From Natronosalvus halobius (GTDB taxonomy: Archaea; Halobacteriota; Halobacteria; Halobacteriales; Natrialbaceae), in contig NZ_CP099997.1 of assembly GCF_024138145.1 (NCBI RefSeq), forward strand, positions 2,356,001 through 2,420,000: a stretch of DNA of 64,000 nt, given 5' to 3'. The notes beneath the pieces were generated by a model. That model had not been told where the DNA came from and did not search any database. It was given only the letters and a program-made list of their open reading frames with translations. The position numbers and the translations under genes were made by a program. This document shows, one piece after another, positions 1 through 64,000 of the stretch (the first letter of the stretch is position 1; each line of letters opens with the position of its first letter).

Positions 1-93
1 ATTATCAGACGTGATAACCGACGGCAGCGGCCGAATTCTCCGGGTTTTCGGGCGAATACGAATAGGTCTACCGGCCGTTCGACGGCGGGTTTG

Positions 94-903
94 TTACGCT
101 TCGGCCCCGGCTGCTAACAAAAGCGCCGGCACGTCGAGGATTCCGGTCGCCTCGATCACGATGGTCGCCTCCGTTCGAGACGGCGTCCTGGACGCCTCGT
201 CGGCATCTTCGTCCTCGAGGACAAACTCGTCGCTCACGACGGTCTCGTCCGCGTCCACGCCAGCATCAGCACCAGAACCCGCCGAACCGCGGCGCGAAAT
301 ACGTCCCGTCGAGGAGGGCGAAGCCGAAGCGGAACCCGACTTCGACCGACTCCTCGAAAACCGCGACGATCGATCCCTGCGCCGCGTTCGCGACTCCTGG
401 CGCGGGCGGCGCTCACGTTCGACGAGCCCGCAGACGAGCGGGTGTTCGATGACGCCGCCGGCAACCCCGGGGTCCTCGACCTCGTCGGGCTCCAGGACGT
501 CGTCCTCGGCGATGTTGTGGACGCCGAGCACTTCGTCGACGCGAAGCGCCGCCGATTGCTGGTCGGTGGGTCGGTCGAGCACGACGAGTCGCTGTGCGGC
601 CGGCGCCGGCCCGACGGGGAAGTGGACGCGAGGGTCGACGATTGCGGTGATCTCCCCGCGGAGGTCGACCAGGCCTTCGACGGCCGCCGGCGACCGCGGC
701 ACCCGCGTGAGGTTCGTGTCTGCCGGCGGGTCTGTGACCGTCTTCACTTCGTCGACGGGGATGGCCAGGCGGTGGTCGCCCAGTCGGACGAAGATGAATC
801 GGACGCGTTCTTCTTCCTTGGCCTTCGTCTCGTCGGTCGTCTGTCGCTCGCTCGGGTCCTCGATACTGATCCCGAGGAGTCTGTCGGGTAACTCCGGAGC
901 CAT
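94..903 (-). CDS. cheW: CheW-like chemotaxis coupling protein with large disordered insertion
   Basis: A 269-residue protein. Residues about 33-162 show the CheW SH3-like fold: the FIFVRLGDHRLAIPVDEV opening, VEGLVDLRGEITAIVD in the middle, and VDEVLGVHNI. The usual closing strand and helix (ILDVPALLLAAG) appear only at 251-266. Between them, residues 163-245 are first Arg/Ser-rich and then acidic, and look disordered. CheW couples methyl-accepting receptors to the CheA kinase in the cytoplasm. The ATG at 903 gives a start next to the conserved N-terminus, and an AT-rich stretch near 931-938 could be its TATA box. No other che or fla gene lies in view, so it may be an orphan coupling or scaffold protein. 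The insertion could also be a pair of compensating frameshifts, but the ends share one frame. The CheW assignment is firm; the role of the insertion is unknown. Confidence 0.85.
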   Translation of the reverse strand: MAPELPDRLLGISIEDPSERQTTDETKAKEEERVRFIFVRLGDHRLAIPVDEVKTVTDPPADTNLTRVPRSPAAVEGLVDLRGEITAIVDPRVHFPVGPAPAAQRLVVLDRPTDQQSAALRVDEVLGVHNIAEDDVLEPDEVEDPGVAGGVIEHPLVCGLVERERRPRQESRTRRRDRSSRFSRSRSKSGSASASPSSTGRISRRGSAGSGADAGVDADETVVSDEFVLEDEDADEASRTPSRTEATIVIEATGILDVPALLLAAGAEA

Positions 904-1066
904 TGTCTGGTCGACTATCTCAGTCCACCACTAAAACGTTGCCTCTCCGAGGGGTCCCCCAGTTTGGCGGCTCGAGAAGTTTGCTCGTCGGGAGTTCACG
1001 ACCACGAGCGAGAACGGGAGTGAGGGTGAGAGCACGTGCGAAAGTGAGAACGAGAGACGAAAGGGC

Positions 1067-1073
1067 CTTAAGT
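1067..1073 (+). promoter_or_regulatory. Candidate TATA box for 7S RNA
   Basis: The sequence CTTAAGT lies about 25 bases before the predicted 5' end of the 7S RNA, the usual archaeal TATA-to-start distance. It is called from position and sequence only. Confidence 0.5.
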
Positions 1074-1089
1074 CACGGTCGACTATCCA

Positions 1090-1404
1090 GATGTGGACTA
1101 GGTCGGGCAGTTAGGCCCTGCTCACAACCCACGGTATGGCCTTCAGTGGGGACCGAAGCCCGCGGGCGTCCGGTCAGACCGGCCGGGGCCCCGGGAGCCA
1201 ACGTGGAAGCCTCGTCCGTCGGGGACAGCGGTCGACTATGACCGTCCGCAGGGACGACTCATCGTCGTTAGCCGGCGACAGCCCATCAGGCGCGGAAGCG
1301 AGCAGTGGACCGCCGGACACCTGTCGCTCGACGGGTTGCGGGGTGGAGGAGGCAACCGGGATTCCCCCGGCCGGAACGCCGGGCAACCACGGGGTCCAAC
1401 ACTC
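1090..1404 (+). ncRNA. Signal recognition particle 7S RNA
   Basis: This is the archaeal SRP RNA, the scaffold that binds SRP54 and SRP19 and docks on the ribosome. The Alu-domain start (GGTCGGGCAGTTAGGCCC) is at about 1101. The SRP54-binding helix 8 is recognisable at about 1285-1310 as CATCAGGCGCGGAAGCGAGC followed by AGTGG, with its GGAA tetraloop and asymmetric loop. The ends pair as archaeal helix 1 requires: TGTGGAC at 1092-1098 pairs with GTCC-A-ACA at 1394-1401, leaving one bulged A. The length of about 310 nt fits haloarchaeal 7S RNAs. The run GATCTTTT at 1411-1418 may be the termination site. Exact ends are uncertain by several bases. Confidence 0.9.
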
Positions 1405-1430
1405 ATAACCGATCTTTTGCGCTGCGTCGA

Positions 1431-1464
1431 AGCGAGACGCAGAGTGATCGCTCTGCGTCTCGCT
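1431..1464. terminator. Perfect 14-bp hairpin downstream of 7S RNA
   Basis: AGCGAGACGCAGAG (1431-1444) and CTCTGCGTCTCGCT (1451-1464) are perfect inverted copies around the six-base loop TGATCG. Outside them, CTTTTGC (about 1414-1420) and GCAAAAG (about 1474-1480) are also complementary, so the structure can extend. It lies between 7S RNA and the convergent mscS gene. A transcription-end or RNA-stability element for one or both is the likely role, but it could be a repeat relic. Confidence 0.5.
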
Positions 1465-1512
1465 GTTACTCGGCAAAAGCTCGACCACAAGCACTCCTCC
1501 TTCACCTTCACT

Positions 1513-1616
1513 CACTGCGTTCGCTTCGAGTTAGTCGTCGCCCGATCGTTCACTGCGTTCGCTTCGAGTCAGTCGTCGCCCGATCGTTCACTGCGTTCGC
1601 TTCGGGTCAGTCGTCG
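1513..1616. repeat. Three 38-bp tandem repeats overlapping the mscS 3' end
   Basis: Units begin at 1513, 1551 and 1589, each opening with CACTGCGTTCGCTTCG and continuing to AGTCGTCG; the first two also share CCCGATCGTT. The third unit overlaps the final codons and stop of mscS (stop complement at 1607-1609). Read on the minus strand, the first two units therefore each carry another Asp-Asp-stop string. The period is not a multiple of three, so this is not coding expansion. A related string recurs near 23790. Confidence 0.8.
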
Positions 1617-2536
1617 GCTGCCTCGAGCGTCGCCGGATTACCGACGTGCAACCCGCCATCGAGCGTCCGAACGGGGTAGGGAATGTCGATGCCCACCTCG
1701 TCGAATCGCTCCTTGACGCTCGTGACGTACTCCGCGCGGGTGCGGACGAAGTCGGCGCGAGAGGGGTTCGCGATCCAGAACCGCGACTGGAGGCCGACGT
1801 CGGAGTCCCCGAGTTCGGTGAGTCGCACCGATGGGCCGGGCTCGTCCATGATGTCGGGATGTTTCTCGGCTTCCTCGACGATGATGTCCGTCGCCTCCTG
1901 AATGTCGTCGTCGTAGCCGATCCCGAAGAGGAACTTCAGGCGGAGCCTGTCCGCCTCGACGGGATTTTTCAGGACGCCTTCAGTGAGGACGCTGTTGGGC
2001 ACCGTCAGCAGTTCGTTGTCGAAGGTTCGAACGCGGGTGACCCGCAGGCTGATGTCCTCGACGATGCCCGAATAGGTGCCGTCGTCCCACTCGATCCAGT
2101 CCCCGATACGGAACGGTTTGTCGGTGTAGATGAAGATCCCGGCAACGAAGTTCGAGATGACGTTCTGGAGCGCGAGGCCGATCGCGAGCGCGCCCGCGGC
2201 AGCGATCCCGGCCATCGACACGAGGAAGTTGCCGTAGTCGGCGGCGCCGAACGCGATGGCGACACCGAGAAAGAGGATCCCGAACCGGGTAACCACCAGC
2301 AACGGCGTCTGGGCGTGCCGATCGAGGCCGCGACGATCCATCGCCCGCCCGACGAGCGGAACGACGAGTGCCCGCCCGACGAACCAGACGAGGAGCAGCG
2401 TCACCAGGAAGACCAGGCCACTCTCGAGGGTCGCCGCGAGCGTCTCGTCGACCCAGGAGAGTCGGTCGAGTTGCTGACCGATCGGGCCGAGGCCACCCTG
2501 TAGCACCGTTCCCGTTCCGACCCCGCCCCCACTCAT
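1607..2536 (-). CDS. Small-conductance mechanosensitive channel (MscS family)
   Basis: A 309-residue membrane protein. Three hydrophobic helices (about 38-60, 85-105 and 110-135) precede the MscS signature: a Gly/Ala-rich pore helix (MAGIAAAGALAIGLALQNVI), then GIFIYTDKPFRIGDWIEWDD of the beta domain, and an alpha/beta C-terminal domain. Such channels open under membrane tension and release solutes after osmotic downshock. The ATG at 2536 overlaps the TGA of the upstream YhbY-like gene (ATGA), so the two are probably translationally coupled. Its 3' end runs into the tandem repeats at 1513-1616. This is one of two MscS paralogues in the window; the other is at 30445. Confidence 0.9.
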   Translation of the reverse strand: MSGGGVGTGTVLQGGLGPIGQQLDRLSWVDETLAATLESGLVFLVTLLLVWFVGRALVVPLVGRAMDRRGLDRHAQTPLLVVTRFGILFLGVAIAFGAADYGNFLVSMAGIAAAGALAIGLALQNVISNFVAGIFIYTDKPFRIGDWIEWDDGTYSGIVEDISLRVTRVRTFDNELLTVPNSVLTEGVLKNPVEADRLRLKFLFGIGYDDDIQEATDIIVEEAEKHPDIMDEPGPSVRLTELGDSDVGLQSRFWIANPSRADFVRTRAEYVTSVKERFDEVGIDIPYPVRTLDGGLHVGNPATLEAADD

Positions 2537-2787
2537 CGATGGATTACTGCCGTGTGCCCTCGCGTGTCGATCAACCGGCCGTTGACCCGCTCGGCGAGGT
2601 CGGCGGCCTTCTCCTCCGTGGAACTGCCTGCTCGTGCTGCCCGAAGGAACTTGACCTTGACGAGGTTCTCGTTCGCGAGCTGATCGTTGAGTTCGTCGAC
2701 TACCGCGTCGACGCCGCTCTTTCCGACCCAGACGGTGACGTCGAGGTCGTGTGCGCGACGCTTGAGTTCCTGCTCGTGATCGTTCAT
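2533..2787 (-). CDS. YhbY/CRM-domain RNA-binding protein
   Basis: An 84-residue protein consisting of a single CRM domain of the YhbY type. It starts MNDHEQELKRRAHDLDVTVW and contains the VGKSGVDAVVDELNDQL segment, the equivalent of the family GxxG RNA-binding loop, then LVKVKFLRAAR and a closing GRLIDTRGHTAVIHR. YhbY proteins associate with ribosomal precursors. The ATG at 2787 is chosen because upstream sequence in the same frame lacks similarity and is rich in Ser/Thr/Ala, as expected of read-through. The TGA overlaps the mscS start. RNase P component 4 lies just upstream on the same strand, a grouping consistent with RNA processing. Confidence 0.85.
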   Translation of the reverse strand: MNDHEQELKRRAHDLDVTVWVGKSGVDAVVDELNDQLANENLVKVKFLRAARAGSSTEEKAADLAERVNGRLIDTRGHTAVIHR

Positions 2788-2848
2788 GGACCGCCCTATG
2801 TGCGCGGGCACTTTCAATGTCGCGAAACGCGAAACGGCCGAGCGACCG

Positions 2849-3124
2849 TCACTCGTACGGATAGCGCGCCTGACTCCCGCAATCGCAGGTGACGACGACG
2901 TGGCCGTCGCGCAGGCGAACGCGGGCGTTCTTCCCCGGGCGGAGGTAGGCGTCGCAGGCGTCGCAGGTGAAGCGCTTGAATCGTCGTGGGAGTTCGAGCC
3001 GATTTCGTTCGGCGATTCGACGAGCGAGCCTGACGTAGGCGCTCGCACGCTCGTCGTCGCCGTCGGCGGCGGCCGCTCGAGCGAGGGCGTGGAGGCGCTC
3101 GATTCGCTCGGCAGCGACGCTCAT
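2849..3124 (-). CDS. rnp4: Ribonuclease P protein component 4 (Rpp21/Rpr2 family)
   Basis: A 91-residue protein with an N-terminal helical half (ERIERLHALARAAAADGDDE, then RLARRIAERNRLELP) and a zinc ribbon made of C53/C56 (FTCDACDAYL) and C80/C82 (VTCDCGSQARYPYE). This is the Rpp21 architecture. The protein belongs to archaeal RNase P, which removes 5' leaders from pre-tRNA. It lies 61 bp upstream of the YhbY-like gene in the same direction, so the two and mscS may share a transcript. The length is normal for the family. The second Cys pair is spaced CxC rather than CxxC. Confidence 0.9.
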   Translation of the reverse strand: MSVAAERIERLHALARAAAADGDDERASAYVRLARRIAERNRLELPRRFKRFTCDACDAYLRPGKNARVRLRDGHVVVTCDCGSQARYPYE

Positions 3125-3325
3125 CGTCGGTTCGTTCGGTCGTCGCCTGTAACTAGGTACCGAAATCCAGCGGCCTCGGACGGGACGGCGACCTCGAGTG
3201 TGTCAGACGACGCACCGACGTGTCGATGCCGCAATACTGTTATACGGCTCCCGGTGAACTACTTGTGAGAACAGACCGTGATTCCCAGTGGGACAGCGAC
3301 CGCCGACGGCGGAGACGCGACCGCG

Positions 3326-5176
3326 ATGGACCGACGCTCCCTGCTCGCCGCGACCGCTGCCGGCTGCTCGCTGTCGCTGAGTGGCTGCGTCCGCGAGCTT
3401 CGAAGCGCCGTCAACCGGGATCGACTCGAACCGCTCTCGGTGACGATCACGACCCAACCGGCCGACGGCGACCGGCAATCGATTCGACTCAGCCGGGAGA
3501 TCGCCGCAAACCTCGAGGCCGTCGGGATCGACGTCCACGTCGAGCTCCGGTCGCCCCAGGAACTTCGCCGACAGGTCCTGGTCAACCACGATTTCGACCT
3601 GGTGGTCGATCGCCACCCCGGCGGCACGGATCCCGATTTCCTGTACGAAGCGCTCTACTCCCGGTACGCCGAGGAATCGGGCTGGCAGAACCCGTTCGGC
3701 GTCACGAACATGGCGGTCGACGACCTGCTCGAGCGCCAGCGCCGGGTCGCGGGTGCGGACCGACGCGAGGTAGTCGAGCAACTGGCGACGCTGGTCGCCC
3801 GCGAACAGCCGTTCGTCCCCATCTGTCGACCCGACGAGGTTCGGCTGGTCCGCACCAGCCGATTCGACGGCTGGCGCGCCGAGGACATCACGACGCGACT
3901 TGGCTACCTCGGGCTCGAGCCAGTCGGCGAAGGCGGACAGCTACGCGGTGCGATCATGGACGCTGCCCCGTCACAGAACGTCAATCCCCTCTCGGCGGCC
4001 TACCGGGGACCGGACCCAGTCGTCGACCTCATGTACGATCCACTCGTCATCGAACCGCCGGACGATGACGAGGTCGTGGCGTGGCTCGCCAAGGACTGGA
4101 CCTGGACGGGTGGTGAGGGCGGTGGTGACGGTGACAGTAACGGTAACGATGGGGGCGACGGCAGCGATGACGGCGATGACGGCGACGGCAATACCGGCGA
4201 TGGCGGCGATAGCGACGACGGCAACGACAACGACGACGGCACCCTCGAAGTCACCCTCCGCGAGCACGCCTTTCACGACGGCGAACCGGTGACGGCCGAC
4301 GATGTCCGGTTCACCTACGAATTCCTCGCGGACACCTCGATGGGGACGAGCGACGTTCCGGCCCCGTCCCCGCGGTACCGGGGCCGGATCTCGGCCGTCC
4401 AGTCGGTCGACGTGCTCGACGAACGAACGCTCGAGTTTACCGTCGACGGCACCGAAGCCATCGCCGAACGAGCGCTCGTCGCACCCATCCTCCCGCGACA
4501 CGTCTGGGAGTCGCGATCCGACCCGCCGAACGTTCCCGGCGTTCGCCTCGCACAGGGAACGACCAAGGCGCTCGTCGCGAACAACTTCCCGCCTATCGGC
4601 AGCGGCCCCTACCAGTACGCCGACCACGTGGATCGCCAACACCTCACGCTCGAGCGCTCCGCCGGTCACTTCACGACCCGCGAAGAGGTGGACCTGCCGG
4701 CGCCGACCGCCGAATCGTTCCGGGTCCAGATCGACCCGCGGAGCACCTCCGCCATCTCGCTTATTCGTGACGGCGACTCCGACGTGACGATTTCGCCGCT
4801 CGAGGCGTACGTCCTGGACGACGTCGAATCCGACGACGACGTCGAGCGGATCGAGTCGGAGACGGCGGCGTTCTACCACCTCGGGTTCAACGTCCGGCGT
4901 GCGCCGTTCGGCGACCCGTACTTCCGTCGGGCGGTCGCCGGCGTGATCGACGAGGCGTGGCTCGCCGAGACGGTGTTTCACGGCCACGCCGACCCGATCG
5001 CGACGCCGCTGTCCCCGGCGTGGACGCCGTCGTCGCTGGCGTTCGACGACGAGAACGGAGACCCCGTCGTCCCCTTCCACGGCTCCGACGGAAATCTCGA
5101 CGTCGACGCCGCTCGAGCGGCGTTCGAGGACGCGGGGTACCACTACGACGGCGACGCCCTGGTGGTGAGACAGTAA
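3326..5176 (+). CDS. Family 5 (Dpp/Opp-type) ABC substrate-binding lipoprotein
   Basis: A 616-residue exported protein. The start at 3326 is chosen because it gives a compact Tat lipoprotein signal, MDRRSLLAATAAGCSLSLSG followed by Cys21. An upstream ATG in the same frame (3278) adds 16 residues with no signal character. Family 5 features include HAFHDGEPVTADDVRFTYEF, IGSGPYQ and FNVRRAPFGDPYFRRAV. A Gly/Asp/Asn-rich run (encoded about 4110-4240) interrupts the domain. The family binds peptides, nickel or other small solutes outside the cell and hands them to an ABC permease, but no permease or ATPase gene is next to it. A TATA-like string near 3237-3243 precedes it. The stop overlaps the PAP2 start (TAATG). 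The substrate is unknown. Confidence 0.85.
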   Translation: MDRRSLLAATAAGCSLSLSGCVRELRSAVNRDRLEPLSVTITTQPADGDRQSIRLSREIAANLEAVGIDVHVELRSPQELRRQVLVNHDFDLVVDRHPGGTDPDFLYEALYSRYAEESGWQNPFGVTNMAVDDLLERQRRVAGADRREVVEQLATLVAREQPFVPICRPDEVRLVRTSRFDGWRAEDITTRLGYLGLEPVGEGGQLRGAIMDAAPSQNVNPLSAAYRGPDPVVDLMYDPLVIEPPDDDEVVAWLAKDWTWTGGEGGGDGDSNGNDGGDGSDDGDDGDGNTGDGGDSDDGNDNDDGTLEVTLREHAFHDGEPVTADDVRFTYEFLADTSMGTSDVPAPSPRYRGRISAVQSVDVLDERTLEFTVDGTEAIAERALVAPILPRHVWESRSDPPNVPGVRLAQGTTKALVANNFPPIGSGPYQYADHVDRQHLTLERSAGHFTTREEVDLPAPTAESFRVQIDPRSTSAISLIRDGDSDVTISPLEAYVLDDVESDDDVERIESETAAFYHLGFNVRRAPFGDPYFRRAVAGVIDEAWLAETVFHGHADPIATPLSPAWTPSSLAFDDENGDPVVPFHGSDGNLDVDAARAAFEDAGYHYDGDALVVRQ

Positions 5177-6012
5177 TGTTCCTCCAGACGCTCACGCAGG
5201 TGGTCGTCGTCGTCGCTGCCATGATCGTCGTCTCGACAGCGGCGTTCGCGGGTCGGCAGCGACTGGTCGAAACCGCTCGGGACTGGCGCCGGCGGGTGGC
5301 GGGGATCCTCCCGATCGTGCTCGTCCTCGTGTCCGTGTTGTTGTTCAACAGCGTCGCCAGGGACCTCGCCCCCGAGGTGTCCTGGATGATCGGCTGGGAA
5401 CTCACCGGGATGATCTACGACATCGAGGGCGACTTCATCGTCTGGCTGCAGGCCCAGGCGACCCCCGAGGTGACGGCGTACTTCTCGTTCATCTACATCT
5501 ACGGCTACGTCTTCGTCCTCGTGTTTCCGGTGATCGCCTACTTCCTGCTCCCGAACACGCGCCCGCTCCGGGAACTGCTCGCGGCGTACACCCTCAACTA
5601 CACCCTCGGGCTCGTCTGCTACGTGTTCGTCATCGCCTTCGGTCCCCGGAACATGATGCCCGAACTCATCCAGGCGCTGCTGTACGACACGTACCCGCAG
5701 TACCAGCACCTCACCCGCCAGGTTAACCGCAACACCAACGTCTTCCCGTCGCTCCACGCCTCGCTCTCGACGACGGTCGCCCTGCTCGCCTACCGAACTC
5801 GCGAGGTCTACCGCGGCTGGTTCTGGCTCGCCGCCTGGCTGGCCGTCAGCGTCTCCCTCTCGACGATGTACCTGGGCATCCACTGGGCCATCGACGTGGT
5901 CGCGGGCATCGGCCTCGCCTGGCTCGCCGTCGAGCTCTCGACGCACCTCGTGGGCCGCTGGTCGGTTTACGACGGACTCGAACGTCGTGGGTTGTGGAAT
6001 CGGAGCCCCTGA
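5176..6012 (+). CDS. PAP2/Aur1-like membrane phosphatase or phosphotransferase
   Basis: A 278-residue protein with about six membrane helices and the lipid-phosphatase motifs FPSLHA (190-195, catalytic His194) and LGIHWAIDVVAG (His236, Asp240). The layout, with a long hydrophobic N-terminal half and the SLHA / HxxxD motifs near the C-terminus, is that of the PAP2_3 (inositol phosphotransferase-like) branch. The active site should face outward and act on lipid phosphates or transfer a phospho-alcohol. The ATG at 5176 overlaps the previous TAA, so it is likely co-translated with the binding protein, though no functional link is evident. The stop lies inside a hairpin (6006-6025), and tandem repeats follow. 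Confidence 0.85.
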   Translation: MFLQTLTQVVVVVAAMIVVSTAAFAGRQRLVETARDWRRRVAGILPIVLVLVSVLLFNSVARDLAPEVSWMIGWELTGMIYDIEGDFIVWLQAQATPEVTAYFSFIYIYGYVFVLVFPVIAYFLLPNTRPLRELLAAYTLNYTLGLVCYVFVIAFGPRNMMPELIQALLYDTYPQYQHLTRQVNRNTNVFPSLHASLSTTVALLAYRTREVYRGWFWLAAWLAVSVSLSTMYLGIHWAIDVVAGIGLAWLAVELSTHLVGRWSVYDGLERRGLWNRSP

Positions 6013-6096
6013 GCGACTTCAGGGGAACGGGCCAGAGGAACGACTTCAGGGGAACGGGTCAGAGGAACGACTCCAGAGGGACGGGACCAGAGGAAC
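6006..6096 (+). repeat. Stop-codon hairpin plus three 27-28 bp tandem repeats
   Basis: CCCCTGA at 6006-6012 contains the PAP2 stop and pairs with TCAGGGG at 6019-6025 across a six-base loop. Starting at 6015, three units of about 27 bases follow (6015, 6042, 6069), each of the form GACTTCAGGGGAACGG followed by an AGAGGAAC-type end. A degenerate fourth piece follows. The hairpin could serve as a 3' transcript end. Confidence 0.75.
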
Positions 6097-6200
6097 GGGG
6101 TCAGGGAGCGCATCAAGAGAATCCTGGACGACATCTCGCCACCGAAGCCGCGGCTGTCGCTCTCGAACCGAAAATCGCAAAAGTACCGTCGAAAGCGGCC

Positions 6201-6620
6201 TCAGTCGTCCTCGAGCGCGTCGGCGATACGGTTGAGCGCGCGGGTCTGATCGCGCAGTTCGTCGCGGACCTGTCGAACCTCGCGAACGAGTTCCTCGTTG
6301 CCGACCTCGTCGCCTCCGCGACCACCGGGGCCGCCTGGTCCCGGCCCACCGGGGCCGCCGCCCATCATGCCGCCCATCATCTGGGCGAGTGGGTTGCCGC
6401 CCATGCCGCCGGGTCCGCCGCCACCGCCACCGCCGAACGGACTCTCCGGTGGCCCCTCGCCCTCCTCGGCTTCCGCCTCACGTTTTTCGCGGATCTCTTC
6501 GACGCGCTCGCGGAAGGATTTTTCCTCGCCGTCGCTGTCGCCGTCTCCGCTGTTATCGACGTCGACGTCGACGTCGGTCTCCTCCCCCGCACCGGCGTCG
6601 TTATCGTGATCGTCTGCCAT
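6201..6620 (-). CDS. Acidic, Gly/Met-rich coiled-coil protein of unknown function
   Basis: A 139-residue protein (a start three codons upstream, at 6629, is also possible). It has three parts: an acidic N-terminus (1-34) and a charged helix (about 35-55); a Gly/Pro/Met-rich middle (61-103) containing NPLAQMMGGMMGG; and a C-terminal heptad-like helix, ELVREVRQVRDELRDQTRAL, ending near 137. No enzyme motif is present. The architecture suggests an oligomerising or adaptor protein. The middle resembles low-complexity linkers of co-chaperones, but I do not recognise the family. It lies downstream of the DUF2797 gene on the same strand and has its own upstream gap. Confidence 0.7.
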   Translation of the reverse strand: MADDHDNDAGAGEETDVDVDVDNSGDGDSDGEEKSFRERVEEIREKREAEAEEGEGPPESPFGGGGGGGPGGMGGNPLAQMMGGMMGGGPGGPGPGGPGGRGGDEVGNEELVREVRQVRDELRDQTRALNRIADALEDD

Positions 6621-6711
6621 ACCCGTCATTCTCGAGCACGGCGGAAAAGGATTGTTATCTCGGGAGTTTGGGCACCGGAACCCCGGTCGAGCACGGCCTC
6701 GACTGATGCAC

Positions 6712-7593
6712 TCACCGCCGAGTAGCGAACGAGCCGAGCGACGACTGAAGCCGCCGCCCCTCGGTATCGGCGGCCTCGAGTTCGTACCCCACCAGATCCC
6801 GCATGTCGACGACGTACGTCGTCCCACCGCGCTCCAGGACGAGCAGTCGCCCCTTCGTCCCGACGACAGTCCCCGCAGCGATGGTCTCCTGGACGGGTCG
6901 ATGATCGAGGTCCATACCGTATGCGAAGTCGAACCGGTCGATGACGTCGAACGCGTCGCGGTCGAGCAGCGCGTTCCAGGCGTCGTCGTCGACCACGCTG
7001 GCCAGCGTCTCGATCTTCGCGTCGGTTCGCACGCGGTCGACCAGCCCCTGCTCGCGGGCGATTTCGGCCTCGAGTTCGCGGGCGATGCGGCCGTTCGAGA
7101 CGGTATGGACGTGGGCAGCGCGGTCAGCCCCCTGCTCGCGAAGCCGGGTCTCCAGGCGCCACGATCGGGTGACGCCGACCTTGAACGTCCCCGGCGCGAA
7201 CGCCGCGAGGTAGACCGCGTGCTCCTCGTAGCAGTCCATCTCGTCTTTCAGGCAGGTACCGGTACACCGAGCGCAGACCCAGGTGCTCGTGTGGTACTCG
7301 CAGTAGGGCGCCTCCGGGCGGTCACAGGGGTGGTGGACGTCGCCCTCGAGGGACCCGGCGCAGTGGCGGGTTCCGAGGGCGTACTCCAGGACGGTGCCCG
7401 GTTCGAGAGTGAGCGGGGCGACGGTTCGGTCGTCCCTCGCGGTCGCTTCGGGGTCACTGAGCAGCAAGACGGCGTCACTCAGCGGCGTCGGATCGGTCGT
7501 TTCGGCGTCCGCACTCGAGGTGGCATCCGATATCTCGACGTCCGCCCCGTCCGCCGACACCGGGCGGCGAGGTCTGTACCCGACGACTTGCAC
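6712..7593 (-). CDS. DUF2797 family zinc protein
   Basis: A 293-residue protein. A Cys/His-rich block at about 77-120 (HCAGSL, HPCDRP, APYCEYH, WVCARCTGTCLK, DCYEEH) looks like a compound zinc site. It is followed by VYLAAFAPGTFKVGVTRSWR and LETRLREQGAD. That second block resembles the core of GIY-YIG nucleases (a Tyr strand, then KVGVT and RL), but no activity is shown. A beta-rich C-terminus follows (TVVGTKGRLLVLERGGTTYV). The arrangement matches DUF2797, common in haloarchaea and of unknown function. It stands alone between the Gly-rich protein and the zinc microprotein, all on the minus strand. Confidence 0.75.
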   Translation of the reverse strand: MQVVGYRPRRPVSADGADVEISDATSSADAETTDPTPLSDAVLLLSDPEATARDDRTVAPLTLEPGTVLEYALGTRHCAGSLEGDVHHPCDRPEAPYCEYHTSTWVCARCTGTCLKDEMDCYEEHAVYLAAFAPGTFKVGVTRSWRLETRLREQGADRAAHVHTVSNGRIARELEAEIAREQGLVDRVRTDAKIETLASVVDDDAWNALLDRDAFDVIDRFDFAYGMDLDHRPVQETIAAGTVVGTKGRLLVLERGGTTYVVDMRDLVGYELEAADTEGRRLQSSLGSFATRR

Positions 7594-7639
7594 GGTCGTC
7601 CTTCGGACCCGCGATAGAAAGCCGTGACGCTCGCCCCCG

Positions 7640-7816
7640 TCAGGGCCACTCGCACGCGGCGCCGACGGTCAACGCCTGCTCGTCGATGTACGCCGCGAGA
7701 CACGCGTAGTTGCAGAACTGGCCCGCCCGTTCGCGGCCGTCGTCCGTCGCCTCGCTCACGAAGACGGGGTCGTGACACTCCACGTCGCTGCCGCAGTAGG
7801 TGCAGTCGGTGGCCAT
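7640..7816 (-). CDS. Small zinc-finger microprotein
   Basis: A 58-residue open frame starting MATDCTYCGSDVECHDPVFV and ending VGAACEWP. It has C5xxC8 and C35xxxC39 pairs (CTYCG, then QFCNYACLAAYI), the spacing of treble-clef/TRASH-like zinc sites. Acidic composition and conserved-looking motifs support a real gene despite the length. It lies 46 bp upstream of the DUF2797 gene on the same strand, so co-transcription is possible. A second protein with the same Cys layout is at 59609. The function is probably protein or nucleic-acid binding, which is inference. Confidence 0.75.
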   Translation of the reverse strand: MATDCTYCGSDVECHDPVFVSEATDDGRERAGQFCNYACLAAYIDEQALTVGAACEWP

Positions 7817-7964
7817 ACCCGTCTATCGGCCAGCGAAGAGGAAGGTGTTACCCCGCCGTGTTCGTCAGAAGCCAACAGCCGTGCCACAACAGCCAGGCCG
7901 GAACGGACGACTATATTTCGTCGATAGCACAAGGAATATAGACCCAGGGGCGGAATCACTGGTC

Positions 7965-8297
7965 ATGACACTCGAGGGCACGCTCGACGTGACCGTGACG
8001 GACGGCGTTCCGACGTTCGAACTGACGGTCGAAAACACCGGTTCGGACGACGTCACGCTCCAGTTTCGAAACGGCTGCAAGGCCGACTTCGCGGTCGAAG
8101 ACGACGGCGCGGAGCGCTGGCGACTCACGAACACCCGTATGTTCACGCAGGTGCTCTCCCAGGCCGACCTCGACGCCGGCGAGGCCACCACGTTCGAGGC
8201 GACCGGCGACCAGCTCGAACCCGGACAGTACACGGCCGTCGGCGAGTTGAACGCGGCGAATCACGACTGTACGGCTCGAGCCGAGTTCACGGTCTGA
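7965..8297 (+). CDS. BsuPI-like (intracellular proteinase inhibitor) domain protein
   Basis: A 110-residue, all-beta protein. The run FELTVENTGSDDVTLQFRNG, then CKADFAVEDDGAERWRL, a hydrophobic MFTQVLSQADLDAGEATTFE stretch and LEPGQYTAVGELNA are typical of BsuPI domains, an immunoglobulin-like fold first seen in a Bacillus proteinase inhibitor. No signal peptide is present, so it should be cytoplasmic. The ATG at 7965 is preferred over an upstream in-frame ATG because the added residues lack domain character. AT-rich TATA-like strings are at 7911-7918 and 7935-7939. Inhibitor activity is not implied in archaea. Confidence 0.75.
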   Translation: MTLEGTLDVTVTDGVPTFELTVENTGSDDVTLQFRNGCKADFAVEDDGAERWRLTNTRMFTQVLSQADLDAGEATTFEATGDQLEPGQYTAVGELNAANHDCTARAEFTV

Positions 8298-8518
8298 GCC
8301 GGTTCTGACCGCAAGCGGACGGATTTTGCTGGCGGGCACGTCGACGATTTGCCGCCAACGAGTCGTACGTACCGCCATCGTCACCGTCCGAGAAGTTCTT
8401 AATGATTATTGAATATAGTTATGCTCGCTGCGAGCGTACTCCTCTCGATGGAGATGATATCGATACTACCACTCGAGCGAAAAGTACAGGCAGTGTTCCG
8501 TTACGGCGAGGTGGAGCG

Positions 8519-9397
8519 ATGAGCTTCGCGTCGTCTACGGTGCACGCCGGCACCCGACTAGTGGGGTCGATCGGCCACGGCACACGACGGCTGCGCAAGC
8601 CCGCGTTCTACCTCGTTACGGCGGCCTTTCTCGCGTTTCTCCTGTTCGCGCTCCGCGATTCGATGCTCATGGTCGGCCGGGCGTGGACGGCAGGGTACGC
8701 GTTTCCGGGCCACCGCGTCCACCACGTGATGATCGGCGCCACGTTGACGGTGTTCGCCGCGACTATTGCAGTGCAACTGTTCCGGCCGGCCGAGCGCGTC
8801 GGGGCGCTCCAGGCAGCGCTCGCGTTCGTGATCGCGGCGTTCCTCATCACCGTCGCCGCATCCGGGCTAGCGGCCGCCGCCGAGATCGTGGCTTTCGTCG
8901 TACCGGTGTTCGTCATCGCCCTGTTGCACCCGGCCCGTCGCGACCTGATCCCGTCGCTCGAGCGACGGGGCCTCGACGCACGGCTGTTCGCCCTCGCGGC
9001 CGTCGGCGCCCTCGGCTTCGCTGCCGTCGCCGTCGGCGAGTTCGCGAATCACACGACGTTGACCAACGAACACGTCGTCTTCGGCCACTACGAGTTCCTG
9101 TCGTTCGCGGCGGCGTCGATCGGCCTGTTCGCGTTGCTGGGAGCCCTCCGGCCCGCCGGCTGGCGTGCACTCGTCTACGGGAGCGCCACCCTTGCCGTGT
9201 TCTTCGCCGTCGGTTCGTTGGCGTTCCCGGGCGCCGAGCAGGGCTCGAGTCTCGGGACCGCAGGGTCACTCGCCGTGATCGCCTGGGCCGCCGCGTTCGT
9301 CGCGCTCGCGGAGTACGGGGCTCGCACTGCCTCCGCTGACCCGGACATCGAACTCGACTCGAGTGCGACTCCCGGAACCGAGCCGCCACAGGCTTAA
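8519..9397 (+). CDS. Multi-pass membrane protein, unknown function
   Basis: A 292-residue protein with about seven to eight hydrophobic helices, starting near residue 28 (AFYLVTAAFLAFLLFALRDS). A His-containing loop GYAFPGHRVHHVMIGAT follows the first helix and another (NHTTLTNEHVVFGHYEFLSF) sits mid-protein. The paired His could bind heme or metal, but no known motif is recognised. The ATG at 8519 is chosen because the upstream in-frame extension is hydrophilic and unlike a membrane N-terminus. A TATA-like AT stretch lies near 8400-8420, implying a leader of about 90 bases if used. The downstream DUF5787-like gene starts 26 bp after the stop. Confidence 0.7.
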   Translation: MSFASSTVHAGTRLVGSIGHGTRRLRKPAFYLVTAAFLAFLLFALRDSMLMVGRAWTAGYAFPGHRVHHVMIGATLTVFAATIAVQLFRPAERVGALQAALAFVIAAFLITVAASGLAAAAEIVAFVVPVFVIALLHPARRDLIPSLERRGLDARLFALAAVGALGFAAVAVGEFANHTTLTNEHVVFGHYEFLSFAAASIGLFALLGALRPAGWRALVYGSATLAVFFAVGSLAFPGAEQGSSLGTAGSLAVIAWAAAFVALAEYGARTASADPDIELDSSATPGTEPPQA

Positions 9398-9422
9398 GCC
9401 CGTTCCGCCCCCAGCCCAGACA

Positions 9423-10430
9423 GTGAGCGAGTTTGCGTTCGAACTCGAGCTGTGTGCGGCCCTGGAGGCGCGTCGAGAGGGAATTCTCGCCCGCCAGCTC
9501 GGCGGGAGCGTTGCCAGCCCCGGTTCCCGCATCCTGGACGTCGTCTCCGTCGAGCCGGGCCCCGAGTTCGACCGGCGCACGGCCATCACCGCCGATTCGA
9601 TCCCCGACGCAGCCCTCGAGGCCGACGTGGGCACGGGCCGGGCGCGCTACTGGAAGGACTGCTTCGACTGCCACCCCGAACGGGCCCGCCGGGCGGTCGA
9701 GCGCGCCGTCGAGATTGGGTTTTTCGAGTCCGAGCGTCGCAACGGGCGGGAGTACGTCCGGCAGGTGGCTCGCTATCCCGACTGGTACGGGAAGTTGGTG
9801 GGAATCGAGAACAAGCCGGATCTGGGTCGACCAGGCGACCTCGAAGCCCAGTTGCGCCTCGACGCGAGCCTCGCGCTGGTCGACGAGGCGGTGCTGGCGA
9901 CGGAGAGTTACGTGACGCGAGCGCACCTCAACCGAATCCCCGAGGAGGTGGGCGTCTGGCGGATACACCGCGATGAGACGGCAGCGCCGACGGGCCCGGT
10001 AGACAATACTATAGAAATTGAAATAATACGCGACCCCGCTCCATTACCGACCGCAGCGGCCGGTATCGAACCCCTCGAGTACCATCCTGGACGGACCGAC
10101 GTCGCGGTGGTTTCGCCGGAACGGAAGGCTCGAGCCAGGCGCCGACTTGCCGAGCGAGCGTACGGGAAGGGGTGGCGAACCTACGAGTTTCCCGCGTGTG
10201 CGGCCTGCGGGCCGCTCGAGCGGGACGACGCGACCCTGCCGCACTGCCGGTGGGCCGGCCGCGTCGTGGACGCGAGTTCGGAGTGCGGGACGGCGTGTCC
10301 GGGCTACGAGCCGGTCCAGGAGACAGAAATTCGGGTAGACCTCGAGGCCGAGCGCGACGAACGGACGCCGTGGGTGGCCGATCCGGCCGGAAAGCGGCGC
10401 CGACAGTCGGGACTGGATCGGTTCTCCTGA
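9423..10430 (+). CDS. DUF5787-like protein, possible PD-(D/E)XK-type fold
   Basis: A 335-residue protein read from a GTG at 9423; this start gives the compact N-terminus SEFAFELELCAALEARREGI. Mid-protein, KLVGIENKPDL followed by a long helix LEAQLRLDASLALVDEAVLA resembles the E-x-K strand plus helix of PD-(D/E)XK nucleases. Earlier there is a Cys/His pair, YWKDCFDCHPERARR. The C-terminus has a Cys-rich cluster (CAACGPLE, CRWAGRV, SSECGTACPGY) that probably binds zinc. I believe it belongs to the haloarchaeal DUF5787 group. Nuclease activity is only a hypothesis. It lies 26 bp after the membrane-protein gene and converges on the metallo-beta-lactamase gene. Confidence 0.65.
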   Translation: MSEFAFELELCAALEARREGILARQLGGSVASPGSRILDVVSVEPGPEFDRRTAITADSIPDAALEADVGTGRARYWKDCFDCHPERARRAVERAVEIGFFESERRNGREYVRQVARYPDWYGKLVGIENKPDLGRPGDLEAQLRLDASLALVDEAVLATESYVTRAHLNRIPEEVGVWRIHRDETAAPTGPVDNTIEIEIIRDPAPLPTAAAGIEPLEYHPGRTDVAVVSPERKARARRRLAERAYGKGWRTYEFPACAACGPLERDDATLPHCRWAGRVVDASSECGTACPGYEPVQETEIRVDLEAERDERTPWVADPAGKRRRQSGLDRFS

Positions 10431-10490
10431 TCACTGAGCGGGCGATAACTGAGCGGACACGAACGCTCGAGGAGAGGGAGGTAAAGAGGT

Positions 10491-11315
10491 CTACAGCGAG
10501 TATCGCTCCCCGTCCACCGCCAACGGCTCCTCGAAGGCCTCCTCCGCCGGGTAGAAGTGTGCGAGGTGCACCAGCCGCGTGCGCTCGGCCGCGAGTTCGT
10601 CGGCCAGCGCGAGCGCTCCCTCGCGCGTCATGTGCTTCGTGCCGAACGTCCGCGGAATCCCGTCGGGCCCTTCGTGGCGGCCACCGATTGGGTGTTTCTC
10701 GGCGAGGTGCGCCGGAACGATGGCCTCCGCGAGCAGGAGGTTGGGGTCGGCGAGAACGGCCCGCGAGTCGTCCGGAATCGCGTAGCTGGTGTCGCCTGTG
10801 ATCGACAGCTTCGCGCCTGTCTCCGGGTCCTCGACCGCCAGCCCGTAACAGACCAGCGGCGGGTGGACGACCGGAACCAGCGTGACCTCGAGTCCGCAGG
10901 TCGAAAAGGGCTCGAGCGGCGTCCGCGGGTGGACCGTCACCGCGTCGAGGTAGTGGTAGTCCGCGTCCACGGTCTCGGCGACGGTCTTCCCGGTCTCGGG
11001 GTCGGTCTCGTCAGCCGCGTAGACGTCCAGGTGACGGAGCAAGCGGAAGACGTTGCCCAGACCGTCGAGGTGATCGAAGTGAATGTGCGTGATGATCGCC
11101 GCGTCGGGAAGGGAGACCTCGTCACGGAGGAACTGATAGCGAAAGTCGGGGCTGGCGTCGATCAGGAGGCACTCGCCCGTTCGCTCGTTTTCGATGTGGA
11201 CCGAGAATCGGGTGCGCTCGACGTCACGTTCTTCGGCCAGCCGGCAGGTCTCGCAGTCACAGCCGACGGTGGGCGTCCCGGTGGTGTCTCCGGTACCGAG
11301 CAACGTGACCTCCAC
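10491..11315 (-). CDS. PhnP-like metallo-beta-lactamase-fold hydrolase
   Basis: A 274-residue protein starting at GTG 11315. The resulting N-terminus (VEVTLLGTGDTTGTPTVGCD) matches PhnP-type proteins. An upstream GTG (11327) and a distant ATG (11477) remain possible. Features are the LLGTGDTTGTP strand, a zinc knuckle GCDCETCRLAEERD, DASPDFRYQFL, the metal motif THIHFDHLDG, and later metal ligands HPP, GDTSYAI and HLAHFYP. PhnP and relatives hydrolyse phosphoribosyl cyclic phosphates and similar phosphodiesters with two metal ions. No phosphonate genes are nearby, so the substrate is open. It may share a transcript with the hydrolase upstream, but the gap is about 170 bp. Confidence 0.85.
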   Translation of the reverse strand: MEVTLLGTGDTTGTPTVGCDCETCRLAEERDVERTRFSVHIENERTGECLLIDASPDFRYQFLRDEVSLPDAAIITHIHFDHLDGLGNVFRLLRHLDVYAADETDPETGKTVAETVDADYHYLDAVTVHPRTPLEPFSTCGLEVTLVPVVHPPLVCYGLAVEDPETGAKLSITGDTSYAIPDDSRAVLADPNLLLAEAIVPAHLAEKHPIGGRHEGPDGIPRTFGTKHMTREGALALADELAAERTRLVHLAHFYPAEEAFEEPLAVDGERYSL

Positions 11316-11489
11316 GGTCAGGGCCACCTCCGGAGCCGGTCGCTCGAGGAAGGGGACGTCATTGGCAGGAGATACGACCGTGGGGGATAAGGGTGTTACC
11401 CGCTCGCGTTCAGGAATTCGCCGTTCAGCCTCCGGCCCAAAGATAACGAGCGCATCCGACGCGAAGGTCTCGCGCAATCTCGAGGCAGC

Positions 11490-13580
11490 TTAGAGGGACG
11501 TGTCGAGACCAATCACGGTGACCGACGCCGCGGTCCCGTCCGCGCTCGCCCAGAGGTCGCCACTCGCGCTGTACTCGAGTGGCCCGAACTCGTGCTCGCC
11601 CGTCTCTGTGGGAACCTCCGCGTAGTAACGCACCGAGTCGCCTGCCTCGAGCGGGTCGTCGAACTCGACGTAGGTCGACCCCTCGACCTCGGTGACCGAG
11701 TGGTCGTCGCCGCCTACCACCGTCCAGCCATCGGGGAGGCGGTCGCGAACCAGGGTCGCCTCCGTCGTCGAGTCGACGGTGAGGTCGATCCTGGCCGTCT
11801 GGCCGGCGGTGTAGGCCGACGAATCTTGCTCACGCGAGAGGGTCGCGGTGGGGAACGTCGGCGCGTCGAGGCCCTCGGCGATGCCGTCGAACCGAAGACA
11901 CGACTCCGAGAGGACGACCTGGTTCGTCGACTCGTTGTCGGGGTCGTGTCTGACCCAGTCGGCGTTGTCCGAGGCGACGGCGACGCCGAGTCGCGACCCG
12001 GCCTCGAGCGTCCAGTCGATGTCCCAGCACGCGACCGGGACGCGGTAGGCGCCGTCCGTCGGCGTCGGGGACTCGTCGTCGATTCCGTCGCGGAACCGCG
12101 AGTTCCAGAAGCCTCGGGCGAAGATCCGGGTGCTGTCGTCGGGTCGGCGCTCGTAGACGACAGTCGTGAACCAGGTGTCGTCGCTCGAGGCGACCAGGAG
12201 GTCCGCCGTGACGTGCCCGGCGACTCGCACCGACTCCTCGAGGCGCGGGCTCTCGAACATGAGGTGGTCGGGTCCAGAGGATCGCTCGGCGAACATCCCG
12301 TCTTCGTCCACGGGCGGCGAGGCGTCCTCGAAACTCGAGACGCCGGTCCCCAGCAACTCGAGTTCGCCCGCTGCGGGGTCGTCGCGGACGAGCGGGAACG
12401 CCGTCTTCTCGGCGGCAGCCGGCGGCCAGACGTCGAACTGCGTCCGCGGTGAGGACGCCGACTGGACGTCGACCGGCGGGAGGTCCATCACGTCGGTCTC
12501 GACGCCGTCGACCAGCCAGTGGTCGAACCAGGCGTGATACAGCGCCGGACTATCGGGGTACTGCCCGGCGGCGTGACCCCAGTCGCCGACGACGAGCCGT
12601 TTCGGGTGGTCGTCGGGGAGCGCCTCGTAGAACCGGGTCGATCCCCAGCGCTTGACGTTGCGGTCCTCCCAGCCGGCTTCCATCATCACGGGACACTCGA
12701 CGTCCGCGGCGCGTCGGCGGTAGTCGCGCTCGATCCAGAACTCGTCGTAATTGGGATCGTACTCGTAGGATCGGATCTCGTGCTCGAGCCGGTTGCTGGG
12801 CTCGACGCGAGTCGTGAGCGAGTCGAGCAGTTCCTCGGGATACTCGACCGCTGCCGGCGGGATGAGCCCGAAGCCGAAGTCGAACAGCGTCGGCGTCCCG
12901 TAGGTGTCCCACGGACAGGCGCCGTGGAACCGGTAGTCGTACCAGCGGTCGATGGCGACCTGCGGGACGATTGCTTGCAGGTGTTCGGGAGCCTCGATAG
13001 CGGCCGCCAGCTGGGTCGTCCCGTCGTAAGAGCCCCCGATCATTCCAATGTTCCCGTTGGTCCAGTCCGCCTCGCCGAGCGCATCGATCAGTTCCCGCCC
13101 GCTGAGGCGCTCGCGGATGCCGCCGTAGTCGTAGTAGCCCCCGGAGTTGCGCGTCCCGATGAGGTCGAACTGGGCGCGAGCGTAGCCACGCGGCACGAAG
13201 AAGTCGGCAATGGCGTCTCTCGCGGGACTCTCGCCACCGTTGAGCGCCTGATACAGGTCGTTGTACGGCGAGTAGGTGAGGATCACCGGAACGTCGGAAA
13301 CGGGCTCACCGCTTGCGTCGACGGGACGGATAACCTCGCCGTACAGCGATGGCGACTCCGTCACCCCTTCGCCGTCGCGATTTTCGAAGGTGAACTCGAC
13401 CTCGATGGAGTGGGACTCGGGGTCGCCGAGGTCGTAGCGTGGTTCGGTCTCCCCGCTGGTGGTTTCGATCCCGTCCGTCGCCGCGACGGACGCGGACCCG
13501 AGCAGACCGAGCACGCTCGCCCCGGCGAGGACGCCGGACGCTTTCAGAACCGATCGCCGATCGACTGGCTGCCGTGACAT
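11490..13580 (-). CDS. Secreted CocE/X-Pro dipeptidyl-peptidase-type hydrolase
   Basis: A 696-residue protein starting at 13580. This start exposes a Tat signal, DRRSVLKASGVLAGASVLGL with an Ala-x-Ala-like end near 34. The alpha/beta-hydrolase core has the nucleophile elbow GGSYDG (Ser184), a likely acid Asp306 (GWEDRN) and His336 in GDWGHAAG. A jelly-roll domain typical of the S15/CocE family follows (about 430-590). The last 100 residues form an extra beta-sandwich domain (TAGQTARIDLTV, DPLEAGDSVRYYAEVP). The family cleaves X-Pro dipeptides or esters. It is divergent from the FAD-linked oxidase gene, with a 273-bp gap that should contain both promoters. The substrate cannot be inferred. Confidence 0.85.
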   Translation of the reverse strand: MSRQPVDRRSVLKASGVLAGASVLGLLGSASVAATDGIETTSGETEPRYDLGDPESHSIEVEFTFENRDGEGVTESPSLYGEVIRPVDASGEPVSDVPVILTYSPYNDLYQALNGGESPARDAIADFFVPRGYARAQFDLIGTRNSGGYYDYGGIRERLSGRELIDALGEADWTNGNIGMIGGSYDGTTQLAAAIEAPEHLQAIVPQVAIDRWYDYRFHGACPWDTYGTPTLFDFGFGLIPPAAVEYPEELLDSLTTRVEPSNRLEHEIRSYEYDPNYDEFWIERDYRRRAADVECPVMMEAGWEDRNVKRWGSTRFYEALPDDHPKRLVVGDWGHAAGQYPDSPALYHAWFDHWLVDGVETDVMDLPPVDVQSASSPRTQFDVWPPAAAEKTAFPLVRDDPAAGELELLGTGVSSFEDASPPVDEDGMFAERSSGPDHLMFESPRLEESVRVAGHVTADLLVASSDDTWFTTVVYERRPDDSTRIFARGFWNSRFRDGIDDESPTPTDGAYRVPVACWDIDWTLEAGSRLGVAVASDNADWVRHDPDNESTNQVVLSESCLRFDGIAEGLDAPTFPTATLSREQDSSAYTAGQTARIDLTVDSTTEATLVRDRLPDGWTVVGGDDHSVTEVEGSTYVEFDDPLEAGDSVRYYAEVPTETGEHEFGPLEYSASGDLWASADGTAASVTVIGLDTSL

Positions 13581-13853
13581 ACGCTCGAGCACAACAGTCG
13601 CCCTAAAGAGGGTGTTGACAATCCCGTCAAAACGTTCGTGAGGTTTGGATCGCAAAATCGACCGGCCTGCTAACGCCAGAAATGGCTACACCAACCGCGA
13701 CGACGACTGAAGCGGGCGAGAGTCGATCAGGAAGGGGAGATCTCCGTTATTTGTAACTAATGACCGTCTTGCATCGTTTGCACGAACGGCAGTGGGTGAC
13801 AGAAAGTCACTAGCTAGCTACCTACCCCTCGGGATCGTATCACCGGAGACGCT

Positions 13854-15296
13854 ATGACCCACATGACCATCACCACCCGCGAGGGGGTGACGACCACATT
13901 CCCCGAGGAGACGATCGAGACGTTTCACCGGCGTTTACGCGGCCCGTTGCTCTCCCCGGCGGATCCGGAGTTCGAGGAAGCGACGAGTCTCTGGAACGGC
14001 ATGATCGAGAAGACGCCGGCGATCGTCGTCCAACCGACTGGGACGGCTGACGTCGTGACCGCGGTCGAGTTCGCCCGCGAGCACGACCTCTCGCTCTCGG
14101 TGAAGGGAGGTGGGCACAACATCGCTGGCACGGCACTGGTCGACGGCGGCCTGACAATCGACATGTCCCGTCTCCGGGGGGTCATCGTCGACCCCGAAGC
14201 GCGGACTGCAACGGCCCAGGCTGGTTGTCTCATCGGCGACGTAGACCACGAAACACAGCTTCACGGGCTCGCGACGCCGTTGGGCTTCGTCTCCGAAACT
14301 GGACTGGCCGGTCTAACCCTCGGCGGCGGCTTCGGGTACCTGACCCGCCGATTCGGATGGACAGTGGACAATCTGCTCGAAGTCGAAATCGTCACCGCCG
14401 ACGGCCGGGTCCGACGCGCCAGCCGCGAGGTGAACGCGGATCTCTTCTGGGCCATCCGCGGTGCCGGCCACAACTTTGGTATCGTCACCTCGTTTACGTT
14501 CCAGCTGCACGAGGTGGGGCCGACCGTCTACGGCGGACTCATCGCCTGGCCCTTCGAACGAGCTGGCGAGATACTCAAGGCGTACCGGGAGATTACGGCC
14601 GAAGCGCCCAGAGTCCTGACGGCGTTCCTGATCATCCGTCGGGCTCCGCCAGCACCGTTCGTTCCCGAGGACTGGCACGGCAAGCGTATCTGCGCCATGA
14701 CCGTCTGCTACAGCGGTGACGTAGACGAGGTGGACGAGGCCCTCGCCCCGATCCGAGCGCTAGAAAATCCCGTCGTCGATCTCCTTCAAGAGCAGCCATA
14801 CACGCAACTGCAGTCGTATCTGGACGCGACCCAGCCGAAAGGCAACGAGTACTACTGGAAGACCGAGTTTGCCGCCGAGTTGAGCGACGAGTTTCTCTCG
14901 ACGATGCGAGAGCTAGCCGACGAGTGCCCCATCCCGGGAGCGCAGTTGGTCTTCGCTCACGTCGCCGGGGCGCTCAACGAGCGCGACGACGACGACGGGG
15001 CCGTCGGCAACCGTGACATTCGCTTCGTGTACGGTGCCGCCGGCATGTGGGAGCCGGACGAGCCCCTGTCGGCGGAGTACCAGCGATGGATCCGCGACGC
15101 GTGGGAGCGGTTCCAGCCGTTCTCGACCGGCGGGAACTACGTCAACTTCCAGACCGCAGACGACGACGAGGAACGAGTTCGGGCGACGTACGACGAGAAC
15201 TTCGATCGCCTCGTCGAGGCCAAAACGACGTACGACCCGGACAACGTATTCCGATCGAATCGGAATATCCGTCCAACCGGTACCCGGGCCCGTTGA
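13854..15296 (+). CDS. FAD-linked oxidase, berberine-bridge-enzyme-like
   Basis: A 480-residue protein; a second ATG three codons in (13863) is an equally good start. The PCMH-type FAD domain covers about 45-220: VVQPTGTADVVTAVEFAREH, then VKGGGHNIAGTAL with His88 as the likely covalent FAD attachment, and TLGGGFGYLTRRFGWTVDNL. The BBE C-terminal motif, YVNFQTADDDEERVRATYDE, then YDPDNVFRSNRNI, is intact. No Cys is visible at the second flavin-linkage position of bicovalent members, which suggests 6-HDNO-like single linkage. No signal peptide is present. The family oxidises sugars or alkaloid-like amines with oxygen; the substrate is unknown. It is divergent from the CocE-like gene. Confidence 0.85.
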   Translation: MTHMTITTREGVTTTFPEETIETFHRRLRGPLLSPADPEFEEATSLWNGMIEKTPAIVVQPTGTADVVTAVEFAREHDLSLSVKGGGHNIAGTALVDGGLTIDMSRLRGVIVDPEARTATAQAGCLIGDVDHETQLHGLATPLGFVSETGLAGLTLGGGFGYLTRRFGWTVDNLLEVEIVTADGRVRRASREVNADLFWAIRGAGHNFGIVTSFTFQLHEVGPTVYGGLIAWPFERAGEILKAYREITAEAPRVLTAFLIIRRAPPAPFVPEDWHGKRICAMTVCYSGDVDEVDEALAPIRALENPVVDLLQEQPYTQLQSYLDATQPKGNEYYWKTEFAAELSDEFLSTMRELADECPIPGAQLVFAHVAGALNERDDDDGAVGNRDIRFVYGAAGMWEPDEPLSAEYQRWIRDAWERFQPFSTGGNYVNFQTADDDEERVRATYDENFDRLVEAKTTYDPDNVFRSNRNIRPTGTRAR

Positions 15297-15356
15297 TCGA
15301 AAGACCGACGGGTAGATGAGATGGTCGACTCCCAGTCGGTGGGTCGTTCGAACCGT

Positions 15357-16820
15357 TCAGTGGTTGTGGTCGTGACCGTGATCGTGATCGTGCGAGTGCC
15401 CCCCGTCGCTCGCCGCCCCTAGATCTCCGCCGGCGACCAGCGCCTCGTGATCGCCGTCGATCATATCCATGTTCTTCAGGTTGTCTCGCTCCTCGAAGTC
15501 CTGGACGGCCTCGAGGAGGTCCTTCTGTGTAAGCGTCGTCCGGTTCTCGGTCAGGGCCTCGAGGACAGCCTCCCGCATGACCATCCGGAGATCACTCCCG
15601 GTCATCCCCTCGGTCGCGTCGGCGACGGCGTCGGGGTCGAACTCGTCGATGTCCATCGCGCGGGTGATGACCCGCAGGATGTCCGAGCGCATCCCCGTGT
15701 CGGGTTTGGGGAAGTTGACGATTTCGTCGAAGCGCCGCCACGCCGCGGCGTCGAGCTGGTCGGGGTGGTTCGTCGCCCCGATCAGGAGGACGTCGTCCTG
15801 GATGAGCGAAACGTTGTCGATACTCTTGAGCAGGGTGTTGACCGCCCGCTTGAGCGCAGCGTGTTCGTCGCTGCGGCGGGTCTTGGCGACGAAATCGAAC
15901 TCGTCGATGAACAGGATACAGGGTGAGAGTCGCTTTGCCACCTCGAACGTCTTGTCGACGTTCTTGGCCGTCTCGCCGAGGTACTGGCTGGTGATCATCG
16001 AGAGTTTGACCTCGACGAACGGCAGGTCCATGTCGTGAGCCAGCGCGCGGGCCGTCGACGTCTTCCCGGTGCCCGGCGGGCCGACGAACAGCAGTTTACC
16101 GATCTCGCGCAGGCCGATCTGGGCGAGGTAGTCGCGGTGTTCGATCGCCTTGGCGATCTTCTCGATTTCGGACTCCTGGTCCGACGTCAACACCAGGTCG
16201 TCGAGAGTGACGTCGACCTCCTCGGGGGCGCGCACTTCCACGAGGTCGAGCATCTCCTCGTCCTCTTCGTCCTCGAAGTACTCCTGGAGGAGGCCGTCGA
16301 TCCACACCCGGTCGGCCTGGATCGGTCGGTTCTGCTCGCGGGCAGCTTCGTAGTCCACGTCGCCATCGAGCCCCTCGCGCCCCTCGAAGTGCTTCGCGAG
16401 CGTCGGGTTCGCCTGGATGCGGTCGGCGTCGGTTCGCTCGAGGTACCACCGTTCCGCGAGGTCGTCTTCGGTGAGCGAGATCGACCCCGAGAAGTCGTCG
16501 CGCTCGGTGAACATGAGGTCGCTGACGGCGTTCCACGGGCGGTCGACGCCGGTGGCCTCCCGGATGGTCGTGTTGGTCGCCGACAGCGGGCGAGAGATGC
16601 CGCCGCGATGGCGTCGTCCGCGGCCGGAACCCGCGCCAGTGCTCGCGGCGTCGCCTGTATCGGACGCGTCGTCGGTGTCGTCGTCGGTCCCACCAGCGGC
16701 GCCCGTCCAGAAGACCCGGCGGATCGCCGGCGGGAGGTCGTTTTCGTCGAGAGAACGGTCGTTCGAGTAGATGCTCGCCGTGAGCAGGAACTCGACGACC
16801 TCGAGCGCCGGAGTACTCAT
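15357..16820 (-). CDS. AAA-family ATPase with His-rich C-terminal tail
   Basis: A 487-residue protein. The AAA domain spans about 215-445: Walker A GPPGTGKT (247-254), Walker B ILFIDEFD (302-309), sensor-1 GATN (348-351), and an arginine-finger-like WRRFD near 361-365. The C-terminal lid carries LTENRTTLTQKDLLEAVQDF. It resembles proteasome/CDC48-type AAA modules but has one AAA domain and a distinct helical N-terminal region, with a low-complexity stretch at about 42-75. The last 14 residues are nearly all His, Asp, Gly and Asn (GHSHDHDHGHDHNH). It should remodel proteins in the cytoplasm; the partner is unknown. No protease gene is adjacent. Confidence 0.8.
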   Translation of the reverse strand: MSTPALEVVEFLLTASIYSNDRSLDENDLPPAIRRVFWTGAAGGTDDDTDDASDTGDAASTGAGSGRGRRHRGGISRPLSATNTTIREATGVDRPWNAVSDLMFTERDDFSGSISLTEDDLAERWYLERTDADRIQANPTLAKHFEGREGLDGDVDYEAAREQNRPIQADRVWIDGLLQEYFEDEEDEEMLDLVEVRAPEEVDVTLDDLVLTSDQESEIEKIAKAIEHRDYLAQIGLREIGKLLFVGPPGTGKTSTARALAHDMDLPFVEVKLSMITSQYLGETAKNVDKTFEVAKRLSPCILFIDEFDFVAKTRRSDEHAALKRAVNTLLKSIDNVSLIQDDVLLIGATNHPDQLDAAAWRRFDEIVNFPKPDTGMRSDILRVITRAMDIDEFDPDAVADATEGMTGSDLRMVMREAVLEALTENRTTLTQKDLLEAVQDFEERDNLKNMDMIDGDHEALVAGGDLGAASDGGHSHDHDHGHDHNH

Positions 16821-16966
16821 TCGCGGAACCTAGTCACCACACGCCCTTAATCCCGTCGTCACGGCCTCGACCCGACGGCTGTCATCGAGGACCAAACGGC
16901 TCGTTCCCGTCGTCGACGGTCAGAGAGTCCGCGAGTGCCGTCGTTCGAGGGACGTGACGACGTCAA

Positions 16967-17011
16967 AATGCCCTTCATAGCTCTACCTTGTGACCAGAAG
17001 TACTTAAAGGA
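16967..17011 (+). repeat. 45-bp direct repeat, copy 1 (promoter-like)
   Basis: This stretch is identical to 17079-17123, offset by 112 bp. It contains GAAGTACTTAAAGG, which looks like a BRE plus haloarchaeal TATA box (TTAAA), near its right end. Both copies point toward mptA. Confidence 0.85.
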
Positions 17012-17078
17012 GAAAGGAGTGTTACCGAGGCACACGGGCAGGTCCAGCGCAATGGCTCGCGAGGTGGAACGACGCCAG

Positions 17079-17123
17079 AATGCCCTTCATAGCTCTACCT
17101 TGTGACCAGAAGTACTTAAAGGA
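17079..17123 (+). promoter_or_regulatory. 45-bp direct repeat, copy 2; candidate mptA promoter
   Basis: A perfect second copy of 16967-17011, with the GAAGTACTTAAAGG element at its right end. It lies about 140 bp before the mptA ATG, so transcription from it would give a leader of around 120 nt. The stretch 17124-17264 holds no convincing gene and could contain a leader element; none was recognised. Confidence 0.5.
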
Positions 17124-17264
17124 ACGACCGGAGACGTCGCTCACCCGAAAGCGAGGGGTCGTGATTATCTCGAGTCCCCGCCCACGAGTCCGCAATCGAC
17201 GTCCGCAACCGATCAGCGAGCCCCTTCCGAAAGGCCTAATCGCGTTCTGGCCCGAGTGCGACCA

Positions 17265-18200
17265 ATGAGTCACCAGTTGCCCGACGTCCAGGCGAGCGCG
17301 CCCGACGTCACCGTCGGACTGAGCCAGGTCGGCGTCACCGGCGTCGAGAAACTCGTCAAGATCGCCCGCGAGGACAAACGCCCGCTCGTGTTCACGGCGG
17401 AGTTCGAGGTCTTCGTCGATCTCCCCGCCTGGCGCAAGGGCGCGGACATGAGTCGCAACATGGAGGTCATCGACGAGACCCTCGAGGAGGCCACCCGCGA
17501 GGAGGCCTACCGCGTCGAGGACGTCTGCGGCGACGCTGCCGAGCGCCTGCTCGAGAAACACGACTACACCTCTCGTGCGGAGGTCTCGATGGAAGCCGAG
17601 TTCATGCGCCGCGAACAGACGCCGGCGAGCGACCGCGAGACCCAGCACACCGTCGACGTCATCGCCTCCGCGACGGCCACCGAGGAGGGAACCCGCGAGG
17701 AGGTCGGCGCCCGCGTCGTCGGCATGACCGTCTGCCCGTGCTCCCAGGGCATGTCCGTCGCGCGGGCGAAGCAGAAACTCGAGGACCTCGATGTGCCCGA
17801 GGCAAAGATCACGGAGTTCTTAGACGAGGTGCCCCAGCCTGGCCACTCCCAGCGCGGGCACGCGACGCTCACGATCGAATCCGAGGGTGCCCCGGACGTG
17901 GACCTGAACGACGTCATCGACGTCGCCCGAGATTCGATGAGCGCGCACATCTACAATCTCGCGAAGCGCCCCGACGAGGACCACATGACCTACGAGGCCC
18001 ACAGCGACGCGAAGTTCGTCGAGGACTGCGTCCGCGCGATGGCCGAGGGCGTCCTCGAGCAGTTCGGCCACCTGCCGGACGGCGCGGTCGTCCGCATGTC
18101 CCAGTCGAACGACGAGTCGATCCACCAGCACAACGCACACGCCGAGCGCGTCGTCGACTTCGCGACCCTGCGAGCGGAAGCGAACGGCGACGGTCAGTAG
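17265..18200 (+). CDS. mptA: GTP cyclohydrolase MptA (FolE2/GTP cyclohydrolase I type B family)
   Basis: A 311-residue protein starting [20 protein letters not shown]. The ATG at 17265 is preferred to a GTG three codons upstream. Family landmarks are [36 protein letters not shown], the metal/catalytic segment [25 protein letters not shown] and the C-terminal [13 protein letters not shown]. MptA is the Fe(II)-dependent archaeal cyclohydrolase that converts GTP to a 7,8-dihydroneopterin cyclic phosphate, the entry to pterin/folate-type cofactors; in haloarchaea it also feeds archaeosine precursor synthesis. It is preceded by the duplicated promoter-like repeat. The length is normal. Confidence 0.92.
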
Positions 18201-18417
18201 CGAGGTGACAGCGGACCGAACGATTTACGCGGGCGGCCCGCACACGGGGACCTATGTGCCGCCCCCTGATTCGTAACCCACTCCGGAGGTCACTCTCGCT
18301 CGAGGCGAGGTCTCGGTCGCTCGATCCCGGGCCTCATCCCCTCGGCGCAGCCCAGTCGGTCGGTCCGGAACCCCACCCGAACGAGGTGGGTCCCTGTGCG
18401 CTCGAGGTGACGATCTG

Positions 18418-20079
18418 ATGGGATTCGTTCCCGTTACAATCGCCACGACGGAGTACCGGCGAACGGTTCGAACGGTCGTCGGCGATCGAACGAAGCTCCT
18501 CCTGAGCGTCGGAATCATCCTGGTCGCCCTCGGCCCGATGATGGCCGTCGGCCTCCTCCTGTTGCCGGTCGCAGGCGAAATGCTGGCCGCGGGGCCGGTC
18601 GAACCGATCGCCGGGTTCACCATTGCGGACATCGTCACCGGCGGCGTCGCGCTGGCGTGGGTCGGACTGGTCGCGTTCGCGACGATCCGCGTCGTTTCGA
18701 CGGTGGCCAACCTGGACGAGCCCGCACTCGTCCTGACGGCGACCCCGATTCGAACGCTCGTCGTCGGCCTCGTCGGTTCGGAGCTACTCGCCTTCGGAAC
18801 CTGGTTACTCCCGATTTCGCTGCTACTGTCGGGCGCGTTCGCCTACGGAACGGGCACGATCTGGCCCATCCTCGTCGCCCCGGCGACGGTCGCCGTGCTG
18901 TTCCTGTCCGCGTTCCCGGTCGGGTTCGCCCTCGGCGTCGGAATCCGCCACCTCATCACCGTCTACGAACCGATCGCGCGCTACCGCACCGCAATTTTCG
19001 TCCTCGTCGGGGCGGCCTACTTCGGGTCGATCGCCCTCGGCTGGTTCGACCAGGTCACCGGCGTCCTGTTCGACCTCCTGGACGGGACACCCCTCGGCTG
19101 GCCTGGCCACCTCCTGCTGGCGGGACTCCCGAATGTCACGTTCTCGATGCCACACGCCGTCGCCGGCGTCGTCGGTTCGGGAGCGCTCGCCGTGCTCGCC
19201 ATCGTCGTCGGCACCCGTCTCGCTGCCGTCCACTGGCGATCCGATCCGTTCCGCGAGGACGAAGACGAACCCGTCGCGGAGCACGCCGGCGAGAGCCGGC
19301 TCGCAACCTTGCTCGAGCCAGGACTGAGCCAGCCGGTTCGAACCGTCGCCGTGACGGCGCTTCGCCGGACGAAGCGCGCGCCCATTCGCCTATTGTACGT
19401 CGCCTACCCGCTGTTCATGGCAGCCTTCTTCGTCCAGGAGATCGCTCGAGCGGGAACGATTCCGTCCTCCGTCGCCGTGCTCACCTGCCTGTACGTCGTC
19501 TGGGGCGCCGGCGCGTTCGTCTCGCTCAACCCGCTGGGCGACCTCGGACCGGCGCTCCCGGCCGTTCTCACCTCGACGGTTTCGGGTCGACAGGTGGTCG
19601 CTGGCCGGCTCGTCGCGAGCGCCCTCGTCGCCGTCCCCGTCGCCGTCGTCGTCAGTCTCGGCGTCGGCCTCGTGAGTCCGCTATCGCTCGAGCGGGTCGC
19701 CCTGCTGGTTCCTGCGACGGTGGTCGGCGCTCTCGCCGCGCCCGCACTGGCCGTCGGCATCGGCTCGCTGTTCCCCCGATTCGGCAGTGTCACCATCTCC
19801 TCGAACCGGGAGGCGGTCATGCCGAGTAAGTCCGCGTTCGTCGCCTACACGCTCGCACTCGCAATTCCCATTGGGGCGTTCGGCATCATCTACACCGACG
19901 CCGCTGACGCGGTCGCGGCAGTCGCGACGGCACTGGTCGCGGTGGCGCCGGTCGTCGAACTCACCGTCCCGAGTGCCGCCGTCCTCGCGCTCGCCTGGAT
20001 CGCGCTTCTCGGGGGACTCGCCGGGCCGGCGCTGTCGGCGGGCTACGCGGTTCGCACGTTCGACGGGTACGTCCGTTGA
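18418..20079 (+). CDS. ABC-2-type transporter permease, large membrane protein
   Basis: A 553-residue protein with about 12 hydrophobic helices in two halves, joined by a charged linker at about 275-315 (RSDPFREDEDEPVAEHAGES). The N-terminal TEYRRTVRTVVGDRTKLLLS is typical of ABC-2 permeases, in which a cytoplasmic helix precedes the first membrane span. The ABC ATPase gene at 20115 lies opposite, with only 35 bp between the two stops, so they are probable partners even though convergent. The substrate is unknown; related haloarchaeal exporters are annotated only generically. A 54-residue frame overlaps its start by TGATG but looks non-coding. Confidence 0.7.
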   Translation: MGFVPVTIATTEYRRTVRTVVGDRTKLLLSVGIILVALGPMMAVGLLLLPVAGEMLAAGPVEPIAGFTIADIVTGGVALAWVGLVAFATIRVVSTVANLDEPALVLTATPIRTLVVGLVGSELLAFGTWLLPISLLLSGAFAYGTGTIWPILVAPATVAVLFLSAFPVGFALGVGIRHLITVYEPIARYRTAIFVLVGAAYFGSIALGWFDQVTGVLFDLLDGTPLGWPGHLLLAGLPNVTFSMPHAVAGVVGSGALAVLAIVVGTRLAAVHWRSDPFREDEDEPVAEHAGESRLATLLEPGLSQPVRTVAVTALRRTKRAPIRLLYVAYPLFMAAFFVQEIARAGTIPSSVAVLTCLYVVWGAGAFVSLNPLGDLGPALPAVLTSTVSGRQVVAGRLVASALVAVPVAVVVSLGVGLVSPLSLERVALLVPATVVGALAAPALAVGIGSLFPRFGSVTISSNREAVMPSKSAFVAYTLALAIPIGAFGIIYTDAADAVAAVATALVAVAPVVELTVPSAAVLALAWIALLGGLAGPALSAGYAVRTFDGYVR

Positions 20080-20114
20080 TCGCGATCAGGCCAGGCCCAG
20101 GATCGGATCTAGAC

Positions 20115-20927
20115 TCAGACTCGTTTTTCAGTACCTCGAACCGCCGCCTCGCTGTCGTCGGTGATCTCGAGGAAGGCGTCCTCGAGACTGCCGCTCTCGC
20201 CGGTTTCGGCCCGTGACTTCAGCGTCTCGGGGTCGCCCTCGGCGACGAGGGTTCCCTCGTGGAGGACACCGATGGTATCGGCGAGTTCGTCGACCACCGA
20301 GAGGATGTGCGTCGAAAGGAAGATGGTCATCTCCTGATCGGCCAGGTCCGCGATGGTGTCTCGCATCGTCCGGGCCGCCCGCGGGTCGAGGCCGCTGGTC
20401 GGTTCGTCCAGGAAGGCGACGGCGGGTTCGTGGAGAACTGCCTGGATCACGCCCACTTTCTGGCGCATTCCCTTCGAGTAGGCGTCGATGCGTTTGTCGG
20501 CGTCCTCGAGCAGGTCGAAGCGCTCGAGCAGGGACTCGATGCGTTCGCTCGCCTCCGCTTTCGGGAGGTCCCTGAGGCCAGCGACGTACTCGAGTTGCTC
20601 GCGGCCGCTGAGTTCGTCGTAGATCGGCGGCTCTTCGGGCAGGTAGCCGATGTGTGGGGTGACGGCGTTCCGGTCGGTGACGTCGTGACCGGCGACGCGG
20701 GCCGTCCCGGATGTGGGGCGGGTGAGCGTCGTCAGCATCCGCATCGTCGTCGTCTTGCCGGCTCCGTTCGGACCGAGGAAGCCGTAGACGGTGCCACGGG
20801 CGATCTCGAGGTCGAGGTCGGAGACCGCGGTCTCGTCGCCGTAGCGTTTGGTCAGGCCTCGAGTCTCGATCGCGGCGGCGGGGCCGGTGCCGGGGGTCGA
20901 CGAGTCGGCGGGCGACGTGGGGGACAT
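20115..20927 (-). CDS. ABC-2-type transporter ATP-binding protein
   Basis: A 270-residue ATPase. Walker A is GPNGAGKT (52-59), the Q-loop region is IGYLPEEPPIYDELS, the signature is a variant YSKGMRQK (150-157), Walker B is AFLDEPTSGLDPRA (171-184), and the H-switch is STHILS. The PEEPPIYDELSGREQLEYVA segment and the KGMRQK signature are characteristic of NatA/CcmA-like ATPases that drive ABC-2 permeases. It should pair with the convergent 553-residue permease. A short Ser/Pro/Thr-rich N-terminus precedes the domain. The TrmB-type regulator lies 83 bp upstream and could control it. Confidence 0.9.
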   Translation of the reverse strand: MSPTSPADSSTPGTGPAAAIETRGLTKRYGDETAVSDLDLEIARGTVYGFLGPNGAGKTTTMRMLTTLTRPTSGTARVAGHDVTDRNAVTPHIGYLPEEPPIYDELSGREQLEYVAGLRDLPKAEASERIESLLERFDLLEDADKRIDAYSKGMRQKVGVIQAVLHEPAVAFLDEPTSGLDPRAARTMRDTIADLADQEMTIFLSTHILSVVDELADTIGVLHEGTLVAEGDPETLKSRAETGESGSLEDAFLEITDDSEAAVRGTEKRV

Positions 20928-21010
20928 ACGCCGGGGTTCGCGCGTTCGATCCTAAAGTGTTGCTGATATTATCCGATTCGGGCGTGGCGCTGACGCTCCC
21001 CTCGTCCGAC

Positions 21011-21814
21011 TCAGAACGAGAGCGGCGTCGCCTCCTCCCACCGAGGGAGGAACTTCTCGTGGACGTCGGCGGCGAACTCCGGATCCTTGAGGTCGATCAT
21101 CCCGAACGCCTCACCCGATCCGAGCGGGTTCGGTACCTGGATCACCACCTCGACGCCGTCGATGACGTTGAACGACCCGCGGACGTCCTCGTTCGTCCGC
21201 ACCGCGAAATCCTCGCGCTCCTGGAGGGCCTCCTGGTACCGGCGCCCGACGGTCGGCGAGAGGGCGTTGACCAGGCTCCGACTCATCAGGACGTTCACCG
21301 AGACACCTCTGTCGAGGGCTGCCTCGAGGTGAGCCAGTACTTCGTCGCCGACCGTTCGGATGTCCACTTGCGGGGAGGGGTCGGCGGCGACCATCACGAT
21401 GTCCCGGTCGGCCGCGGCCAGGCGCTCGAGCAGGAGGTCGATCGTCTCGTCGGGACCGACGGCGGCCGTCCAGAACTGCTCCTCGACGGGTTCGGCCGCG
21501 TCGAGTTCGTTCGCGAGGTCGTCGACGATGGACTCGTACTGCTCGGCCTTCTCCTCGAGTTCGCGCTTCTTGTCGTCGAGTAGGCGGTCGAGAGCTGTCG
21601 ACGGTTCGACGGCGACGTACTTCTTGGGTCGACTGGCCGTCTGGCTTCGCACGAGATTGTACTGTTCGATGCTGTTGAGGACGTCGTAGATCCGTCCCAT
21701 CGGCACGTCGCTCGCGCGCGACAACTCCTTCGCCGTTGTGGGACCGGTGTTGAGCAGGGCCCGGTACGCCCGTGCTTCGTACTCCGAGAGGCCGAGGTCC
21801 CTGAGTGTGGCCAT
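21011..21814 (-). CDS. TrmB-family transcriptional regulator
   Basis: A 267-residue protein. It starts with MATLRDLGLSEYEARAYRAL, the TrmB winged-helix opening, followed by TGPTTAKELSRASDVPMGRIYDVLNSIEQ and a coiled-coil stretch (DRLLDDKKRELEEKAEQYES). The C-terminal half is a PLD-like sensor domain (TIDLLLERLAAADRDIVMVA). The start at 21814 is chosen over an ATG nine codons upstream because homologues start with this motif. TrmB proteins sense sugars or other metabolites and control transport and metabolism genes. Here it is upstream of the ABC ATPase on the same strand and downstream of the DUF255 gene. The effector is unknown. Confidence 0.85.
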   Translation of the reverse strand: MATLRDLGLSEYEARAYRALLNTGPTTAKELSRASDVPMGRIYDVLNSIEQYNLVRSQTASRPKKYVAVEPSTALDRLLDDKKRELEEKAEQYESIVDDLANELDAAEPVEEQFWTAAVGPDETIDLLLERLAAADRDIVMVAADPSPQVDIRTVGDEVLAHLEAALDRGVSVNVLMSRSLVNALSPTVGRRYQEALQEREDFAVRTNEDVRGSFNVIDGVEVVIQVPNPLGSGEAFGMIDLKDPEFAADVHEKFLPRWEEATPLSF

Positions 21815-21893
21815 ACTACGTCCTCGAGAGGCGACGTCCATAAACGCTTGGATAGTTTGATCGCCCGGTGAGTTCCCGCGAAGGATCGAGAAC

Positions 21894-23591
21894 CTACGCC
21901 AGGAGATTCGAGACGCGATCGCTCAACTCCGCGGGCGTTGTCGCGGGGTCGGTTCGCCGCGAGTCGCGTTCGGCAACCGCCGCTCCGTCAGGCACGTCAG
22001 AGGCGTCCTGGACGCCTGGGACCACGACCTTCTCGTGATCCGCGATGCGACAGGCCGCCCGGTGGAGGTCCGACCCGGCCGGCGCTCCGATCCGAATCAC
22101 GAGCGACCCCTCGAGCACGCGCGCCGCCACGCTCGCGTAGCGGGCGACCTGTACCGAAAAGCGGTCGCTCGCCCCGGCGAAAGCCTCGAGCGTTTCGCGA
22201 GCCACCCGTTCGTACCGGTCGTCGCCCGTGATCGCCCCGAGGTCGAGCAGCGCGTCCGCGAGTTCGACGTTCGCGTCGAGCGGCCGCAGGGGGCGCTCGA
22301 GCAATCCCGCGCCGGATCGAGGGCCGTCGACGAACGAGTCGTCGACCCGGAGCCGATCGATCGTTGCGTCCGCGACGGCGGCCGCGTCGTCTACGGTGTC
22401 GGCGCCGAGGATCGATCGAGCGCTCGTCAGCGCCTGCAAAACCCGGGCCTGATCGGCGAGCAGTCCGCGCTCGCTCTCGACGTTCCATCCACCGTTGACC
22501 CTGGCCGGTCGATAGTGGGTGACGATGCCGTCCTCGAGCATCGCGTCTCGAAGCGTCTCGAGGGCACGTTCGGCGTACCGCCCGGCGCGCTCGTCGTCGG
22601 TGTAGGCCCGGTAGGTACACAGGGCGTCGATCGCGAGCGCGTTCGCTCCAGCGAAGACGGTTTCGTCGACGGGGGGCTGGTCGACCGCCTCGCGGTCGCT
22701 CGCCTCCAGGACGTGGGATTCGGGATCGCCGGGGGCCTGGCTGCCGGCGAAGGCGCCGCCGTGGGGCCGACCGTCGCCGTCCTCACCGTCTCCAGGCACC
22801 CACAGCGTCGTCGTCAGGTACTCGAGCGCGCGCTCGGCCGGCTTTCGGTAGCTGTCCTCGCCCGTGTAGAGGTAGGCGTTGGCGAACGCCCGCAGGAGCG
22901 CCGCGTTCGAGTCCAGGAGCTTCTCGTGCTGGAGGCCCGACCAGTCCTGGCCCGTCGCGAAGCGGTAAAAGCCCCCTTCGTACTCGTCGAGCAGGTTCGC
23001 CGAGACGGCGTCGAACGACCGCAGCGCCATCTCCCGGTCGCGCTTGAGCGCGAACTCGAGGGCGTCGGGCAGCGGGAACTTCGGTTCCTCGCCCCAGCCG
23101 CCGGCGGCCTCGTCATACTGGTCGGTGAGCTGGCCCAGCATCTGGCGCTCGACGTCCGCCGTGAGCTGCCCTGCCGGCGGTTCGGTGTCCTGCAACGGTC
23201 GCGGAATCGAGCCCGCCTCCGCACCCTTCGTCTCCCACACCGATCGAACGCGCTCGAGCACCTGTCGCAGGCCATCGTGACCGAGGTAGCCGGCGCCCGT
23301 CAGGATCGAGCCGTCGGGGGCGAGAAAGACCGTCGAGGGAAAGCCGCCCATGTTGTACCGGTCGCGCACCCGCGGGTGGCGATCGACGTCGACGCGGACG
23401 GGGACGAACCCGTCGTTGACGTTGGCCGCGAGCGTCGGGACGGCGTAGGTCTCGGCGTCCATCTCGTGACAGTGGTCACACCAGGTCGCCGTGAGCGAGA
23501 GCAAGACTGGGACGTCCTGGTCGGCTGCCTCTTCGAAGGCGTCGGTCCCCCATTCGCGCCACTCGACCCGCGTGACGTCGTCCGTTTCCAT
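21894..23591 (-). CDS. DUF255 / thioredoxin-domain protein (YyaL/SSP411 family)
   Basis: A 565-residue protein starting METDDVTRVEWREWGTDAFE. An upstream ATG at 23642 adds 17 unlikely residues. The N-terminal thioredoxin-like domain has the redox motif WCDHCH (about 36-41) and GGFPSTVFLAPDG. The rest is an alpha/alpha six-barrel typical of the N-acylglucosamine-2-epimerase-like fold (PKFPLPDALEFAL, GGFYRFATGQDWSGLQHEKL, NGGWNVESERGLLADQARVL). The family is shorter here than the usual 650-700 residues, mainly in the C-terminus. The function is not established; a redox-linked or carbohydrate role has been proposed. It is the last gene before the tRNA-Leu locus. Confidence 0.85.
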   Translation of the reverse strand: METDDVTRVEWREWGTDAFEEAADQDVPVLLSLTATWCDHCHEMDAETYAVPTLAANVNDGFVPVRVDVDRHPRVRDRYNMGGFPSTVFLAPDGSILTGAGYLGHDGLRQVLERVRSVWETKGAEAGSIPRPLQDTEPPAGQLTADVERQMLGQLTDQYDEAAGGWGEEPKFPLPDALEFALKRDREMALRSFDAVSANLLDEYEGGFYRFATGQDWSGLQHEKLLDSNAALLRAFANAYLYTGEDSYRKPAERALEYLTTTLWVPGDGEDGDGRPHGGAFAGSQAPGDPESHVLEASDREAVDQPPVDETVFAGANALAIDALCTYRAYTDDERAGRYAERALETLRDAMLEDGIVTHYRPARVNGGWNVESERGLLADQARVLQALTSARSILGADTVDDAAAVADATIDRLRVDDSFVDGPRSGAGLLERPLRPLDANVELADALLDLGAITGDDRYERVARETLEAFAGASDRFSVQVARYASVAARVLEGSLVIRIGAPAGSDLHRAACRIADHEKVVVPGVQDASDVPDGAAVAERDSRRTDPATTPAELSDRVSNLLA

Positions 23592-23725
23592 ACTCGAGGG
23601 TGGCCCGTCGTGCGTGTAAGGGCTTCGAAGCGCTGGAGTCATCGTATTTGAAGTTTACACGAAAGTGCGAACTCGACACCGAAACGCACAACCCCCGCCG
23701 GTGGCAACTCTCGAGTGCATTCTGT

Positions 23726-23763
23726 GCGAGGGTAGCCAAGCAGGCCAACGGCGGTGGGCTTAC
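23726..23763 (+). pseudogene. Partial tRNA-Leu copy (5' half only)
   Basis: From the GCGAGGG acceptor strand through the D-arm to GTGGGCTTA, this stretch is identical to the 5' half of the intact tRNA-Leu at 23964, then diverges in the anticodon loop. The similarity also covers the upstream flank (from about 23671, CGAAACGCACAACCCCC), so a block of about 90 bp was copied 238 bp apart. It cannot fold as a tRNA. Confidence 0.85.
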
Positions 23764-23963
23764 AACGCCGGGACCTTTTCCTGCGCGTCGCTCACTTCGT
23801 TCGCTTCGCTGGCAAAAGTTCCACCAAAAGCCGTCGTCACCCTCTTCGAGGGTTCCTCGGCCCGCTCGTACACTCCGTTTGCTCGCGGGGAGCGGCTAGT
23901 GAGACGAAACCGACACCGAAACGCACAACCCCCATCGGTGGCAATCCTCGAGTTGCCTTCTGT

Positions 23964-24047
23964 GCGAGGGTAGCCAAGCAGGCCAACGGCGGTGGGCTTA
24001 AGACCCGCTCTCGTAGGAGTCCTTGGGTTCAAATCCCAACCCTCGCA
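23964..24047 (+). tRNA. tRNA-Leu (anticodon UAA)
   Basis: An 84-nt cloverleaf: acceptor GCGAGGG pairs with CCCTCGC with discriminator A at 24047. The D-stem is GCC/GGC, and the anticodon stem GTGGG/CCCGC holds the loop CTTAAGA, giving UAA. A long type II variable arm (CTC/GAG) follows, then the T-stem TTGGG/CCCAA with loop TTCAAAT. CCA is not encoded. It lies between partial copies of its own 5' half (23726) and 3' half (24147). Confidence 0.95.
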
Positions 24048-24122
24048 TCGCTGTGCGAGTAAATCGCGAGCAATAGCGATCGACCAATTGGATTTGAAGT
24101 AGAGAAGTCGCAGCGCCGAGCA

Positions 24123-24145
24123 ACGCGAAGCGACCGTCTTCGCGT
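24123..24145. terminator. 8-bp hairpin downstream of tRNA-Leu
   Basis: ACGCGAAG (24123-24130) and CTTCGCGT (24138-24145) are perfect inverted copies with a seven-base loop, ending one base before the duplicated tRNA 3' half. It could end the tRNA transcript or be a relic of the duplicated or inserted segment. Confidence 0.4.
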
Positions 24146-24146
24146 A

Positions 24147-24221
24147 GTTCAAATCCCAACCCTCGCATTGCTGTTGCGAAAATCGTTAGTGACAACAATC
24201 GAACAGTTGGAGTTTGAACGA
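24147..24221 (+). repeat. Copy of the tRNA-Leu 3' end and its flank
   Basis: GTTCAAATCCCAACCCTCGC plus AT (24147-24168) exactly repeats the tRNA 3' end at 24027-24048. The following 50 bases are an imperfect copy of the tRNA downstream flank (compare GACCAATTGGATTTGAA with GAACAGTTGGAGTTTGAA). Duplicated tRNA 3' ends are typical of integration (att) sites, but the shared flank also fits a decayed tandem tRNA copy. Confidence 0.8.
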
Positions 24222-24358
24222 GACCCACGAGCAACCGTTCTCACACGCCGCGAGACAGTCCGTCCGAGCACACAGTCTCCCGTCGAGCACATATCAGGAG
24301 GCCACTACGACGCGGTAGCGGCGACATAACAACGACCCGAACGCCGAATGCCGCTCGT

Positions 24359-26227
24359 ATGTGTGGCATCGTTGGTGCGTACGGTCGGGTCGACGAGGAG
24401 ACGCTCTCGTCGATGCTCGAGTGGATCGAACACCGAGGACCCGACGACGAAGGCCGGTACATCGACCGAGACGCAGGGGTAATGCTGGGGGCGCGACGCC
24501 TCGCCATCGTCGACCTCGAGGGCGGTTCCCAGCCAAAGTGGAACGAGGACGAGACGGTGGGCGTCGTCTTCAACGGCGAAATCTACAATCACGACGAGTT
24601 GCGAGCGTCCCTCCGACGGGACGGCCACCGCTTCGAGAGCCAGTCCGACACCGAGGTCCTGGTCCACCTCTGGGAGGAGTACGGCGACCGGATGGTCGAT
24701 CACCTCGAGGGCATGTTCGCCTTCTCCATCTGGGACGCTACGTCGCAAACGATCTTTCTGGCTCGCGACCGGATGGGCATCAAGCCGCTGTACTTCGGAC
24801 GAACGGACGTGGGGTACGTCTGGGGGAGCGAACTCCCTGCGCTCCTGATCGGCGGCGTGAACCGATCCATCGACCCCGCGGCCGTCTTCAATCACTTCTC
24901 GCTCGAGTACGCCCCCGGCGCGCAGACGCTGTTGCGGGACGTTCGGAAGGTGAAACCGGGACACACCGTTGAGATCGGACCCGACGGCGTTCGAGACCGC
25001 GAATACTGGAGTTTCCTCGACGTCGAAACCGGTAGCGCGGCGACGAGTTTCGCGGATGCCGCCGATCGACTGTCGACCCTACTCGAGCGATCCGTCGAAC
25101 AGCGCCTCATGGCGGACGTCCCCGTCGGGGCGTTCCTCTCGGGCGGCCTCGACTCCTCGGCGATCGTCGGCATCGCCTCGAACCTCAGGGACGAGCCACT
25201 CGACACCTACTCCGTCGCCTTCAGCGACGAGCGCTTCGACGAGAGCGCGGAGGCCCGCCTCGTCGCGGATCACTTCGGGACGAACCACCACGAAGTGCAC
25301 GTCGACCTCTCCTCAATGGACGTGTTCGACGACATGATTCGCCACCTCGGCGAGCCGACCGGACACCTGCAGATGCTACCACTCTTCTTGCTCTCCCAGC
25401 GCGCCCGGGAGGACGTGAAGGTCGCACTGGCCGGCGAGGGCGCCGACGAACTGTTCGCGGGGTACTCGCGGTACCAGCAGGCGCCCCAGTACAAGCGAAA
25501 GGTCGACTTCCTCCCGGGGTTCACCCACGACGTCGCCGGGGCCGTCGCCACGGTGGCGCCCGTCGGTTCCAAACACCTGCGGTACTACTCCTGGCTGAAG
25601 GACAACACCGAACTCGTCCTCCACAACACCTGCGGATTCATGCCGTTCCGTCCCGAGCCGGACGACTTCCTCACGACGGGCGAAACCACCGAGACGTCGG
25701 GCCTTCGCTCGAGCGTGAGCCAGGTGACGAGCCGGGTCGAGGACCCGACGCCGGAACAGCACATCTCGGCGTTCGAGACGAGCCAGACGCTCCCGAACTT
25801 CCACCTGTTCAAGGCCGACCACACGAGCATGGCCCAGTCACTCGAACTCCGAGTCCCGTTCCTATCCGCCGACATCGTGGAGTTCGCCCACTCGCTCCCG
25901 ATCGAGTACAAGGCGACCGACCAGGACGTCAAGCGCGTGCTCAAACGCGCCGTCGGTGACCTGCTCCCCAGGGAGATCCTCGAGCGCGAGAAGATGGGGA
26001 TGCGACCGCCCGTCGAGGACTGGTTCCGGGGAGACCACGACGCAATCGAACGGTGGTTCGACCGCGGGCGCCTCGAGCGGACGCCGTACGTCGACGCGGA
26101 CAGGGCCGCGGGGTTGCGGGATCGCCACCGTCGCGGCGAGGAGTCGGTTGGGCGAACGCTCTGGCTGATCCTCACCTACGTCGCGTGGTATCACACATTC
26201 ATCGACGAGAAGACGGCCATCGTCTGA
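24359..26227 (+). CDS. asnB: Asparagine synthetase (glutamine-hydrolysing)
   Basis: A 622-residue enzyme. The N-terminal class II glutaminase has the nucleophile Cys2 after Met removal (MCGIVGAYG), EHRGPDDEG and FNGEIYNHDEL. The synthetase domain has the PP-loop SGGLDSS (261-267), a PLFLLSQRAREDVKVALAGE segment, EGADELFAGYSRY and RVPFLSADIVEFAHSLP. It makes asparagine from aspartate, ATP and glutamine in the cytoplasm; some haloarchaeal paralogues act on other acids. The C-terminus (IDEKTAIV) and stop lie inside the first unit of a tandem repeat (26201-26352), so repeat growth has occurred right at the gene end. It is the first gene after the tRNA-Leu locus. Confidence 0.9.
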   Translation: MCGIVGAYGRVDEETLSSMLEWIEHRGPDDEGRYIDRDAGVMLGARRLAIVDLEGGSQPKWNEDETVGVVFNGEIYNHDELRASLRRDGHRFESQSDTEVLVHLWEEYGDRMVDHLEGMFAFSIWDATSQTIFLARDRMGIKPLYFGRTDVGYVWGSELPALLIGGVNRSIDPAAVFNHFSLEYAPGAQTLLRDVRKVKPGHTVEIGPDGVRDREYWSFLDVETGSAATSFADAADRLSTLLERSVEQRLMADVPVGAFLSGGLDSSAIVGIASNLRDEPLDTYSVAFSDERFDESAEARLVADHFGTNHHEVHVDLSSMDVFDDMIRHLGEPTGHLQMLPLFLLSQRAREDVKVALAGEGADELFAGYSRYQQAPQYKRKVDFLPGFTHDVAGAVATVAPVGSKHLRYYSWLKDNTELVLHNTCGFMPFRPEPDDFLTTGETTETSGLRSSVSQVTSRVEDPTPEQHISAFETSQTLPNFHLFKADHTSMAQSLELRVPFLSADIVEFAHSLPIEYKATDQDVKRVLKRAVGDLLPREILEREKMGMRPPVEDWFRGDHDAIERWFDRGRLERTPYVDADRAAGLRDRHRRGEESVGRTLWLILTYVAWYHTFIDEKTAIV

Positions 26228-26352
26228 TCCTCATCGACGAGAAGACGGCCATCGTCTGATCCTCATCGACAGGAGACGGCCATCGTCTGATCCTCATCGA
26301 CAGGAGACGGCCATCGTCTGATCCTCATCGACAGGAGACGGTCGGCGTCTGA
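26201..26352 (+). repeat. Five 31-32 bp tandem repeats covering the asnB stop
   Basis: Units start at 26201, 26233, 26265, 26296 and 26327. The first holds the last asnB codons and stop. The second repeats them exactly (ATCGACGAGAAGACGGCCAT then CGTCTGA). The third to fifth have GACAGGAGACGG, one base shorter, and the fifth is diverged. Each unit contains AGACG-GCCAT-CGTCT, which can form a 5-bp hairpin, so the array may act as a serial terminator. Confidence 0.9.
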
Positions 26353-26379
26353 CCCGAAACGATTTCGGGCAGACTCGAG

Positions 26380-28338
26380 TCACTCCTCGGCTGCTGGAAG
26401 CGTAAACGAGAACGTCGACCCCTCGCCAGGCTCGGACTCGACCCAGAGACGCCCGCCGTGGCGTTCGACGATCCGTTGACAGAGCGCGAGGCCGATACCG
26501 GTTCCGGCCTGTTCGTCGCGACTGTGGAGGCGTTGAAACACCTCGAAGACCAGATCCTGATCCTCGGGATCGATGCCGATCCCCTCGTCGTGAACTGAGA
26601 CCAGCCATCGTCGGCCGCGTCGATCGGCCGTCACTCGAATGCTCGGGGGTTCGTTACCACTGTAGGCGATCGCGTTCGTGAGGAGATTCTGGAACACCTG
26701 TCGTAGCTGGCTGACGTCGCCCTCGACGTGGGGCAGTGAGCCGACCGCGATCTCGGCGCTGCTCTCTTCGATCTGAAGGTGAAGATCCTCGATCACGTCG
26801 CCGACGACGTCGTCCAGGTCGACCGGTTCGAGCGGATCGCCCTGCGTATCCACTCGGGCGTACTGAAGGAGGCCGTCGATCATCTCGCGCATGCGGTCGG
26901 CGCCGTCGACGGCGTACTCGAGGAACTCCTCGCCATCCTCGCCGAGGTCGTCGCCGTAGCGCCGTTCGATCAGCTGGAGGTAACTCGAGACCATCCGCAG
27001 GGGCTCCTGGAGGTCGTGGCTGGCGGCGTAGGCGAACTGTTCGAGGCGCTCGTTCGAGGCCTCGAGTTTTCGCTGGCGCTCGACCTGTTCGGTGACGTCC
27101 TGGGCGATGGTCATCCCACCGAATACCGCGCCGTCGTCGGCGGTGAGCGGAACGGCACGAATAATCCACTCCCGGTGAGCATACTCCACGTCGACCGTTC
27201 GCGTCTCGCCCTCGAGGGCGTCCTGGAACGCGGCCTCGAGCGTCTCGCCGACTTCGTCCGGCCACGCCTCCCTGACGAATTGCCCCTCGAGGTCGCTCGA
27301 GGAAACGGGCAGGTCGTCGAAACCCCGTCCCGCCGCGAGCGTGTACCGGAGGTCGTCGTCGAACATCGTGACGATCCCGTTCGGGAAGTTCTCGGCGAGG
27401 GTGCGGTGGCGCTGTTCGGATTTCCTGAGTCGCCGCTGGTGTCGCTTTCGCTCGGTGACGTCTCGATCGGAGACGATGATCGAGACGACGTCACCGTCGT
27501 CGTCCGTCACCGGTCTGAAGGTCCCGTTGAGGGTGTAGCGCTCGCCGTCCGGCCGGGTGAGGTCGGCCTCGAACTCGACGTACTCGCCCGCTGCGGCGCG
27601 TTCGGTCCACTCCTTTACATCGGCCCGGACGTCGTCTCCCTCGCCCCACCACGGCGTCTCCCAGAATATCTCGCCGGTCACGTCGTCGAGGTCGGCGTCG
27701 ATGTACTCCATCGCCGTCTGGTTGATGTCCATCACCGTCCCGTCTGGCTCGAGCAGGCCGACCAGGATGTTGGGATCCTCGAAGATCGCCTGGAATCGTC
27801 GCTGTGTCCGCGTGTTTTCGATCGCCGTCGCGAGTACGTTGGCGACGCTCTGGACGAAAGTCGCGTCGTGCTCTTCGAACTCGCACGCCTCGGTCGTGTG
27901 GACGCCCAGGACGCCCCACGGGTCGTCCACCGATCCGATGATGACGCTCACACCGCTTCGGACGTCGTGATCGGTCAGCAAATCGGGTCCGGAGAACCGT
28001 TCCTCGGTGCGAAGGTCGTCGACCACGACCGGCTCTTCGGTCAGAAGGGTATAGCCGGCCTGGGAGTCCCGGTCGGTCGACACCGTCCCGGTCCCCACCA
28101 GTCCGTCGTCCCAGCCGACCCCCTGTCGAAGCAAGACCGCCTCCCCGTCGGGAAGCAACTCGAGGACTTTAGCGTACTCGGCGTCGAGCGTCTCGACGAG
28201 TTCGACTGTCGCGTCGTGCATCAGCTGGTCGAGGTCGTCAGTCTCGAGCCCCTGTTGGCCGAGTTCGGCGATGGCTTCCTGCTGGCGGATGTAGGCGGCA
28301 AGTGCCGGATCTGCGTCTCCGTACGGAGATGACGGCAT
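26380..28338 (-). CDS. GAF-PAS-PAS sensor histidine kinase
   Basis: A 652-residue cytoplasmic kinase without membrane spans. It has a GAF domain (about 25-178), PAS 1 (about 182-298), PAS 2 (about 310-418), and a dimerisation/phosphoacceptor domain with FAYAASHDLQEPLRMVSSYL (His441). The HATPase domain has the N-box FQNLLTNAIAYS (Asn551, Asn555), DEGIGIDPED and GTGIGLALCQRIVERHGGRL. All catalytic boxes are intact. This HisKA subtype (SHDLQEPLR) is shared with phytochrome-like and haloarchaeal light/redox sensors. No response regulator gene is adjacent. The signal is unknown. It converges on asnB, with the tandem repeat between the two. Confidence 0.9.
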   Translation of the reverse strand: MPSSPYGDADPALAAYIRQQEAIAELGQQGLETDDLDQLMHDATVELVETLDAEYAKVLELLPDGEAVLLRQGVGWDDGLVGTGTVSTDRDSQAGYTLLTEEPVVVDDLRTEERFSGPDLLTDHDVRSGVSVIIGSVDDPWGVLGVHTTEACEFEEHDATFVQSVANVLATAIENTRTQRRFQAIFEDPNILVGLLEPDGTVMDINQTAMEYIDADLDDVTGEIFWETPWWGEGDDVRADVKEWTERAAAGEYVEFEADLTRPDGERYTLNGTFRPVTDDDGDVVSIIVSDRDVTERKRHQRRLRKSEQRHRTLAENFPNGIVTMFDDDLRYTLAAGRGFDDLPVSSSDLEGQFVREAWPDEVGETLEAAFQDALEGETRTVDVEYAHREWIIRAVPLTADDGAVFGGMTIAQDVTEQVERQRKLEASNERLEQFAYAASHDLQEPLRMVSSYLQLIERRYGDDLGEDGEEFLEYAVDGADRMREMIDGLLQYARVDTQGDPLEPVDLDDVVGDVIEDLHLQIEESSAEIAVGSLPHVEGDVSQLRQVFQNLLTNAIAYSGNEPPSIRVTADRRGRRWLVSVHDEGIGIDPEDQDLVFEVFQRLHSRDEQAGTGIGLALCQRIVERHGGRLWVESEPGEGSTFSFTLPAAEE

Positions 28339-28520
28339 TCACCCCTAACGACCGCCGCGAAGCGTAAAAGCACTTGCATCAGCGACAGAACCTGTCAGTT
28401 ACGGCGTCCGGAGCGAGTCGTCTCTCTGGCCCCGGAATCGAGGTCGCGGCCGGAATCTGCAGGGACGACGGTTTCACACCCACCGCGTCTATCTTCACGA
28501 TGAAACGAGTCGAAAACGCC

Positions 28521-28784
28521 ATGGCCGACCAAAATAGAGGATCAGAACGGACGACGAGCGGGAATCGAATCCGCGAGAACCGAACCGCCGTCGCCGTCGT
28601 GGGGACTGCGCTCGCCGTTGTCGTCACGGGCTGGCTGCTCGACCGACTCGGCGTGTTCGATCTGACCGACCTTCAGCCACCGGGGCTCGAGGACTTCCCG
28701 CTGTTCGTCGTGTTCGGCGGCCTCGTCGTCGTAATAGTCGCCTGGAGCCTCTGGCGGCTCGGGTCGATACTCGAGCTCAGGTGA
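28521..28784 (+). CDS. Small two-helix membrane protein, unknown
   Basis: An 87-residue protein; an ATG seven codons upstream (28500) is also possible. A charged N-terminus (ADQNRGSERTTSGNRIRENR) is followed by two hydrophobic helices: VAVVGTALAVVVTGWLL, and FPLFVVFGGLVVVIVAWSLW. No motif was recognised. It is divergent from the kinase gene and 53 bp upstream of the GNAT gene in the same direction, so it may be co-transcribed with that gene. Confidence 0.6.
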   Translation: MADQNRGSERTTSGNRIRENRTAVAVVGTALAVVVTGWLLDRLGVFDLTDLQPPGLEDFPLFVVFGGLVVVIVAWSLWRLGSILELR

Positions 28785-28837
28785 CCGCCCGAGGGTGATT
28801 CGACGGCTCTTTCTATTCGCCCGACAGCACCTCGAGT

Positions 28838-29371
28838 ATGTCCCGTCTCGACATCCGACGAGCGACGGGCGCGGACGCCCCCGCCATCGCGCGGCTCTAC
28901 CGGCAGGCCTACGCGAGCGCCGCTCAACTCGGGTACCCCTCGCGAATGACCGAGATCGACGCCGAAACCGTCGCGGAGTGGCTCGAGCGCGAGGCCGTGA
29001 CGCTGGTCGCGAGCGCCAACGGCGCGGCAGTCGACACCGGCCCCGCGGCAGCCCCCACCAGCTCCACAGCCTCCACCGACGAAGACGAGTTCGTCGGTAC
29101 CGTCCGTCTCCTGGAGGAGCGCGACGAACCGTACCTCGAGCGCCTGGCGGTCCACCCCGACTGGCAGGGTGAAGGGGTGGCGACGACGCTCGTCGACCGC
29201 GTCGAGGAACTCGCTCGCGACCGTGGGTACGACTGCATCCAGTTGACGACGTTCGACGAACACCCGTTCCTCCTCGAGTGGTACCGCGAACGCGGATACG
29301 AGCCGACCGAGCACCACGAATCCTCGCGTCACGACTACGCGTTCGTCTCGATGGAGAAGCCCCTCGAGTGA
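28838..29371 (+). CDS. GNAT-family N-acetyltransferase
   Basis: A 177-residue protein with the GNAT fold: N-terminal LDIRRATGADAPAIARLYRQ, strand VGTVRLLEERDEPYLERLAV, the acetyl-CoA motif HPDWQGEGVATTLVDRVEEL, and the closing EWYRERGYEPTEHHESSRHD. A small Ala/Thr/Ser-rich loop (about 66-84) interrupts the beta sheet. The acceptor substrate cannot be predicted. It is followed by convergent nadC only 14 bp away. Confidence 0.85.
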   Translation: MSRLDIRRATGADAPAIARLYRQAYASAAQLGYPSRMTEIDAETVAEWLEREAVTLVASANGAAVDTGPAAAPTSSTASTDEDEFVGTVRLLEERDEPYLERLAVHPDWQGEGVATTLVDRVEELARDRGYDCIQLTTFDEHPFLLEWYRERGYEPTEHHESSRHDYAFVSMEKPLE

Positions 29372-29385
29372 CCGGCGTCAAGTAC

Positions 29386-30255
29386 CTACGACGGAGACGG
29401 AGGTCCTGTCCGAAAGGAGAGATCGAACGACGGCGCGGAGTGCGTCAGCGACCCCATCGAGATCACGTCGACGCCCGTCGCCGCGTACGCGGGTACGGTC
29501 TCGAGGGTGATCCCGCCGCTGGCCTCGGTTAGAACGCGGTCGGCACCTGTACTGTCGCCGTCCCCAACTCGGAACCCGCCGTCCTGGAGCGCCGCCAGCG
29601 CCTCCTGGACCGTTTCAGGATCCATGTTGTCGAGCAGGACGATGTCGGCTCCAGACTTGGCCGCCCGAACCGCCTGGGCGGGCGACTCGACCTCCACCTC
29701 GATCTTCGTGGCGAAGGAGACGCGCTCGCGGAAGTGGGAGACGGCCGCCTCGAGCCCCATCTCGGCGACGTGGTTGTCCTTGACCATGACCATGTGCGAG
29801 AGGTCGAGGCGGTGGGTGTCGCCCCCGCCGGCGACGACGGCGCGCTTCTCGAGCCCCCGGAGACCTGGTGTGGTCTTCCGGGTCGCCGCGATTCGGGTGC
29901 GCCCTGACTCCCCGCCCTGGCGAGCCGCCTCGATCGCGCGAGCTGTCCGCGTGGCGATCCCCGAGGCGTGGCCGGCGAGGTTGACGGCGACGCGTTCGCC
30001 GCGCAACACGTCCTGCGCCGGGCCCTCGACGCGGAGAGCGACGTCGCCGATGTCGACCTCGGTGCCGTCCTCGAGGGTCTCGAACACGTCGACGTCGAGG
30101 TACTCGAACACGGCGGTCGCGGCCTCGAGCCCCGCGACGGTGCCCGCCTCTTTGGCGACGAGGCGACCAGTCGTCTCGCCTGGAACGTCGTTCGTCACGT
30201 CATGGTGGCCGAGGTCCTCGCGGAGCCAGCGGTCGATCTGTAAGTCGGAGATCAT
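29386..30255 (-). CDS. nadC: Quinolinate (nicotinate-nucleotide) phosphoribosyltransferase
   Basis: A 289-residue enzyme starting MISDLQIDRWLREDLGHHDV. The ATG at 30255 is chosen because this is the conserved NadC opening; longer upstream frames are unlikely. Motifs are DVTNDVP, GLEAATAVFEYL, the substrate site ATRKTTPGLRGLEK, GGGDTHRLDLSHMVMVKDNH and VEVESPAQAVRAAKSGADIV. It converts quinolinate and PRPP to nicotinate mononucleotide, the third step of de novo NAD synthesis. It would normally follow nadA and nadB directly; here the MscS gene on the other strand separates it from nadB, so it needs its own promoter. Confidence 0.92.
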   Translation of the reverse strand: MISDLQIDRWLREDLGHHDVTNDVPGETTGRLVAKEAGTVAGLEAATAVFEYLDVDVFETLEDGTEVDIGDVALRVEGPAQDVLRGERVAVNLAGHASGIATRTARAIEAARQGGESGRTRIAATRKTTPGLRGLEKRAVVAGGGDTHRLDLSHMVMVKDNHVAEMGLEAAVSHFRERVSFATKIEVEVESPAQAVRAAKSGADIVLLDNMDPETVQEALAALQDGGFRVGDGDSTGADRVLTEASGGITLETVPAYAATGVDVISMGSLTHSAPSFDLSFRTGPPSPS

Positions 30256-30444
30256 GCGAGTGTCGTTCGCGGCTGTGCGTTCCTGGCGAATAAATGCGCC
30301 CGTTTTCGGCGGGTCGATAGTTTCGTCGACAGCCCGGGTCGGGAATTGGTCCACAACCCAGGGTCGACGATCCCATCGACAACTCGAGAACCCAGACATT
30401 CAGGGTAGGGAAACAGTTACGTCGATCACCGCCCAGTCTCCGTC

Positions 30445-31584
30445 ATGATAGACGCGTTCCTCGGTTCGCTCGCCACGCTGTTCGAGGAGGTCCCCGCCTG
30501 GCAAGCGACCCTCCTGCTCGTCGGCATCTCGTTTGGGATCGCCGCCCTCCTCGAGGTCGTGATCCTCCGGACGCTCCTGCGCTACACCAGTCGAACGAAG
30601 ACCCAGTACGACAACATCCTCGTCCAGGAACTTCGGGCGCCAGTCGTGCTGACGGCCGCGCTGGCGGGCGTCTACGTGCTCACGCAGATCCCGTCGGTTA
30701 CCGAAAACGTCTTGCTCACGACGGCACAACTCGACACGTTCTTCGGAAAGCCGTCGCTGTCGGTCATCGTCGTCGCCTGGGCGTTCGCGTCGAATCGTCT
30801 CGTCAACCGGTTCGTCGAGGAGGTCAAGGACAAGGGCTCGCGGTTCGACTTCGCGCCGGTCTTCTCGAACGTCTGGACGCTGATCGTGGTCGTCGGCACC
30901 ATCGGCATCCTGCTGTCGCTCTGGGAGTACAGCATCTCGCCATTGCTGGGCGCGGCAGGCGTCGCCGGCATCGCCGTCGGGTTCGCCGCCCGGGACACCG
31001 TCGCCAACTTCTTCGGCGGAATCGCGCTGTACTTCGACGACACGTACAAGCTCGGCGACTACATCGAACTCGACTCCGGCGAGGCCGGCACGGTCGTCAA
31101 AGTCGGCGTCAGGTCGACGACGCTGATGATGCGCGACGAGGTGCTGATCACGGTACCGAACGCGGCGCTGAACGCCGCGAAGGTCATCAACCAGTCGGCC
31201 CCCAACCGTCGACGGCGGCTCAAAGTCCCGATCGGCGTCGCCTACGGGACGGACATCGACGCGTTCGAGGAACTCGTCCTGGAGCTGGCGGACGAAGAAC
31301 CACTCGTCCTGGACTCGCCGAAGCCCCGGATGCGGTTTCGATCGTTCGGGGACTCGGCGCTCGAGTACGAACTGCTCTGCTGGGTGGCGTCACCGACCCG
31401 CGCCAACAAGGCCCGACACAAACTCAATCGAGCGATGTACAAGGCGCTGAACGCGGCGGAAATCGAGATCCCGTTCCCCCAGCGCGACGTCAATCTGCAA
31501 TCGCTCGGCGTTTCCGACGAAAGTGACGTGACGGACGCATCGCCGTCGTCCGCGAGCGGCGCCAAAGCGGTCTCGAAGCGATAG
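30445..31584 (+). CDS. MscS-family mechanosensitive channel
   Basis: A 379-residue protein with an N-terminal membrane helix (about 18-40), further spans at about 65-90, 105-125 and 145-165, and the pore/beta-domain signature LLGAAGVAGIAVGFAARDTV, then NFFGGIALYFDDTYKLGDYI. The cytoplasmic domain is complete, and the C-terminus ends in a Ser/Ala-rich tail. It is longer than the other MscS paralogue here (309 residues). It sits on the plus strand between nadC and nadB on the minus strand, converging on nadB with 37 bp between the stops. Its role in osmotic release is inferred from the family. Confidence 0.9.
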   Translation: MIDAFLGSLATLFEEVPAWQATLLLVGISFGIAALLEVVILRTLLRYTSRTKTQYDNILVQELRAPVVLTAALAGVYVLTQIPSVTENVLLTTAQLDTFFGKPSLSVIVVAWAFASNRLVNRFVEEVKDKGSRFDFAPVFSNVWTLIVVVGTIGILLSLWEYSISPLLGAAGVAGIAVGFAARDTVANFFGGIALYFDDTYKLGDYIELDSGEAGTVVKVGVRSTTLMMRDEVLITVPNAALNAAKVINQSAPNRRRRLKVPIGVAYGTDIDAFEELVLELADEEPLVLDSPKPRMRFRSFGDSALEYELLCWVASPTRANKARHKLNRAMYKALNAAEIEIPFPQRDVNLQSLGVSDESDVTDASPSSASGAKAVSKR

Positions 31585-31621
31585 GCCGTCGAATCCAACC
31601 CGAGGTCGCTGTCCCTGATCG

Positions 31622-33154
31622 CTATCGAGCGAGCGGCGCGTCGTCGACCACGTAGTGACACCCCGCCGACTCGGGATTCTCCCGGGCCGCACGGGCGATC
31701 AGGAGCGCGGTCACGCTCGCGTTCCGGAGTTCGTACAGGTCTCGGGCCGTGCGCGTCCGGACGTAGGCGTCGACCTCGCCCTTGAGCCGACGGAGGACGC
31801 CGGCGGCGCGGGCGACATCCTGGAGGTCGCGCTCGAGGCCCAGGTTCTCGTCCATCGTTCGCTGTAGACGGGCGAACTTCTCGGCGGCGAACCGCGGCGG
31901 GAGGTCGGGATCGCTGTTCCGGAGGGTCGGCGGTTCCAGTATTTCGGCGTCGACGTCGAGCCCCGCCGCGTGCTCGCCCGCCCGGAGTCCCCAGACCAGT
32001 CCCTCGAGGAGGCTGGTGCTCGCCAGTCGATTCGCACCGTGGACGCCCGTTCTGGCGCACTCGCCAGCGGCGTAGAGTCGCTCGAGCGAGGTCCGTCCGT
32101 GGTCGTCGACGTCGATCCCGCCACAGAGGAAGTGCTCGTAGGGGGCGACCGGGATCTCGTCGCCGTCGACGCCGCGGTCGCGACACGCCTCGGCGAGCGC
32201 GGGGAACTCCGTCTCGAACGCGATGGGGTCTACGTCCAGGACGACCTCGCCCGTGGCCTCGCGCTCGGTAGCGACGGCGCGGGCGACGACGTCGCGTGGG
32301 GCGAGTTCGGCGTCGGGGTGGTAGTCGGGCATGAACCGGTCACCGTCGCCGTTTCGCAACAGCGCGCCCTCGCCGCGGAGGGCCTCCGAGAGGAGGAACG
32401 GCTCCCCGCTTCCCGCGTACGCAGTCGGGTGAAACTGCACGTACTCGAGGTCGGCAACGTCGGCCCCCGCGAGGGCGGCCATCGCGATACCGTCGCCGGT
32501 CGCCCCCTCGGGATTCGTCGAGCGGGCGTACAGCGAGCCGATGCCGCCGGTGGCGAGGATCGTGGTGCCGGCGTAGATCGGGTGGCCCGCGGGATCGGTG
32601 TCGGTGACGACGCCGTGGACCCGCCCCTCGTGGGTGAGCAACTCGAGGGCGGCGGTGTCGTCTCGGACCTCGATGCGCTCGTGATCGTCGACGTACTCCA
32701 GGAACGGCCGGAGAATGTGTGTACCCGTCGCGGCGTCGATGTGCAGGATCCGTTCCTCGGAGTGGGCTGCCTCGCGAGCGTAGTCGAACGTGCTGGCACC
32801 GTCGCTTCCGCTGGCGCCGTCGTCCGTCGAGTCGAAGTCGATCTCGAGCGTCTCGAGCAGCACGTCCTCGACGGCGGCGTCGGCGTTCTCGACCAGGACG
32901 TCGACCGCATCGGGATCGGCGGTGCCGTCGCTGGCTGTGAGAATGTCGGCTTTCAGCGCCCGGGGATCGCCGCGGGTCGTCGAAATGCCGCCCTGGGCCC
33001 GGTCGGTGCTGGCGTCGTCGGGACGGGCGGCCTTGGTCACGAGGCAAACGTCGGCGCCTTCCCGTGCCGCGGCGAGGGCGGCCGCACAGCCCGCGATGCC
33101 GCTGCCGACGACGAGAACGTCAGCGGTGTCTGCTGTTTTTGGGTCGTTACTCAT
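31622..33154 (-). CDS. nadB: L-aspartate oxidase
   Basis: A 510-residue flavoprotein. The FAD site is VLVVGSGIAGCAAALAAARE near the N-terminus, with VTKAARPDDASTDRAQGGIS, the active-site segment EYVQFHPTAYAGSGEPFLLS, and GGIDVDDHGRTSLERLYAAG. The C-terminal helical domain is complete but ends early (GCHYVVDDAPLAR). NadB oxidises aspartate to iminoaspartate for quinolinate synthesis. Its start is 3 bp from the stop of nadA, so the pair is an operon. The start ATG at 33154 is well supported. Confidence 0.92.
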   Translation of the reverse strand: MSNDPKTADTADVLVVGSGIAGCAAALAAAREGADVCLVTKAARPDDASTDRAQGGISTTRGDPRALKADILTASDGTADPDAVDVLVENADAAVEDVLLETLEIDFDSTDDGASGSDGASTFDYAREAAHSEERILHIDAATGTHILRPFLEYVDDHERIEVRDDTAALELLTHEGRVHGVVTDTDPAGHPIYAGTTILATGGIGSLYARSTNPEGATGDGIAMAALAGADVADLEYVQFHPTAYAGSGEPFLLSEALRGEGALLRNGDGDRFMPDYHPDAELAPRDVVARAVATEREATGEVVLDVDPIAFETEFPALAEACRDRGVDGDEIPVAPYEHFLCGGIDVDDHGRTSLERLYAAGECARTGVHGANRLASTSLLEGLVWGLRAGEHAAGLDVDAEILEPPTLRNSDPDLPPRFAAEKFARLQRTMDENLGLERDLQDVARAAGVLRRLKGEVDAYVRTRTARDLYELRNASVTALLIARAARENPESAGCHYVVDDAPLAR

Positions 33155-33157
33155 CGC

Positions 33158-34291
33158 TTACACCTCGAGCATCCGATCGAGGGCGATCTTCGCCAGCGCT
33201 TTCTCCTCGGGGGCGACCTCGATGACGTTGCGCTCGCGGCCTTCGACGAGTTCCTCGAGCACCCAGGCGAGGTAGTTGGGGTCGATCTGTCGCATGGCGT
33301 TGCAGTCCATGCAGGCCTCGCCACACAGCGGGAGGACGTTCACCTCGGGGTGCCAGCGCTGGAGGTGGTTCGTCAGGTGGATTTCGGTGCCGATGGCCCA
33401 GGTGTCGCCGGGGTCGGCCGCCTCGACAGTGCGGCAGATTTCGGCGGTCGAGCCGGCTCTGTCGGCCGCCTCGACGACCTCGCGACGACACTCGGGATGG
33501 ACGATCACGTTCGCATCCGGATCCTCCGCGCGAATCTGCTCGATGTGCTCGACCCGGAAACGCTCGTGGACCTGGCAGTACCCCTCCCAGCAGATGATGT
33601 CGCTCTCGGCGACCTCGGCCGGATCCTTTCCCTCAGGGTCCCAGGGGTCCCACTCGGCGATTTGATCTTCCATTCCCAATCTGTGGGCGGTGTTCTCCCC
33701 GAGGTGCTTATCGGGCAAGAAGAGCACCTTGTCGCCGCGCTCGAACGCCCACTCGAAGGCGCGGTGAGCGTTCGAGGAGGTGCAGACGAGACCTCCCTGG
33801 TCGGCGCAGAACGCCTTCAGGTCGGCGTAGGAGTTCATGTACGTGATCGGGACGATGTCGGCGTCGGGTGCGGCCGCGGTGATCTCCGCCCAGGCAGCGT
33901 CGACCTGGAGGGCTTCGGCCATCCCGGCCATCGGACACGACGCCTCCATGCTCGGCAGGATCACGGTCTGGTCGTCGTCGGTGATGATGTCCGCGCTCTC
34001 GGCCATGAAGGTGACGCCGCCGAATACGACGTACTTCGCGTCGCTCTCGGCGGCCTCGACCGATAGCTGGTAGGAGTCACCGACGAAATCGGCGTGCTCG
34101 ACGATCTCTCGACGCTGGTAGTTGTGTCCGAGGACGACCACGTCGTCGCCCAGTTCCTCGAGCGCTGCCTCGATCCGCGCCGTTCGCTGGTCCGCTTCGA
34201 GGTCGCGATACCTCGGTGGTAATTGCTCGAGATTATCGTACTTGAACAGACTGAGTTCGGTGTCGAGATCCGCCGTATCTAGTGTAACCAT
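33158..34291 (-). CDS. nadA: Quinolinate synthase
   Basis: A 377-residue iron-sulfur enzyme of the long type. Motifs are VVLGHNYQRREIVEHADFVG, GGVTFMAESADIITDD, a Cys segment MEASCPMAGMAEAL, YMNSYADLKAFCADQGG, CTSSNAHRAFEWAF, FLPDKHLGENTAHRLG, HPECRREVVEAAD and CGEACMDCNAMRQIDPNYLA. The Cys residues in the first, last-but-one and last segments supply the [4Fe-4S] cluster ligands. It condenses iminoaspartate with dihydroxyacetone phosphate and heads the nadA-nadB operon. An AT-rich TATATAG near 34306-34312 is a candidate promoter in the gap to the divergent Gfo6-like gene. Confidence 0.93.
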   Translation of the reverse strand: MVTLDTADLDTELSLFKYDNLEQLPPRYRDLEADQRTARIEAALEELGDDVVVLGHNYQRREIVEHADFVGDSYQLSVEAAESDAKYVVFGGVTFMAESADIITDDDQTVILPSMEASCPMAGMAEALQVDAAWAEITAAAPDADIVPITYMNSYADLKAFCADQGGLVCTSSNAHRAFEWAFERGDKVLFLPDKHLGENTAHRLGMEDQIAEWDPWDPEGKDPAEVAESDIICWEGYCQVHERFRVEHIEQIRAEDPDANVIVHPECRREVVEAADRAGSTAEICRTVEAADPGDTWAIGTEIHLTNHLQRWHPEVNVLPLCGEACMDCNAMRQIDPNYLAWVLEELVEGRERNVIEVAPEEKALAKIALDRMLEV

Positions 34292-34465
34292 AGTCGTTTC
34301 TCGTATCTATATAGAGGTCATACCCCAGTATTGAAAATATTTTTCCTTCAAACTAGCCTGATGCAGATCGATATTTTGATGACGTACGCCGGCCCAGGCG
34401 GCTGGTCGGGTGTCGACCAGACACGAGGGCACTGCGCCTATTTCCCTGGCTCACCAACTCTCGCT

Positions 34466-35545
34466 ATGGAACTCGAGGAACACTTCAGAGGGATTACCCG
34501 TCGCGACTGGGAGCAAGAATCGGTCGACGGCACGGTCAGAATCGCCATCGTCGGCGTCGGCGGATTCGCGCGCAACCGGGCGCTCCCGGGAATCGAAGCT
34601 GGCGAGTACTGCGAGACGACCGTCCTGGTCACGAGTTCGCCGGAGTCGGTGGCGGCGGAATCGATCGCCGCCGACGTCGACCACTGTATCGACTACGACG
34701 ACTTCAAGTCGGGGGACTACGCCGACGCCTACGACGCCGTCTACGTCTCGACGCCCAACGCGCTCCACGGCGAGTACGCCATCGCGGCCGCCGAGCAGGG
34801 CGCCCACGTCATCTGTGAGAAACCGCTCGAGACGAGCGTCGAGCGCGCCCAGGAGGTCGTCGACGCCTGCGAGGACGCCGGCGTGACGCTCATGACCGCC
34901 TATCGCCACCAGACGGAGCCGATCGTTCGCCGGGCCCGAGAGGTCGTTTCCAACGGGGTAATCGGCGACGTCGTCCAGATTCACGCCGGGTTCTCACACC
35001 CGCTGCTCGAGCAGACCGACCCCGACACCTGGCGCCTCGATCCGGACCTGGCCGGCGGTGGCGCGCTCGTCGACCTGGGCATCTATCCGCTGAACTGTAT
35101 CCGGTTTCTGCTCGAGTGCGAACCCGTCTGCGTCTACGCGAACACCCACACCGAGCCTCCCTTCGAGCCCGTCGACCGGGACGTGGCCTTCCAGTTCGAG
35201 TTGCAGACCGGCGCGACGGCCTCCTGTACCGCCAGCTACGACGCCCACGCGAGCAGTCAGCTGAAACTGGTCGGCACCGACGGATCGGTCCTGGTTTCCT
35301 CGCCGTTCGGCGGCGTCGTCCCCCACGAGATTCGCGTCGAGCACGGCGACGTGGGCATGGAGTACACCGGCGAGCCCACTGACGAAGTTCGCGAGGAATT
35401 CGACTACTTCGGCTACTGTGTGCTCACCGGGACGACGCCCGAACCCGACGGCCAGGACGGTGTGGCCGACCTCGCGGTAGTCAAGGCGGCCTACGAGTCC
35501 GTGGACGAGCGGTGTGAGGTTCCGGTCGACGTCGATCGGTTGTGA
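34466..35545 (+). CDS. gfo6: Gfo/Idh/MocA-family dehydrogenase, Gfo6/xylose-dehydrogenase-like
   Basis: A 359-residue NAD(P)-dependent oxidoreductase. The Rossmann site is RIAIVGVGGFARNRALPGIE (25-44), followed by VSTPNALHGEYAIAAAEQGA, the family EKP motif at 118-120 and TAYRHQTEPIVRRAREVV. The substrate domain has GGGALVDLGIYPLNCIRFLL. The N-terminus (ELEEHFRGITRRDWEQ) and overall sequence resemble haloarchaeal Gfo6 enzymes, including NADP D-xylose 1-dehydrogenase. No other xylose pathway gene is nearby, so the sugar substrate is an inference. The ATG at 34466 is chosen because the N-terminus before it lacks homology and sits in the promoter region shared with nadA. Confidence 0.8.
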   Translation: MELEEHFRGITRRDWEQESVDGTVRIAIVGVGGFARNRALPGIEAGEYCETTVLVTSSPESVAAESIAADVDHCIDYDDFKSGDYADAYDAVYVSTPNALHGEYAIAAAEQGAHVICEKPLETSVERAQEVVDACEDAGVTLMTAYRHQTEPIVRRAREVVSNGVIGDVVQIHAGFSHPLLEQTDPDTWRLDPDLAGGGALVDLGIYPLNCIRFLLECEPVCVYANTHTEPPFEPVDRDVAFQFELQTGATASCTASYDAHASSQLKLVGTDGSVLVSSPFGGVVPHEIRVEHGDVGMEYTGEPTDEVREEFDYFGYCVLTGTTPEPDGQDGVADLAVVKAAYESVDERCEVPVDVDRL

Positions 35546-35749
35546 GTTCGTCACTCGATCGTTCGTAGGCCTTCGCGCGGTCGTGAGGTCCGTCGTTCGA
35601 TCGTGAGTCCGTTATTCGAGCGCACGAGTGCGAGTGCACGTTGGGAGTACGAGAGCGAAGGCAAGCGTGAGCGAAAATCACCGTTCTCGCGTCGATGTCC
35701 AGGTTCGAGTCACCGAACGGAGCCGGCACGGGCCGTCGACGATCTGCAG

Positions 35750-36133
35750 TCAGCGGTTTCGAAGCCGCGTGAGCACCCCACCCACCCCGCTGGCCTCGGT
35801 CGATCCGTCCGCGGTCGATCCGTCCTCGGCCGACTCGACGCCCGAACCGTCTTCCCTGCTCTCGGCGGACGGGTCGTCGGGGCGACCGGGAGTTCGGCGC
35901 CGAATCCAGGACCGCGGACCGCCGGTGAGTCGCCCGATCCAGGATCGCGGGCCCCCGACCCGTCGCAGGAGGAGATTCGGCGCGAAGAGCGCGGCGAGTC
36001 CGCAGACGAACACGAAGCCGCCGAACAGGTACCGCCCGGAGGTGACGAAGATAGCGCCGGCGACGAACATCGGTCCGGCCAGCGAGAGGCCGAGGCCGAC
36101 CTGCAGCATCCACAGGATGCCCGGGTTTTTCAT
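35750..36133 (-). CDS. Small membrane protein with acidic tail, unknown
   Basis: A 127-residue protein. Two hydrophobic helices (WMLQVGLGLSLAGPMFVAGA and LFGGFVFVCGLAALFAPNLL) are followed by a basic loop in which GGPRSWI occurs twice (about 60-66 and 71-77), and by an acidic Ser/Gly-rich tail (about 84-120). The ATG at 36133 is chosen to start just before the first helix. The pattern suggests a small integral membrane protein with a disordered cytoplasmic end. No family was recognised. It is divergent from the SnoaL-like gene. Confidence 0.65.
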   Translation of the reverse strand: MKNPGILWMLQVGLGLSLAGPMFVAGAIFVTSGRYLFGGFVFVCGLAALFAPNLLLRRVGGPRSWIGRLTGGPRSWIRRRTPGRPDDPSAESREDGSGVESAEDGSTADGSTEASGVGGVLTRLRNR

Positions 36134-36305
36134 CGCTCGAACGTTCGGGTCGGAGGTCCTTGATCCTCTCGGCCGGCCGTCGAGGACGTCGGTGGAACTA
36201 CAACGAATCCCCTCCAACGACGAAACGCCCACATCGACGAATCGTCCACAGAAAGTGCCAAACGTTCGTCGGGTCCCGGCCTCCGGCCGACACGCTATCG
36301 TCTCC

Positions 36306-36653
36306 ATGCCCTCGAACCACCCACCCACGCCGACGCCGGTCGAGCGCTACTACGACGCTCTCGACCACCACGAGTACGACACCCTCGAGTCGATCCTGAG
36401 CCAATCGTTCGTCCAGGAGCGGCCCGACCGTCGGTTCGAGGGGCGGGACGCCTTCGTTCGGTTCATGCGTGAGGAGCGGCCAAGCCCCGACACCGCTCAC
36501 GTCATCGACGACAGTATCAGCGACGAGGACACCGTCGTGGTCGAGGGTCGCGTGCTCGAGGATGGAGGCGACGGCGACGTGCTGTTCGCGTTCGTCGACA
36601 CGTTCACGATCGAGAACGGGTCGATCGTCCACCTCGAGACGCGGCTTCGGTGA
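36306..36653 (+). CDS. SnoaL/NTF2-like domain protein
   Basis: A 115-residue protein with the NTF2-like cone fold: helix PTPVERYYDALDHHEYDTLE, then SILSQSFVQERPDRRFEGRD, AFVRFMREERPSPDT and beta strands ending LFAFVDTFTIENGSIVHLET. Such domains serve as small-molecule isomerases, hydrolases or binding modules; no catalytic residues can be assigned. The ATG at 36306 is chosen as the first Met before the first helix. It stands alone between the divergent membrane protein and convergent ygfZ. Confidence 0.75.
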   Translation: MPSNHPPTPTPVERYYDALDHHEYDTLESILSQSFVQERPDRRFEGRDAFVRFMREERPSPDTAHVIDDSISDEDTVVVEGRVLEDGGDGDVLFAFVDTFTIENGSIVHLETRLR

Positions 36654-36745
36654 CGGTACGCTCGGTCGATTCTCGAATCCGTCTCGCTCGCCCCTCGAGG
36701 TGCTCACTCCGAGACGCCCCCTCCAACGCGATCACTCCGAGAGAC

Positions 36746-37879
36746 TTACTCGTAGGTCGGCACGCGCGCGGATCGTTCCGATCCCTCCACGAACGGGAGC
36801 GCCGTCGATGTCGCTTCCACTTCGTTGCCGTCCACCCGGACCGAGAGGTCGGGGTCTTCGAGATCGTACTCGACAAGCGCGAGCGCGATCGGTTCCTCGA
36901 GGACGGGGCTGACCGCGGCGCGGGTGATCTCACCGACGGTGGCGTCGCCGTCGAAGACGGTCGCGCCGGAGGTCGGCAGGGCGTCGGTCGGCGATTCGGA
37001 TTCCGGGTTGGTATCGACGTCGGACTCGAGAACCAGCCCGATCAACTTGCGACTCGGCTGCCCCCGGTTCTCGACCCGGGAGACGACCTCCTGGCCGACG
37101 TAACACCCCTTCTCGAAGTCGAGCGCCAGGTCCAGGCCGAGCACGTTCGGAATCGTGCCCTCGAGTTCCGACTCGAACAGCGGGGTGCCGGCCTCGAGCG
37201 TGAGGGTGTCCCAGGTCCGGTAGCCGAACGGGGCCGCGTTGAGCCCCTGGATCGAGAGGACCTCGTAGACGTCGGGTGCGACGTCGACGCCGCAGACGAC
37301 CTCGTAGCTCTCCTCCCCGGCGAGGTCGTCGGTCCGGACGACGCTCACCCCGGCGTCGCCCATCGAGCCCCGGACGAACGTGAATCGATCCTCGGGAGCG
37401 GCGGCTCCGTTGAGTACGCTCGCAATCTTCTCGGTCGCGTTCGGACCGTGAACCCCGAAGATGGCGAACTCGTCGGTCGCCTCGCGGATCTCGACGTCCT
37501 GGATGAACACCTTCTCGGACCAGTCGGCGGCGACCTCGGCAGCGTGACCGGGCGGCGTGAAGAGGAGCAGGCGCTCGCCCGCATTGTAGACGTAGAGATC
37601 TGACTCGATTCGACCCTGGGGGTCGAGCAACAGGGCGTAGCACCCCTCGCCGTCGGCGCCCGGGACTCGGTTCGAGACGACGTTGTCGACGTACTCGAGG
37701 CGGTCGTCGCCCTCGACGACGATCACGTCGTACGCGGTCTCGATCAGCCCGACGCCGTTCCTGACGGCGCGGTGGGCGCGTTCGGGTCGCCCGTAGTGGT
37801 CGACGACCCGGCGCCCGCCGCGCTCGGTGAACGTCGCGCCGTGGTCTTCGTGGATCGACTCGATGGCGCTCGCGTGCAT
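36746..37879 (-). CDS. ygfZ: YgfZ/GcvT-like folate-binding protein
   Basis: A 377-residue protein with the aminomethyltransferase (GcvT) fold: VVDHYGRPERAHRAVRNGVG, the GcvT-like YVDNVVSNRVPGADGEGCYA, and GLNAAPFGYRTWDTLTLEAG. The key discriminator is KGCYVGQE at 257-264, the hallmark of YgfZ/IBA57 proteins, in which the Cys is needed for function. Those proteins use folate and support Fe-S enzyme maintenance, including some tRNA-modifying radical-SAM enzymes, rather than glycine cleavage. No gcvH or gcvP genes are nearby, which agrees. It is divergent from the methyltransferase gene. Confidence 0.85.
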   Translation of the reverse strand: MHASAIESIHEDHGATFTERGGRRVVDHYGRPERAHRAVRNGVGLIETAYDVIVVEGDDRLEYVDNVVSNRVPGADGEGCYALLLDPQGRIESDLYVYNAGERLLLFTPPGHAAEVAADWSEKVFIQDVEIREATDEFAIFGVHGPNATEKIASVLNGAAAPEDRFTFVRGSMGDAGVSVVRTDDLAGEESYEVVCGVDVAPDVYEVLSIQGLNAAPFGYRTWDTLTLEAGTPLFESELEGTIPNVLGLDLALDFEKGCYVGQEVVSRVENRGQPSRKLIGLVLESDVDTNPESESPTDALPTSGATVFDGDATVGEITRAAVSPVLEEPIALALVEYDLEDPDLSVRVDGNEVEATSTALPFVEGSERSARVPTYE

Positions 37880-37999
37880 ACCGGTACCTGGCGGCGAAGC
37901 CCTACGGCCGTTTCGGTCTCGGGCTCACTCGAGGGATGTACGATCACTGCTAACACGGCACGAAAAGCTTCAACAGGCCAGCCTCGAGACACCATCGAA

Positions 38000-38848
38000 A
38001 TGGCCGACAAGAACGCCGTTCGCCGGAGCTACGACGAGCTGGCCCCGATATACGCAGCCCAGCGGTCGGACGACGGCCCCGGGACGGGGGTCCTCGAGCG
38101 CTTCCTGGACTCGCTCGAAGACCCCAGACGCGTTCTCGACGCGGGGTGTGGCCAGGGAACCCCGGTGCTGTCGCGGCTGGCCGAGACGACGACCGCCGTC
38201 GGGCTCGACTTCTCGCGCGAGCAGCTGGGACTGGCGACGGGGAACGCGCCGGAAGCCGGGCACGTACAGGGTGACATGACGGCACTGCCGCTCGAGGAGT
38301 CGTCGTTCGACGCAGTCGTCGCCTACTGGTCGCTGATCCACGTCCCGCTCGACGAGCACCGGACAGTGGTCGAAGAGTTCAAGCGCGTCCTCCGACCGGG
38401 TGGACGACTCCTCCTGTGTGAGGGGACGAACGCCTGGACCGGCGAGAACCTGGACTGGCTCGAGAGTGGCGTCGAGATGTCCTGGGAGATTGCGGGTGCG
38501 GAGGCGACGCGAGGCCAGTTACAAGAAGCAGGGTTCGCGGTGCTCGAGGAGTGGGGCGTGCCGGAGGAGTTCGCCAACGACGGCGAAGGTGAGGGAGAGG
38601 TCGAAATCGAGGACGACAGCGAAGGGAAAGACGAGTACGGAGAGGACAGCGAAGGGAAAGACGAGTACGGAGAGGACAGCGAAGGGAAAGACGAGTACGG
38701 AGAGGACAACGACAGCGAAGGGAAAGACGAGTACGGAGAGGACAGCGAAGGGAAAGACGAGTACGGAGAGGACAACGACAGCGAAGGCGATGGAGAAGAC
38801 GAGGACCACCCGTGGACGTTCTTCGTCGCCCGACTCGAGCGGACCTGA
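38000..38848 (+). CDS. Class I SAM-dependent methyltransferase with internal acidic tandem repeat
   Basis: A 282-residue protein. The methyltransferase core has VLDAGCGQGTPV (about 45-56), VGLDFSREQL, GDMTALPLEESSFDAVVAYW and LRPGGRLLLCEGT. After GVPEEFAND (about residue 194) an acidic stretch begins, with five copies of the ten-residue unit DSEGKDEYGE, two Asp-Asn spacers and a decayed copy. The domain then closes with HPWTFFVARLERT, the usual final strand. The repeat thus sits in the loop before the last beta strand. The ATG at 38000 gives the standard N-terminus (DKNAVRRSYDELAPIY). The substrate is unknown; it resembles UbiE/Methyltransf_11 proteins. Confidence 0.85.
   Translation: MADKNAVRRSYDELAPIYAAQRSDDGPGTGVLERFLDSLEDPRRVLDAGCGQGTPVLSRLAETTTAVGLDFSREQLGLATGNAPEAGHVQGDMTALPLEESSFDAVVAYWSLIHVPLDEHRTVVEEFKRVLRPGGRLLLCEGTNAWTGENLDWLESGVEMSWEIAGAEATRGQLQEAGFAVLEEWGVPEEFANDGEGEGEVEIEDDSEGKDEYGEDSEGKDEYGEDSEGKDEYGEDNDSEGKDEYGEDSEGKDEYGEDNDSEGDGEDEDHPWTFFVARLERT
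38615..38776 (+). repeat. 30-bp in-frame tandem repeats within methyltransferase
   Basis: Five identical 30-base units starting GACAGCGAAGGGAAAGAC lie at 38615, 38645, 38675, 38711 and 38741. A six-base GACAAC spacer follows the third and the fifth unit, and a partial sixth unit starts at 38777. Perfect identity at the DNA level indicates recent expansion. The unit length keeps the frame. Confidence 0.95.
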
Positions 38849-39044
38849 TCGCCAGCCGGTCGGCTGATGCTCGCGGCGTCGTTCGACCCGAAACAGTCAC
38901 CGGAATGTCCAGTCCGCGTAACCGGAACGCTCCCGACCGAAAACACCAGTCGATGCCGTTTTTAGCTGACTGCAGCAGTTGGCTCATTCGAAATTCTTCT
39001 CTAATTACCTGTTAGTAATCATACTATCTACCGACGAATGGAGT

Positions 39045-40466
39045 ATGCCAGACTGGAATCGAAGATCCGTATTGGCAGCTGGTGGAACGCTCGTCGCTGG
39101 AAGTGTGCTCGCTACGGCAGGAGTGACATCGGAGGGGATGGCCGAAGCCGACCTCGAAGAACCGACCGGCTGGTCGTCCTCCGGTGGGAACCCGGGAAAC
39201 GCCAGATACCTGCCTGTGGACGGCGAGTTCCCGGAACCGGAGCGAGTCGCCTGGGAGTACGACCAGGGCGGAGACATCGCCGTCGTGGACGGCCGTGTGT
39301 ACGTTTGCACCACCGTCTCCGAGGGGCTCCCCGAAGTTCACGCCCTGGACGCCGCGGACGGCTCCGTCCAGTGGGTGAGCGAGGAACTACCCGTCGACGA
39401 GACGCCCGCGGTGGCCGGCGATACCGTCTACGTCGGCGGCGAACAGTTGTCGGCGCTCGACGCCGCGGACGGCTCGGTCCGCTGGACGCGCGAGTTCGAG
39501 GTCGACGACCCGACCGTCTCGAGTCCGACGGTCATCTACGGACGCGTGTACACCGTCGCGAACGGAACGCTCTACGCGCTCGACCCGGCGGACGGCTCGA
39601 CCGACTGGAAGCGCGAGACCGCCGAAATCCCCGACGAGGAGGAGGAACCCCGTCCGCTCGAGACGGAGCCGGTCGCCGTCGCGGGTGAACAGGTGTACGC
39701 GGTAACTGCCGACAAAGAGAAAGTGGCGGCGTTCGACGCGGCCACTGGCGAGACGGCGTGGACGTCGTCTACTGGCGAGACGATCCGCGGGCCGGCCACG
39801 GCGACAGAACAGGCGGTGTATATCCGATCTCACGCAGGGTACGAGAGTCTGGCGTTCGACCCGGAAACCGGGGAGACGAGTAAAATCAAGGGATGGGGGC
39901 CGGCCGCCGCGACCGGTGAGATCAGAGCCTCCTACGACGAAATGGGAGTGTACGTGAGTCACCTGGAACGTGGGTGGAACGATATGCGGGGTACCAGCAG
40001 GGAGTACGGAGACGGCGGGAGCGTGACGATCATCGGTGACACGCTCGTCGTCACGACCGCGACGATATGGGGGCAGGGGGAAACCGCATACGGATTCGAC
40101 CTCGAGGACGGCACGAGGCGATGGGACGTGCCGTCCAAAGAGGACGGCATCGACGTGTACAAAGTACAGGCGGTCGACGAGGAGACGCTGTACGATTACG
40201 GACGCGATCTACCACAGCCAGGAGGCGACCGAATCCGGGCGTTGCGCCCGGCCGAAACGGACGAGGGGGATGACGACGCTGGGGACGACCGAGACCGCGA
40301 AGACGAGGGTGAGGACGGGGATCAGAACGAAGACGACAACGACGAATCGGAAACTGATTCCGGGGACGGTCGCGAGGACGGATCGTCCGGCGACGACCCC
40401 GATGGCGGAGACGGTGCGGACGACAGTGTGGAAGACGACGCACCCGACGAAGACGAGGTCTGCTGA
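39045..40466 (+). CDS. Exported PQQ-like beta-propeller repeat protein
   Basis: A 473-residue protein. A Tat signal (NRRSVLAAGGTLVAGSVLAT) starts the chain at the ATG 39045, preferred over an upstream ATG that lacks this context. PQQ-type blades recur as ALDAADGSVQWVSE, ALDAADGSVRWTRE, ALDPADGSTDWKRE, AFDAATGETAWTSS and GFDLEDGTRRWDVP, each a beta-propeller strand set. The C-terminal about 65 residues are strongly acidic with Asp/Glu/Gly and end in Cys. No PQQ-binding catalytic residues can be assigned, so it is probably a structural or BamB-like propeller outside the membrane. AT-rich sequence at about 38995-39030 holds its probable promoter. Confidence 0.85.
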   Translation: MPDWNRRSVLAAGGTLVAGSVLATAGVTSEGMAEADLEEPTGWSSSGGNPGNARYLPVDGEFPEPERVAWEYDQGGDIAVVDGRVYVCTTVSEGLPEVHALDAADGSVQWVSEELPVDETPAVAGDTVYVGGEQLSALDAADGSVRWTREFEVDDPTVSSPTVIYGRVYTVANGTLYALDPADGSTDWKRETAEIPDEEEEPRPLETEPVAVAGEQVYAVTADKEKVAAFDAATGETAWTSSTGETIRGPATATEQAVYIRSHAGYESLAFDPETGETSKIKGWGPAAATGEIRASYDEMGVYVSHLERGWNDMRGTSREYGDGGSVTIIGDTLVVTTATIWGQGETAYGFDLEDGTRRWDVPSKEDGIDVYKVQAVDEETLYDYGRDLPQPGGDRIRALRPAETDEGDDDAGDDRDREDEGEDGDQNEDDNDESETDSGDGREDGSSGDDPDGGDGADDSVEDDAPDEDEVC

Positions 40467-40477
40467 CGCTCCGAGCG

Positions 40478-42166
40478 TCAGCTCGACTCGAGCCCCGCGT
40501 CGTGGACTACGGCCCCGTCGACGAGCGTCATCGCGACGTCGATCTCGTCGATTTGCTCCGGCCGATCCCACGGTGACGCCTCGAGAACCGTGATATCCGC
40601 CTTTTTGCTGACCTCGAGCGTCCCCAGTCGGCCCTCGTCGAACCCGGCGTAGGCTGCGCCCGCGGTGTACGCCCGCAGCGCTGCCGTTACCGAGAGCCGC
40701 TGGGCCTCGACGGGCGCGTTCACCGCGTGGTGAACCCCGAGTAGCGGGTCGAGGGGCATGCAGTCCGAACCGAACGCCAGCGGAACGCCCGCCTCGAGCA
40801 TCGACCGGTAGCGGTTCGTCCGCTCGCGGCGCTCGACGCCGAGGCGCTGGTCGTAGAGGCCACCCTCGCCCGCCCACTGGAGGAAGTTCGGCTGGACGGA
40901 GGCGACGATTCCCGCCTCGGCCATCCGCTCGAGGTGGTCGTCGGTCGCGAGTTCGACGTGCTCGACGCGGTGGCGGGCCGACCCGCCGTTGGCGGTTGCC
41001 TCGAACGCCGAAATCGTCTCTTCGATGGCTTCGTCGCCGATGGCGTGGACGGTGAGCTGGTAGTCGCCCTCAGCAGTGGCTTTCGCGGCGATTTCCTCGA
41101 GTTCGTCGGGGTCGACGACCCACTGGCCGCGGCCCGCTCCGGGGTCGTCGCGGTTGCTGTCGCCGTTATCGTCACCATCGCTGTCGCCGTTACCGACACC
41201 GCCGCCGCCGCCGTTACCGTCATCGCGGCTGTCGCCCCCATCCCCCGGCAGATCCGCGTACGGCTCGAACAACTTCGCCGTCCGGCCACCGAAACTCCCG
41301 TCGGTGAACGACTTGATCCCGCCCATCTCTACGAATTCGCTCCCGCCGTTCGTCGCGAGGCCCGCGTCCAGGACGCTCTCGAGGTGGTCGCTCCAGTAAT
41401 CCAGTCGCACCCGGCAGGTCAGTTCGCCCGCAGCCTCGAGGTCCCGGTACACCCGCGGGGCGTGGGACTGGCGAACCTTGTCGTGGACGCTGGTTACGCC
41501 CAGCACGTTCGCGTGTTCGAGGGCGGCGATGACGAGGTCCCGTGTCTCCGCGTAGTCGGGTTCGATGGCGTCCCAGACGGCCTCGGTCGCTTCCTCGACC
41601 ACGACACCGGTCGGGTCGTCGCCCTCGGTTTCGACGTCGTCGTCCGGCATCGACCCGGTCAGACGCTCGAGCGCGACCGAGTTCAGCGAGGCGGTGTGCA
41701 TGTCGACGCGCATCGCGACGACGGGGCGGTCCTCGCTGACGGCATCCAGGTCCGATGCGGAGAGGTACCGGTTCTCGGGCCACTCGCTCTCGTCGTAGCC
41801 GAACCCGAGGAGCCACTCTCGGTCGCTCGCGTCGCCGGCGTGAGTCGCGAGCGCGTCGAGGGCGCCCTCGAGCGTCTCGGCCGCGGAGAGGTCGGCGTGG
41901 ACCAGGTACTGCCCCAGATTCTCTACGTGCGTGTGCGCGTCGATGAATCCCGGAAGAACGGGCCGGCCCTCGCAGTCGATCACGTTGGTTTCGACGCCCT
42001 CCAGGAAGCGGACCTCGTACTCGCGGCCGACGTGGACGATCTCGCCGTCGCGGATCGCCAGCGCCTCCGTCGGATTGGGTTCGGGAGCGTCGGGGTCGGT
42101 CCCGTCCACGTCCGCCAGCGAGTAGACGCGGGCGTCGACGAGCAGCGTGTCGGCGGCTTCGGTCAT
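40478..42166 (-). CDS. YtcJ-like metal-dependent amidohydrolase
   Basis: A 562-residue enzyme. The N-terminal beta domain (TLLVDARVYSLADVDG) leads to the metal motif PGFIDAHTHVENLGQYLVHA, followed by EWLLGFGYDESEWPENRYLS, MGGIKSFTDGSFGGRTAKLF, the second His site LTVHAIGDEAIEETISAFEA, RVEHVELATDDHLERMAEAG and FGSDCMPLDPLLGVHHAVNA. This is the Amidohydro_3 (YtcJ/LAF3) group, with unknown natural substrates. An unusual Gly/Asp/Asn-rich run of about 45 residues (encoded about 41115-41250) is inserted in the barrel between YADLP and WVVDPDELEE. The ATG at 42166 is chosen over one nine codons upstream. Confidence 0.85.
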   Translation of the reverse strand: MTEAADTLLVDARVYSLADVDGTDPDAPEPNPTEALAIRDGEIVHVGREYEVRFLEGVETNVIDCEGRPVLPGFIDAHTHVENLGQYLVHADLSAAETLEGALDALATHAGDASDREWLLGFGYDESEWPENRYLSASDLDAVSEDRPVVAMRVDMHTASLNSVALERLTGSMPDDDVETEGDDPTGVVVEEATEAVWDAIEPDYAETRDLVIAALEHANVLGVTSVHDKVRQSHAPRVYRDLEAAGELTCRVRLDYWSDHLESVLDAGLATNGGSEFVEMGGIKSFTDGSFGGRTAKLFEPYADLPGDGGDSRDDGNGGGGGVGNGDSDGDDNGDSNRDDPGAGRGQWVVDPDELEEIAAKATAEGDYQLTVHAIGDEAIEETISAFEATANGGSARHRVEHVELATDDHLERMAEAGIVASVQPNFLQWAGEGGLYDQRLGVERRERTNRYRSMLEAGVPLAFGSDCMPLDPLLGVHHAVNAPVEAQRLSVTAALRAYTAGAAYAGFDEGRLGTLEVSKKADITVLEASPWDRPEQIDEIDVAMTLVDGAVVHDAGLESS

Positions 42167-42315
42167 GTTCGAGTGCGCGCACGGAGAGGGCAAAACGGTT
42201 GGGAAAGCGGGTGACCTCGTCGCAAAACGGTTGGAAAAGCGGACGACCGCGTCGTGACCAGCGGGCGGGTCAGAGGAGGCGGGGTATTTTGTGTAAGAAG
42301 TAGAATATCTTACCC

Positions 42316-42717
42316 ATGGTCTCTCGTGAAAACCGCGTCATACTCGGTTCGTTCGTGTTGTTCGTTGCCACGATCGGACTGCTCATCGGTCTCGAGGCCG
42401 TCCTCGATGTCGGTCCGCTCGACTCGCCCCTCCTCACATTCCTCCTGTTTTCCGGGTTCGTGGTCGTTCTCCCGCAACTGTACCTCGCGATCACCGACGA
42501 CGAGGTCTCCCCTCGCGCCCGGGTTCGATTCGCCGTCATCGCGACGCTGGTTTTCGCGGCGATGATCGGCGGGGACGCCGCCGGCTGGCAGCGGTGGGCC
42601 ATCCTGGTCGTCGCCGGCGGGACGTTCGTGATCCTGGTAGGTCACGAGTTCTGGGCCGGTTATCGCACGTCGAGCGAAACCAGTTCGTCGGCGACTCGAG
42701 TCGAGCGCTCGCGGTGA
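42316..42717 (+). CDS. Four-helix membrane protein, unknown
   Basis: A 133-residue protein with four hydrophobic helices: VILGSFVLFVATIGLLIGLE, LLTFLLFSGFVVVLPQLYLA, VRFAVIATLVFAAMIGGDAA and WAILVVAGGTFVILVGHEFW. A short Ser/Arg tail follows. AT-rich sequence just upstream (TATTTTGTGTAAG, then GAATATCTTA) holds a likely TATA box close to the ATG. No motif was recognised. The next gene, hmgA, starts 43 bp downstream in the same direction. Confidence 0.65.
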   Translation: MVSRENRVILGSFVLFVATIGLLIGLEAVLDVGPLDSPLLTFLLFSGFVVVLPQLYLAITDDEVSPRARVRFAVIATLVFAAMIGGDAAGWQRWAILVVAGGTFVILVGHEFWAGYRTSSETSSSATRVERSR

Positions 42718-42760
42718 CGAATCAGCAACCCTTAGCACCCACCGCCCCGATTCCTCGCAC

Positions 42761-43987
42761 ATGACCGACGCCGAGACCCTCGCCGAGCGCGTCCGGACGG
42801 GCGACTTGCGACTGCACGAACTCGAGGACCACGCCGATCACGACACCGCGGCCGCGGCCCGCCGGGTCCTGGTCGAGGCCGAGACCGACGCCGACCTCGA
42901 GACGGTCGGCGACTACGCCTTCGACGCCGAGGTGGCTGAATCCGCCATCGAGAACATGATCGGTGCGGCCCAGGTGCCGATGGGCGTCGCCGGCCCCGTC
43001 ACCGTCGACGGCGGCGCCGCGAGCGGGCAGTACCGACTGCCGCTGGCGACGACCGAGGGCGCGCTCCTGGCCTCGGTCAACCGCGGCCTCTCGGTTATCG
43101 AGTCGGCTGGCGGTGCGAGCGCCCGCGTGACGAAAAATGGCATGACCCGCGCCCCGGTCTTCCGCGTCGAGGGCGTCGTCGAGGCTGCCGAGACCGTCGA
43201 GTGGGTCGGCGAGAACCTCGAGGCCCTGCGCGAGGCCGCCGAGTCGACGACGAACCACGGCGAGTTGCTCGACGTCGAGCCCTACGTCGTCGGCGACTCG
43301 GTCTACCTGCGTTTCGCTTACGACACCAAGGACGCGATGGGGATGAACATGGCTACCATTGCGACGGAAGCGGCCTGCACGGTCGTCGAGGATGAGACGC
43401 CCGCTTCTCTCGTGGCTCTCTCGGGAAACCTCTGTTCGGACAAGAAGCCCGCGGCGATCAACGCCGTCGAGGGTCGCGGCCGCTCCGTCACCGCAGACGT
43501 AGTGATCCCCGGCGAGATCGTCGAAGAACGCTTGCACACCACCGCCGACGCCATCGCGGAGGCCAACACCCGCAAGAACCTGATCGGGAGCGCCAAGGCG
43601 GGCAGTCTGGGGTTCAACGCCCACGCGGCCAACGTCGTCGGCGCGGCCTTCCTCGCGACTGGCCAGGACGAGGCCCAGGTCGTCGAGGGGGCGAACGCGA
43701 TCACGACGATGGACGCCCGTCCGAACGACGACGGGGCGTCCGACCTCTACGCCTCCGTCTCGCTGGCCTCGCTCGAGGTCGGCACCGTCGGCGGCGGCAC
43801 GAAACTCCCGACCCAGTCAGAGGCGCTCGACGTGCTGGGCCTGCGTGGGGGCGGCGACCCCGCGGGGAGCAACGCCGACGCCCTCGCGGAGGTCATCGCG
43901 GTCGGCGCACTGGCGGGCGAACTCTCGCTCCTGGCGGCGCTGGCCTCGAGGCACCTCGCGAGCGCGCACGCGGATCTGGGTCGGTAG
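42761..43987 (+). CDS. hmgA: 3-hydroxy-3-methylglutaryl-CoA reductase (class I)
   Basis: A 408-residue enzyme. Motifs in order are ESAIENMIGAAQVPMGVAGP (substrate site), TTEGALLASVNRGLSVIESA with the catalytic Glu, RFAYDTKDAMGMNMATIATE (NADPH-binding DAMGMN), GNLCSDKKPAAINAVEGRGR with the catalytic Lys, and GTVGGGTKLPTQSEALDVLG. The conserved His is near the C-terminus (SRHLASAHADLGR). It reduces HMG-CoA to mevalonate, the committed step to archaeal isoprenoid lipids. A CCCTTAGC string near 42730 could be its TATA box with very short leader. The gene is complete and of normal length. Confidence 0.95.
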   Translation: MTDAETLAERVRTGDLRLHELEDHADHDTAAAARRVLVEAETDADLETVGDYAFDAEVAESAIENMIGAAQVPMGVAGPVTVDGGAASGQYRLPLATTEGALLASVNRGLSVIESAGGASARVTKNGMTRAPVFRVEGVVEAAETVEWVGENLEALREAAESTTNHGELLDVEPYVVGDSVYLRFAYDTKDAMGMNMATIATEAACTVVEDETPASLVALSGNLCSDKKPAAINAVEGRGRSVTADVVIPGEIVEERLHTTADAIAEANTRKNLIGSAKAGSLGFNAHAANVVGAAFLATGQDEAQVVEGANAITTMDARPNDDGASDLYASVSLASLEVGTVGGGTKLPTQSEALDVLGLRGGGDPAGSNADALAEVIAVGALAGELSLLAALASRHLASAHADLGR

Positions 43988-44036
43988 TCGGACGAAGCGC
44001 TTCAGTAATCGGTCGCAACTCTGTTCTCCGCTCGAG

Positions 44037-45434
44037 TCAGGCGTAGGCCTCGAACTCCTGGCCGAAGGCGAGGAAGTAACCCGTCCCGACGAGGCCGATG
44101 ACGGTCGCGATGGTAAAGGCGAGGACCGGATCGCCGGCCAGGATCGGCTCCCCCGTCAGGGGATTCGACAGTCCCGCCCAGAGAAATCCCCCGAGGGCGG
44201 CGCTGGGGATGACGATCACGTTCCGCAGGAGGTAGTACGCGCCCGTGACTCGCCCCCCGGCGCCCATCTCCGCGGGGCCGACGATCAGGGCCTTGTGGGC
44301 CGGCAGGCCCGCAAATCGGAGTCCGGAGAAGGCGAACAGGACCGCGAGGACCCCCGCTGTGGAGAGTGCACCGACTCCGCCCTCAGGCACCGAGATCAGC
44401 ATGATCGGGAACACCGCGTAGACGAGAAAGCCGAGCGAGACGACCGGCTTGAGTCCCACGCGCTCGGCGGCTTTCGCGGCCGGGATCATCACCAGCAGGG
44501 CGACCGCCATCTCGAGGCCCAAGAGGAGGCCGAAGAACGCCTGCGGCGAGAGCGAGTCGCCGACGACGGGTATCGACGCCGGGAGCGCGAGGCCCACCGC
44601 GAGAAAGTCGGTGACCACGAGGACGAAGAAGACGTAGACCATCCCGTTGGCGAACCGAACGAGGGTGTCGCCGACCAGGAGCGGCCGTAGCGGGTCGGGG
44701 AGGTTCCGAAGATCCGCGAGGAGCTGAGAAATCCCCTCGAACTCCTTGCCGAAGGAGTCGTCGCTCGAGTCGTACAGCCGATGCTGGACCAGCGTGCCGA
44801 AGACGCCGAAGGCGACGGCCACGACGAGGATCAGCTGGAAGGCGAAGACCACCTCGTCGCTAGCGCTGGTGAAGGGGGCGAAGAGAATAGCAGCGATCAG
44901 GGGGCCGACGAGGAACGCCGTCCGACGAAAGCTCTCGGTGCTGGCGAACCCCGCCGCCAGCTGTGAGGGCGGGACGGCCTGCTTGACGATGGCGTAGGTG
45001 GCCCCGAGGCCGAAGGACTTCCAGGCCTGGGCGAGGATCAGCCCGAGGAAGATGGCGACGATGGCGAGGTTAGTAGGGCCAACGGCGACGTCGGCCAGGA
45101 GAGGCGCCGCGAGCCAGACGCCGAATCCGATGGTGGCGAGAAGGCCGAACGCGGTGAGGGCGTACCGGGAGCCGATGCGGTCCGAAATCGCGCCGCCGGG
45201 GTAGGGGTAGACGGCGCTGATTACGTTCCCAGCGGTTCCGAAGAGTCCGACGGCGACGCCCGTCGCCCCCAGCGCGACCATGTACTCGGCCATGTAGCGA
45301 CTCGTCATCTGGAAACTGAGGCTGAACGCGAACATGGCGAGCGAGAGGACGATCACGTCCCGCTCGAGGGCGAAAAACTGGCGCCAGGCGTCGAGCGGGT
45401 CGGCCGCGTCCGTCTGGGAGTCCTCGAGGCTCAT
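44037..45434 (-). CDS. Major facilitator superfamily transporter
   Basis: A 465-residue protein with about 12 membrane helices. It starts MSLEDSQTDAADPLDAWRQF at 45434; an in-frame ATG far upstream (45689) would read through the divergent gene and is rejected. MFS landmarks are the loop after helix 2, GGAISDRIGSRYALTAFGLL, the middle cytoplasmic loop with charged residues (YDSSDDSFGKEFEGIS), and RFAGLPAHKALIVGPAEMGA in the second half. The substrate is unknown. It converges on hmgA and is divergent from the AstE-like gene, with 139 bp between starts. Confidence 0.85.
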   Translation of the reverse strand: MSLEDSQTDAADPLDAWRQFFALERDVIVLSLAMFAFSLSFQMTSRYMAEYMVALGATGVAVGLFGTAGNVISAVYPYPGGAISDRIGSRYALTAFGLLATIGFGVWLAAPLLADVAVGPTNLAIVAIFLGLILAQAWKSFGLGATYAIVKQAVPPSQLAAGFASTESFRRTAFLVGPLIAAILFAPFTSASDEVVFAFQLILVVAVAFGVFGTLVQHRLYDSSDDSFGKEFEGISQLLADLRNLPDPLRPLLVGDTLVRFANGMVYVFFVLVVTDFLAVGLALPASIPVVGDSLSPQAFFGLLLGLEMAVALLVMIPAAKAAERVGLKPVVSLGFLVYAVFPIMLISVPEGGVGALSTAGVLAVLFAFSGLRFAGLPAHKALIVGPAEMGAGGRVTGAYYLLRNVIVIPSAALGGFLWAGLSNPLTGEPILAGDPVLAFTIATVIGLVGTGYFLAFGQEFEAYA

Positions 45435-45573
45435 ACGGTGCCGGTTCTGGCTCCACCGACAAGGACATTTCCGTCCCGACGAGCTGAACGCCGCGCACCC
45501 GAGGCGCCACGCCGGCTCCCGCCCGCATCGAAAGACCGAACCAGTAAAGACAGGCGGGCGCTTCCTCGGGCAC

Positions 45574-46539
45574 ATGACGACGACGCTCGGGACGGCGAGC
45601 GCGTCACCCGGCGAGATCGACACGGGCCGACTCGAGGTCGGCGAAACCCGAGACGGCAGCCCGTTCGGCCTCCCGGTCGCCGTGATCAACGGCGCCGAAC
45701 CGGGGAAGACGCTCTACGTGCAGGCAGCCAGCGACGGCGACGAGTTGAACGGCGTCGGCGTGCTCAGCCGCGCCGTTCCACGGATCGATCCCACCGAACT
45801 GTCGGGAACCATCCTGGTCGTGGGAATCGTCAACTACCACGCCTTCCAAGTGGCCGAACACCGCAACCCGATCGACGACACGAAGATGAACCGAACCTAC
45901 CCCGGCAACGAGTCGGGCACCTCGAGCGAGCGCATCGCCCACGCCACCTTCCAGATCGCCCGCGAGGCCGACCTCATCGTGGACCTCCACCAGGGGTCGA
46001 CCAGTCGCATGATCGACGAGGTGCGGGTCCGCTGTGGCCACCGCCACCGCCTCCACGAGTCGTGTCTCGAACTCGCGCGCGCGTTCGCCCTCGAGTGCGG
46101 GCACGTCCTGGACCAGAAGGGGCCCGAGGGGCAACTCGCCCGCGCGGCACCGAACGAGGGCATCCCGACGATCGATCCCGAACTTGGCGGGGCGACCGGC
46201 TGGGACGAGGGCAGTATCGAGAAGGGCGTCGCGGGCCTGTTCAACGTCCTCCGGTACTACGGGTTCCTCGAGGGCGAGGGCGAACTCGTCGACCAGACGC
46301 GAGCGACCGGGTTCGACCAGTACGGCTCGCCGGTCGGCGGCCTCGTCCGCTTCGAGTCGTCGCTGGGCGAGCGCGTCGCGGCCGGCGACACCCTCTTCGA
46401 GGTGACCACGCCCTTCGGCGAGTCGAAGGCGACCGTGACCGCCGACAGCGACGGCATCTTCTGGCGGAGTCGGCGCCTCCCACAGGTCGCGACCGGCGAG
46501 TACGTCTGCTCGGTTGGAACCGACCTCGAGGTGATCTGA
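45574..46539 (+). CDS. Succinylglutamate desuccinylase/aspartoacylase-family protein
   Basis: A 321-residue protein of the M14-related AstE/AspA family. Aligned motifs are LYVQAASDGDELNGVGVLSR (50-60 region), the second metal ligand in VDLHQG (His139), GIPTIDPELGG with the candidate catalytic Glu203, and a C-terminal beta domain (AGDTLFEVTTPFGESKATVT). In the first motif, the zinc-ligand His of canonical HGxExNG is replaced by Asp54 (SDGDELNG), while Glu57 is kept. The ATG at 45574 is the natural start. The next gene follows after one base, so they form an operon. It probably hydrolyses an N-acyl amino acid, but the metal site is altered. Confidence 0.8.
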   Translation: MTTTLGTASASPGEIDTGRLEVGETRDGSPFGLPVAVINGAEPGKTLYVQAASDGDELNGVGVLSRAVPRIDPTELSGTILVVGIVNYHAFQVAEHRNPIDDTKMNRTYPGNESGTSSERIAHATFQIAREADLIVDLHQGSTSRMIDEVRVRCGHRHRLHESCLELARAFALECGHVLDQKGPEGQLARAAPNEGIPTIDPELGGATGWDEGSIEKGVAGLFNVLRYYGFLEGEGELVDQTRATGFDQYGSPVGGLVRFESSLGERVAAGDTLFEVTTPFGESKATVTADSDGIFWRSRRLPQVATGEYVCSVGTDLEVI

Positions 46540-46540
46540 C

Positions 46541-47650
46541 GTGGACACCCCAAGCGACCTCGTCTGTCCCGACTGCGGGGCCGAGTACGCCGCCGGCCCG
46601 GACGAACCCTGGCGCTGTACCTGCGGGCACGGCCTCGAGTTCGCAGCTCGTCCCCACCCCGAGGGGAACCCGCTGCCGCTCTCTCAGCTCGACACCACCG
46701 AGGGGCTGTGGACGTTCTTCGAGTTCCTCCCCATCGAGAAACACGTCACGTTCCACGAGGGGTTCACCCCGCTCGTCGACGCTCCAGAGTGGGACGCTCA
46801 GTTCAAACTCGAGTACGTCTTTCCCACGGGCTCGTTCAAGGATCGCGGCGCGACGACGACCCTCTCTCGCGCGGTCGAACTCGGCGTCGAGAAGGTCGTC
46901 GAGGACTCCTCGGGCAACGCCGGAGCGGCCATCGCGACCTACGCGGCGAAAGCCGGCCTCGAGGCCGACATCTACGTACCCGCGGACGTCAAGCAGTCGA
47001 AGCTGATGGCGATCCAGCGCGTCGACGCACGCCCCGTCCGCGTCAAGGGGAGTCGCGAGGACGTCACGGCGGCCTGTCTCGACGCCGTCGAGAGCGGCGA
47101 GGGGTGGTACGCCTCCCATGCCTGGAACCCGGCGTTCTACGCGGGGACGATGACGTTCGCGTTCGAAATCGCCGCCCAGCGCGGGTGGACCGTCCCGGAC
47201 GCGCTGGTGCTCCCGATCGGCCACGGAACGCTCTTCCTGGGCGCCTACCGGGGGTTCAAACTGCTCAACGACGCCGGAATCGTCGAGTCGATGCCACGCC
47301 TGCTCGGAGCCCAGGCGGCGGGCTACGCGCCCATCGTCGCCGCCCTCGGCGGGGAGACGAGGGGCGAGGATGGAGAGCGAACCGACATCGCCGACGGCAT
47401 CCAGATCGCCGAACCCGCCCGCGGCACCCAGATCCTCGAGGCCATCGACGCGACTGACGGCGACGCCATCGCGCTGGGGAGCAACGTCCTGGAGACGACC
47501 CTGGATCGGCTCCACCGGAACGGCTACTACGTCGAGCCGACGTGTGCGGCGGCCCCGGCGGCCCTCCGTCGGTACCGTGAGGCGGGTGTCCTGGACGACG
47601 ACGATGACGTGGTGGTCCCGCTCACGGGGAGCGGGCTGAAGACGATGTAG
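46541..47650 (+). CDS. Threonine-synthase-like PLP enzyme
   Basis: A 369-residue fold-type II PLP protein starting with GTG at 46541, one base after the previous stop. A zinc ribbon at the N-terminus (C9, C12, C26, C28) is followed by FHEGFTPLVDAPEWDAQFKL, then FPTGSFKDRGATTTL with Lys100 as the PLP Schiff base, EDSSGNAGAAIATYAAKAGL and the Gly-rich LPIGHGTLFLGAYRGFKLLN. The C-terminal VPLTGSGLKTM matches the PLP N1-binding end. It is related to threonine synthase but is coupled to the AstE-like gene, so it may act on another amino acid. The substrate is unproven. Confidence 0.85.
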   Translation: MDTPSDLVCPDCGAEYAAGPDEPWRCTCGHGLEFAARPHPEGNPLPLSQLDTTEGLWTFFEFLPIEKHVTFHEGFTPLVDAPEWDAQFKLEYVFPTGSFKDRGATTTLSRAVELGVEKVVEDSSGNAGAAIATYAAKAGLEADIYVPADVKQSKLMAIQRVDARPVRVKGSREDVTAACLDAVESGEGWYASHAWNPAFYAGTMTFAFEIAAQRGWTVPDALVLPIGHGTLFLGAYRGFKLLNDAGIVESMPRLLGAQAAGYAPIVAALGGETRGEDGERTDIADGIQIAEPARGTQILEAIDATDGDAIALGSNVLETTLDRLHRNGYYVEPTCAAAPAALRRYREAGVLDDDDDVVVPLTGSGLKTM

Positions 47651-47799
47651 GTCTGGGTTCCTGAGTGCCTGAGTGCCTAGGTGCCTGGATAACTGTGGAC
47701 CGACGACTGTCGACTAGCCAGACAACGTCACACTCGATCGTTCCCACGAGATGAGAACCGGCGCGAGGGTCAGTATCGAGCACCTCTTGAGGGACGGAG

Positions 47800-48042
47800 A
47801 TGGAAATGGGGAATCACTGCTGGCCGGTCGATGGGGAATCGCCGACGCTCGCGGTCGTCCAGGCCGTCGCGGCCGCTGCGGGTCGTCAACCGGAGGACCT
47901 CGAACCGCTGTACGACTCCGTCGACGGCGATGCCCTGGACGGGGTGCTCGAGGGTGGTGACGACGTTCGCGTCCGGTTCGAGTTCGCGGGGTTCGATGTC
48001 GACGTAACGCTGGAGGAGGTGTGTCTGACCGAGCGGGCGTAG
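47800..48042 (+). CDS. HalOD1-type small output-domain protein
   Basis: An 80-residue protein; an ATG two codons in (47806) is also possible. The run LAVVQAVAAAAGRQPEDLEP, then LYDSVDGDALDGVLEG and VRVRFEFAGFDVDVTLEEVC follows the HalOD1 pattern: helix with AVA, a PL-bearing loop, helix, and two strands. HalOD1 is a haloarchaeal domain found alone or after receiver domains; its output is not known. It stands in a gap between the threonine-synthase-like gene and the zinc-finger gene. Confidence 0.75.
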   Translation: MEMGNHCWPVDGESPTLAVVQAVAAAAGRQPEDLEPLYDSVDGDALDGVLEGGDDVRVRFEFAGFDVDVTLEEVCLTERA

Positions 48043-48101
48043 CCTCGAAGCTCTCGCGAGCGACGATACCACTTTGAGGGTGCCCCTCGAGTGTCCACGT
48101 G

Positions 48102-48314
48102 ATGACGGATTCAGACGAGGCCCGCGTTCCAGTGGAGTGTTCCGCGTGCGAGACGCGAACTCGCGTGCCGCTGTCGGAACTCGCCGAGTCGATCGAGCGC
48201 CACAACGAGACCGTTCACGACGGCGAACCGATCGCGGAGGTCGATCCGGACCTCAAGGCGCAACTAGCCGACCTCGTGGTCGAGGACCTGGGCCTTCTCG
48301 AGGACGAGGGCTGA
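48102..48314 (+). CDS. Small C2H2-like zinc-finger protein, unknown
   Basis: A 70-residue acidic protein. CSAC near the N-terminus and HNETVH about 17 residues later give a C-x2-C-x17-H-x4-H spacing, which could bind zinc. The C-terminus is a helix (DLKAQLADLVVEDLGLLED). The ATG at 48102 is preferred over an overlapping GTG at 48099. The next gene starts 6 bp after its stop, suggesting an operon. No family was recognised. Confidence 0.7.
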   Translation: MTDSDEARVPVECSACETRTRVPLSELAESIERHNETVHDGEPIAEVDPDLKAQLADLVVEDLGLLEDEG

Positions 48315-48320
48315 TCGGGA

Positions 48321-48755
48321 GTGCCGAACGCACAAATTCGAGACCCGGCGCTGGCCGGATGGGATTGGCGAGTGCTCCCCGCGTTCGTCGTGGTCGGTGC
48401 GCTCGCGTTTCGTTCCGGCCGACGCTTGCTCGCGGCCGACCCCACTCCCTGGGCACTGGTCGTCGCCGCAGCCATCGCCGGGTTCGTGTTGCTCGGCCCG
48501 TTCGCCTGGCTCGCTCGCGGCCTCCTCGAAGCGCGGCCGCGAGAGCTCGCCGCATTGGTCGGCTTCGGTGCCGCCGTTCTCACACTGCCGTTCGGCGTGA
48601 CCGCGACGATGGTGCTCGAGGTGTCGATTTCGCAGATGCTCGAGGCGATGCTGGTCGGGGCGGCCCTCGGAGTCGTGGCGGTCGTGCTGGCCGAGCGGAC
48701 GACGGTTCCGGAACTGGTCGTGGAAACGGCGGCGGGAACGGTCTCGGGGGGATGA
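48321..48755 (+). CDS. Membrane protein, unknown
   Basis: A 144-residue protein from a GTG at 48321, directly after the zinc-finger gene. It has about four hydrophobic helices: VLPAFVVVGALAFRS, WALVVAAAIAGFVLLGPFAW, LAALVGFGAAVLTLPFGVTA and MLVGAALGVVAVVLAE. Basic residues between the helices fit inside loops. No motif was recognised. It may be co-transcribed with the zinc-finger protein. pyrG follows after 102 bp with its own promoter region. Confidence 0.65.
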   Translation: MPNAQIRDPALAGWDWRVLPAFVVVGALAFRSGRRLLAADPTPWALVVAAAIAGFVLLGPFAWLARGLLEARPRELAALVGFGAAVLTLPFGVTATMVLEVSISQMLEAMLVGAALGVVAVVLAERTTVPELVVETAAGTVSGG

Positions 48756-48857
48756 CGCACCCTCGCGGCGGCGACGGCAGCGGGTTGCGGCTGCCAGTTC
48801 GTACCGTGGGCGGACCCGTCCCGAAATGGTTTTGATCCCCTCACCCGGACACTCGGT

Positions 48858-50543
48858 ATGCCGACGGAACCGGACACCCAATACGACTCCTCGCTGGGGA
48901 GCAAGTTCATTTTCGTCACCGGCGGGGTGATGTCAGGTCTCGGGAAGGGGATTACGGCCGCGAGCACCGGCCGACTCCTGAAGAACGCGGGCTTCGACGT
49001 CACTGCCGTCAAGATCGACCCGTACCTGAACGTCGATGCCGGGACGATGAACCCCTACCAGCACGGGGAAGTGTACGTCCTCAAGGACGGCGGCGAGGTC
49101 GACCTCGACCTCGGGAACTACGAGCGCTTCCTCGGGATCGACATGCACTCCGATCACAACGTTACGACGGGCAAGACCTACAAGCACGTGATCGAGAAGG
49201 AGCGCGCGGGCGACTACCTCGGGAAGACGGTCCAGATCATCCCGCACATCACCGACGACATCAAGCGTCGCATCCGCGAGGCCGCCGAGGGATCGGACGT
49301 CTGCCTCATCGAGGTCGGCGGCACCGTCGGAGACATCGAGGGGATGCCCTACCTCGAGGCCCTGCGCCAGTTCGCCCACGAGGAACCCGAGGAGAACGTC
49401 CTGTTCGTCCACGTGACCCTGGTCCCGTACTCGAAAAACGGCGAGCAGAAGACGAAGCCAACCCAGCACAGCGTCAAGGAGGTTCGGTCGATCGGTCTCC
49501 AGCCGGACGTAATCGTCGGCCGGTCGGACGACAAACTCGAGCCCAGTACCAAAGAGAAGATCGCCCTGTTCTGTGACATTCCCACCGAGGCCGTCTTCTC
49601 GAACCCCGACGTCGAGGACGTCTACCACGTCCCGCTGGCCGTCGAGGAAGAAGGCTTAGACGAGTACGTCCTCGAACACTTCGACCTGGCCGACGCGGCG
49701 CTCCCGCCCGAAGAGCGCACCCGCGAGTGGCGCGAGGTCGTCACCACCGAGAAGACCGAATCGGTCGACATCGCGCTCGTCGGCAAGTACGACCTCGAGG
49801 ACGCCTACATGTCGATTCACGAGTCGCTGAAACACGCCGGGTTCGAACTCGGCGCCGAGGTCAACGTGGAGTGGGTGTTCGCCGACGACCTCGCCGACGG
49901 CCACGACGGCCAGCTCGAGGACGTCGACGGCGTCATCGTCCCCGGCGGGTTCGGCATGCGCGGCACCGAGGGAAAGATCGAGGCGATTCGCTACGCCCGC
50001 GAGCACGACGTCCCCTTCCTCGGGCTCTGTCTGGGCTTCCAGATGGCCGTCGTCGAGTACGCCCGCCACGTCCTCGGTCTGGAGGACGCACACTCGGCAG
50101 AGATGGACGCGGACACGCCTCACCCCGTCATCGACATCCTGCCCGAGCAGTACGAGGTCGAGAACATGGGCGGGACGATGCGTCTGGGCGAACACACGAC
50201 CGTCATCGAGCCCGAGACGCTCGCCTACGACCTCTACCAGGACACCTCGTGTCAGGAGCGCCACCGCCACCGCTACGAGGTCAACCCCGAGTACTTCGAC
50301 GCGTTCGCGGACGAGCCGCTGACGTTTTCCGGGACGGCAGGTAACCGGATGGAAATTCTCGAACTCGAGGGCCACCCGTTCTTCCTGGGCACGCAGTACC
50401 ACCCCGAGTACAGTTCCCGACCGGGCGACCCGAGTCCGCCGTTCGTGGGGCTGGTCGAGAGCGTGCTCCAGACGGGTCGGATGGATGGCGGAGACGTACC
50501 GAACGATGCGGGCGACACGGACGAAACCGAGGTGACGCACTGA
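48858..50543 (+). CDS. pyrG: CTP synthase
   Basis: A 561-residue enzyme. The amidoligase half has the P-loop-like [45 protein letters not shown]-type [20 protein letters not shown], and [20 protein letters not shown]. The glutaminase half has [20 protein letters not shown], nucleophile Cys in [20 protein letters not shown], and the His-Glu pair in [19 protein letters not shown]. It makes CTP from UTP, glutamine and ATP. Its TGA overlaps the guaAb ATG (TGATG), so the two nucleotide synthesis genes are translationally coupled. The C-terminal 20 or so residues are acidic. Confidence 0.97.
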
Positions 50544-51460
50544 TGGTCGACGCCGACACGTTCGTCCCCGACGCCGTCGCGGAGATCGAAAACGAAATCG
50601 GCGACGCGAACGCCGTCATCGCCCTCTCGGGCGGCGTCGACTCCTCGGTGGCCGCCGCACTGGCCTACGAGGCCATCGGCGACCGACTCACCCCGGTCTA
50701 CGTCGACACCGGCCTGATGCGCAAGGGCGAGACCGACCAGATCCGCGAGACGTTCTCGTTCATGGAGAGCCTCGAAATCGTCGACGCGAAAGAGCGTTTC
50801 CTGGAGGGGCTCGCCGGCGTCACGGATCCGGAGGAGAAGCGCAAAATTATCGGCGAGCAGTTCATCCGCGAGTTCGAACGCGAGGCCCTCGAGGCCGACG
50901 CCGACTACCTCGTCCAGGGGACGATCTACCCCGACCGGATCGAGAGCGAGGGTGGGATCAAGTCCCACCACAACGTCGGTGGCCTCCCCGAAGTCGTCGA
51001 TTTCGACGGCATCGTCGAACCCGTTCGAGATCTCTACAAAGACGAGGTTCGCGATGTCGCCCGCCACCTCGGCCTCGACGAACTGGTAGCCGAGCGGATG
51101 CCGTTCCCCGGTCCAGGACTCGCCGTGCGCGTCATTGGCGAGGTTACCGAGGAGAAACTCGAGGTCGCCCGCGACGCCTGTCACGTCGTCGAGGAAGAAC
51201 TCGAAGAGTACGATCCCTGGCAGGCGCTCGCCGCGGTCATCGGCAAGGCAACGGGCGTCAAGGGCGACAACCGGGTCCACGGCTGGGTGGTCTCCGTGCG
51301 ATCGGTCGAGTCCCGCGACGGCATGACCGCTCGCGCCCAGGAACTCGACTGGGAGACCCTCCAGCGGATCCAGTCGCGAATCACCGGGCAAAATGAAAAC
51401 GTCGCGCGCGTCGTCTACGACGTGACGCACAAGCCGCCGGCGACGATCGAGTACGAGTAG
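50543..51460 (+). CDS. guaAb: GMP synthase, ATP-pyrophosphatase subunit B
   Basis: A 305-residue protein equal to the synthetase part of GMP synthase. It has the PP-loop [20 protein letters not shown], the [15 protein letters not shown] segment, [29 protein letters not shown], the dimerisation domain [20 protein letters not shown], and the closing [14 protein letters not shown]. The glutaminase is a separate subunit (guaAa) in archaea and is not in this window. It aminates XMP to GMP with ammonia from that partner. It overlaps pyrG by one base, a sensible pairing of glutamine-dependent nucleotide synthases. Confidence 0.96.
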
Positions 51461-51472
51461 CGAGGATTGCGG

Positions 51473-51829
51473 TCAGTTTTTCGGGGTTGATTCGAGTAAC
51501 TCGCGTGCCTCCGCCGGATCCGTTCGGAGGACGACGTCGCCGTTTCGATCGTCGTACTCGACGAGGAGTTCCTCCTCGAGTCGCGGCAGGTGATCGTGGT
51601 GGAGCATCGTCTCGAGTCGCTCGACCTCGCGTTCCGAGAGCGTCTCGTCGTCCGAAAGCGCCGCCACCAGTTCCTCCCGGGTCGCTATCTCGCGGTCGAC
51701 GAGCAACGACATCACGCGTCGTCGGACGGGATGGCCCAGAACGCCGCTCGACTGAACCAGATACACGAGAGCATCGTCGAGAAGCCCGGCGAACGCGAGG
51801 GCCGCCTCGGCGAGAATCAGCATGGCCAT
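51473..51829 (-). CDS. Winged-helix protein with hydrophobic N-terminus (DUF7344-like)
   Basis: A 118-residue protein (ATG choices at 51829, 51823 or 51853). The N-terminal about 30 residues are hydrophobic (LILAEAALAFAGLLDDALVY), followed by a winged helix: HPVRRRVMSLLVDREIATRE, then ELVAALSDDETLSEREVERL and HHDHLPRLEEELLVEYDDRN. This resembles the haloarchaeal one-domain HTH group that I associate with DUF7344. Whether the N-terminus enters the membrane is uncertain. It converges on guaAb, with 12 bp between stops. A related gene follows at 51994 on the same strand. Confidence 0.7.
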   Translation of the reverse strand: MAMLILAEAALAFAGLLDDALVYLVQSSGVLGHPVRRRVMSLLVDREIATREELVAALSDDETLSEREVERLETMLHHDHLPRLEEELLVEYDDRNGDVVLRTDPAEARELLESTPKN

Positions 51830-51993
51830 GAATGTAGTCGAGCGAGCGCGCACAAAAGATTTCTCGTGGCTCGTGCGGAGAGTCCGGACAGCTGACTTTC
51901 CGAGGCCAAGCCGATTCTTCGCTCGAGCCGTTAGATGCGCACCTCGAGCGGACGTTCGTCCATCGTTCGCCTCTTATTTCCCCTACTCGCCTC

Positions 51994-52398
51994 CTACGAT
52001 CGATCGTCCGACTCGAGCACCGATTCGTACAGTTCGAGACGCCACGTCGGGACGACGAGTTCCTCCGTTTGATTGTAGACGAGGAGTCCGTACTCCTCGA
52101 GCAGCGGGAGGTGCGTCCGACGCAGCGAGACGTGGACGCGCTGGCGGAGCTGGTGAATCGTCGTCTCGACCGTCGGCCCGTGTTCGTCGTCGGCGAGCCA
52201 GCCAATCAGCGTGTGGACATCGAGTGCCGTTCCCGCATCGAGCAGGTGCTCGAGGAGCGTCCGGCGACGGTCCGACGATAGCACACGAGTGACTTCGGTA
52301 CGAGCGAGAGTGTCGCGATTACCAGCGCCAGGGTGCGTAGCGGCGGTCGTGCCACGACCGCTCGAGTTCGCCGTCTTGGTCGGGACGCGGAACGTCAT
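51994..52398 (-). CDS. Winged-helix protein (DUF7344-like)
   Basis: A 134-residue protein. After a Thr/Gly-rich N-terminus, the fold is a winged helix: VLSSDRRRTLLEHLLDAGTA, LDVHTLIGWLADDEHG, ETTIHQLRQRVHVSLRRTHL, then PLLEEYGLLVYNQTEELVV. The RRRTLLEHLL opening, followed by a VSLRRTHLPLLEEYGLL wing, is typical of haloarchaeal DUF7344-like regulators, many of which sit beside signal-transduction genes. It is upstream of the other winged-helix gene with a gap of about 160 bp. Targets are unknown. Confidence 0.75.
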   Translation of the reverse strand: MTFRVPTKTANSSGRGTTAATHPGAGNRDTLARTEVTRVLSSDRRRTLLEHLLDAGTALDVHTLIGWLADDEHGPTVETTIHQLRQRVHVSLRRTHLPLLEEYGLLVYNQTEELVVPTWRLELYESVLESDDRS

Positions 52399-52676
52399 GG
52401 GTGATAACCACTCACTCGAATATTACGCATAAAGCGGCGTGGTCGTTTCGTCGTTCGTCACCGATCGCAACTCGGTCGAATCGTTTAGCCGGCGGTAAAA
52501 CGATATTACTCGCTGCAAGGACCCGTCTGGGGGATCGTTGCCACGCGTGAAAATCGGTCCGTCGATCGCAAATTCGGGTTGAATTCGCCTCGAGTATCAC
52601 GAACGCTGATCGGTTATCTCGAGGATAAACGAACGGTCGCTGGCGTCACGCGGTACCGTCCCAGGCAACAGCCAGC

Positions 52677-53069
52677 TCACGCAGGCGCCGTTCCGAGCAA
52701 CAACCAGAGGTTCAAGATCGTGAACCCGACGATGACGGCGACGGTGTAGTACGCCACCGCGACCAGCGCGGCGAGTTTGTAGTCCAGGTCGTAGACGATC
52801 AGGATCGCGGTGTAGGCGACGGCGACCATGAACGGGACGACCACCAGCGGGCCCCACCGCTGGAGGACGACCGAGACGAGTGCCAGTACCGGTCCAATGG
52901 TGAACGCGCGTTTGACCGGGACCGTCCCGAGCACGTACCGGGCCGCGATGTGGAGCGTGACGCCGTAGAAGACGGTCGCCAGCAGGAAGGTCCCGAGGTA
53001 CGCGAGGGGGCCACCCCCAGCCGGATCGATCCCGCCGGGGACTTGCGCGAGAAACGATGGAGCGTGCAT
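52677..53069 (-). CDS. Four-helix membrane protein, unknown
   Basis: A 130-residue protein. A short N-terminus (MHAPSFLAQVPGGIDPAGGG) is followed by four hydrophobic helices: YLGTFLLATVFYGVTLHIAA, VLALVSVVLQRWGPLVVVPF, MVAVAYTAILIVYDLDYK and AALVAVAYYTVAVIVGFTIL. The ordered spacing and few charges suggest a conserved haloarchaeal membrane family, which I cannot name with confidence. The gap to the TBP gene is 93 bp and both are on the minus strand. Confidence 0.65.
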   Translation of the reverse strand: MHAPSFLAQVPGGIDPAGGGPLAYLGTFLLATVFYGVTLHIAARYVLGTVPVKRAFTIGPVLALVSVVLQRWGPLVVVPFMVAVAYTAILIVYDLDYKLAALVAVAYYTVAVIVGFTILNLWLLLGTAPA

Positions 53070-53162
53070 ACTCGAGAGACGATATCACGCGGTTTGTGTG
53101 TGCCGAATTCGCGTCGCTCGAGGGGGAGATTCGAGCAAAAATTGAGTCCGCGAGTCGGACTG

Positions 53163-53723
53163 CTACTCGAGCAGACCGAGGTCCTCGAGTCGGGAGACGA
53201 TCTTGTCGACGGCGTGTTCGGCGTCGGCCGGCTTCTTCCCGCCGGTGATGACGAGTTTGCCCGATCCGAACAGTAGCGCCACCACTTCCGGCTCGTCGAG
53301 ACGGTAGACCAGGCCGGGGAACTGCTCGGGTTCGTACTCGATGTTCTCGAGGCCGAGGCCGATAGCGATCGCGTTGAGATTGAGATTGCGGCCGAGGTCA
53401 GCCGAGGTGACGATGTTCTGGACGACGATTTCCGGATCCTCGTTCACCTGAATCTGGAGTTCGCGAAGTTTGTCGAAGACGATTCGCAGACTCTCGTGGA
53501 CGTCGTCGGTGCTCTTCGCGCCGGTACAGACGATCTTCCCCGAGCGGAAGATCAGTGCGGCGGATTTAGGATTCTGGGTTCGGTAGACGAGACCGGGAAA
53601 CTGCTCGGGGTCGTAGTCGGCCCCTTCGAGGTCCATCGCGACACTCTGGAGGTCGAGTTCTTGCCCGATGCCGGTCGACGCCACCACGTTTTCGATGTTG
53701 ATGGTGTCCTTCGGATCCGTCAT
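53163..53723 (-). CDS. tbp: TATA-box-binding protein
   Basis: A 186-residue protein made of two direct repeats of the TBP fold. Repeat 1 starts IENVVASTGIGQELDLQSVA and repeat 2 starts VQNIVTSADLGRNLNLNAIA; both have the FPGLVYR motif (EQFPGLVYRTQNPKSAALIF and EQFPGLVYRLDEPEVVALLF) and the G-K strand (FRSGKIVCTGAK and FGSGKLVITGGK). It recognises TATA boxes to start transcription with TFB. Haloarchaea often carry several tbp genes; this looks like a full-length canonical copy. The upstream region is very AT-rich (53731-53760). Confidence 0.97.
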   Translation of the reverse strand: MTDPKDTINIENVVASTGIGQELDLQSVAMDLEGADYDPEQFPGLVYRTQNPKSAALIFRSGKIVCTGAKSTDDVHESLRIVFDKLRELQIQVNEDPEIVVQNIVTSADLGRNLNLNAIAIGLGLENIEYEPEQFPGLVYRLDEPEVVALLFGSGKLVITGGKKPADAEHAVDKIVSRLEDLGLLE

Positions 53724-53740
53724 AAGTCGCTTAAAAAGAC

Positions 53741-53758
53741 GTATTTAAGGTTTATAAA
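53741..53758 (-). promoter_or_regulatory. AT-rich candidate promoter of tbp
   Basis: On the minus strand this reads TTTATAAACCTTAAATAC: two overlapping TATA-like elements about 20-35 bp before the tbp ATG. A TATA box here would fit a very short leader and could allow TBP to control its own gene. Confidence 0.5.
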
Positions 53759-53890
53759 GCTTGGTACTACGTGCTGATTTGTCCGGTTCTTTGAGTGTGT
53801 CAGACGAGTGGATGACGCTCACCGCGGCCCAGGAACCGTCCCGCGAGTCGACCGACAGGATCATTGCTCGTCCAGCATCACTCGAGACAC

Positions 53891-55033
53891 GTGTATCTCC
53901 TCGAGTACGGCGGCGAAGACGACGCGTTCGCGGCAGTCGAGAGCCGTCACGCTGCCACCGGCGTCACCCGGATCGCGCCGGGGCTGGCCGTCGCGAACGC
54001 TCTCGCTCCCGAGCGCGTCCGCGGACTGGCCTACACTCGCGCGGCGAGCGACCTGGTGGGCCGAACCGACGCCTCCGTTACGAGCGCGCGAGCCCTGCTC
54101 GAGGCCGCCTCGATCGATCGGGAGGGGACGGTCGCCGTCCGTGCGACGGACGTCCACGGCTCGAGCGGCGTCGCCACGACACACGCCGAACGCGAACTCG
54201 GGAGCATCCTCGTCGACCGGGGGTTCGCCGTGGACCTCGAGGACCCCGATCACGTCCTCCGTGCGGTCTTCTCTGAGGGGAGCCTCGAGTCCGAGGCCGA
54301 CGATGGCCGCGGTGGTCTGCTCGAGTCGGTCGCGAGCGACGAAGCCAGGAAGCGAAACGGCGAAACTGGGGAGCGAAACAACGAAACTGAGGAACGAGTC
54401 GACGAATCCGGGAAACGGGTGTCGGTCTGTGCCCTCGGCTGGCTCGCCGCCGAGAGCGTCCGCGACTTCGGCTCGCGGGCGCCGACCGACAAGCCGTTCT
54501 TCCAGCCCGGAAGCATGGATCCACTTCTGGCTCGCGCGGTCGCCAACCTCGCCGGCGCGGAACCCGAACGAACGATCCTCGACCCGATGTGTGGCACCGG
54601 CGGCGTCCTCGTCGAGGCAGGACTGGTCGGGGCTAACGTCGTCGGAACTGACGCCCAGGCGAAGATGGTCGCCGGCGCGCGGACAAACCTCGAACACTTC
54701 CTGGACCGCGAGGATCCGTCGCCGACCGGCGTCCCGCGCGGGTCCTGGCACGTCGCCCGCGGCGACGGAACCCGACTCCCGCTCCAGGATGGTGCCGTCG
54801 ACGCCGTCGTCTTCGACGCGCCCTACGGCCGCCAGTCGAAGATCGAAAGCCACCGGCTGGCTGATCTGGTTTCGGGTGCGCTCGTAGAATCCCGCCGAGT
54901 GGCCGATCGGGCCGTCGTCGTCGCCGACCGCTCCTGGACGAGCGAGGCTCGGGAAGCGGGCTGGACGCTCGAGGCGGCCTTCGAACGCCGGGTTCACCGG
55001 TCGCTGACGCGGTACGTGCTGGTCCTCTCCTGA
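53891..55033 (+). CDS. trmG10: tRNA (guanine10-N2)-methyltransferase, TrmG10-like
   Basis: A 380-residue protein started at GTG 53891 (a TTG at 53864 is an alternative), giving the N-terminus VYLLEYGGEDDAFAAVESRH. A THUMP-type RNA-binding region (about 1-195) is followed by the methyltransferase: FQPGSMDPLLARAVANLAGA, SAM site LDPMCGTGGVLVEAG (230-244), VGTDAQAKMV, and DAPYG (309-313) in place of the usual N/D-PPY. Archaeal TrmG10 makes N2-methyl and dimethyl G10 in tRNA. A charged insertion (about 130-176) with repeated GET/GER-type strings lies in the THUMP region. It is divergent from tbp. Confidence 0.85.
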   Translation: MYLLEYGGEDDAFAAVESRHAATGVTRIAPGLAVANALAPERVRGLAYTRAASDLVGRTDASVTSARALLEAASIDREGTVAVRATDVHGSSGVATTHAERELGSILVDRGFAVDLEDPDHVLRAVFSEGSLESEADDGRGGLLESVASDEARKRNGETGERNNETEERVDESGKRVSVCALGWLAAESVRDFGSRAPTDKPFFQPGSMDPLLARAVANLAGAEPERTILDPMCGTGGVLVEAGLVGANVVGTDAQAKMVAGARTNLEHFLDREDPSPTGVPRGSWHVARGDGTRLPLQDGAVDAVVFDAPYGRQSKIESHRLADLVSGALVESRRVADRAVVVADRSWTSEAREAGWTLEAAFERRVHRSLTRYVLVLS

Positions 55034-55187
55034 GGGTGAGGGTGGCTCGAGGGTGCCGAGGGTGGCTCGAGCGTGCCGAAGGTGGCTCGAGAGCCCTGAT
55101 TCCTGATTCCGCCGGTACAGCGCCGCCAGTCGAGGCGGGGGATTCCGCTTTCGGAAGCCTTGAGACGGTCTGCAGAAAAGATTGACC

Positions 55188-56345
55188 GTGGCCCGCGCTC
55201 GTCTCTTCGGATCCCTCTGTGGACTCGTCTTTCTCATCAATCTCGCCAGAATCGTCTTCGCACCGCTGCTGAACGTGTTTATCGCCGAATTCGGGATCGG
55301 CGAGGCGACCGCGGGCCTCATCGTCACCCTCGTGTGGGTCGGGAGTGCGTTCCCCCGTCTGCCGACCGGGTGGGTGCTCACGAAAGTCCCGAGACAGCAC
55401 GTCGTGCTCGCCTCGGGAGTTATTCTCGCGATTTCGTCCGCGATCGCCGCGACCGCTACCTCGATCACCCACCTCATGGGCGGCGCCTTCCTCATGGGGA
55501 TCGCGTCGGGCGTGTACTTCGTCTCGGCGAACCCGCTCTTGAGCGAACTGTACCCCGACCGCGTCGGGCGCGTCATGGGAATCCACGGGGCGGCGAATCA
55601 GGTCGCCGCGGTGATCGCCGCTCCGTTCGTCGCGCTCACGCTCTTCGTCGACTGGCGCCTGTCGCTGTGGGCAATCGCCGTCGGCGGGGCCGTGGTTACG
55701 GCCTACACGTGGCTCACCGCGAGGCGAACCGAGATGCCGGACGCGGGGCGGTCGGATCGGGCCTTCGTCGCCGGCGCGCTCTCGGAGTGGCGGCTCATCG
55801 TGACCGCACTAGCGATTGCAGGCGTCGCCGTGTTCATCTGGCAGGGCGTGTTCAACTTCTACGAACTGTACATGCAGTCGAAGGGACTCTCCGACCGAGC
55901 GGCTGGGATGATGCTCACCGTCGTCTTCGCCGCCGGCGTCCCCGCGTTTTTCTTCGGCGGCGACCTGGCCGATCGCCTTCCGCAGATCCCGTACCTGCTC
56001 GGCATCGTCGGCACGTTCGCCGCGGGCCTGTTCGCGCTGACGCTCGTCGAGGGGATGATCCCGCTGGTCGCGCTCACCATCGTTGTCGGCTTCGTGATCC
56101 ACGCGCTGTTTCCGGCCGTCGACACGTACCTGCTCGATACGCTCCCGGATTCGACGCGAGGGAGCGCCTACGCCGTGTTCAGCTCCGTCTGGATGCTCTC
56201 GCAGTCGCTCGGCTCGTACGTCCTCGGCGTCTTCGTCGAGGGGAACTACACCTACGACGAGGTGTTCGCCGTCGCCGCGCTGTTTCTCGGCGCGACGGTC
56301 GTCGCCCTCGTCGTCCTGGAGCGGAGCGGAAAGCTCCCGAGTTGA
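55188..56345 (+). CDS. Major facilitator superfamily transporter
   Basis: A 385-residue protein with about 12 helices. GTG at 55188 is preferred over TTG at 55182. The first helix is LFGSLCGLVFLINLARIVFA, followed by NVFIAEFGIGEATAGLIVTL, the loop RLPTGWVLTKVPRQHVV, and the LSELYPDRVGRVMGIHGAAN cytoplasmic loop. The second half has FFFGGDLADRLPQIPYLLGI. The fold resembles NNP/OFA-like and haloarchaeal MFS proteins of unknown substrate. The upstream gap (55034-55187) has direct CTCGAG-containing repeats (GGTGGCTCGAG). It converges on the pseudokinase gene. Confidence 0.85.
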   Translation: MARARLFGSLCGLVFLINLARIVFAPLLNVFIAEFGIGEATAGLIVTLVWVGSAFPRLPTGWVLTKVPRQHVVLASGVILAISSAIAATATSITHLMGGAFLMGIASGVYFVSANPLLSELYPDRVGRVMGIHGAANQVAAVIAAPFVALTLFVDWRLSLWAIAVGGAVVTAYTWLTARRTEMPDAGRSDRAFVAGALSEWRLIVTALAIAGVAVFIWQGVFNFYELYMQSKGLSDRAAGMMLTVVFAAGVPAFFFGGDLADRLPQIPYLLGIVGTFAAGLFALTLVEGMIPLVALTIVVGFVIHALFPAVDTYLLDTLPDSTRGSAYAVFSSVWMLSQSLGSYVLGVFVEGNYTYDEVFAVAALFLGATVVALVVLERSGKLPS

Positions 56346-56367
56346 GATCGCCGCCCTCGCCCGGCGT

Positions 56368-58362
56368 CTACGGGTGACGCTCGAGCGTCGTCACGTCGGA
56401 CACCTCTATTCGCGTCCCGCCGTGCTGGCCGCTGGTCACCGTCAGCGACCAGTCGTGGGCGTCGGCGATTGCCCGGGCGAGAGCGAGACCGAGGCCGCGC
56501 TCCTCGTCGGCGTCCTCCCCACGTGACTCCAGGTCGATCACCCGGTCGTGATCGGTCGGCGGGATCTCGGCGGCGTCGTCCATGAGGAAGAAGCCGCGTT
56601 CGCTCGAACGGGGATCGTCGAAGCCGAGCAGTCCGACCTGGATCGTGACCGATCCGTCGGCGCGGGCGGCCGCATCGTCGAAGATCGTCTGGAGGAAGTG
56701 ATCGAATCGCTCCCGGTCGGCCCGGAGGGTCGCGTCGGCGTCGACGACCACGGCGGGGCGATCGAGACGGGAGTCCTCGACTGCGTGTTCGATCGCCGAC
56801 GCGAGGTCGATCCGCGTCCGGGGGCCGACCGCTGTCGCGTTTCGGGCGAACTCCCGAATGTCGTCGACGAGGCGTTCCGTGCGATCGAGCGTCGTCGAGA
56901 CGGCGTTTTCGGCGAGCGGAAACTCCCACTCGCCGGGCCGATCGGGTTCCTCCTCGAGCGCCGTCGCGACGGCCTCGAGGTGGCGCTTGAGGTCGCTCGA
57001 GAGTACGTTCGCCACGCTCTCGAGGCGTTCGGTCTGGTGTTCGAGCTGGGTCGTCCGATCCTCGAGTACCTGCTCGCGGATCGCACGATCGAGCGCCGCG
57101 CGGCTGTTCTCGGCGAGCGTCGAGAGTAACTCGACGTCGGTGTCGTCGAAGTTCGCGACCCGCTTCGATCCCGTCATCAGGATACCGTGGGTGCCGATCG
57201 GCGCAATTATCTCAGAGCGGATCGGTGTGTCGGGATTGTAGAGGCCGTCGGCTTCCTGCAGGTCCTCGATGTGTCTGGTCTCGCCGGCCTCGAAGACGTC
57301 CCAGACGAGACCCTCACCGGGGTGGAATCGGGGGAGGCCGCCGAACTCGTCGTGCGCGCCCGCGGTGCCGGCGACGGGGTCGAGGTAGCCGTACTCGTCG
57401 TCGAGCAACCAGACGCCGCTGATCGGAAGGTCAAGGAGGTCGCTCCCGGCGTGGACGGCGATCGCACAGATCTCCTCGGGATCGCTCGACTGCAGGAGCC
57501 AGCGCGTGACCTCGTGCAGCGAGGTCACCACCCGCTCGTACTCGCGCTGGTCGGTGACGTCGCGGGCGATGCACGCGAGATTCGCCGAGCCGTGGTCGAC
57601 CGGCACGACGCTGACCTCGGCGACCCGATCGGCGCCCGTCGCGTCGGTGTAGGCCACCTCGAACGTTCGCTGGGCCGCGCTGCCGACGTCGACGTCGCTG
57701 AGCGCGCGGCCGACGTGGACGGCGTCGTCGGCGTCGACGGCGGCGAGGTCCAGGAGGGCCTCGACGTGTTCACCTCGCAGGTCCCTCGCGTCGGTGTCGA
57801 AGGCACGTTCGACCGTGGCATTGATCGAGAGGATCCGGTTGTTGTCGTCGAGGGTGACCACGCCGTCCTGGATCGCCTCGACGACGGCCGTGTTCCGGGC
57901 GAGTTTCGTCTCCTGTTCCTTTCGCTCGGTGATATCGCGCATGGACACCGAGAGCCCGTTCTCGGCGGGCCAGGCCCGGGCTTCGAACCAGGTCTCGAGC
58001 GGCGTGTGGTACACCTCGAAGGAGACCGGCACCTGTTCGTCCATCGCCTGGTAGAAACCGTCGGGGAACTGGGTCTCGACCGTCTCGGGGAACTCGTCCC
58101 ACATGACCCGCCCGAGGAGGTCCTCCCGGGAGCGCTCCAGGAGCGCCTCGGCGCGCTCGTTGAGGTACGTGAACCGAAAGTCGGTGTCGAGGGCGAAGAA
58201 GGCGTCGCGGACGCGGTCGATCATGGGAACGGTTCGGAGGGTCACCGGCGACCACCCGCCTCGAGGGCGACGGGTCGGCGGCGAGGCGTCGTGACTCGCG
58301 GCGCTAGCCGACTCGTCCGCGACACCGACCGAACGCGCCTGTCTCTCATTCCGTTGACTCAT
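56368..58362 (-). CDS. PAS-PAS-GAF sensor with degenerate histidine-kinase core
   Basis: A 664-residue protein without membrane spans. It has PAS 1 (about 45-150), PAS 2 (about 158-278) and GAF (about 285-430), then a coiled linker (VLEDRTTQLEHQTERLESVA). Where the phosphoacceptor His of SHDL should be, the sequence is LSSDLKRHLE (Ser456). The HATPase N-box positions, normally Asn, are Thr559 and Asp563 (FLQTIFDDAAARAD), and the G1 box is DDAAEIP instead of D-x-G-x-G. Only the G2 box GLGLALARAIADAHDWSL remains normal. It therefore looks like a pseudokinase: a sensor that could bind partners but not phosphorylate itself. No receiver gene is adjacent. Confidence 0.85.
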   Translation of the reverse strand: MSQRNERQARSVGVADESASAASHDASPPTRRPRGGWSPVTLRTVPMIDRVRDAFFALDTDFRFTYLNERAEALLERSREDLLGRVMWDEFPETVETQFPDGFYQAMDEQVPVSFEVYHTPLETWFEARAWPAENGLSVSMRDITERKEQETKLARNTAVVEAIQDGVVTLDDNNRILSINATVERAFDTDARDLRGEHVEALLDLAAVDADDAVHVGRALSDVDVGSAAQRTFEVAYTDATGADRVAEVSVVPVDHGSANLACIARDVTDQREYERVVTSLHEVTRWLLQSSDPEEICAIAVHAGSDLLDLPISGVWLLDDEYGYLDPVAGTAGAHDEFGGLPRFHPGEGLVWDVFEAGETRHIEDLQEADGLYNPDTPIRSEIIAPIGTHGILMTGSKRVANFDDTDVELLSTLAENSRAALDRAIREQVLEDRTTQLEHQTERLESVANVLSSDLKRHLEAVATALEEEPDRPGEWEFPLAENAVSTTLDRTERLVDDIREFARNATAVGPRTRIDLASAIEHAVEDSRLDRPAVVVDADATLRADRERFDHFLQTIFDDAAARADGSVTIQVGLLGFDDPRSSERGFFLMDDAAEIPPTDHDRVIDLESRGEDADEERGLGLALARAIADAHDWSLTVTSGQHGGTRIEVSDVTTLERHP

Positions 58363-58609
58363 AGTTACCCCACCCGGTATTTCAGTGTCGTGGCCGATGG
58401 GCGTCCGGTTCGGGCTCGAGACGGCGTTCGACGGTGTCGGGACTGCTATTCGGAAATTCCATCGACCGGTACAGGCGGCCGGTAGAACGCGACGGGACGT
58501 ACGCTACTCGGTTTGCGTCGAGAATACCGCGGCTAATCACGGAGGCGCTCCGCGGTGCGATACTCGCCGTGCTGACCGCAGCGCACCTCGCAGTGCGATG
58601 CTCGGCGCG

Positions 58610-59092
58610 TTACCGTTCGATCGGGAGCAGGTCCCTCACCGTTACGTAGTCGAGAGGTGTGGCGTGTTCGGTTCGGATGAGATTCTCGTCGTTGATTTCG
58701 AGTGCGAGGTCGTCGAGTTGTTCGGCAACGTAGGTGATATCCTCGTTTTCGGTCCCGACCGCCTTGATGTGGAGGTTCTCCTGTCCGGTCATCAGTTCGG
58801 TCACTTCGGTGACCTGGGGGAGCGCCAGCGCCTTCTCGGCCACGTCGGAGCGTTCGCTGATGCGGGCCGTGCAGCTGAAGTGAAAGTAGAGACGAAGGCC
58901 CGTCCGGTCGTGGTCGACGCTCGTCGTGTATCCAGTAATGACGCCGGCCTCCTCCAGCCGTTCCATCCGATTGTGAACGGTGTTGTCGGAGACGCCGAGT
59001 TCCTCGGCCAGTCCGATTGCATTGGACCGAGCGTTCTCCTGAAGCAGATTGAGCAAACACCTGTCTACGTCGTCGAGTTCGTACTCGGTCAC
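58610..59092 (-). CDS. Lrp/AsnC-family transcriptional regulator
   Basis: A 160-residue protein starting MTEYELDDVDRCLLNLLQEN. The helix-turn-helix is GLAEELGVSDNTVHNRMERL, followed by EEAGVITGYTTSVDHDRTGL (the hinge strand) and a RAM-type ligand domain (VTEVTELMTGQENLHIKAVG). Lrp proteins sense amino acids or other small molecules and regulate from octameric complexes. The upstream 260 bp gap carries four TATCGAWA-like repeats, good candidates for its own operators, shared with the divergent HalOD1 gene. The effector is unknown. Confidence 0.9.
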   Translation of the reverse strand: MTEYELDDVDRCLLNLLQENARSNAIGLAEELGVSDNTVHNRMERLEEAGVITGYTTSVDHDRTGLRLYFHFSCTARISERSDVAEKALALPQVTEVTELMTGQENLHIKAVGTENEDITYVAEQLDDLALEINDENLIRTEHATPLDYVTVRDLLPIER

Positions 59093-59123
59093 AATCGAGC
59101 TTGTCGGGCCGCCTCCATGATAC

Positions 59124-59307
59124 TATCGATACTCCACAGTTTCCGAGAGTGATTTTCGAGAAGTTCGGGAAACAGGCGTTGGAAAGGTATTATCGAAATA
59201 CGTTTTCGGGCACTTAAGAGGAGTGGCGAAGTCAAGGTAATATCGAATAGCAATTCTGATTTAGCTCGAGATTCCACAGAATATCTTATCTTTACGGGAA
59301 GTATCGA
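59124..59307. promoter_or_regulatory. Four TATCGA repeats in divergent Lrp/HalOD1 promoter region
   Basis: TATCGATA (59124), TATCGAAA (59191), TATCGAAT (59241) and TATCGAAT (59302) recur through an unusually AT-rich 230-bp gap. Spacings are 67, 50 and 61 bp. The gap separates an Lrp-type regulator from a probably leaderless gene, so these are candidate regulator-binding sites. Confidence 0.5.
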
Positions 59308-59324
59308 ATCCCACAACCTGGGTT

Positions 59325-59332
59325 TTTTATAC
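59325..59332 (+). promoter_or_regulatory. Candidate TATA box of leaderless HalOD1 gene
   Basis: TTTTTATA within GGGTTTTTTATACG is centred about 25 bp before the GTG start at 59353, so transcription would begin at or next to the start codon, as in many leaderless haloarchaeal mRNAs. Confidence 0.6.
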
Positions 59333-59352
59333 GTAGACGCCATTGAACGACT

Positions 59353-59616
59353 GTGAAGTCGGGCCTACCTGTTCCGTCCTCGGTGGTGAACTCCCACGGA
59401 TCTGACACGGCCACAGTAACCGTTGTCAGAGCTGTTGCTGAAACAGAAGGGAGGCCACTACCTGCGTCGCCACCGCTGGCCACGGTAACTGACCTGGATG
59501 CCCACCGCGTCCTCGATCGAGCTGTCGATGATGTGACTGACGAGGGTACCAATGGCGGTACCCAGGTGCGTGATTCCAGTGATGGGCGAGTCACGACGGG
59601 AGGGTACAATGAGTGA
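59353..59616 (+). CDS. HalOD1-type output-domain protein
   Basis: An 87-residue protein starting with GTG at 59353. The core, TVTVVRAVAETEGRPLPASP, then PLATVTDLDAHRVLDRAVDD, matches the HalOD1 pattern of a first helix with AVAE, the PPL loop, and a D-x-D-A helix; the final strands are short. The TATA box 25 bp upstream implies a leaderless transcript. Its stop (59616) overlaps the start of the zinc-finger gene by 8 bp, so the two are made together. It is divergent from the Lrp gene and probably under its control. It resembles the HalOD1 protein at 47800. Confidence 0.7.
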   Translation: MKSGLPVPSSVVNSHGSDTATVTVVRAVAETEGRPLPASPPLATVTDLDAHRVLDRAVDDVTDEGTNGGTQVRDSSDGRVTTGGYNE

Positions 59617-59773
59617 CGACAGACCGGATTTCTGGAATTATTGCGCCCAGTGTGGGATCGAGTACAGTACCGCTGCCTCTCCACCGATCGTCGACGTGGT
59701 CACCGACGGCGGCGAAGACTCTCCAGTCTCGTTCTGTAGCGACGAGTGCAGAGGGTCGTGGGCCAGCGACTAG
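59609..59773 (+). CDS. Small zinc-finger microprotein
   Basis: A 54-residue protein starting MSDDRPDFWNYCAQCGIEYS and ending with SFCSDECRGSWASD. C12-x2-C15 and C43-x3-C47 (FCSDEC) have the layout of treble-clef/TRASH-like zinc sites. The ATG at 59609 overlaps the end of the HalOD1 gene in another frame, so translation is coupled. A second microprotein with the same Cys pattern is at 7640. The function is unknown; a protein-interaction zinc finger is likely. Confidence 0.75.
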   Translation: MSDDRPDFWNYCAQCGIEYSTAASPPIVDVVTDGGEDSPVSFCSDECRGSWASD

Positions 59774-59947
59774 TTCAGGGTAGTTTCGCTGCCGAGAGCA
59801 CCATACTGGCTGATTCTTCGTTCGTTCTATTCGGACGGCGTCCGCGCTGTGTGCGCGCCTTCTACTCGCGCCAATTCGACGAGCAGACACCAACCGACTT
59901 CGAAAGGGTCGACAGGGTATTCCTCGTCCGTCCCGAACCGTCGGTCG

Positions 59948-60946
59948 ATGAGCGATTCGGACCCGACTCGGCTGATCGTCGACACGGACACCGCGGGAGA
60001 CGACACGCAGGCGCTCGTGCTCGCGGCCTGCTCAGATCGCATCACCCTCGAGGGCGTGACAATCTGTGCGGGTAACGTTCCGTTCGAGTACCAGGTCGAG
60101 AACGCGAAGTACACCCTCGACCTCGCTGGGGACGACGAGGTGCCGGTCTACGAGGGCGCTCGCGAGCCGCTCGAGAAGGACCACGAGTTCGCGGAGTACA
60201 TCCACGGCGAGGGCGGCCTGGGTGGCGACCTCTTTCCCGAGACGGGAATCCCCTCGGCGGAGGTACACGCCGTCGACTTCATCGTCGAGACCGCTCGCGA
60301 GAACCCCGGCGAGATCACCCTGGCCTGCATCGCCCCGCTGACGAACGTCGCCCTGGCGCTCGAGCGCGAACCCGACCTGCCGGATCTGCTCGACGAAGTG
60401 GTGATCATGGGCGGCGCGGTCAATACGCTCGGAAACGTCACGCCCGCGGCGGAGTACAACTTCTGGGTCGATCCCGACGCCGCGGCGGCCGTGATGGACG
60501 CCTTCGAGACGACGCTGATCGACTGGGGACTGACGCTCCAGGACTCGATGTTCGACACCGAGGTCTTCGGGGCGGTCGAGGCGATGGACACGCCGCTCGC
60601 GGACTTCTACCTGACCGTCACCGACGCTGTCCGCGCGTTCAACCGCCAGTCCGACCACGACGCCCTCGGTGCGGACGTGACGACCCAGCCCGATTCGCTG
60701 GCGATCGCGACGGTGCTCGAGCCAGACATCGTCGAGTCGGCGAGCACGTACTACGTGGCCGTCGACGACCGGGAGGGGATGACCCGCGGGTACAGCCTGG
60801 TCGACGAACTCGGCGTGACCGACGGTGAGGCGAAGACGCGAGTGATCGAGTCAGTCGATGGCGACCGGTTCAGGCGGATGCTGCTCGACGCGTTTCAGTA
60901 CGAGAATCCCCATCGGAGGGAGGGTGAAGGGGAGAAGGAGGAGTGA
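59948..60946 (+). CDS. Nucleoside hydrolase (inosine-uridine preferring family)
   Basis: A 332-residue enzyme. The calcium/ribose-binding motif is VDTDTAGDDTQALVLAA (Asp12, Asp14, Asp18 and Asp19; the usual Pro-Gly after the second Asp is Thr-Ala). Later motifs are TLACIAPLTNVALALEREPD, VVIMGGAVNTLGNVTPAAEY and NFWVDPDAAAAVM. The C-terminal His site SDHDALGADVTT is in place. The ATG at 59948 is the first Met before the motif. It cleaves nucleosides to base and ribose. It is directly upstream of a BMP-type nucleoside ABC transporter, so uptake and hydrolysis are grouped. The C-terminal tail is acidic. Confidence 0.9.
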   Translation: MSDSDPTRLIVDTDTAGDDTQALVLAACSDRITLEGVTICAGNVPFEYQVENAKYTLDLAGDDEVPVYEGAREPLEKDHEFAEYIHGEGGLGGDLFPETGIPSAEVHAVDFIVETARENPGEITLACIAPLTNVALALEREPDLPDLLDEVVIMGGAVNTLGNVTPAAEYNFWVDPDAAAAVMDAFETTLIDWGLTLQDSMFDTEVFGAVEAMDTPLADFYLTVTDAVRAFNRQSDHDALGADVTTQPDSLAIATVLEPDIVESASTYYVAVDDREGMTRGYSLVDELGVTDGEAKTRVIESVDGDRFRRMLLDAFQYENPHRREGEGEKEE

Positions 60947-61008
60947 CCGATCGGTAACTCTCTGCGACCGAATCTTCAGGTAATTCACGTAAAGTCATTA
61001 TCTCCTTT

Positions 61009-61047
61009 CGAAACCGAATCTATAAACCGGTCGCGTGCACTTGCACG
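61009..61047 (+). promoter_or_regulatory. Promoter and candidate operator of the BMP transporter operon
   Basis: A BRE-like CGAAACCGAATC (61009-61019 region) is followed by TATAAA at 61021-61026. Eight bases later there is an inverted repeat, CGTGCA-CT-TGCACG (61034-61047), ending just before the ATG at 61051. The position between TATA box and start suits a repressor site. Confidence 0.6.
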
Positions 61048-61050
61048 GAT

Positions 61051-62178
61051 ATGCAACGACGGACGTTTCTCACGACAGCAGGTGTAGGGGTAACGGCGGG
61101 ACTGGCTGGTTGTCTGGTCGACGACGGCAACGGCGGCAACGGCGGCAACGGCGGCAACGGTGGGAACGGGAACGGGAACGACACCGCCGACGGCAACGGC
61201 AACGGCGGCGCCGGATCCGACATCACCGTCGGCATTATCTACTCGACCGGTGGCCTCGGTGACGACTCGTTCAACGACATGGCCAACGCCGGCATCGAGC
61301 GAGCGGTAGAGGACTTCGGCATCTCCTACAAGGACGCCGAACCCGACGCCCCCGCCGACATGAACCAGATGCAGCGGAACTTCGCGGGCGACGAAGAAAT
61401 CGACCTCGTCTGCTGTATCGGCTTCGACCACGCGACCGACCTCGAGGAGAACGCCGCGGAGTTCAGCGACCAGCAGTTCGTGCTCGTCGACGCGGTCGTC
61501 GAGGCTGACAACGTCGCCAACTACACGTTCCGGGAACACGAGGGGTCCTTCCAGGTCGGTCACCTCGCTGGCCTGTTGACGACGACCGACTACGCCCACG
61601 GCGGTGGCGAGACGAACACCGACGAGACCGTCGTCGGCTTCGTCGGCGGCCAGGAGACCGCCCTCATCGATCGATTCGAGGCGGGCTACATCGCAGGCGT
61701 TCGCCACGCCGACGACAGCATCGAGACGCCATCGGCGTACGCCGGAAGCTGGAACGACCCGTCCCGAGGCCAGGAGATCGCCAGCGGAATGTACGACGAC
61801 GGCGCGGACGTCGTCTACCACGCCGCGGGCGGCACCGGTGGCGGCGTCTTCCAGGCCGCCCAATCGGCCGGTCGATTCGCCATCGGCGTCGACGACGACC
61901 AGTCGATCAGCGCCGAGGACTTCAGCGACGTGATCGTCGCGAGCATGGTCAAGCGCGTCGACAACGCCGTCTACGACTCGGTCGAGGCCGTCGTCAACGA
62001 CGAGTTCGAGAGCGGCATGAACGACCTGGGCCTCGACGACGACGGCAGCGTGAGCGCAACCATCGGCCAGGACTTCGAGGGCGAACTCCCCGAGGACATC
62101 GTCGACGCGCTCGAGGAGTCCCGGCAGGCGATCATCGACGGTGAAATCGACGTGCCGGACACCACCGACGACCTCTAG
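61051..62178 (+). CDS. BMP-family nucleoside-binding lipoprotein
   Basis: A 375-residue exported protein. Twin-arginine signal RRTFLTTAGVGVTAGLAG is followed by lipobox Cys21, then a Gly/Asn-rich linker (26-55). The BMP domain has IIYSTGGLGDDSFNDMANAG, CCIGFDHATDLEENAAEF, ANYTFREHEGSFQVGHLAGL, GFVGGQETALIDRFEAGYIA, and VVYHAAGGTGGGVFQAAQSA. PnrA/BmpA relatives bind purine nucleosides. The genes for ATPase (5 bp gap) and permease follow, so this is the first gene of a nucleoside importer operon. The nucleoside hydrolase upstream supports the substrate. Confidence 0.92.
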   Translation: MQRRTFLTTAGVGVTAGLAGCLVDDGNGGNGGNGGNGGNGNGNDTADGNGNGGAGSDITVGIIYSTGGLGDDSFNDMANAGIERAVEDFGISYKDAEPDAPADMNQMQRNFAGDEEIDLVCCIGFDHATDLEENAAEFSDQQFVLVDAVVEADNVANYTFREHEGSFQVGHLAGLLTTTDYAHGGGETNTDETVVGFVGGQETALIDRFEAGYIAGVRHADDSIETPSAYAGSWNDPSRGQEIASGMYDDGADVVYHAAGGTGGGVFQAAQSAGRFAIGVDDDQSISAEDFSDVIVASMVKRVDNAVYDSVEAVVNDEFESGMNDLGLDDDGSVSATIGQDFEGELPEDIVDALEESRQAIIDGEIDVPDTTDDL

Positions 62179-62183
62179 ACGCG

Positions 62184-63776
62184 ATGGTGCCTGACGAGCG
62201 CGGGACGGACGGCGAGACGCCGGCGGCGGTGGCCCTCGAAGGGATCACGAAGCGGTTCCCGGGCGTCGTCGCGAACGACGACGTCGACTTCACCGTCGAA
62301 CGCGGCTCGATCCACGCCCTGATCGGCGAGAACGGGGCCGGGAAGACGACGCTGATGAACGTCCTCTACGGGCTGTACGAACCCACGGAGGGAACGATTC
62401 GAATCGACGGCCGGGAGCAAACGTTCGACGATCCCGGCGACGCGATGGCCGTCGGCATCGGCATGATCCACCAGCACTTCATGCTCGTGGACACGATGAC
62501 CGTCGCCGAGAACGTCGTCCTGGGGGACGAACCGACGAAGTGGGGCGGCCTCGCGACCGACCGAGCCAGGGCCAACGAGGAGACGCGGGCGCTGGCCGAC
62601 CGCTACGGCTTCGATGTCGACCCGACCGAGCGCATCGAGGACGTCAGCGTCGGCGAACAGCAGCGCGTCGAGATCCTGAAGACGCTCTATCGTGGCGCGG
62701 ACGTCCTCATCCTCGACGAACCGACCGCTGTCCTCACTCCGCAAGAGGTCGACGCCTTGCTCGAGGTCCTCGAGGAACTCATCGCCGAGGACAAGACGAT
62801 CATCTTCATCACGCACAAACTCGGCGAGGCGCTCGAGGTCGCCGACGAGATTAGCGTCCTGCGAAACGGCGAACTCGTCGGAACGGTTCCGGCGGCCGAC
62901 GCCACCCGTGAGGAACTCGCGCGCATGATGGTCGGTCGGGACGTACTCCTCGAGGTCGACAAACCCGCCGCTACGCGCGGAGACGTCGTCCTGGACGTCG
63001 ACGGCGTGACGGTCACGGACGAGCGGGGCGTCGTCGCGGTCGACGAGGCGACGTTCCGCGTCCACGAGGGCGAAGTATTCGGCATCGCGGGCGTCGACGG
63101 AAACGGCCAGTCGGAACTCGTCGAGGCCATCACGGGGCTCCGTCGGACGACCGGCGGAGCGATCACGTTCGACGGGCGCGAGATCACCTCGGTGCCACGT
63201 CGCGAGCGTATCTCCGCCGGGATGGCCTACGTCGCCGAGGACCGGCAGAAACGAAGCCTCGTGATGGATTACGATCTTCGGCGCAACGGCCTGCTGGGCC
63301 GTCAGCACCTCGCGCCGTTCTCGGACGGTCGACTGATCGACTGGGCGGCGACCAGCGACTACGTCGACGAGATCATCGAGGAGTACGACGTGCGGCCACC
63401 GGACCCCTCGGCAACGGCCCACTCGCTCTCGGGCGGGAACCAGCAGAAGTTCATCGTGGGCCGCGAGTTCGAGCGTGACCCCTCGCTGGTCGTCGCCGCA
63501 CAACCGACTCGGGGGGTCGACATCGGGAGCATCGAGTTCATCCACAACCGACTGCTCGACCTCCGTTCGGCGGGGAAAGCGGTGTTGCTCGTCTCCTCGA
63601 AACTCGACGAGGTGACCCAGCTTTCGGATCGACTCGCGGTCATGCACGACGGCGAACTCGTCGCCGTCGTCGACCCCGAAGCCGTCACCGAAGAGGAACT
63701 CGGCTTGCTCATGGCCGGCGAACGACCCGACGGACTCGATGTCGACGGCGCTCGAGTCGGGAGGTCGGTGGTATGA
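62184..63776 (+). CDS. Nucleoside ABC transporter ATP-binding protein, two ABC domains
   Basis: A 530-residue protein with two ATPase domains. Domain 1 has Walker A GENGAGKT (48-55), IHQHFMLVDTMTVAENVVLG, signature VSVGEQQRVEIL and Walker B LILDEPTAVLTPQEVDALLE. Domain 2 has a degenerate Walker A (GVDGNGQSELVEAI), signature LSGGNQQKFIVGREFERDPS and QPTRGVDIGSIEFIHNRL. This pattern is standard for ribose/nucleoside-type (RbsA/YufO) ATPases in which site 2 is altered. It overlaps the permease start (ATGA). Confidence 0.93.
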   Translation: MVPDERGTDGETPAAVALEGITKRFPGVVANDDVDFTVERGSIHALIGENGAGKTTLMNVLYGLYEPTEGTIRIDGREQTFDDPGDAMAVGIGMIHQHFMLVDTMTVAENVVLGDEPTKWGGLATDRARANEETRALADRYGFDVDPTERIEDVSVGEQQRVEILKTLYRGADVLILDEPTAVLTPQEVDALLEVLEELIAEDKTIIFITHKLGEALEVADEISVLRNGELVGTVPAADATREELARMMVGRDVLLEVDKPAATRGDVVLDVDGVTVTDERGVVAVDEATFRVHEGEVFGIAGVDGNGQSELVEAITGLRRTTGGAITFDGREITSVPRRERISAGMAYVAEDRQKRSLVMDYDLRRNGLLGRQHLAPFSDGRLIDWAATSDYVDEIIEEYDVRPPDPSATAHSLSGGNQQKFIVGREFERDPSLVVAAQPTRGVDIGSIEFIHNRLLDLRSAGKAVLLVSSKLDEVTQLSDRLAVMHDGELVAVVDPEAVTEEELGLLMAGERPDGLDVDGARVGRSVV

Positions 63777-64000
63777 GTGGCGACGGCAGCAAGGGCAGTA
63801 GCGAGGACGGCGGCTGGCGCGAACGCGGCGGAGCAACCCTCGACCGCCTCGTCGACGCCTCGGCGGCCGAACGCGTCGCAATCAGCCTCGGCTCACTCGT
63901 CTTCGCACTCGTCGTCGGCGCCGTCCTGGTGTTCGTCTCCGGCTTCGTCGCCGAGTGCTCGAGTCCCTTCATCTACCTGCCGGGGCTCGGGTACGGCTGT
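63773..64000 (+). CDS. Nucleoside ABC transporter permease (partial, cut by window end)
   Basis: Only the first 76 residues are visible. A charged N-terminus (SGDGSKGSSEDGGWRERGGA) is followed by a first helix, ISLGSLVFALVVGAVLVFVS, and SPFIYLPGLGYG. It overlaps the ATPase stop by 4 bases (ATGA), which fits the order lipoprotein-ATPase-permease of BMP-type systems. The rest lies outside the window. Confidence 0.75.
   Translation, partial: MSGDGSKGSSEDGGWRERGGATLDRLVDASAAERVAISLGSLVFALVVGAVLVFVSGFVAECSSPFIYLPGLGYGC

Follow-up and report, generated by a model that had tools for sequence, protein, structure and literature searches.

Acidic low-complexity stretches and coding repeats have been described in the proteins of Halobacteria from several directions, and the reports are used here for the portions of their text that were accessible. 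Natrialba magadii is given as the archaeon richest in low-complexity regions, and in the other halobacteria analysed 34% of the residues in such regions are acidic (PMC6821194). Among short-repeat satellites of Halobacteria, a coding location with a period that is a multiple of three apparently predominates (PMC6749651). Strains of Haloquadratum walsbyi differ by in-frame 'polyrepeat' indels, and short direct repeats mediate deletions there (PMC3119063). Furthermore, an acidic insertion peptide near the active site of the Halobacterium salinarum cysteinyl-tRNA synthetase (CysRS) is reported to raise catalytic turnover (PMC3787623).

The locus compared here is an array of 30-bp units in a predicted methyltransferase gene of Natronosalvus halobius, located in a window of 64,000 nucleotides (assembly GCF_024138145.1, contig NZ_CP099997.1, positions 2,356,001 to 2,420,000, forward strand). 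It shares with the described systems, respectively, an acidic low-complexity stretch (PMC6821194), a tandem repeat within a gene at a period that is a multiple of three (PMC6749651), an in-gene copy number that differs while the frame is conserved (PMC3119063), and an acidic insert in a haloarchaeal enzyme (PMC3787623). As far as the accessible text of these reports goes, it differs from the low-complexity regions in consisting of DNA-identical 10-residue units whose growth can be located by comparing sister species (PMC6821194), and from the satellites in being one array of one enzyme, of which a congener has a single unit (PMC6749651). The H. walsbyi polyrepeats come from a comparison of strains and include dipeptide repeats, whereas the present array comes from a comparison of species and has a 10-residue unit (PMC3119063); the CysRS insert has a reported effect on turnover, whereas the methyltransferase is known from its sequence and most of its orthologues are without a long insert (PMC3787623). 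A search of the open-licence literature (haloarchaeal repeats, acidic inserts, minisatellites and slippage) returned, among the matches listed, no paper that names either the enzyme or the array. The array exemplifies a phenomenon already known in Halobacteria, that of coding repeats and acidic inserts, and is not a new kind of system.

Structure of the array and its host gene

Exact matching located five copies of GACAGCGAAGGGAAAGACGAGTACGGAGAG, starting at 38615, 38645, 38675, 38711 and 38741 in the forward-strand frame of the ORF that begins at 38000, each encoding DSEGKDEYGE and all identical at every base (Table 1). This confirmed the five in-frame, DNA-identical 30-bp units and the two GACAAC spacers listed by the first-pass annotation, whose boundaries (38615-38776) were also exact, the end being that of the second GACAAC. 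With U for DSEGKDEYGE, the order is U-U-U-DN-U-U-DN-DSEGDGEDED within the acidic stretch of residues 186-271; GACAAC thus follows units 3 and 5, and the second GACAAC is followed by a partial unit, not by a sixth one. The lengths of unit and spacer in the array are both multiples of three. A degenerate first copy in the 12-residue block 5′ of the array (protein 194-205) was considered and rejected, as only 12 of 24 bases match over the eight codons compared to the unit (shuffle P 0.56); this block is not explained by the duplication path proposed below and counts against it.

Table 1. Coordinates, within the window, of the methyltransferase gene and of the parts of its array
Feature	Position	Strand	Basis
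Predicted class I SAM-dependent methyltransferase gene, 282 aa	38000..38848	+	ORF; Pfam Methyltransf_11, E 4.4e-20
Acidic loop beta6-beta7, 86 residues, protein 186-271	38555..38812	+	AlphaFold; 43/86 D/E
Units 1-3, head-to-tail exact 30-bp copies	38615..38704	+	Repeat search, exact matching
GACAAC (Asp-Asn) separating units 3 and 4	38705..38710	+	
Units 4-5, two exact 30-bp copies	38711..38770	+	Exact matching
GACAACGACAGCGAAGG, GACAAC plus beginning of partial unit (DSEGDGEDED)	38771..38787	+	Second copy at 38705
Final beta strand WTFFVARL, residues 272-279	38813..38836	+	AlphaFold, alignment

The TRF scores of the array, 267 at a 30-bp period and 304 at a 66-bp period, are the two highest in the window. 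The longest exact direct repeat of the loop measures 77 bp, whereas 1,000 codon shuffles of the same loop never exceeded 20 bp, and identity at the DNA level would have a probability of about 7e-9 if five identical peptides had picked their codons independently (codon usage taken from five stretches of the window). The copies were therefore made by DNA duplication and not by convergence on a peptide. As each unit has only two four-fold (Gly) sites, the identity of the five copies sets a weak upper limit on their age and is no clock. In its own genome the exact unit was found five times on the forward strand and not on the reverse, always at this array (backwards control, 0); elsewhere in the family (124 genomes), the sole close DNA match lies in the same gene of a congener (G002). 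Six weaker matches at other places in those 124 genomes (E 4e-7 to 8e-4) were rejected as further copies: L047 falls in a different Asp-rich protein and L042 in a serine-rich frame (strand inspected), and no acidic repeat protein was seen in the forward-strand frames inspected at L043-L046. These matches outside the methyltransferase gene are treated as products of chance or composition.

Other repeats occur in the window. A 31-bp unit repeated 4.9 times at 26199-26352 has a period that, unlike that of the methyltransferase array, is not a multiple of three; its first copy encodes the C-terminal end of the 24359-26227 (+) protein, which we take to be asparagine-synthase-like, and the remainder lies past the stop codon, so that frame is irrelevant there, in contrast to the methyltransferase array. 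A 38-bp unit is repeated 2.8 times at 1512-1616 (97% matches). An Asn/Gly repeat of AACGGCGGC units at 61121-61206 comes soon after a stretch that we presume to be lipobox-like, and is perhaps a lipoprotein spacer.

The product of 38000-38848 is a predicted class I SAM-dependent methyltransferase. The methyltransferase identity proposed earlier was borne out by the Pfam profile Methyltransf_11, which matches residues 46-138 at 72.5 bits (gathering score 21.2), and fold comparison by VIA-align gave 3e23 with SAM as the top Z among solved methyltransferases (Z 21.6, rmsd 2.5, 193 residues), the alignments covering the greater part of the model. A sequence search of solved structures returned generic methyltransferases only, and among the NCBIfam matches listed (25 of 32) every model was far under its cut-off, the best at 69.4 bits versus 155. 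Orthologues of the core at E≤1e-50 were found in 53 of 125 family genomes and in 110 of 391 class genomes sampled. Of 189 core codons compared between the window and G002, 29 show a synonymous change and 25 an amino-acid change, which indicates that the gene is under constraint, though not a tight one. G002 and a second congener, G004, have the same gene order, except that no PQQ-repeat gene was found in a 19-kb stretch of G004. With nine window proteins as queries near seven distant orthologues (L034-L040), only the methyltransferase was found; since the neighbours are not kept beside these orthologues, gene context points to no substrate. An opposite-strand gene over the array was rejected, as the minus frames gave third-position GC signals of 0.05 and -0.27 versus 0.32 for the gene.

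In an AlphaFold model (mean pLDDT 69.9; input alignment of eight rows, the window protein plus seven orthologues), the loop is flanked by strands 179-187 and 272-279. The array therefore sits between the last two strands, in agreement with its earlier placement before the last beta strand of the fold. In class I methyltransferases the beta6-beta7 turn faces the substrate side. The order of helices and strands is identical in the model of a Haloferax larsenii orthologue (likewise eight sequences; mean pLDDT 79.0), which has a 23-residue loop and a short low-confidence turn at the site of the array, so that the order is the same with the long insert present or absent. The acidity ascribed to the loop in the first-pass annotation was upheld, half of its residues being Asp or Glu. 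The disorder ascribed to it fits the coil in which it is modelled (pLDDT about 42-54 in blocks of ten), a low confidence that is suggestive of disorder and not proof; disorder predictors are reported to overpredict for halophile proteins (PMC6384707, accessible text).

Loop length and unit number among relatives

The loop was surveyed at 114 loci, which give 109 distinct proteins, with 15 weaker places of the class search left out. Its length has a median of 13 residues (quartiles 12 and 19) and is 7-13 residues in 73 proteins, at least 19 in 31 and at least 20 in 27; the 86 residues of the window protein are the longest, followed by 48 and 45. The window protein thus carries an Asp/Glu-rich insert that is lacking in most relatives, and the short loops show that such an insert is not required by the fold. 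Moreover, the loop is the most length-variable place in the protein (s.d. 10.4 residues, versus 2.3 for the next, after residue 62), and the loops of at least 19 residues are 26-60% acidic.

Loop sequence and length vary even inside the genus, where a close orthologue is present in six of eight genomes (that of the window counted) and the loops are 86 (window), 33 (G002), 27 (G004), 27, 27 and 28 residues long. The units number five in the window, one (near-identical) in G002 and none in G004, with cores about 87-88% identical. The single G002 unit is GDGEGKDEYGEDN-like in its setting, and the unit plus DN differs from that of the window at 1 of 36 bases; four-fold sites of the core differ between the two species at 18 of 103 (17-18%). 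The G002 unit is bracketed by a direct repeat, GACAACGACGGCGAAGG and GACAACGGCAGCGAAGG, alike at 15 of 17 bases and 36 bp apart, which was equalled in 11 of 500 codon shuffles; its downstream member differs from GACAACGACAGCGAAGG by one base. The one-unit state of G002 would be ancestral, judged from these sequences. G002 might instead have lost units from a longer array, but since the unit was seen in no other surveyed loop listed, a gain in the lineage of the window is the simpler account. These counts support recent growth in one lineage, as had been proposed from the identity of the copies, and the orthologues without the repeat that had been recommended for comparison include G004 and the many with turns of 7-13 residues. 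The length variation that the first-pass annotation expected from strain to strain is shown here between species, and an invariant copy number across distant strains, which it named as a refuting observation, is contradicted at that level.

Length changes are also found elsewhere. In Haloferax the loops of L034, L037 and L038 have 48, 30 and 23 residues, with L034 and L037 95% and 92% identical to L038; the longest exact repeat in the L034 loop is 12 bp (shuffle p 0.08). As these changes come without long exact repeats, slippage is not shown for each of them. Slippage behind all long loops was rejected as a general account, only 7 of the 31 loops of at least 19 residues having a longest exact repeat at shuffle p<0.05, uncorrected. 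Beside the methyltransferase gene, a PQQ-repeat (BamB-like) protein (38979-40466) has an acidic C-terminal tail with Cys at its end and 14 more residues than in G002, and an amidohydrolase (Amidohydro_3; 40478-42193) has, near 41156-41236, a Gly/Asp-rich insert that exceeds its G002 counterpart by about 28 residues and its G004 counterpart by about 14. On the other side, the adjoining GcvT/YgfZ-like gene (36746-37879) shows a 10-column length difference near column 316 of a three-species alignment. Taken together, the PQQ-repeat protein, the amidohydrolase and the Haloferax orthologues indicate that these genomes habitually carry acidic stretches whose length varies, in line with the published work cited above.

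Explanations for the array

Very probably, a tolerated low-complexity acidic loop expanded recently and in frame by tandem duplication, in this lineage alone, to give the array. The ancestral loop would have resembled that of G002, with a single KDEYGE-type unit ahead of Asp-Asn and a DSEG-like tail, and the imperfect direct repeats around the unit would have promoted DNA slippage or out-of-register recombination. Slippage on a repeat pair of the G002 type would duplicate the unit together with GACAAC, which could account for the spacers. In a unit-level search, as few as three duplications lead from U-DN to U-U-U-DN-U-U-DN, a parsimony count and not an observed history. Such growth may be tolerated because the beta6-beta7 turn is probably exposed, judging from the models, and because its length, judging from orthologues, is not fixed by the fold. 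Nothing more would then have been asked of selection than an intact frame and the absence of hydrophobic sequence, and in molar salt the extra negative charge may do no harm or bring a slight benefit. Against this explanation stand the Tyr and the Lys found once in every unit, which charge selection alone would not predict. A specific function of the additional copies is unlikely, though a mild function of the loop is conceivable.

A stronger role, in which the loop works as an acidic insert of tunable length and alters the enzyme in salt through solubility, active-site flexibility or substrate access, appears improbable. The substrate-side position of the turn and the acidity of the 31 longer loops would suit it, but short turns are the rule among orthologues, the rest of the protein is acidic in itself (pI 4.5), and neither sequence nor length of the loop is conserved within the genus. 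The CysRS insertion, with its reported effect on turnover (PMC3787623, accessible text), offers a precedent for it, and a solubility or charge role would fit published halophile biology. The adjustment of partner binding suggested by the first-pass annotation found no supporting evidence. More improbable still is an assembly artefact in the exact copy number, with a real but shorter array beneath it: assembly errors at tandem repeats have been reported (PMC6868369, accessible text), but this array spans about 160 bp in an assembly of 3 contigs, its 66-bp higher-order pattern and two GACAAC copies provide internal landmarks, and one unit stands at the same site in G002. It is scarcely credible that the array acts at the level of DNA or RNA, in regulation or recombination for example, and not as protein sequence. 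The unit is indeed purine-rich (83% of the coding strand versus 55% in the core); its length and that of the spacer are nonetheless divisible by three, the genome has the exact unit in this gene only, its one close match among the 124 family genomes is in the same gene, and a strong third-position GC signal over the array is seen in the coding frame only.

A possible link between acidic coding DNA and the growth of loops

A wider idea, which we regard as doubtful at present, is that selection for acidic residues makes haloarchaeal coding DNA slip-prone, since GAC, GAG and GAA codons give dense in-frame direct repeats, so that acidic loops grow and shrink as length-tunable modules, the methyltransferase having been caught mid-process. 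Repeat density was compared with acidity in 116 reading frames from nine sequences, the methyltransferase's own window frame being left out. Codon-shuffled 30-codon windows with at least 40% Asp plus Glu had a mean of 0.78 in-frame repeats of at least 8 bp, versus 0.08-0.14 in those under 30%, or about six to nine times as many; the observed, unshuffled values for in-frame 8-bp repeats were 1.21 versus 0.13-0.21. Acidic coding DNA may thus be slip-prone through composition alone. As only 14 of 1,452 windows had at least 40% Asp plus Glu, and Gly/Asn-rich windows were also high, the idea is to be taken as a lead.

The methyltransferase array is a clean case, in that a one-unit state bracketed by direct repeats and a five-unit state of the same loop can be read in sister species, in an enzyme that is otherwise conserved. 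It is therefore a handy test bed for the origin of acidic low-complexity regions in halophiles and for the relation between the length of an acidic loop and its enzyme in high salt.

Follow-up and report, generated by a model that had tools for sequence, protein, structure and literature searches.

What role can a histidine-kinase fold play once catalysis is gone? The question can be asked of a gene in the window analysed here, a stretch of 64,000 nucleotides from the haloarchaeon Natronosalvus halobius, whose product has the architecture of a sensor histidine kinase but neither the phosphoacceptor His nor the Asn residues of the ATP site. Pseudo-histidine kinases are so far known from a few bacteria and methanogens.

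Gene extent, domain layout and catalytic residues

The initial annotation placed the gene on the minus strand as the complete open reading frame 56368-58362, with its start at 58362. A codon comparison of 76 orthologues favours a later start, the GTG at 58243-58245. In the reading with 664 residues, codon 40 is a start codon in 70 of the 76 orthologues (GTG in 60, ATG in nine and TTG in one), and the Val in this column is encoded by GTG in 60 orthologues versus GTC in a single one. Moreover, there is an in-frame stop immediately upstream of codon 40 in many orthologues. Because of this start-codon column and these upstream stops, we moved the start to 58245, which most likely yields a protein of 625 residues. 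Residue numbers throughout are those of the 664-residue reading, Ser456 corresponding to Ser417 in the 625-residue protein. When the product of the reading frame was scanned against Pfam, two PAS domains, a GAF domain and HATPase_c were matched, the last weakly (PF02518, 31.9 bits) yet over the cut-off, while a HisKA match was absent. The features of the gene are as follows.

56368..58245, minus strand: pseudo-histidine kinase gene, GTG start, 625 residues (start-codon column and family-wide orthologues)
57913..58224, minus strand: PAS1, residues 47-150 (PF08448 match; mean pairwise identity 0.73 among family orthologues)
57538..57897, minus strand: PAS2, residues 156-275 (PF13426 match; evolves fast, mean identity 0.55)
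57091..57486, minus strand: GAF, residues 293-424 (PF13185 match; most conserved domain, mean identity 0.76 in the family)
56827..57057, minus strand: DHp-like helical hairpin without phosphoacceptor His, residues 436-512 (predicted helices; no Pfam HisKA match)
56383..56820, minus strand: CA, HATPase_c-like domain with degraded ATP site, residues 515-660 (PF02518, 31.9 bits; fold kept in the model)
56995..56997, minus strand: Ser456 at the His position (orthologue alignment)
56686..56688, minus strand: Thr559 in place of the first N-box Asn (0/78 orthologues have Asn)
56674..56676, minus strand: Asp563 in place of the second N-box Asn (only 4/78 orthologues have Asn)
56563..56580, minus strand: G1-box remnant DDAAEI (Asp595 in 70/78 orthologues; both Gly replaced)

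An AlphaFold model built from 15 sequences (mean pLDDT 71, pTM 0.44) comprises PAS2, GAF, a pair of long helices (residues 407-471 and 482-509) and a CA-like alpha/beta sandwich. The pLDDT is below 50 for residues 29-99, 472-488 and 501-511, so that PAS1 is for the most part poorly modelled, as is the DHp loop, and the ATP-lid region of the model is unreliable. When submitted to Foldseek, the model matched solved histidine kinases (such as 4zki, 8f71 and 3dge), with kinase-regulator complexes among the matches, and also the NifL-NifA complex (9qq6). The DHp hairpin and the CA fold thus appear, in the model, to have been retained.

Translation bore out each of the substitutions named in the initial annotation. 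Ser456 stands in place of the His, within VLSSDLKRHL, and Thr559 and Asp563 occupy the positions of the two N-box Asn, both within FLQTIFDDAAARA. The G1 region reads FLMDDAAEIP, while the G2 box, GLGLAL, is retained. The alignment that was to reveal orthologues with the His or Asn still in place was run family-wide and beyond, and strain-specific decay was not seen. Among 78 distinct orthologues, the His column holds S, N, T, E, G, D, R or K and never His, which, together with the Asn counts listed above, strongly supports the reading as a pseudokinase. Since neither the His nor the first N-box Asn occurs in any of the 78, these losses are not due to chance or sequencing error. The Asp of a DxGxG G1 box is present, but its glycine pair is kept in none of the orthologues read. 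The G2 glycines are mostly retained (70 and 71 of 78), a lineage of family f7 (g42) having lost G2 in addition to the N box and G1.

The surroundings of the His site are highly constrained: across family members, L454 and S455 never vary and D457 and L458 hardly do. Residues 456 and 460 (His+4, the phosphatase-motif position), by contrast, rank among the most variable, with residue 460 varying more than any other in the aligned stretch. As judged from this alignment, no substitute phosphoacceptor is fixed at the His site, because its column is highly variable inside a near-invariant LSxDL motif, and the phosphatase motif is gone as well, because residue 460 is not conserved. Weak binding of a nucleotide is possible, since most sequences still have Asp595 and the G2 box.

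Distribution, origin and selection

Of the 125 family genomes searched, 121 carry an orthologue (110 of the 111 high-quality ones), nearly always as a single copy, and each of the eight genomes of the genus has exactly one. Orthologues are also carried by members of two further families, f7 and f10, and are absent from genomes G028 and G062. In one genome the gene lies in two frames, through a frameshift or a sequencing error (G060:C1:113040-114910, L093), and one f7 genome has a shortened version composed of GAF, DHp and CA, the PAS domains being absent (G259, L208 7306-8538).

In a tree spanning GAF to CA, 32 degenerate sequences form one clade (100/100) to the exclusion of 19 intact kinases, showing a single origin. 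The f10 members have Gly at the His position and keep the second N-box Asn and one Gly, which suggests that the His was lost early and that erosion of the ATP site came later. On these comparisons, the loss of kinase residues is old and conserved, and is not strain decay.

The protein is also under selection. In five within-genus pairs, the whole protein has a dN/dS of 0.06-0.20, DHp one of 0.05-0.41 and CA one of 0.08-0.24, values indicating that purifying selection acts on all domains. Mean identity within the family is 0.76 for GAF, 0.73 for PAS1, 0.65 for DHp, and 0.55 for both CA and PAS2. In eight shared genomes, GAF identity is 0.78 in the pseudokinase versus 0.60 in an intact paralogue, while CA identity is alike in the two (0.62 and 0.62). 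Constraint is thus concentrated on the sensing part of the protein, GAF and PAS1.

Candidate partners and mode of action

We consider it likely that this gene encodes a catalytically dead, soluble PAS-PAS-GAF pseudo-histidine kinase that works by stoichiometric contact instead of phosphotransfer or dephosphorylation. Since the catalytic machinery has been lost and the protein is nevertheless kept near-universally, action by protein contact rather than phosphate transfer is probable. PAS1 and GAF would sense an intracellular signal, and the resulting change would travel down the coiled coil and the DHp-like four-helix bundle of a presumed dimer. The output would be a stoichiometric protein-protein contact, as in DivL and NifL. 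One candidate partner is a REC-HalX regulator linked to purL, which could not be the sole one, and the other main candidate is a true kinase paralogous to the pseudokinase.

Whether the regulator is a dedicated partner can be judged from the gene neighbourhood. Most loci in three families, and most genera other than that of the window, have the order purL > HalX-RR > < pseudokinase, the last two genes being convergent, and the phosphorylation residues Asp, Thr and Lys of the regulator are intact in essentially all sequences scoring above 205 bits. If the regulator is phosphorylated, some other protein or agent must therefore do so. The window genome carries, at C1:1383013-1385985, a paralogous HalX-RR (51% identity) convergent to an intact kinase (QIVSHDLRNPL), a pair that is the intact counterpart of the regulator/pseudokinase arrangement. 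All this would fit a pseudokinase that binds the regulator, perhaps in its phosphorylated form only, and sequesters or presents it, with phosphate coming from other kinases or acetyl phosphate. However, the regulator has been lost and the pseudokinase kept in at least 13 sampled genomes from eight genera, a count in which regulators elsewhere in those genomes scoring below the E-value cut would be missed. Conversely, G028, G150 and G231 have the regulator but no adjoining pseudokinase. The DHp is not relaxed where the regulator is missing, its divergence relative to purL being 2.18 without the regulator versus 2.81 with it. A mirror-tree test found no DHp-regulator coevolution after correction for purL (r = 0.03, for species that are not independent and regulator distances dominated by a few degenerate copies). 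Furthermore, convergent genes are not co-transcribed, and the block is rearranged in the genus of the window. In the window genome, purL and the regulator lie together at C1:2050778-2053695 (the regulator itself at G000:C1:2050778-2051362), beside a CheW-like gene and 360 kb from the pseudokinase, and in the congeners G001 and G007 the parts are about 18-22 kb apart. A dedicated partnership is thus rather doubtful. Because several lineages have lost the regulator and kept the pseudokinase, and no coevolution was found, the regulator is a possible partner, yet neither the only one nor the reason for which the pseudokinase is retained.

Several further observations concern these regulators. In three genomes of the genus (G000, G004 and G007), the gene immediately downstream of the HalX regulator encodes a single-domain CheW-like protein (G000:C1:2050225-2050677, L172), in the place held elsewhere by the pseudokinase. 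In two f7 genomes, that place next to the regulator is taken by a gene for a protein of 309 residues whose N-terminus is HTH-like (G150 and G231; L206 6559-7488 and L207 7378-8307). Some purL-linked regulators are themselves degenerate: L081 has Gly for Asp, and L103 and L225 lack the conserved Thr and Lys. The f4 regulators (54-58% identity), considered as an ancestral pairing, were set aside, as they are not purL-linked and have no adjacent kinase in the loci read. Several regulators of this nearest other group (L211, L215 and L229) immediately follow an IMP-dehydrogenase-like gene, and HalX regulators hence adjoin purine genes twice, purL and guaB-like. As for the neighbours of the pseudokinase in the window (MFS, Lrp, trmG10-like, TBP and nucleoside hydrolase/transporter genes), they were rejected as partners because they are not general neighbours; MFS and Lrp directly adjoin it only in the window genome and in the two genomes nearest to it (G002 and G004). 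Indeed, none of the candidate partners is conserved in every lineage.

The pseudokinase might instead heterodimerise with an intact kinase and tune its activity; by a coarse count, the cell has roughly 35-40 of these. N and G1 motifs can be recognised in most of the 45 HATPase_c matches of the window genome, and SHDL or AHEL in many, by a coarse motif scan that includes some gyrase- or CheA-like proteins. Conservation of the DHp and coiled coil independently of linkage to the regulator agrees with such pairing, as do the precedents of DivL-CckA and ChrS-HrrS, but no given kinase is linked by neighbourhood in the lineages examined and the DHp sequence is unlike the intact haloarchaeal SHDLRNPL type. 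The kinase at 26380, which had been put forward as a partner (L145, G000:C1:2382389), is intact but of a different subtype (YAASHDLQEPLRM), and no locus examined links it to the pseudokinase; we therefore rejected it. Heterodimerisation is a possibility that we hold tentatively. Like the partnership with the regulator, it is a specific version of the stoichiometric reading, and the probabilities of the three overlap. An atypical active kinase is improbable. Such a protein, lacking the H-box as RdmS/MsmS do, would bind and hydrolyse ATP and phosphorylate another protein, for which there is an archaeal precedent (PMC11784639) and with which the mostly kept Asp595 and G2 box are compatible. Against it, both N-box Asn, which coordinate Mg, and both G1 Gly are lost in nearly all orthologues, and the f7 g42 lineage is without G2 too. 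Even less credible is a relic in the course of being lost: CA and PAS2 are the fastest-evolving parts, and the G060, G028 and G062 genomes have a split gene or none, but retention across the family is near-universal and dN/dS is far below 1, DHp and CA included.

Returning to stoichiometric contact as the preferred reading, the dead kinase module could perhaps serve as an allosteric hub acting on a true kinase or another regulator, in a core sensor of the family that has no dedicated regulator. We advance this version with reserve; if true, it would define an archaeal class of pseudokinase signalling of which we found no description in the literature searched. Whatever its partner, this is a pseudo-histidine kinase of one origin that is near-universal in a culturable haloarchaeal family, and it offers natural comparisons between genomes in which the regulator is present, moved, degraded or lost. 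A 'histidine kinase' annotation would mislabel the gene in more than 100 genomes.

Comparison with known systems

No description of this pseudokinase family was found in the open-access literature searched. Its closest intact relatives are haloarchaeal PAS/GAF kinases of the SHDLRNPL type, which share its fold and have a similar domain order (30-37% identity) but in which, unlike in the pseudokinase, the His, N-box and G1 are intact. NifL is a PAS-PAS-DHp-GHKL anti-activator that binds ADP and whose partner, NifA, is encoded beside it. It resembles the pseudokinase, as we picture it, in combining a kinase-like architecture with stoichiometric control of a partner, but the pseudokinase has no such partner gene adjacent.

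DivL of Caulobacter, a sensor of DivK~P with neither kinase nor phosphatase activity, is likewise a clade-conserved multi-PAS sensor with a DHp-CA fold that lacks the phosphoacceptor His (PMC4211667). It acts without catalysis, the mode that we propose for the pseudokinase (PMC4211667). The two differ in how the kinase module was altered. In DivL, the His site is fixed as Tyr (with one Ala) and the N, G1, F and G2 boxes are kept (PMC4211667), whereas the pseudokinase has no DivL-type conserved Tyr in any of the 78 orthologues, its His site is unconstrained and its N and G1 boxes are lost. It is, in addition, archaeal, while DivL is bacterial and has known partners. A further precedent is frameshifted ChrS, which works via another kinase (PMC9491836).

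Among archaeal proteins, the MA_type 2 kinases RdmS/MsmS of Methanosarcina are also sensor-kinase-like and lack the H-box. They bind and hydrolyse ATP, although autokinase activity of RdmS was absent on re-examination (PMC11784639), while in the pseudokinase the ATP site is degraded at both the N-box and G1. The 'HisKA, no HATPase' proteins of an archaeal census are, as is proposed for the pseudokinase, non-enzymatic kinase-like sensors, but they exemplify the reverse loss, with the His kept and the HATPase domain absent (PMC5847659). The haloarchaeal pseudokinase differs from DivL, RdmS/MsmS and the census proteins in that acceptor and ATP site are both lost.
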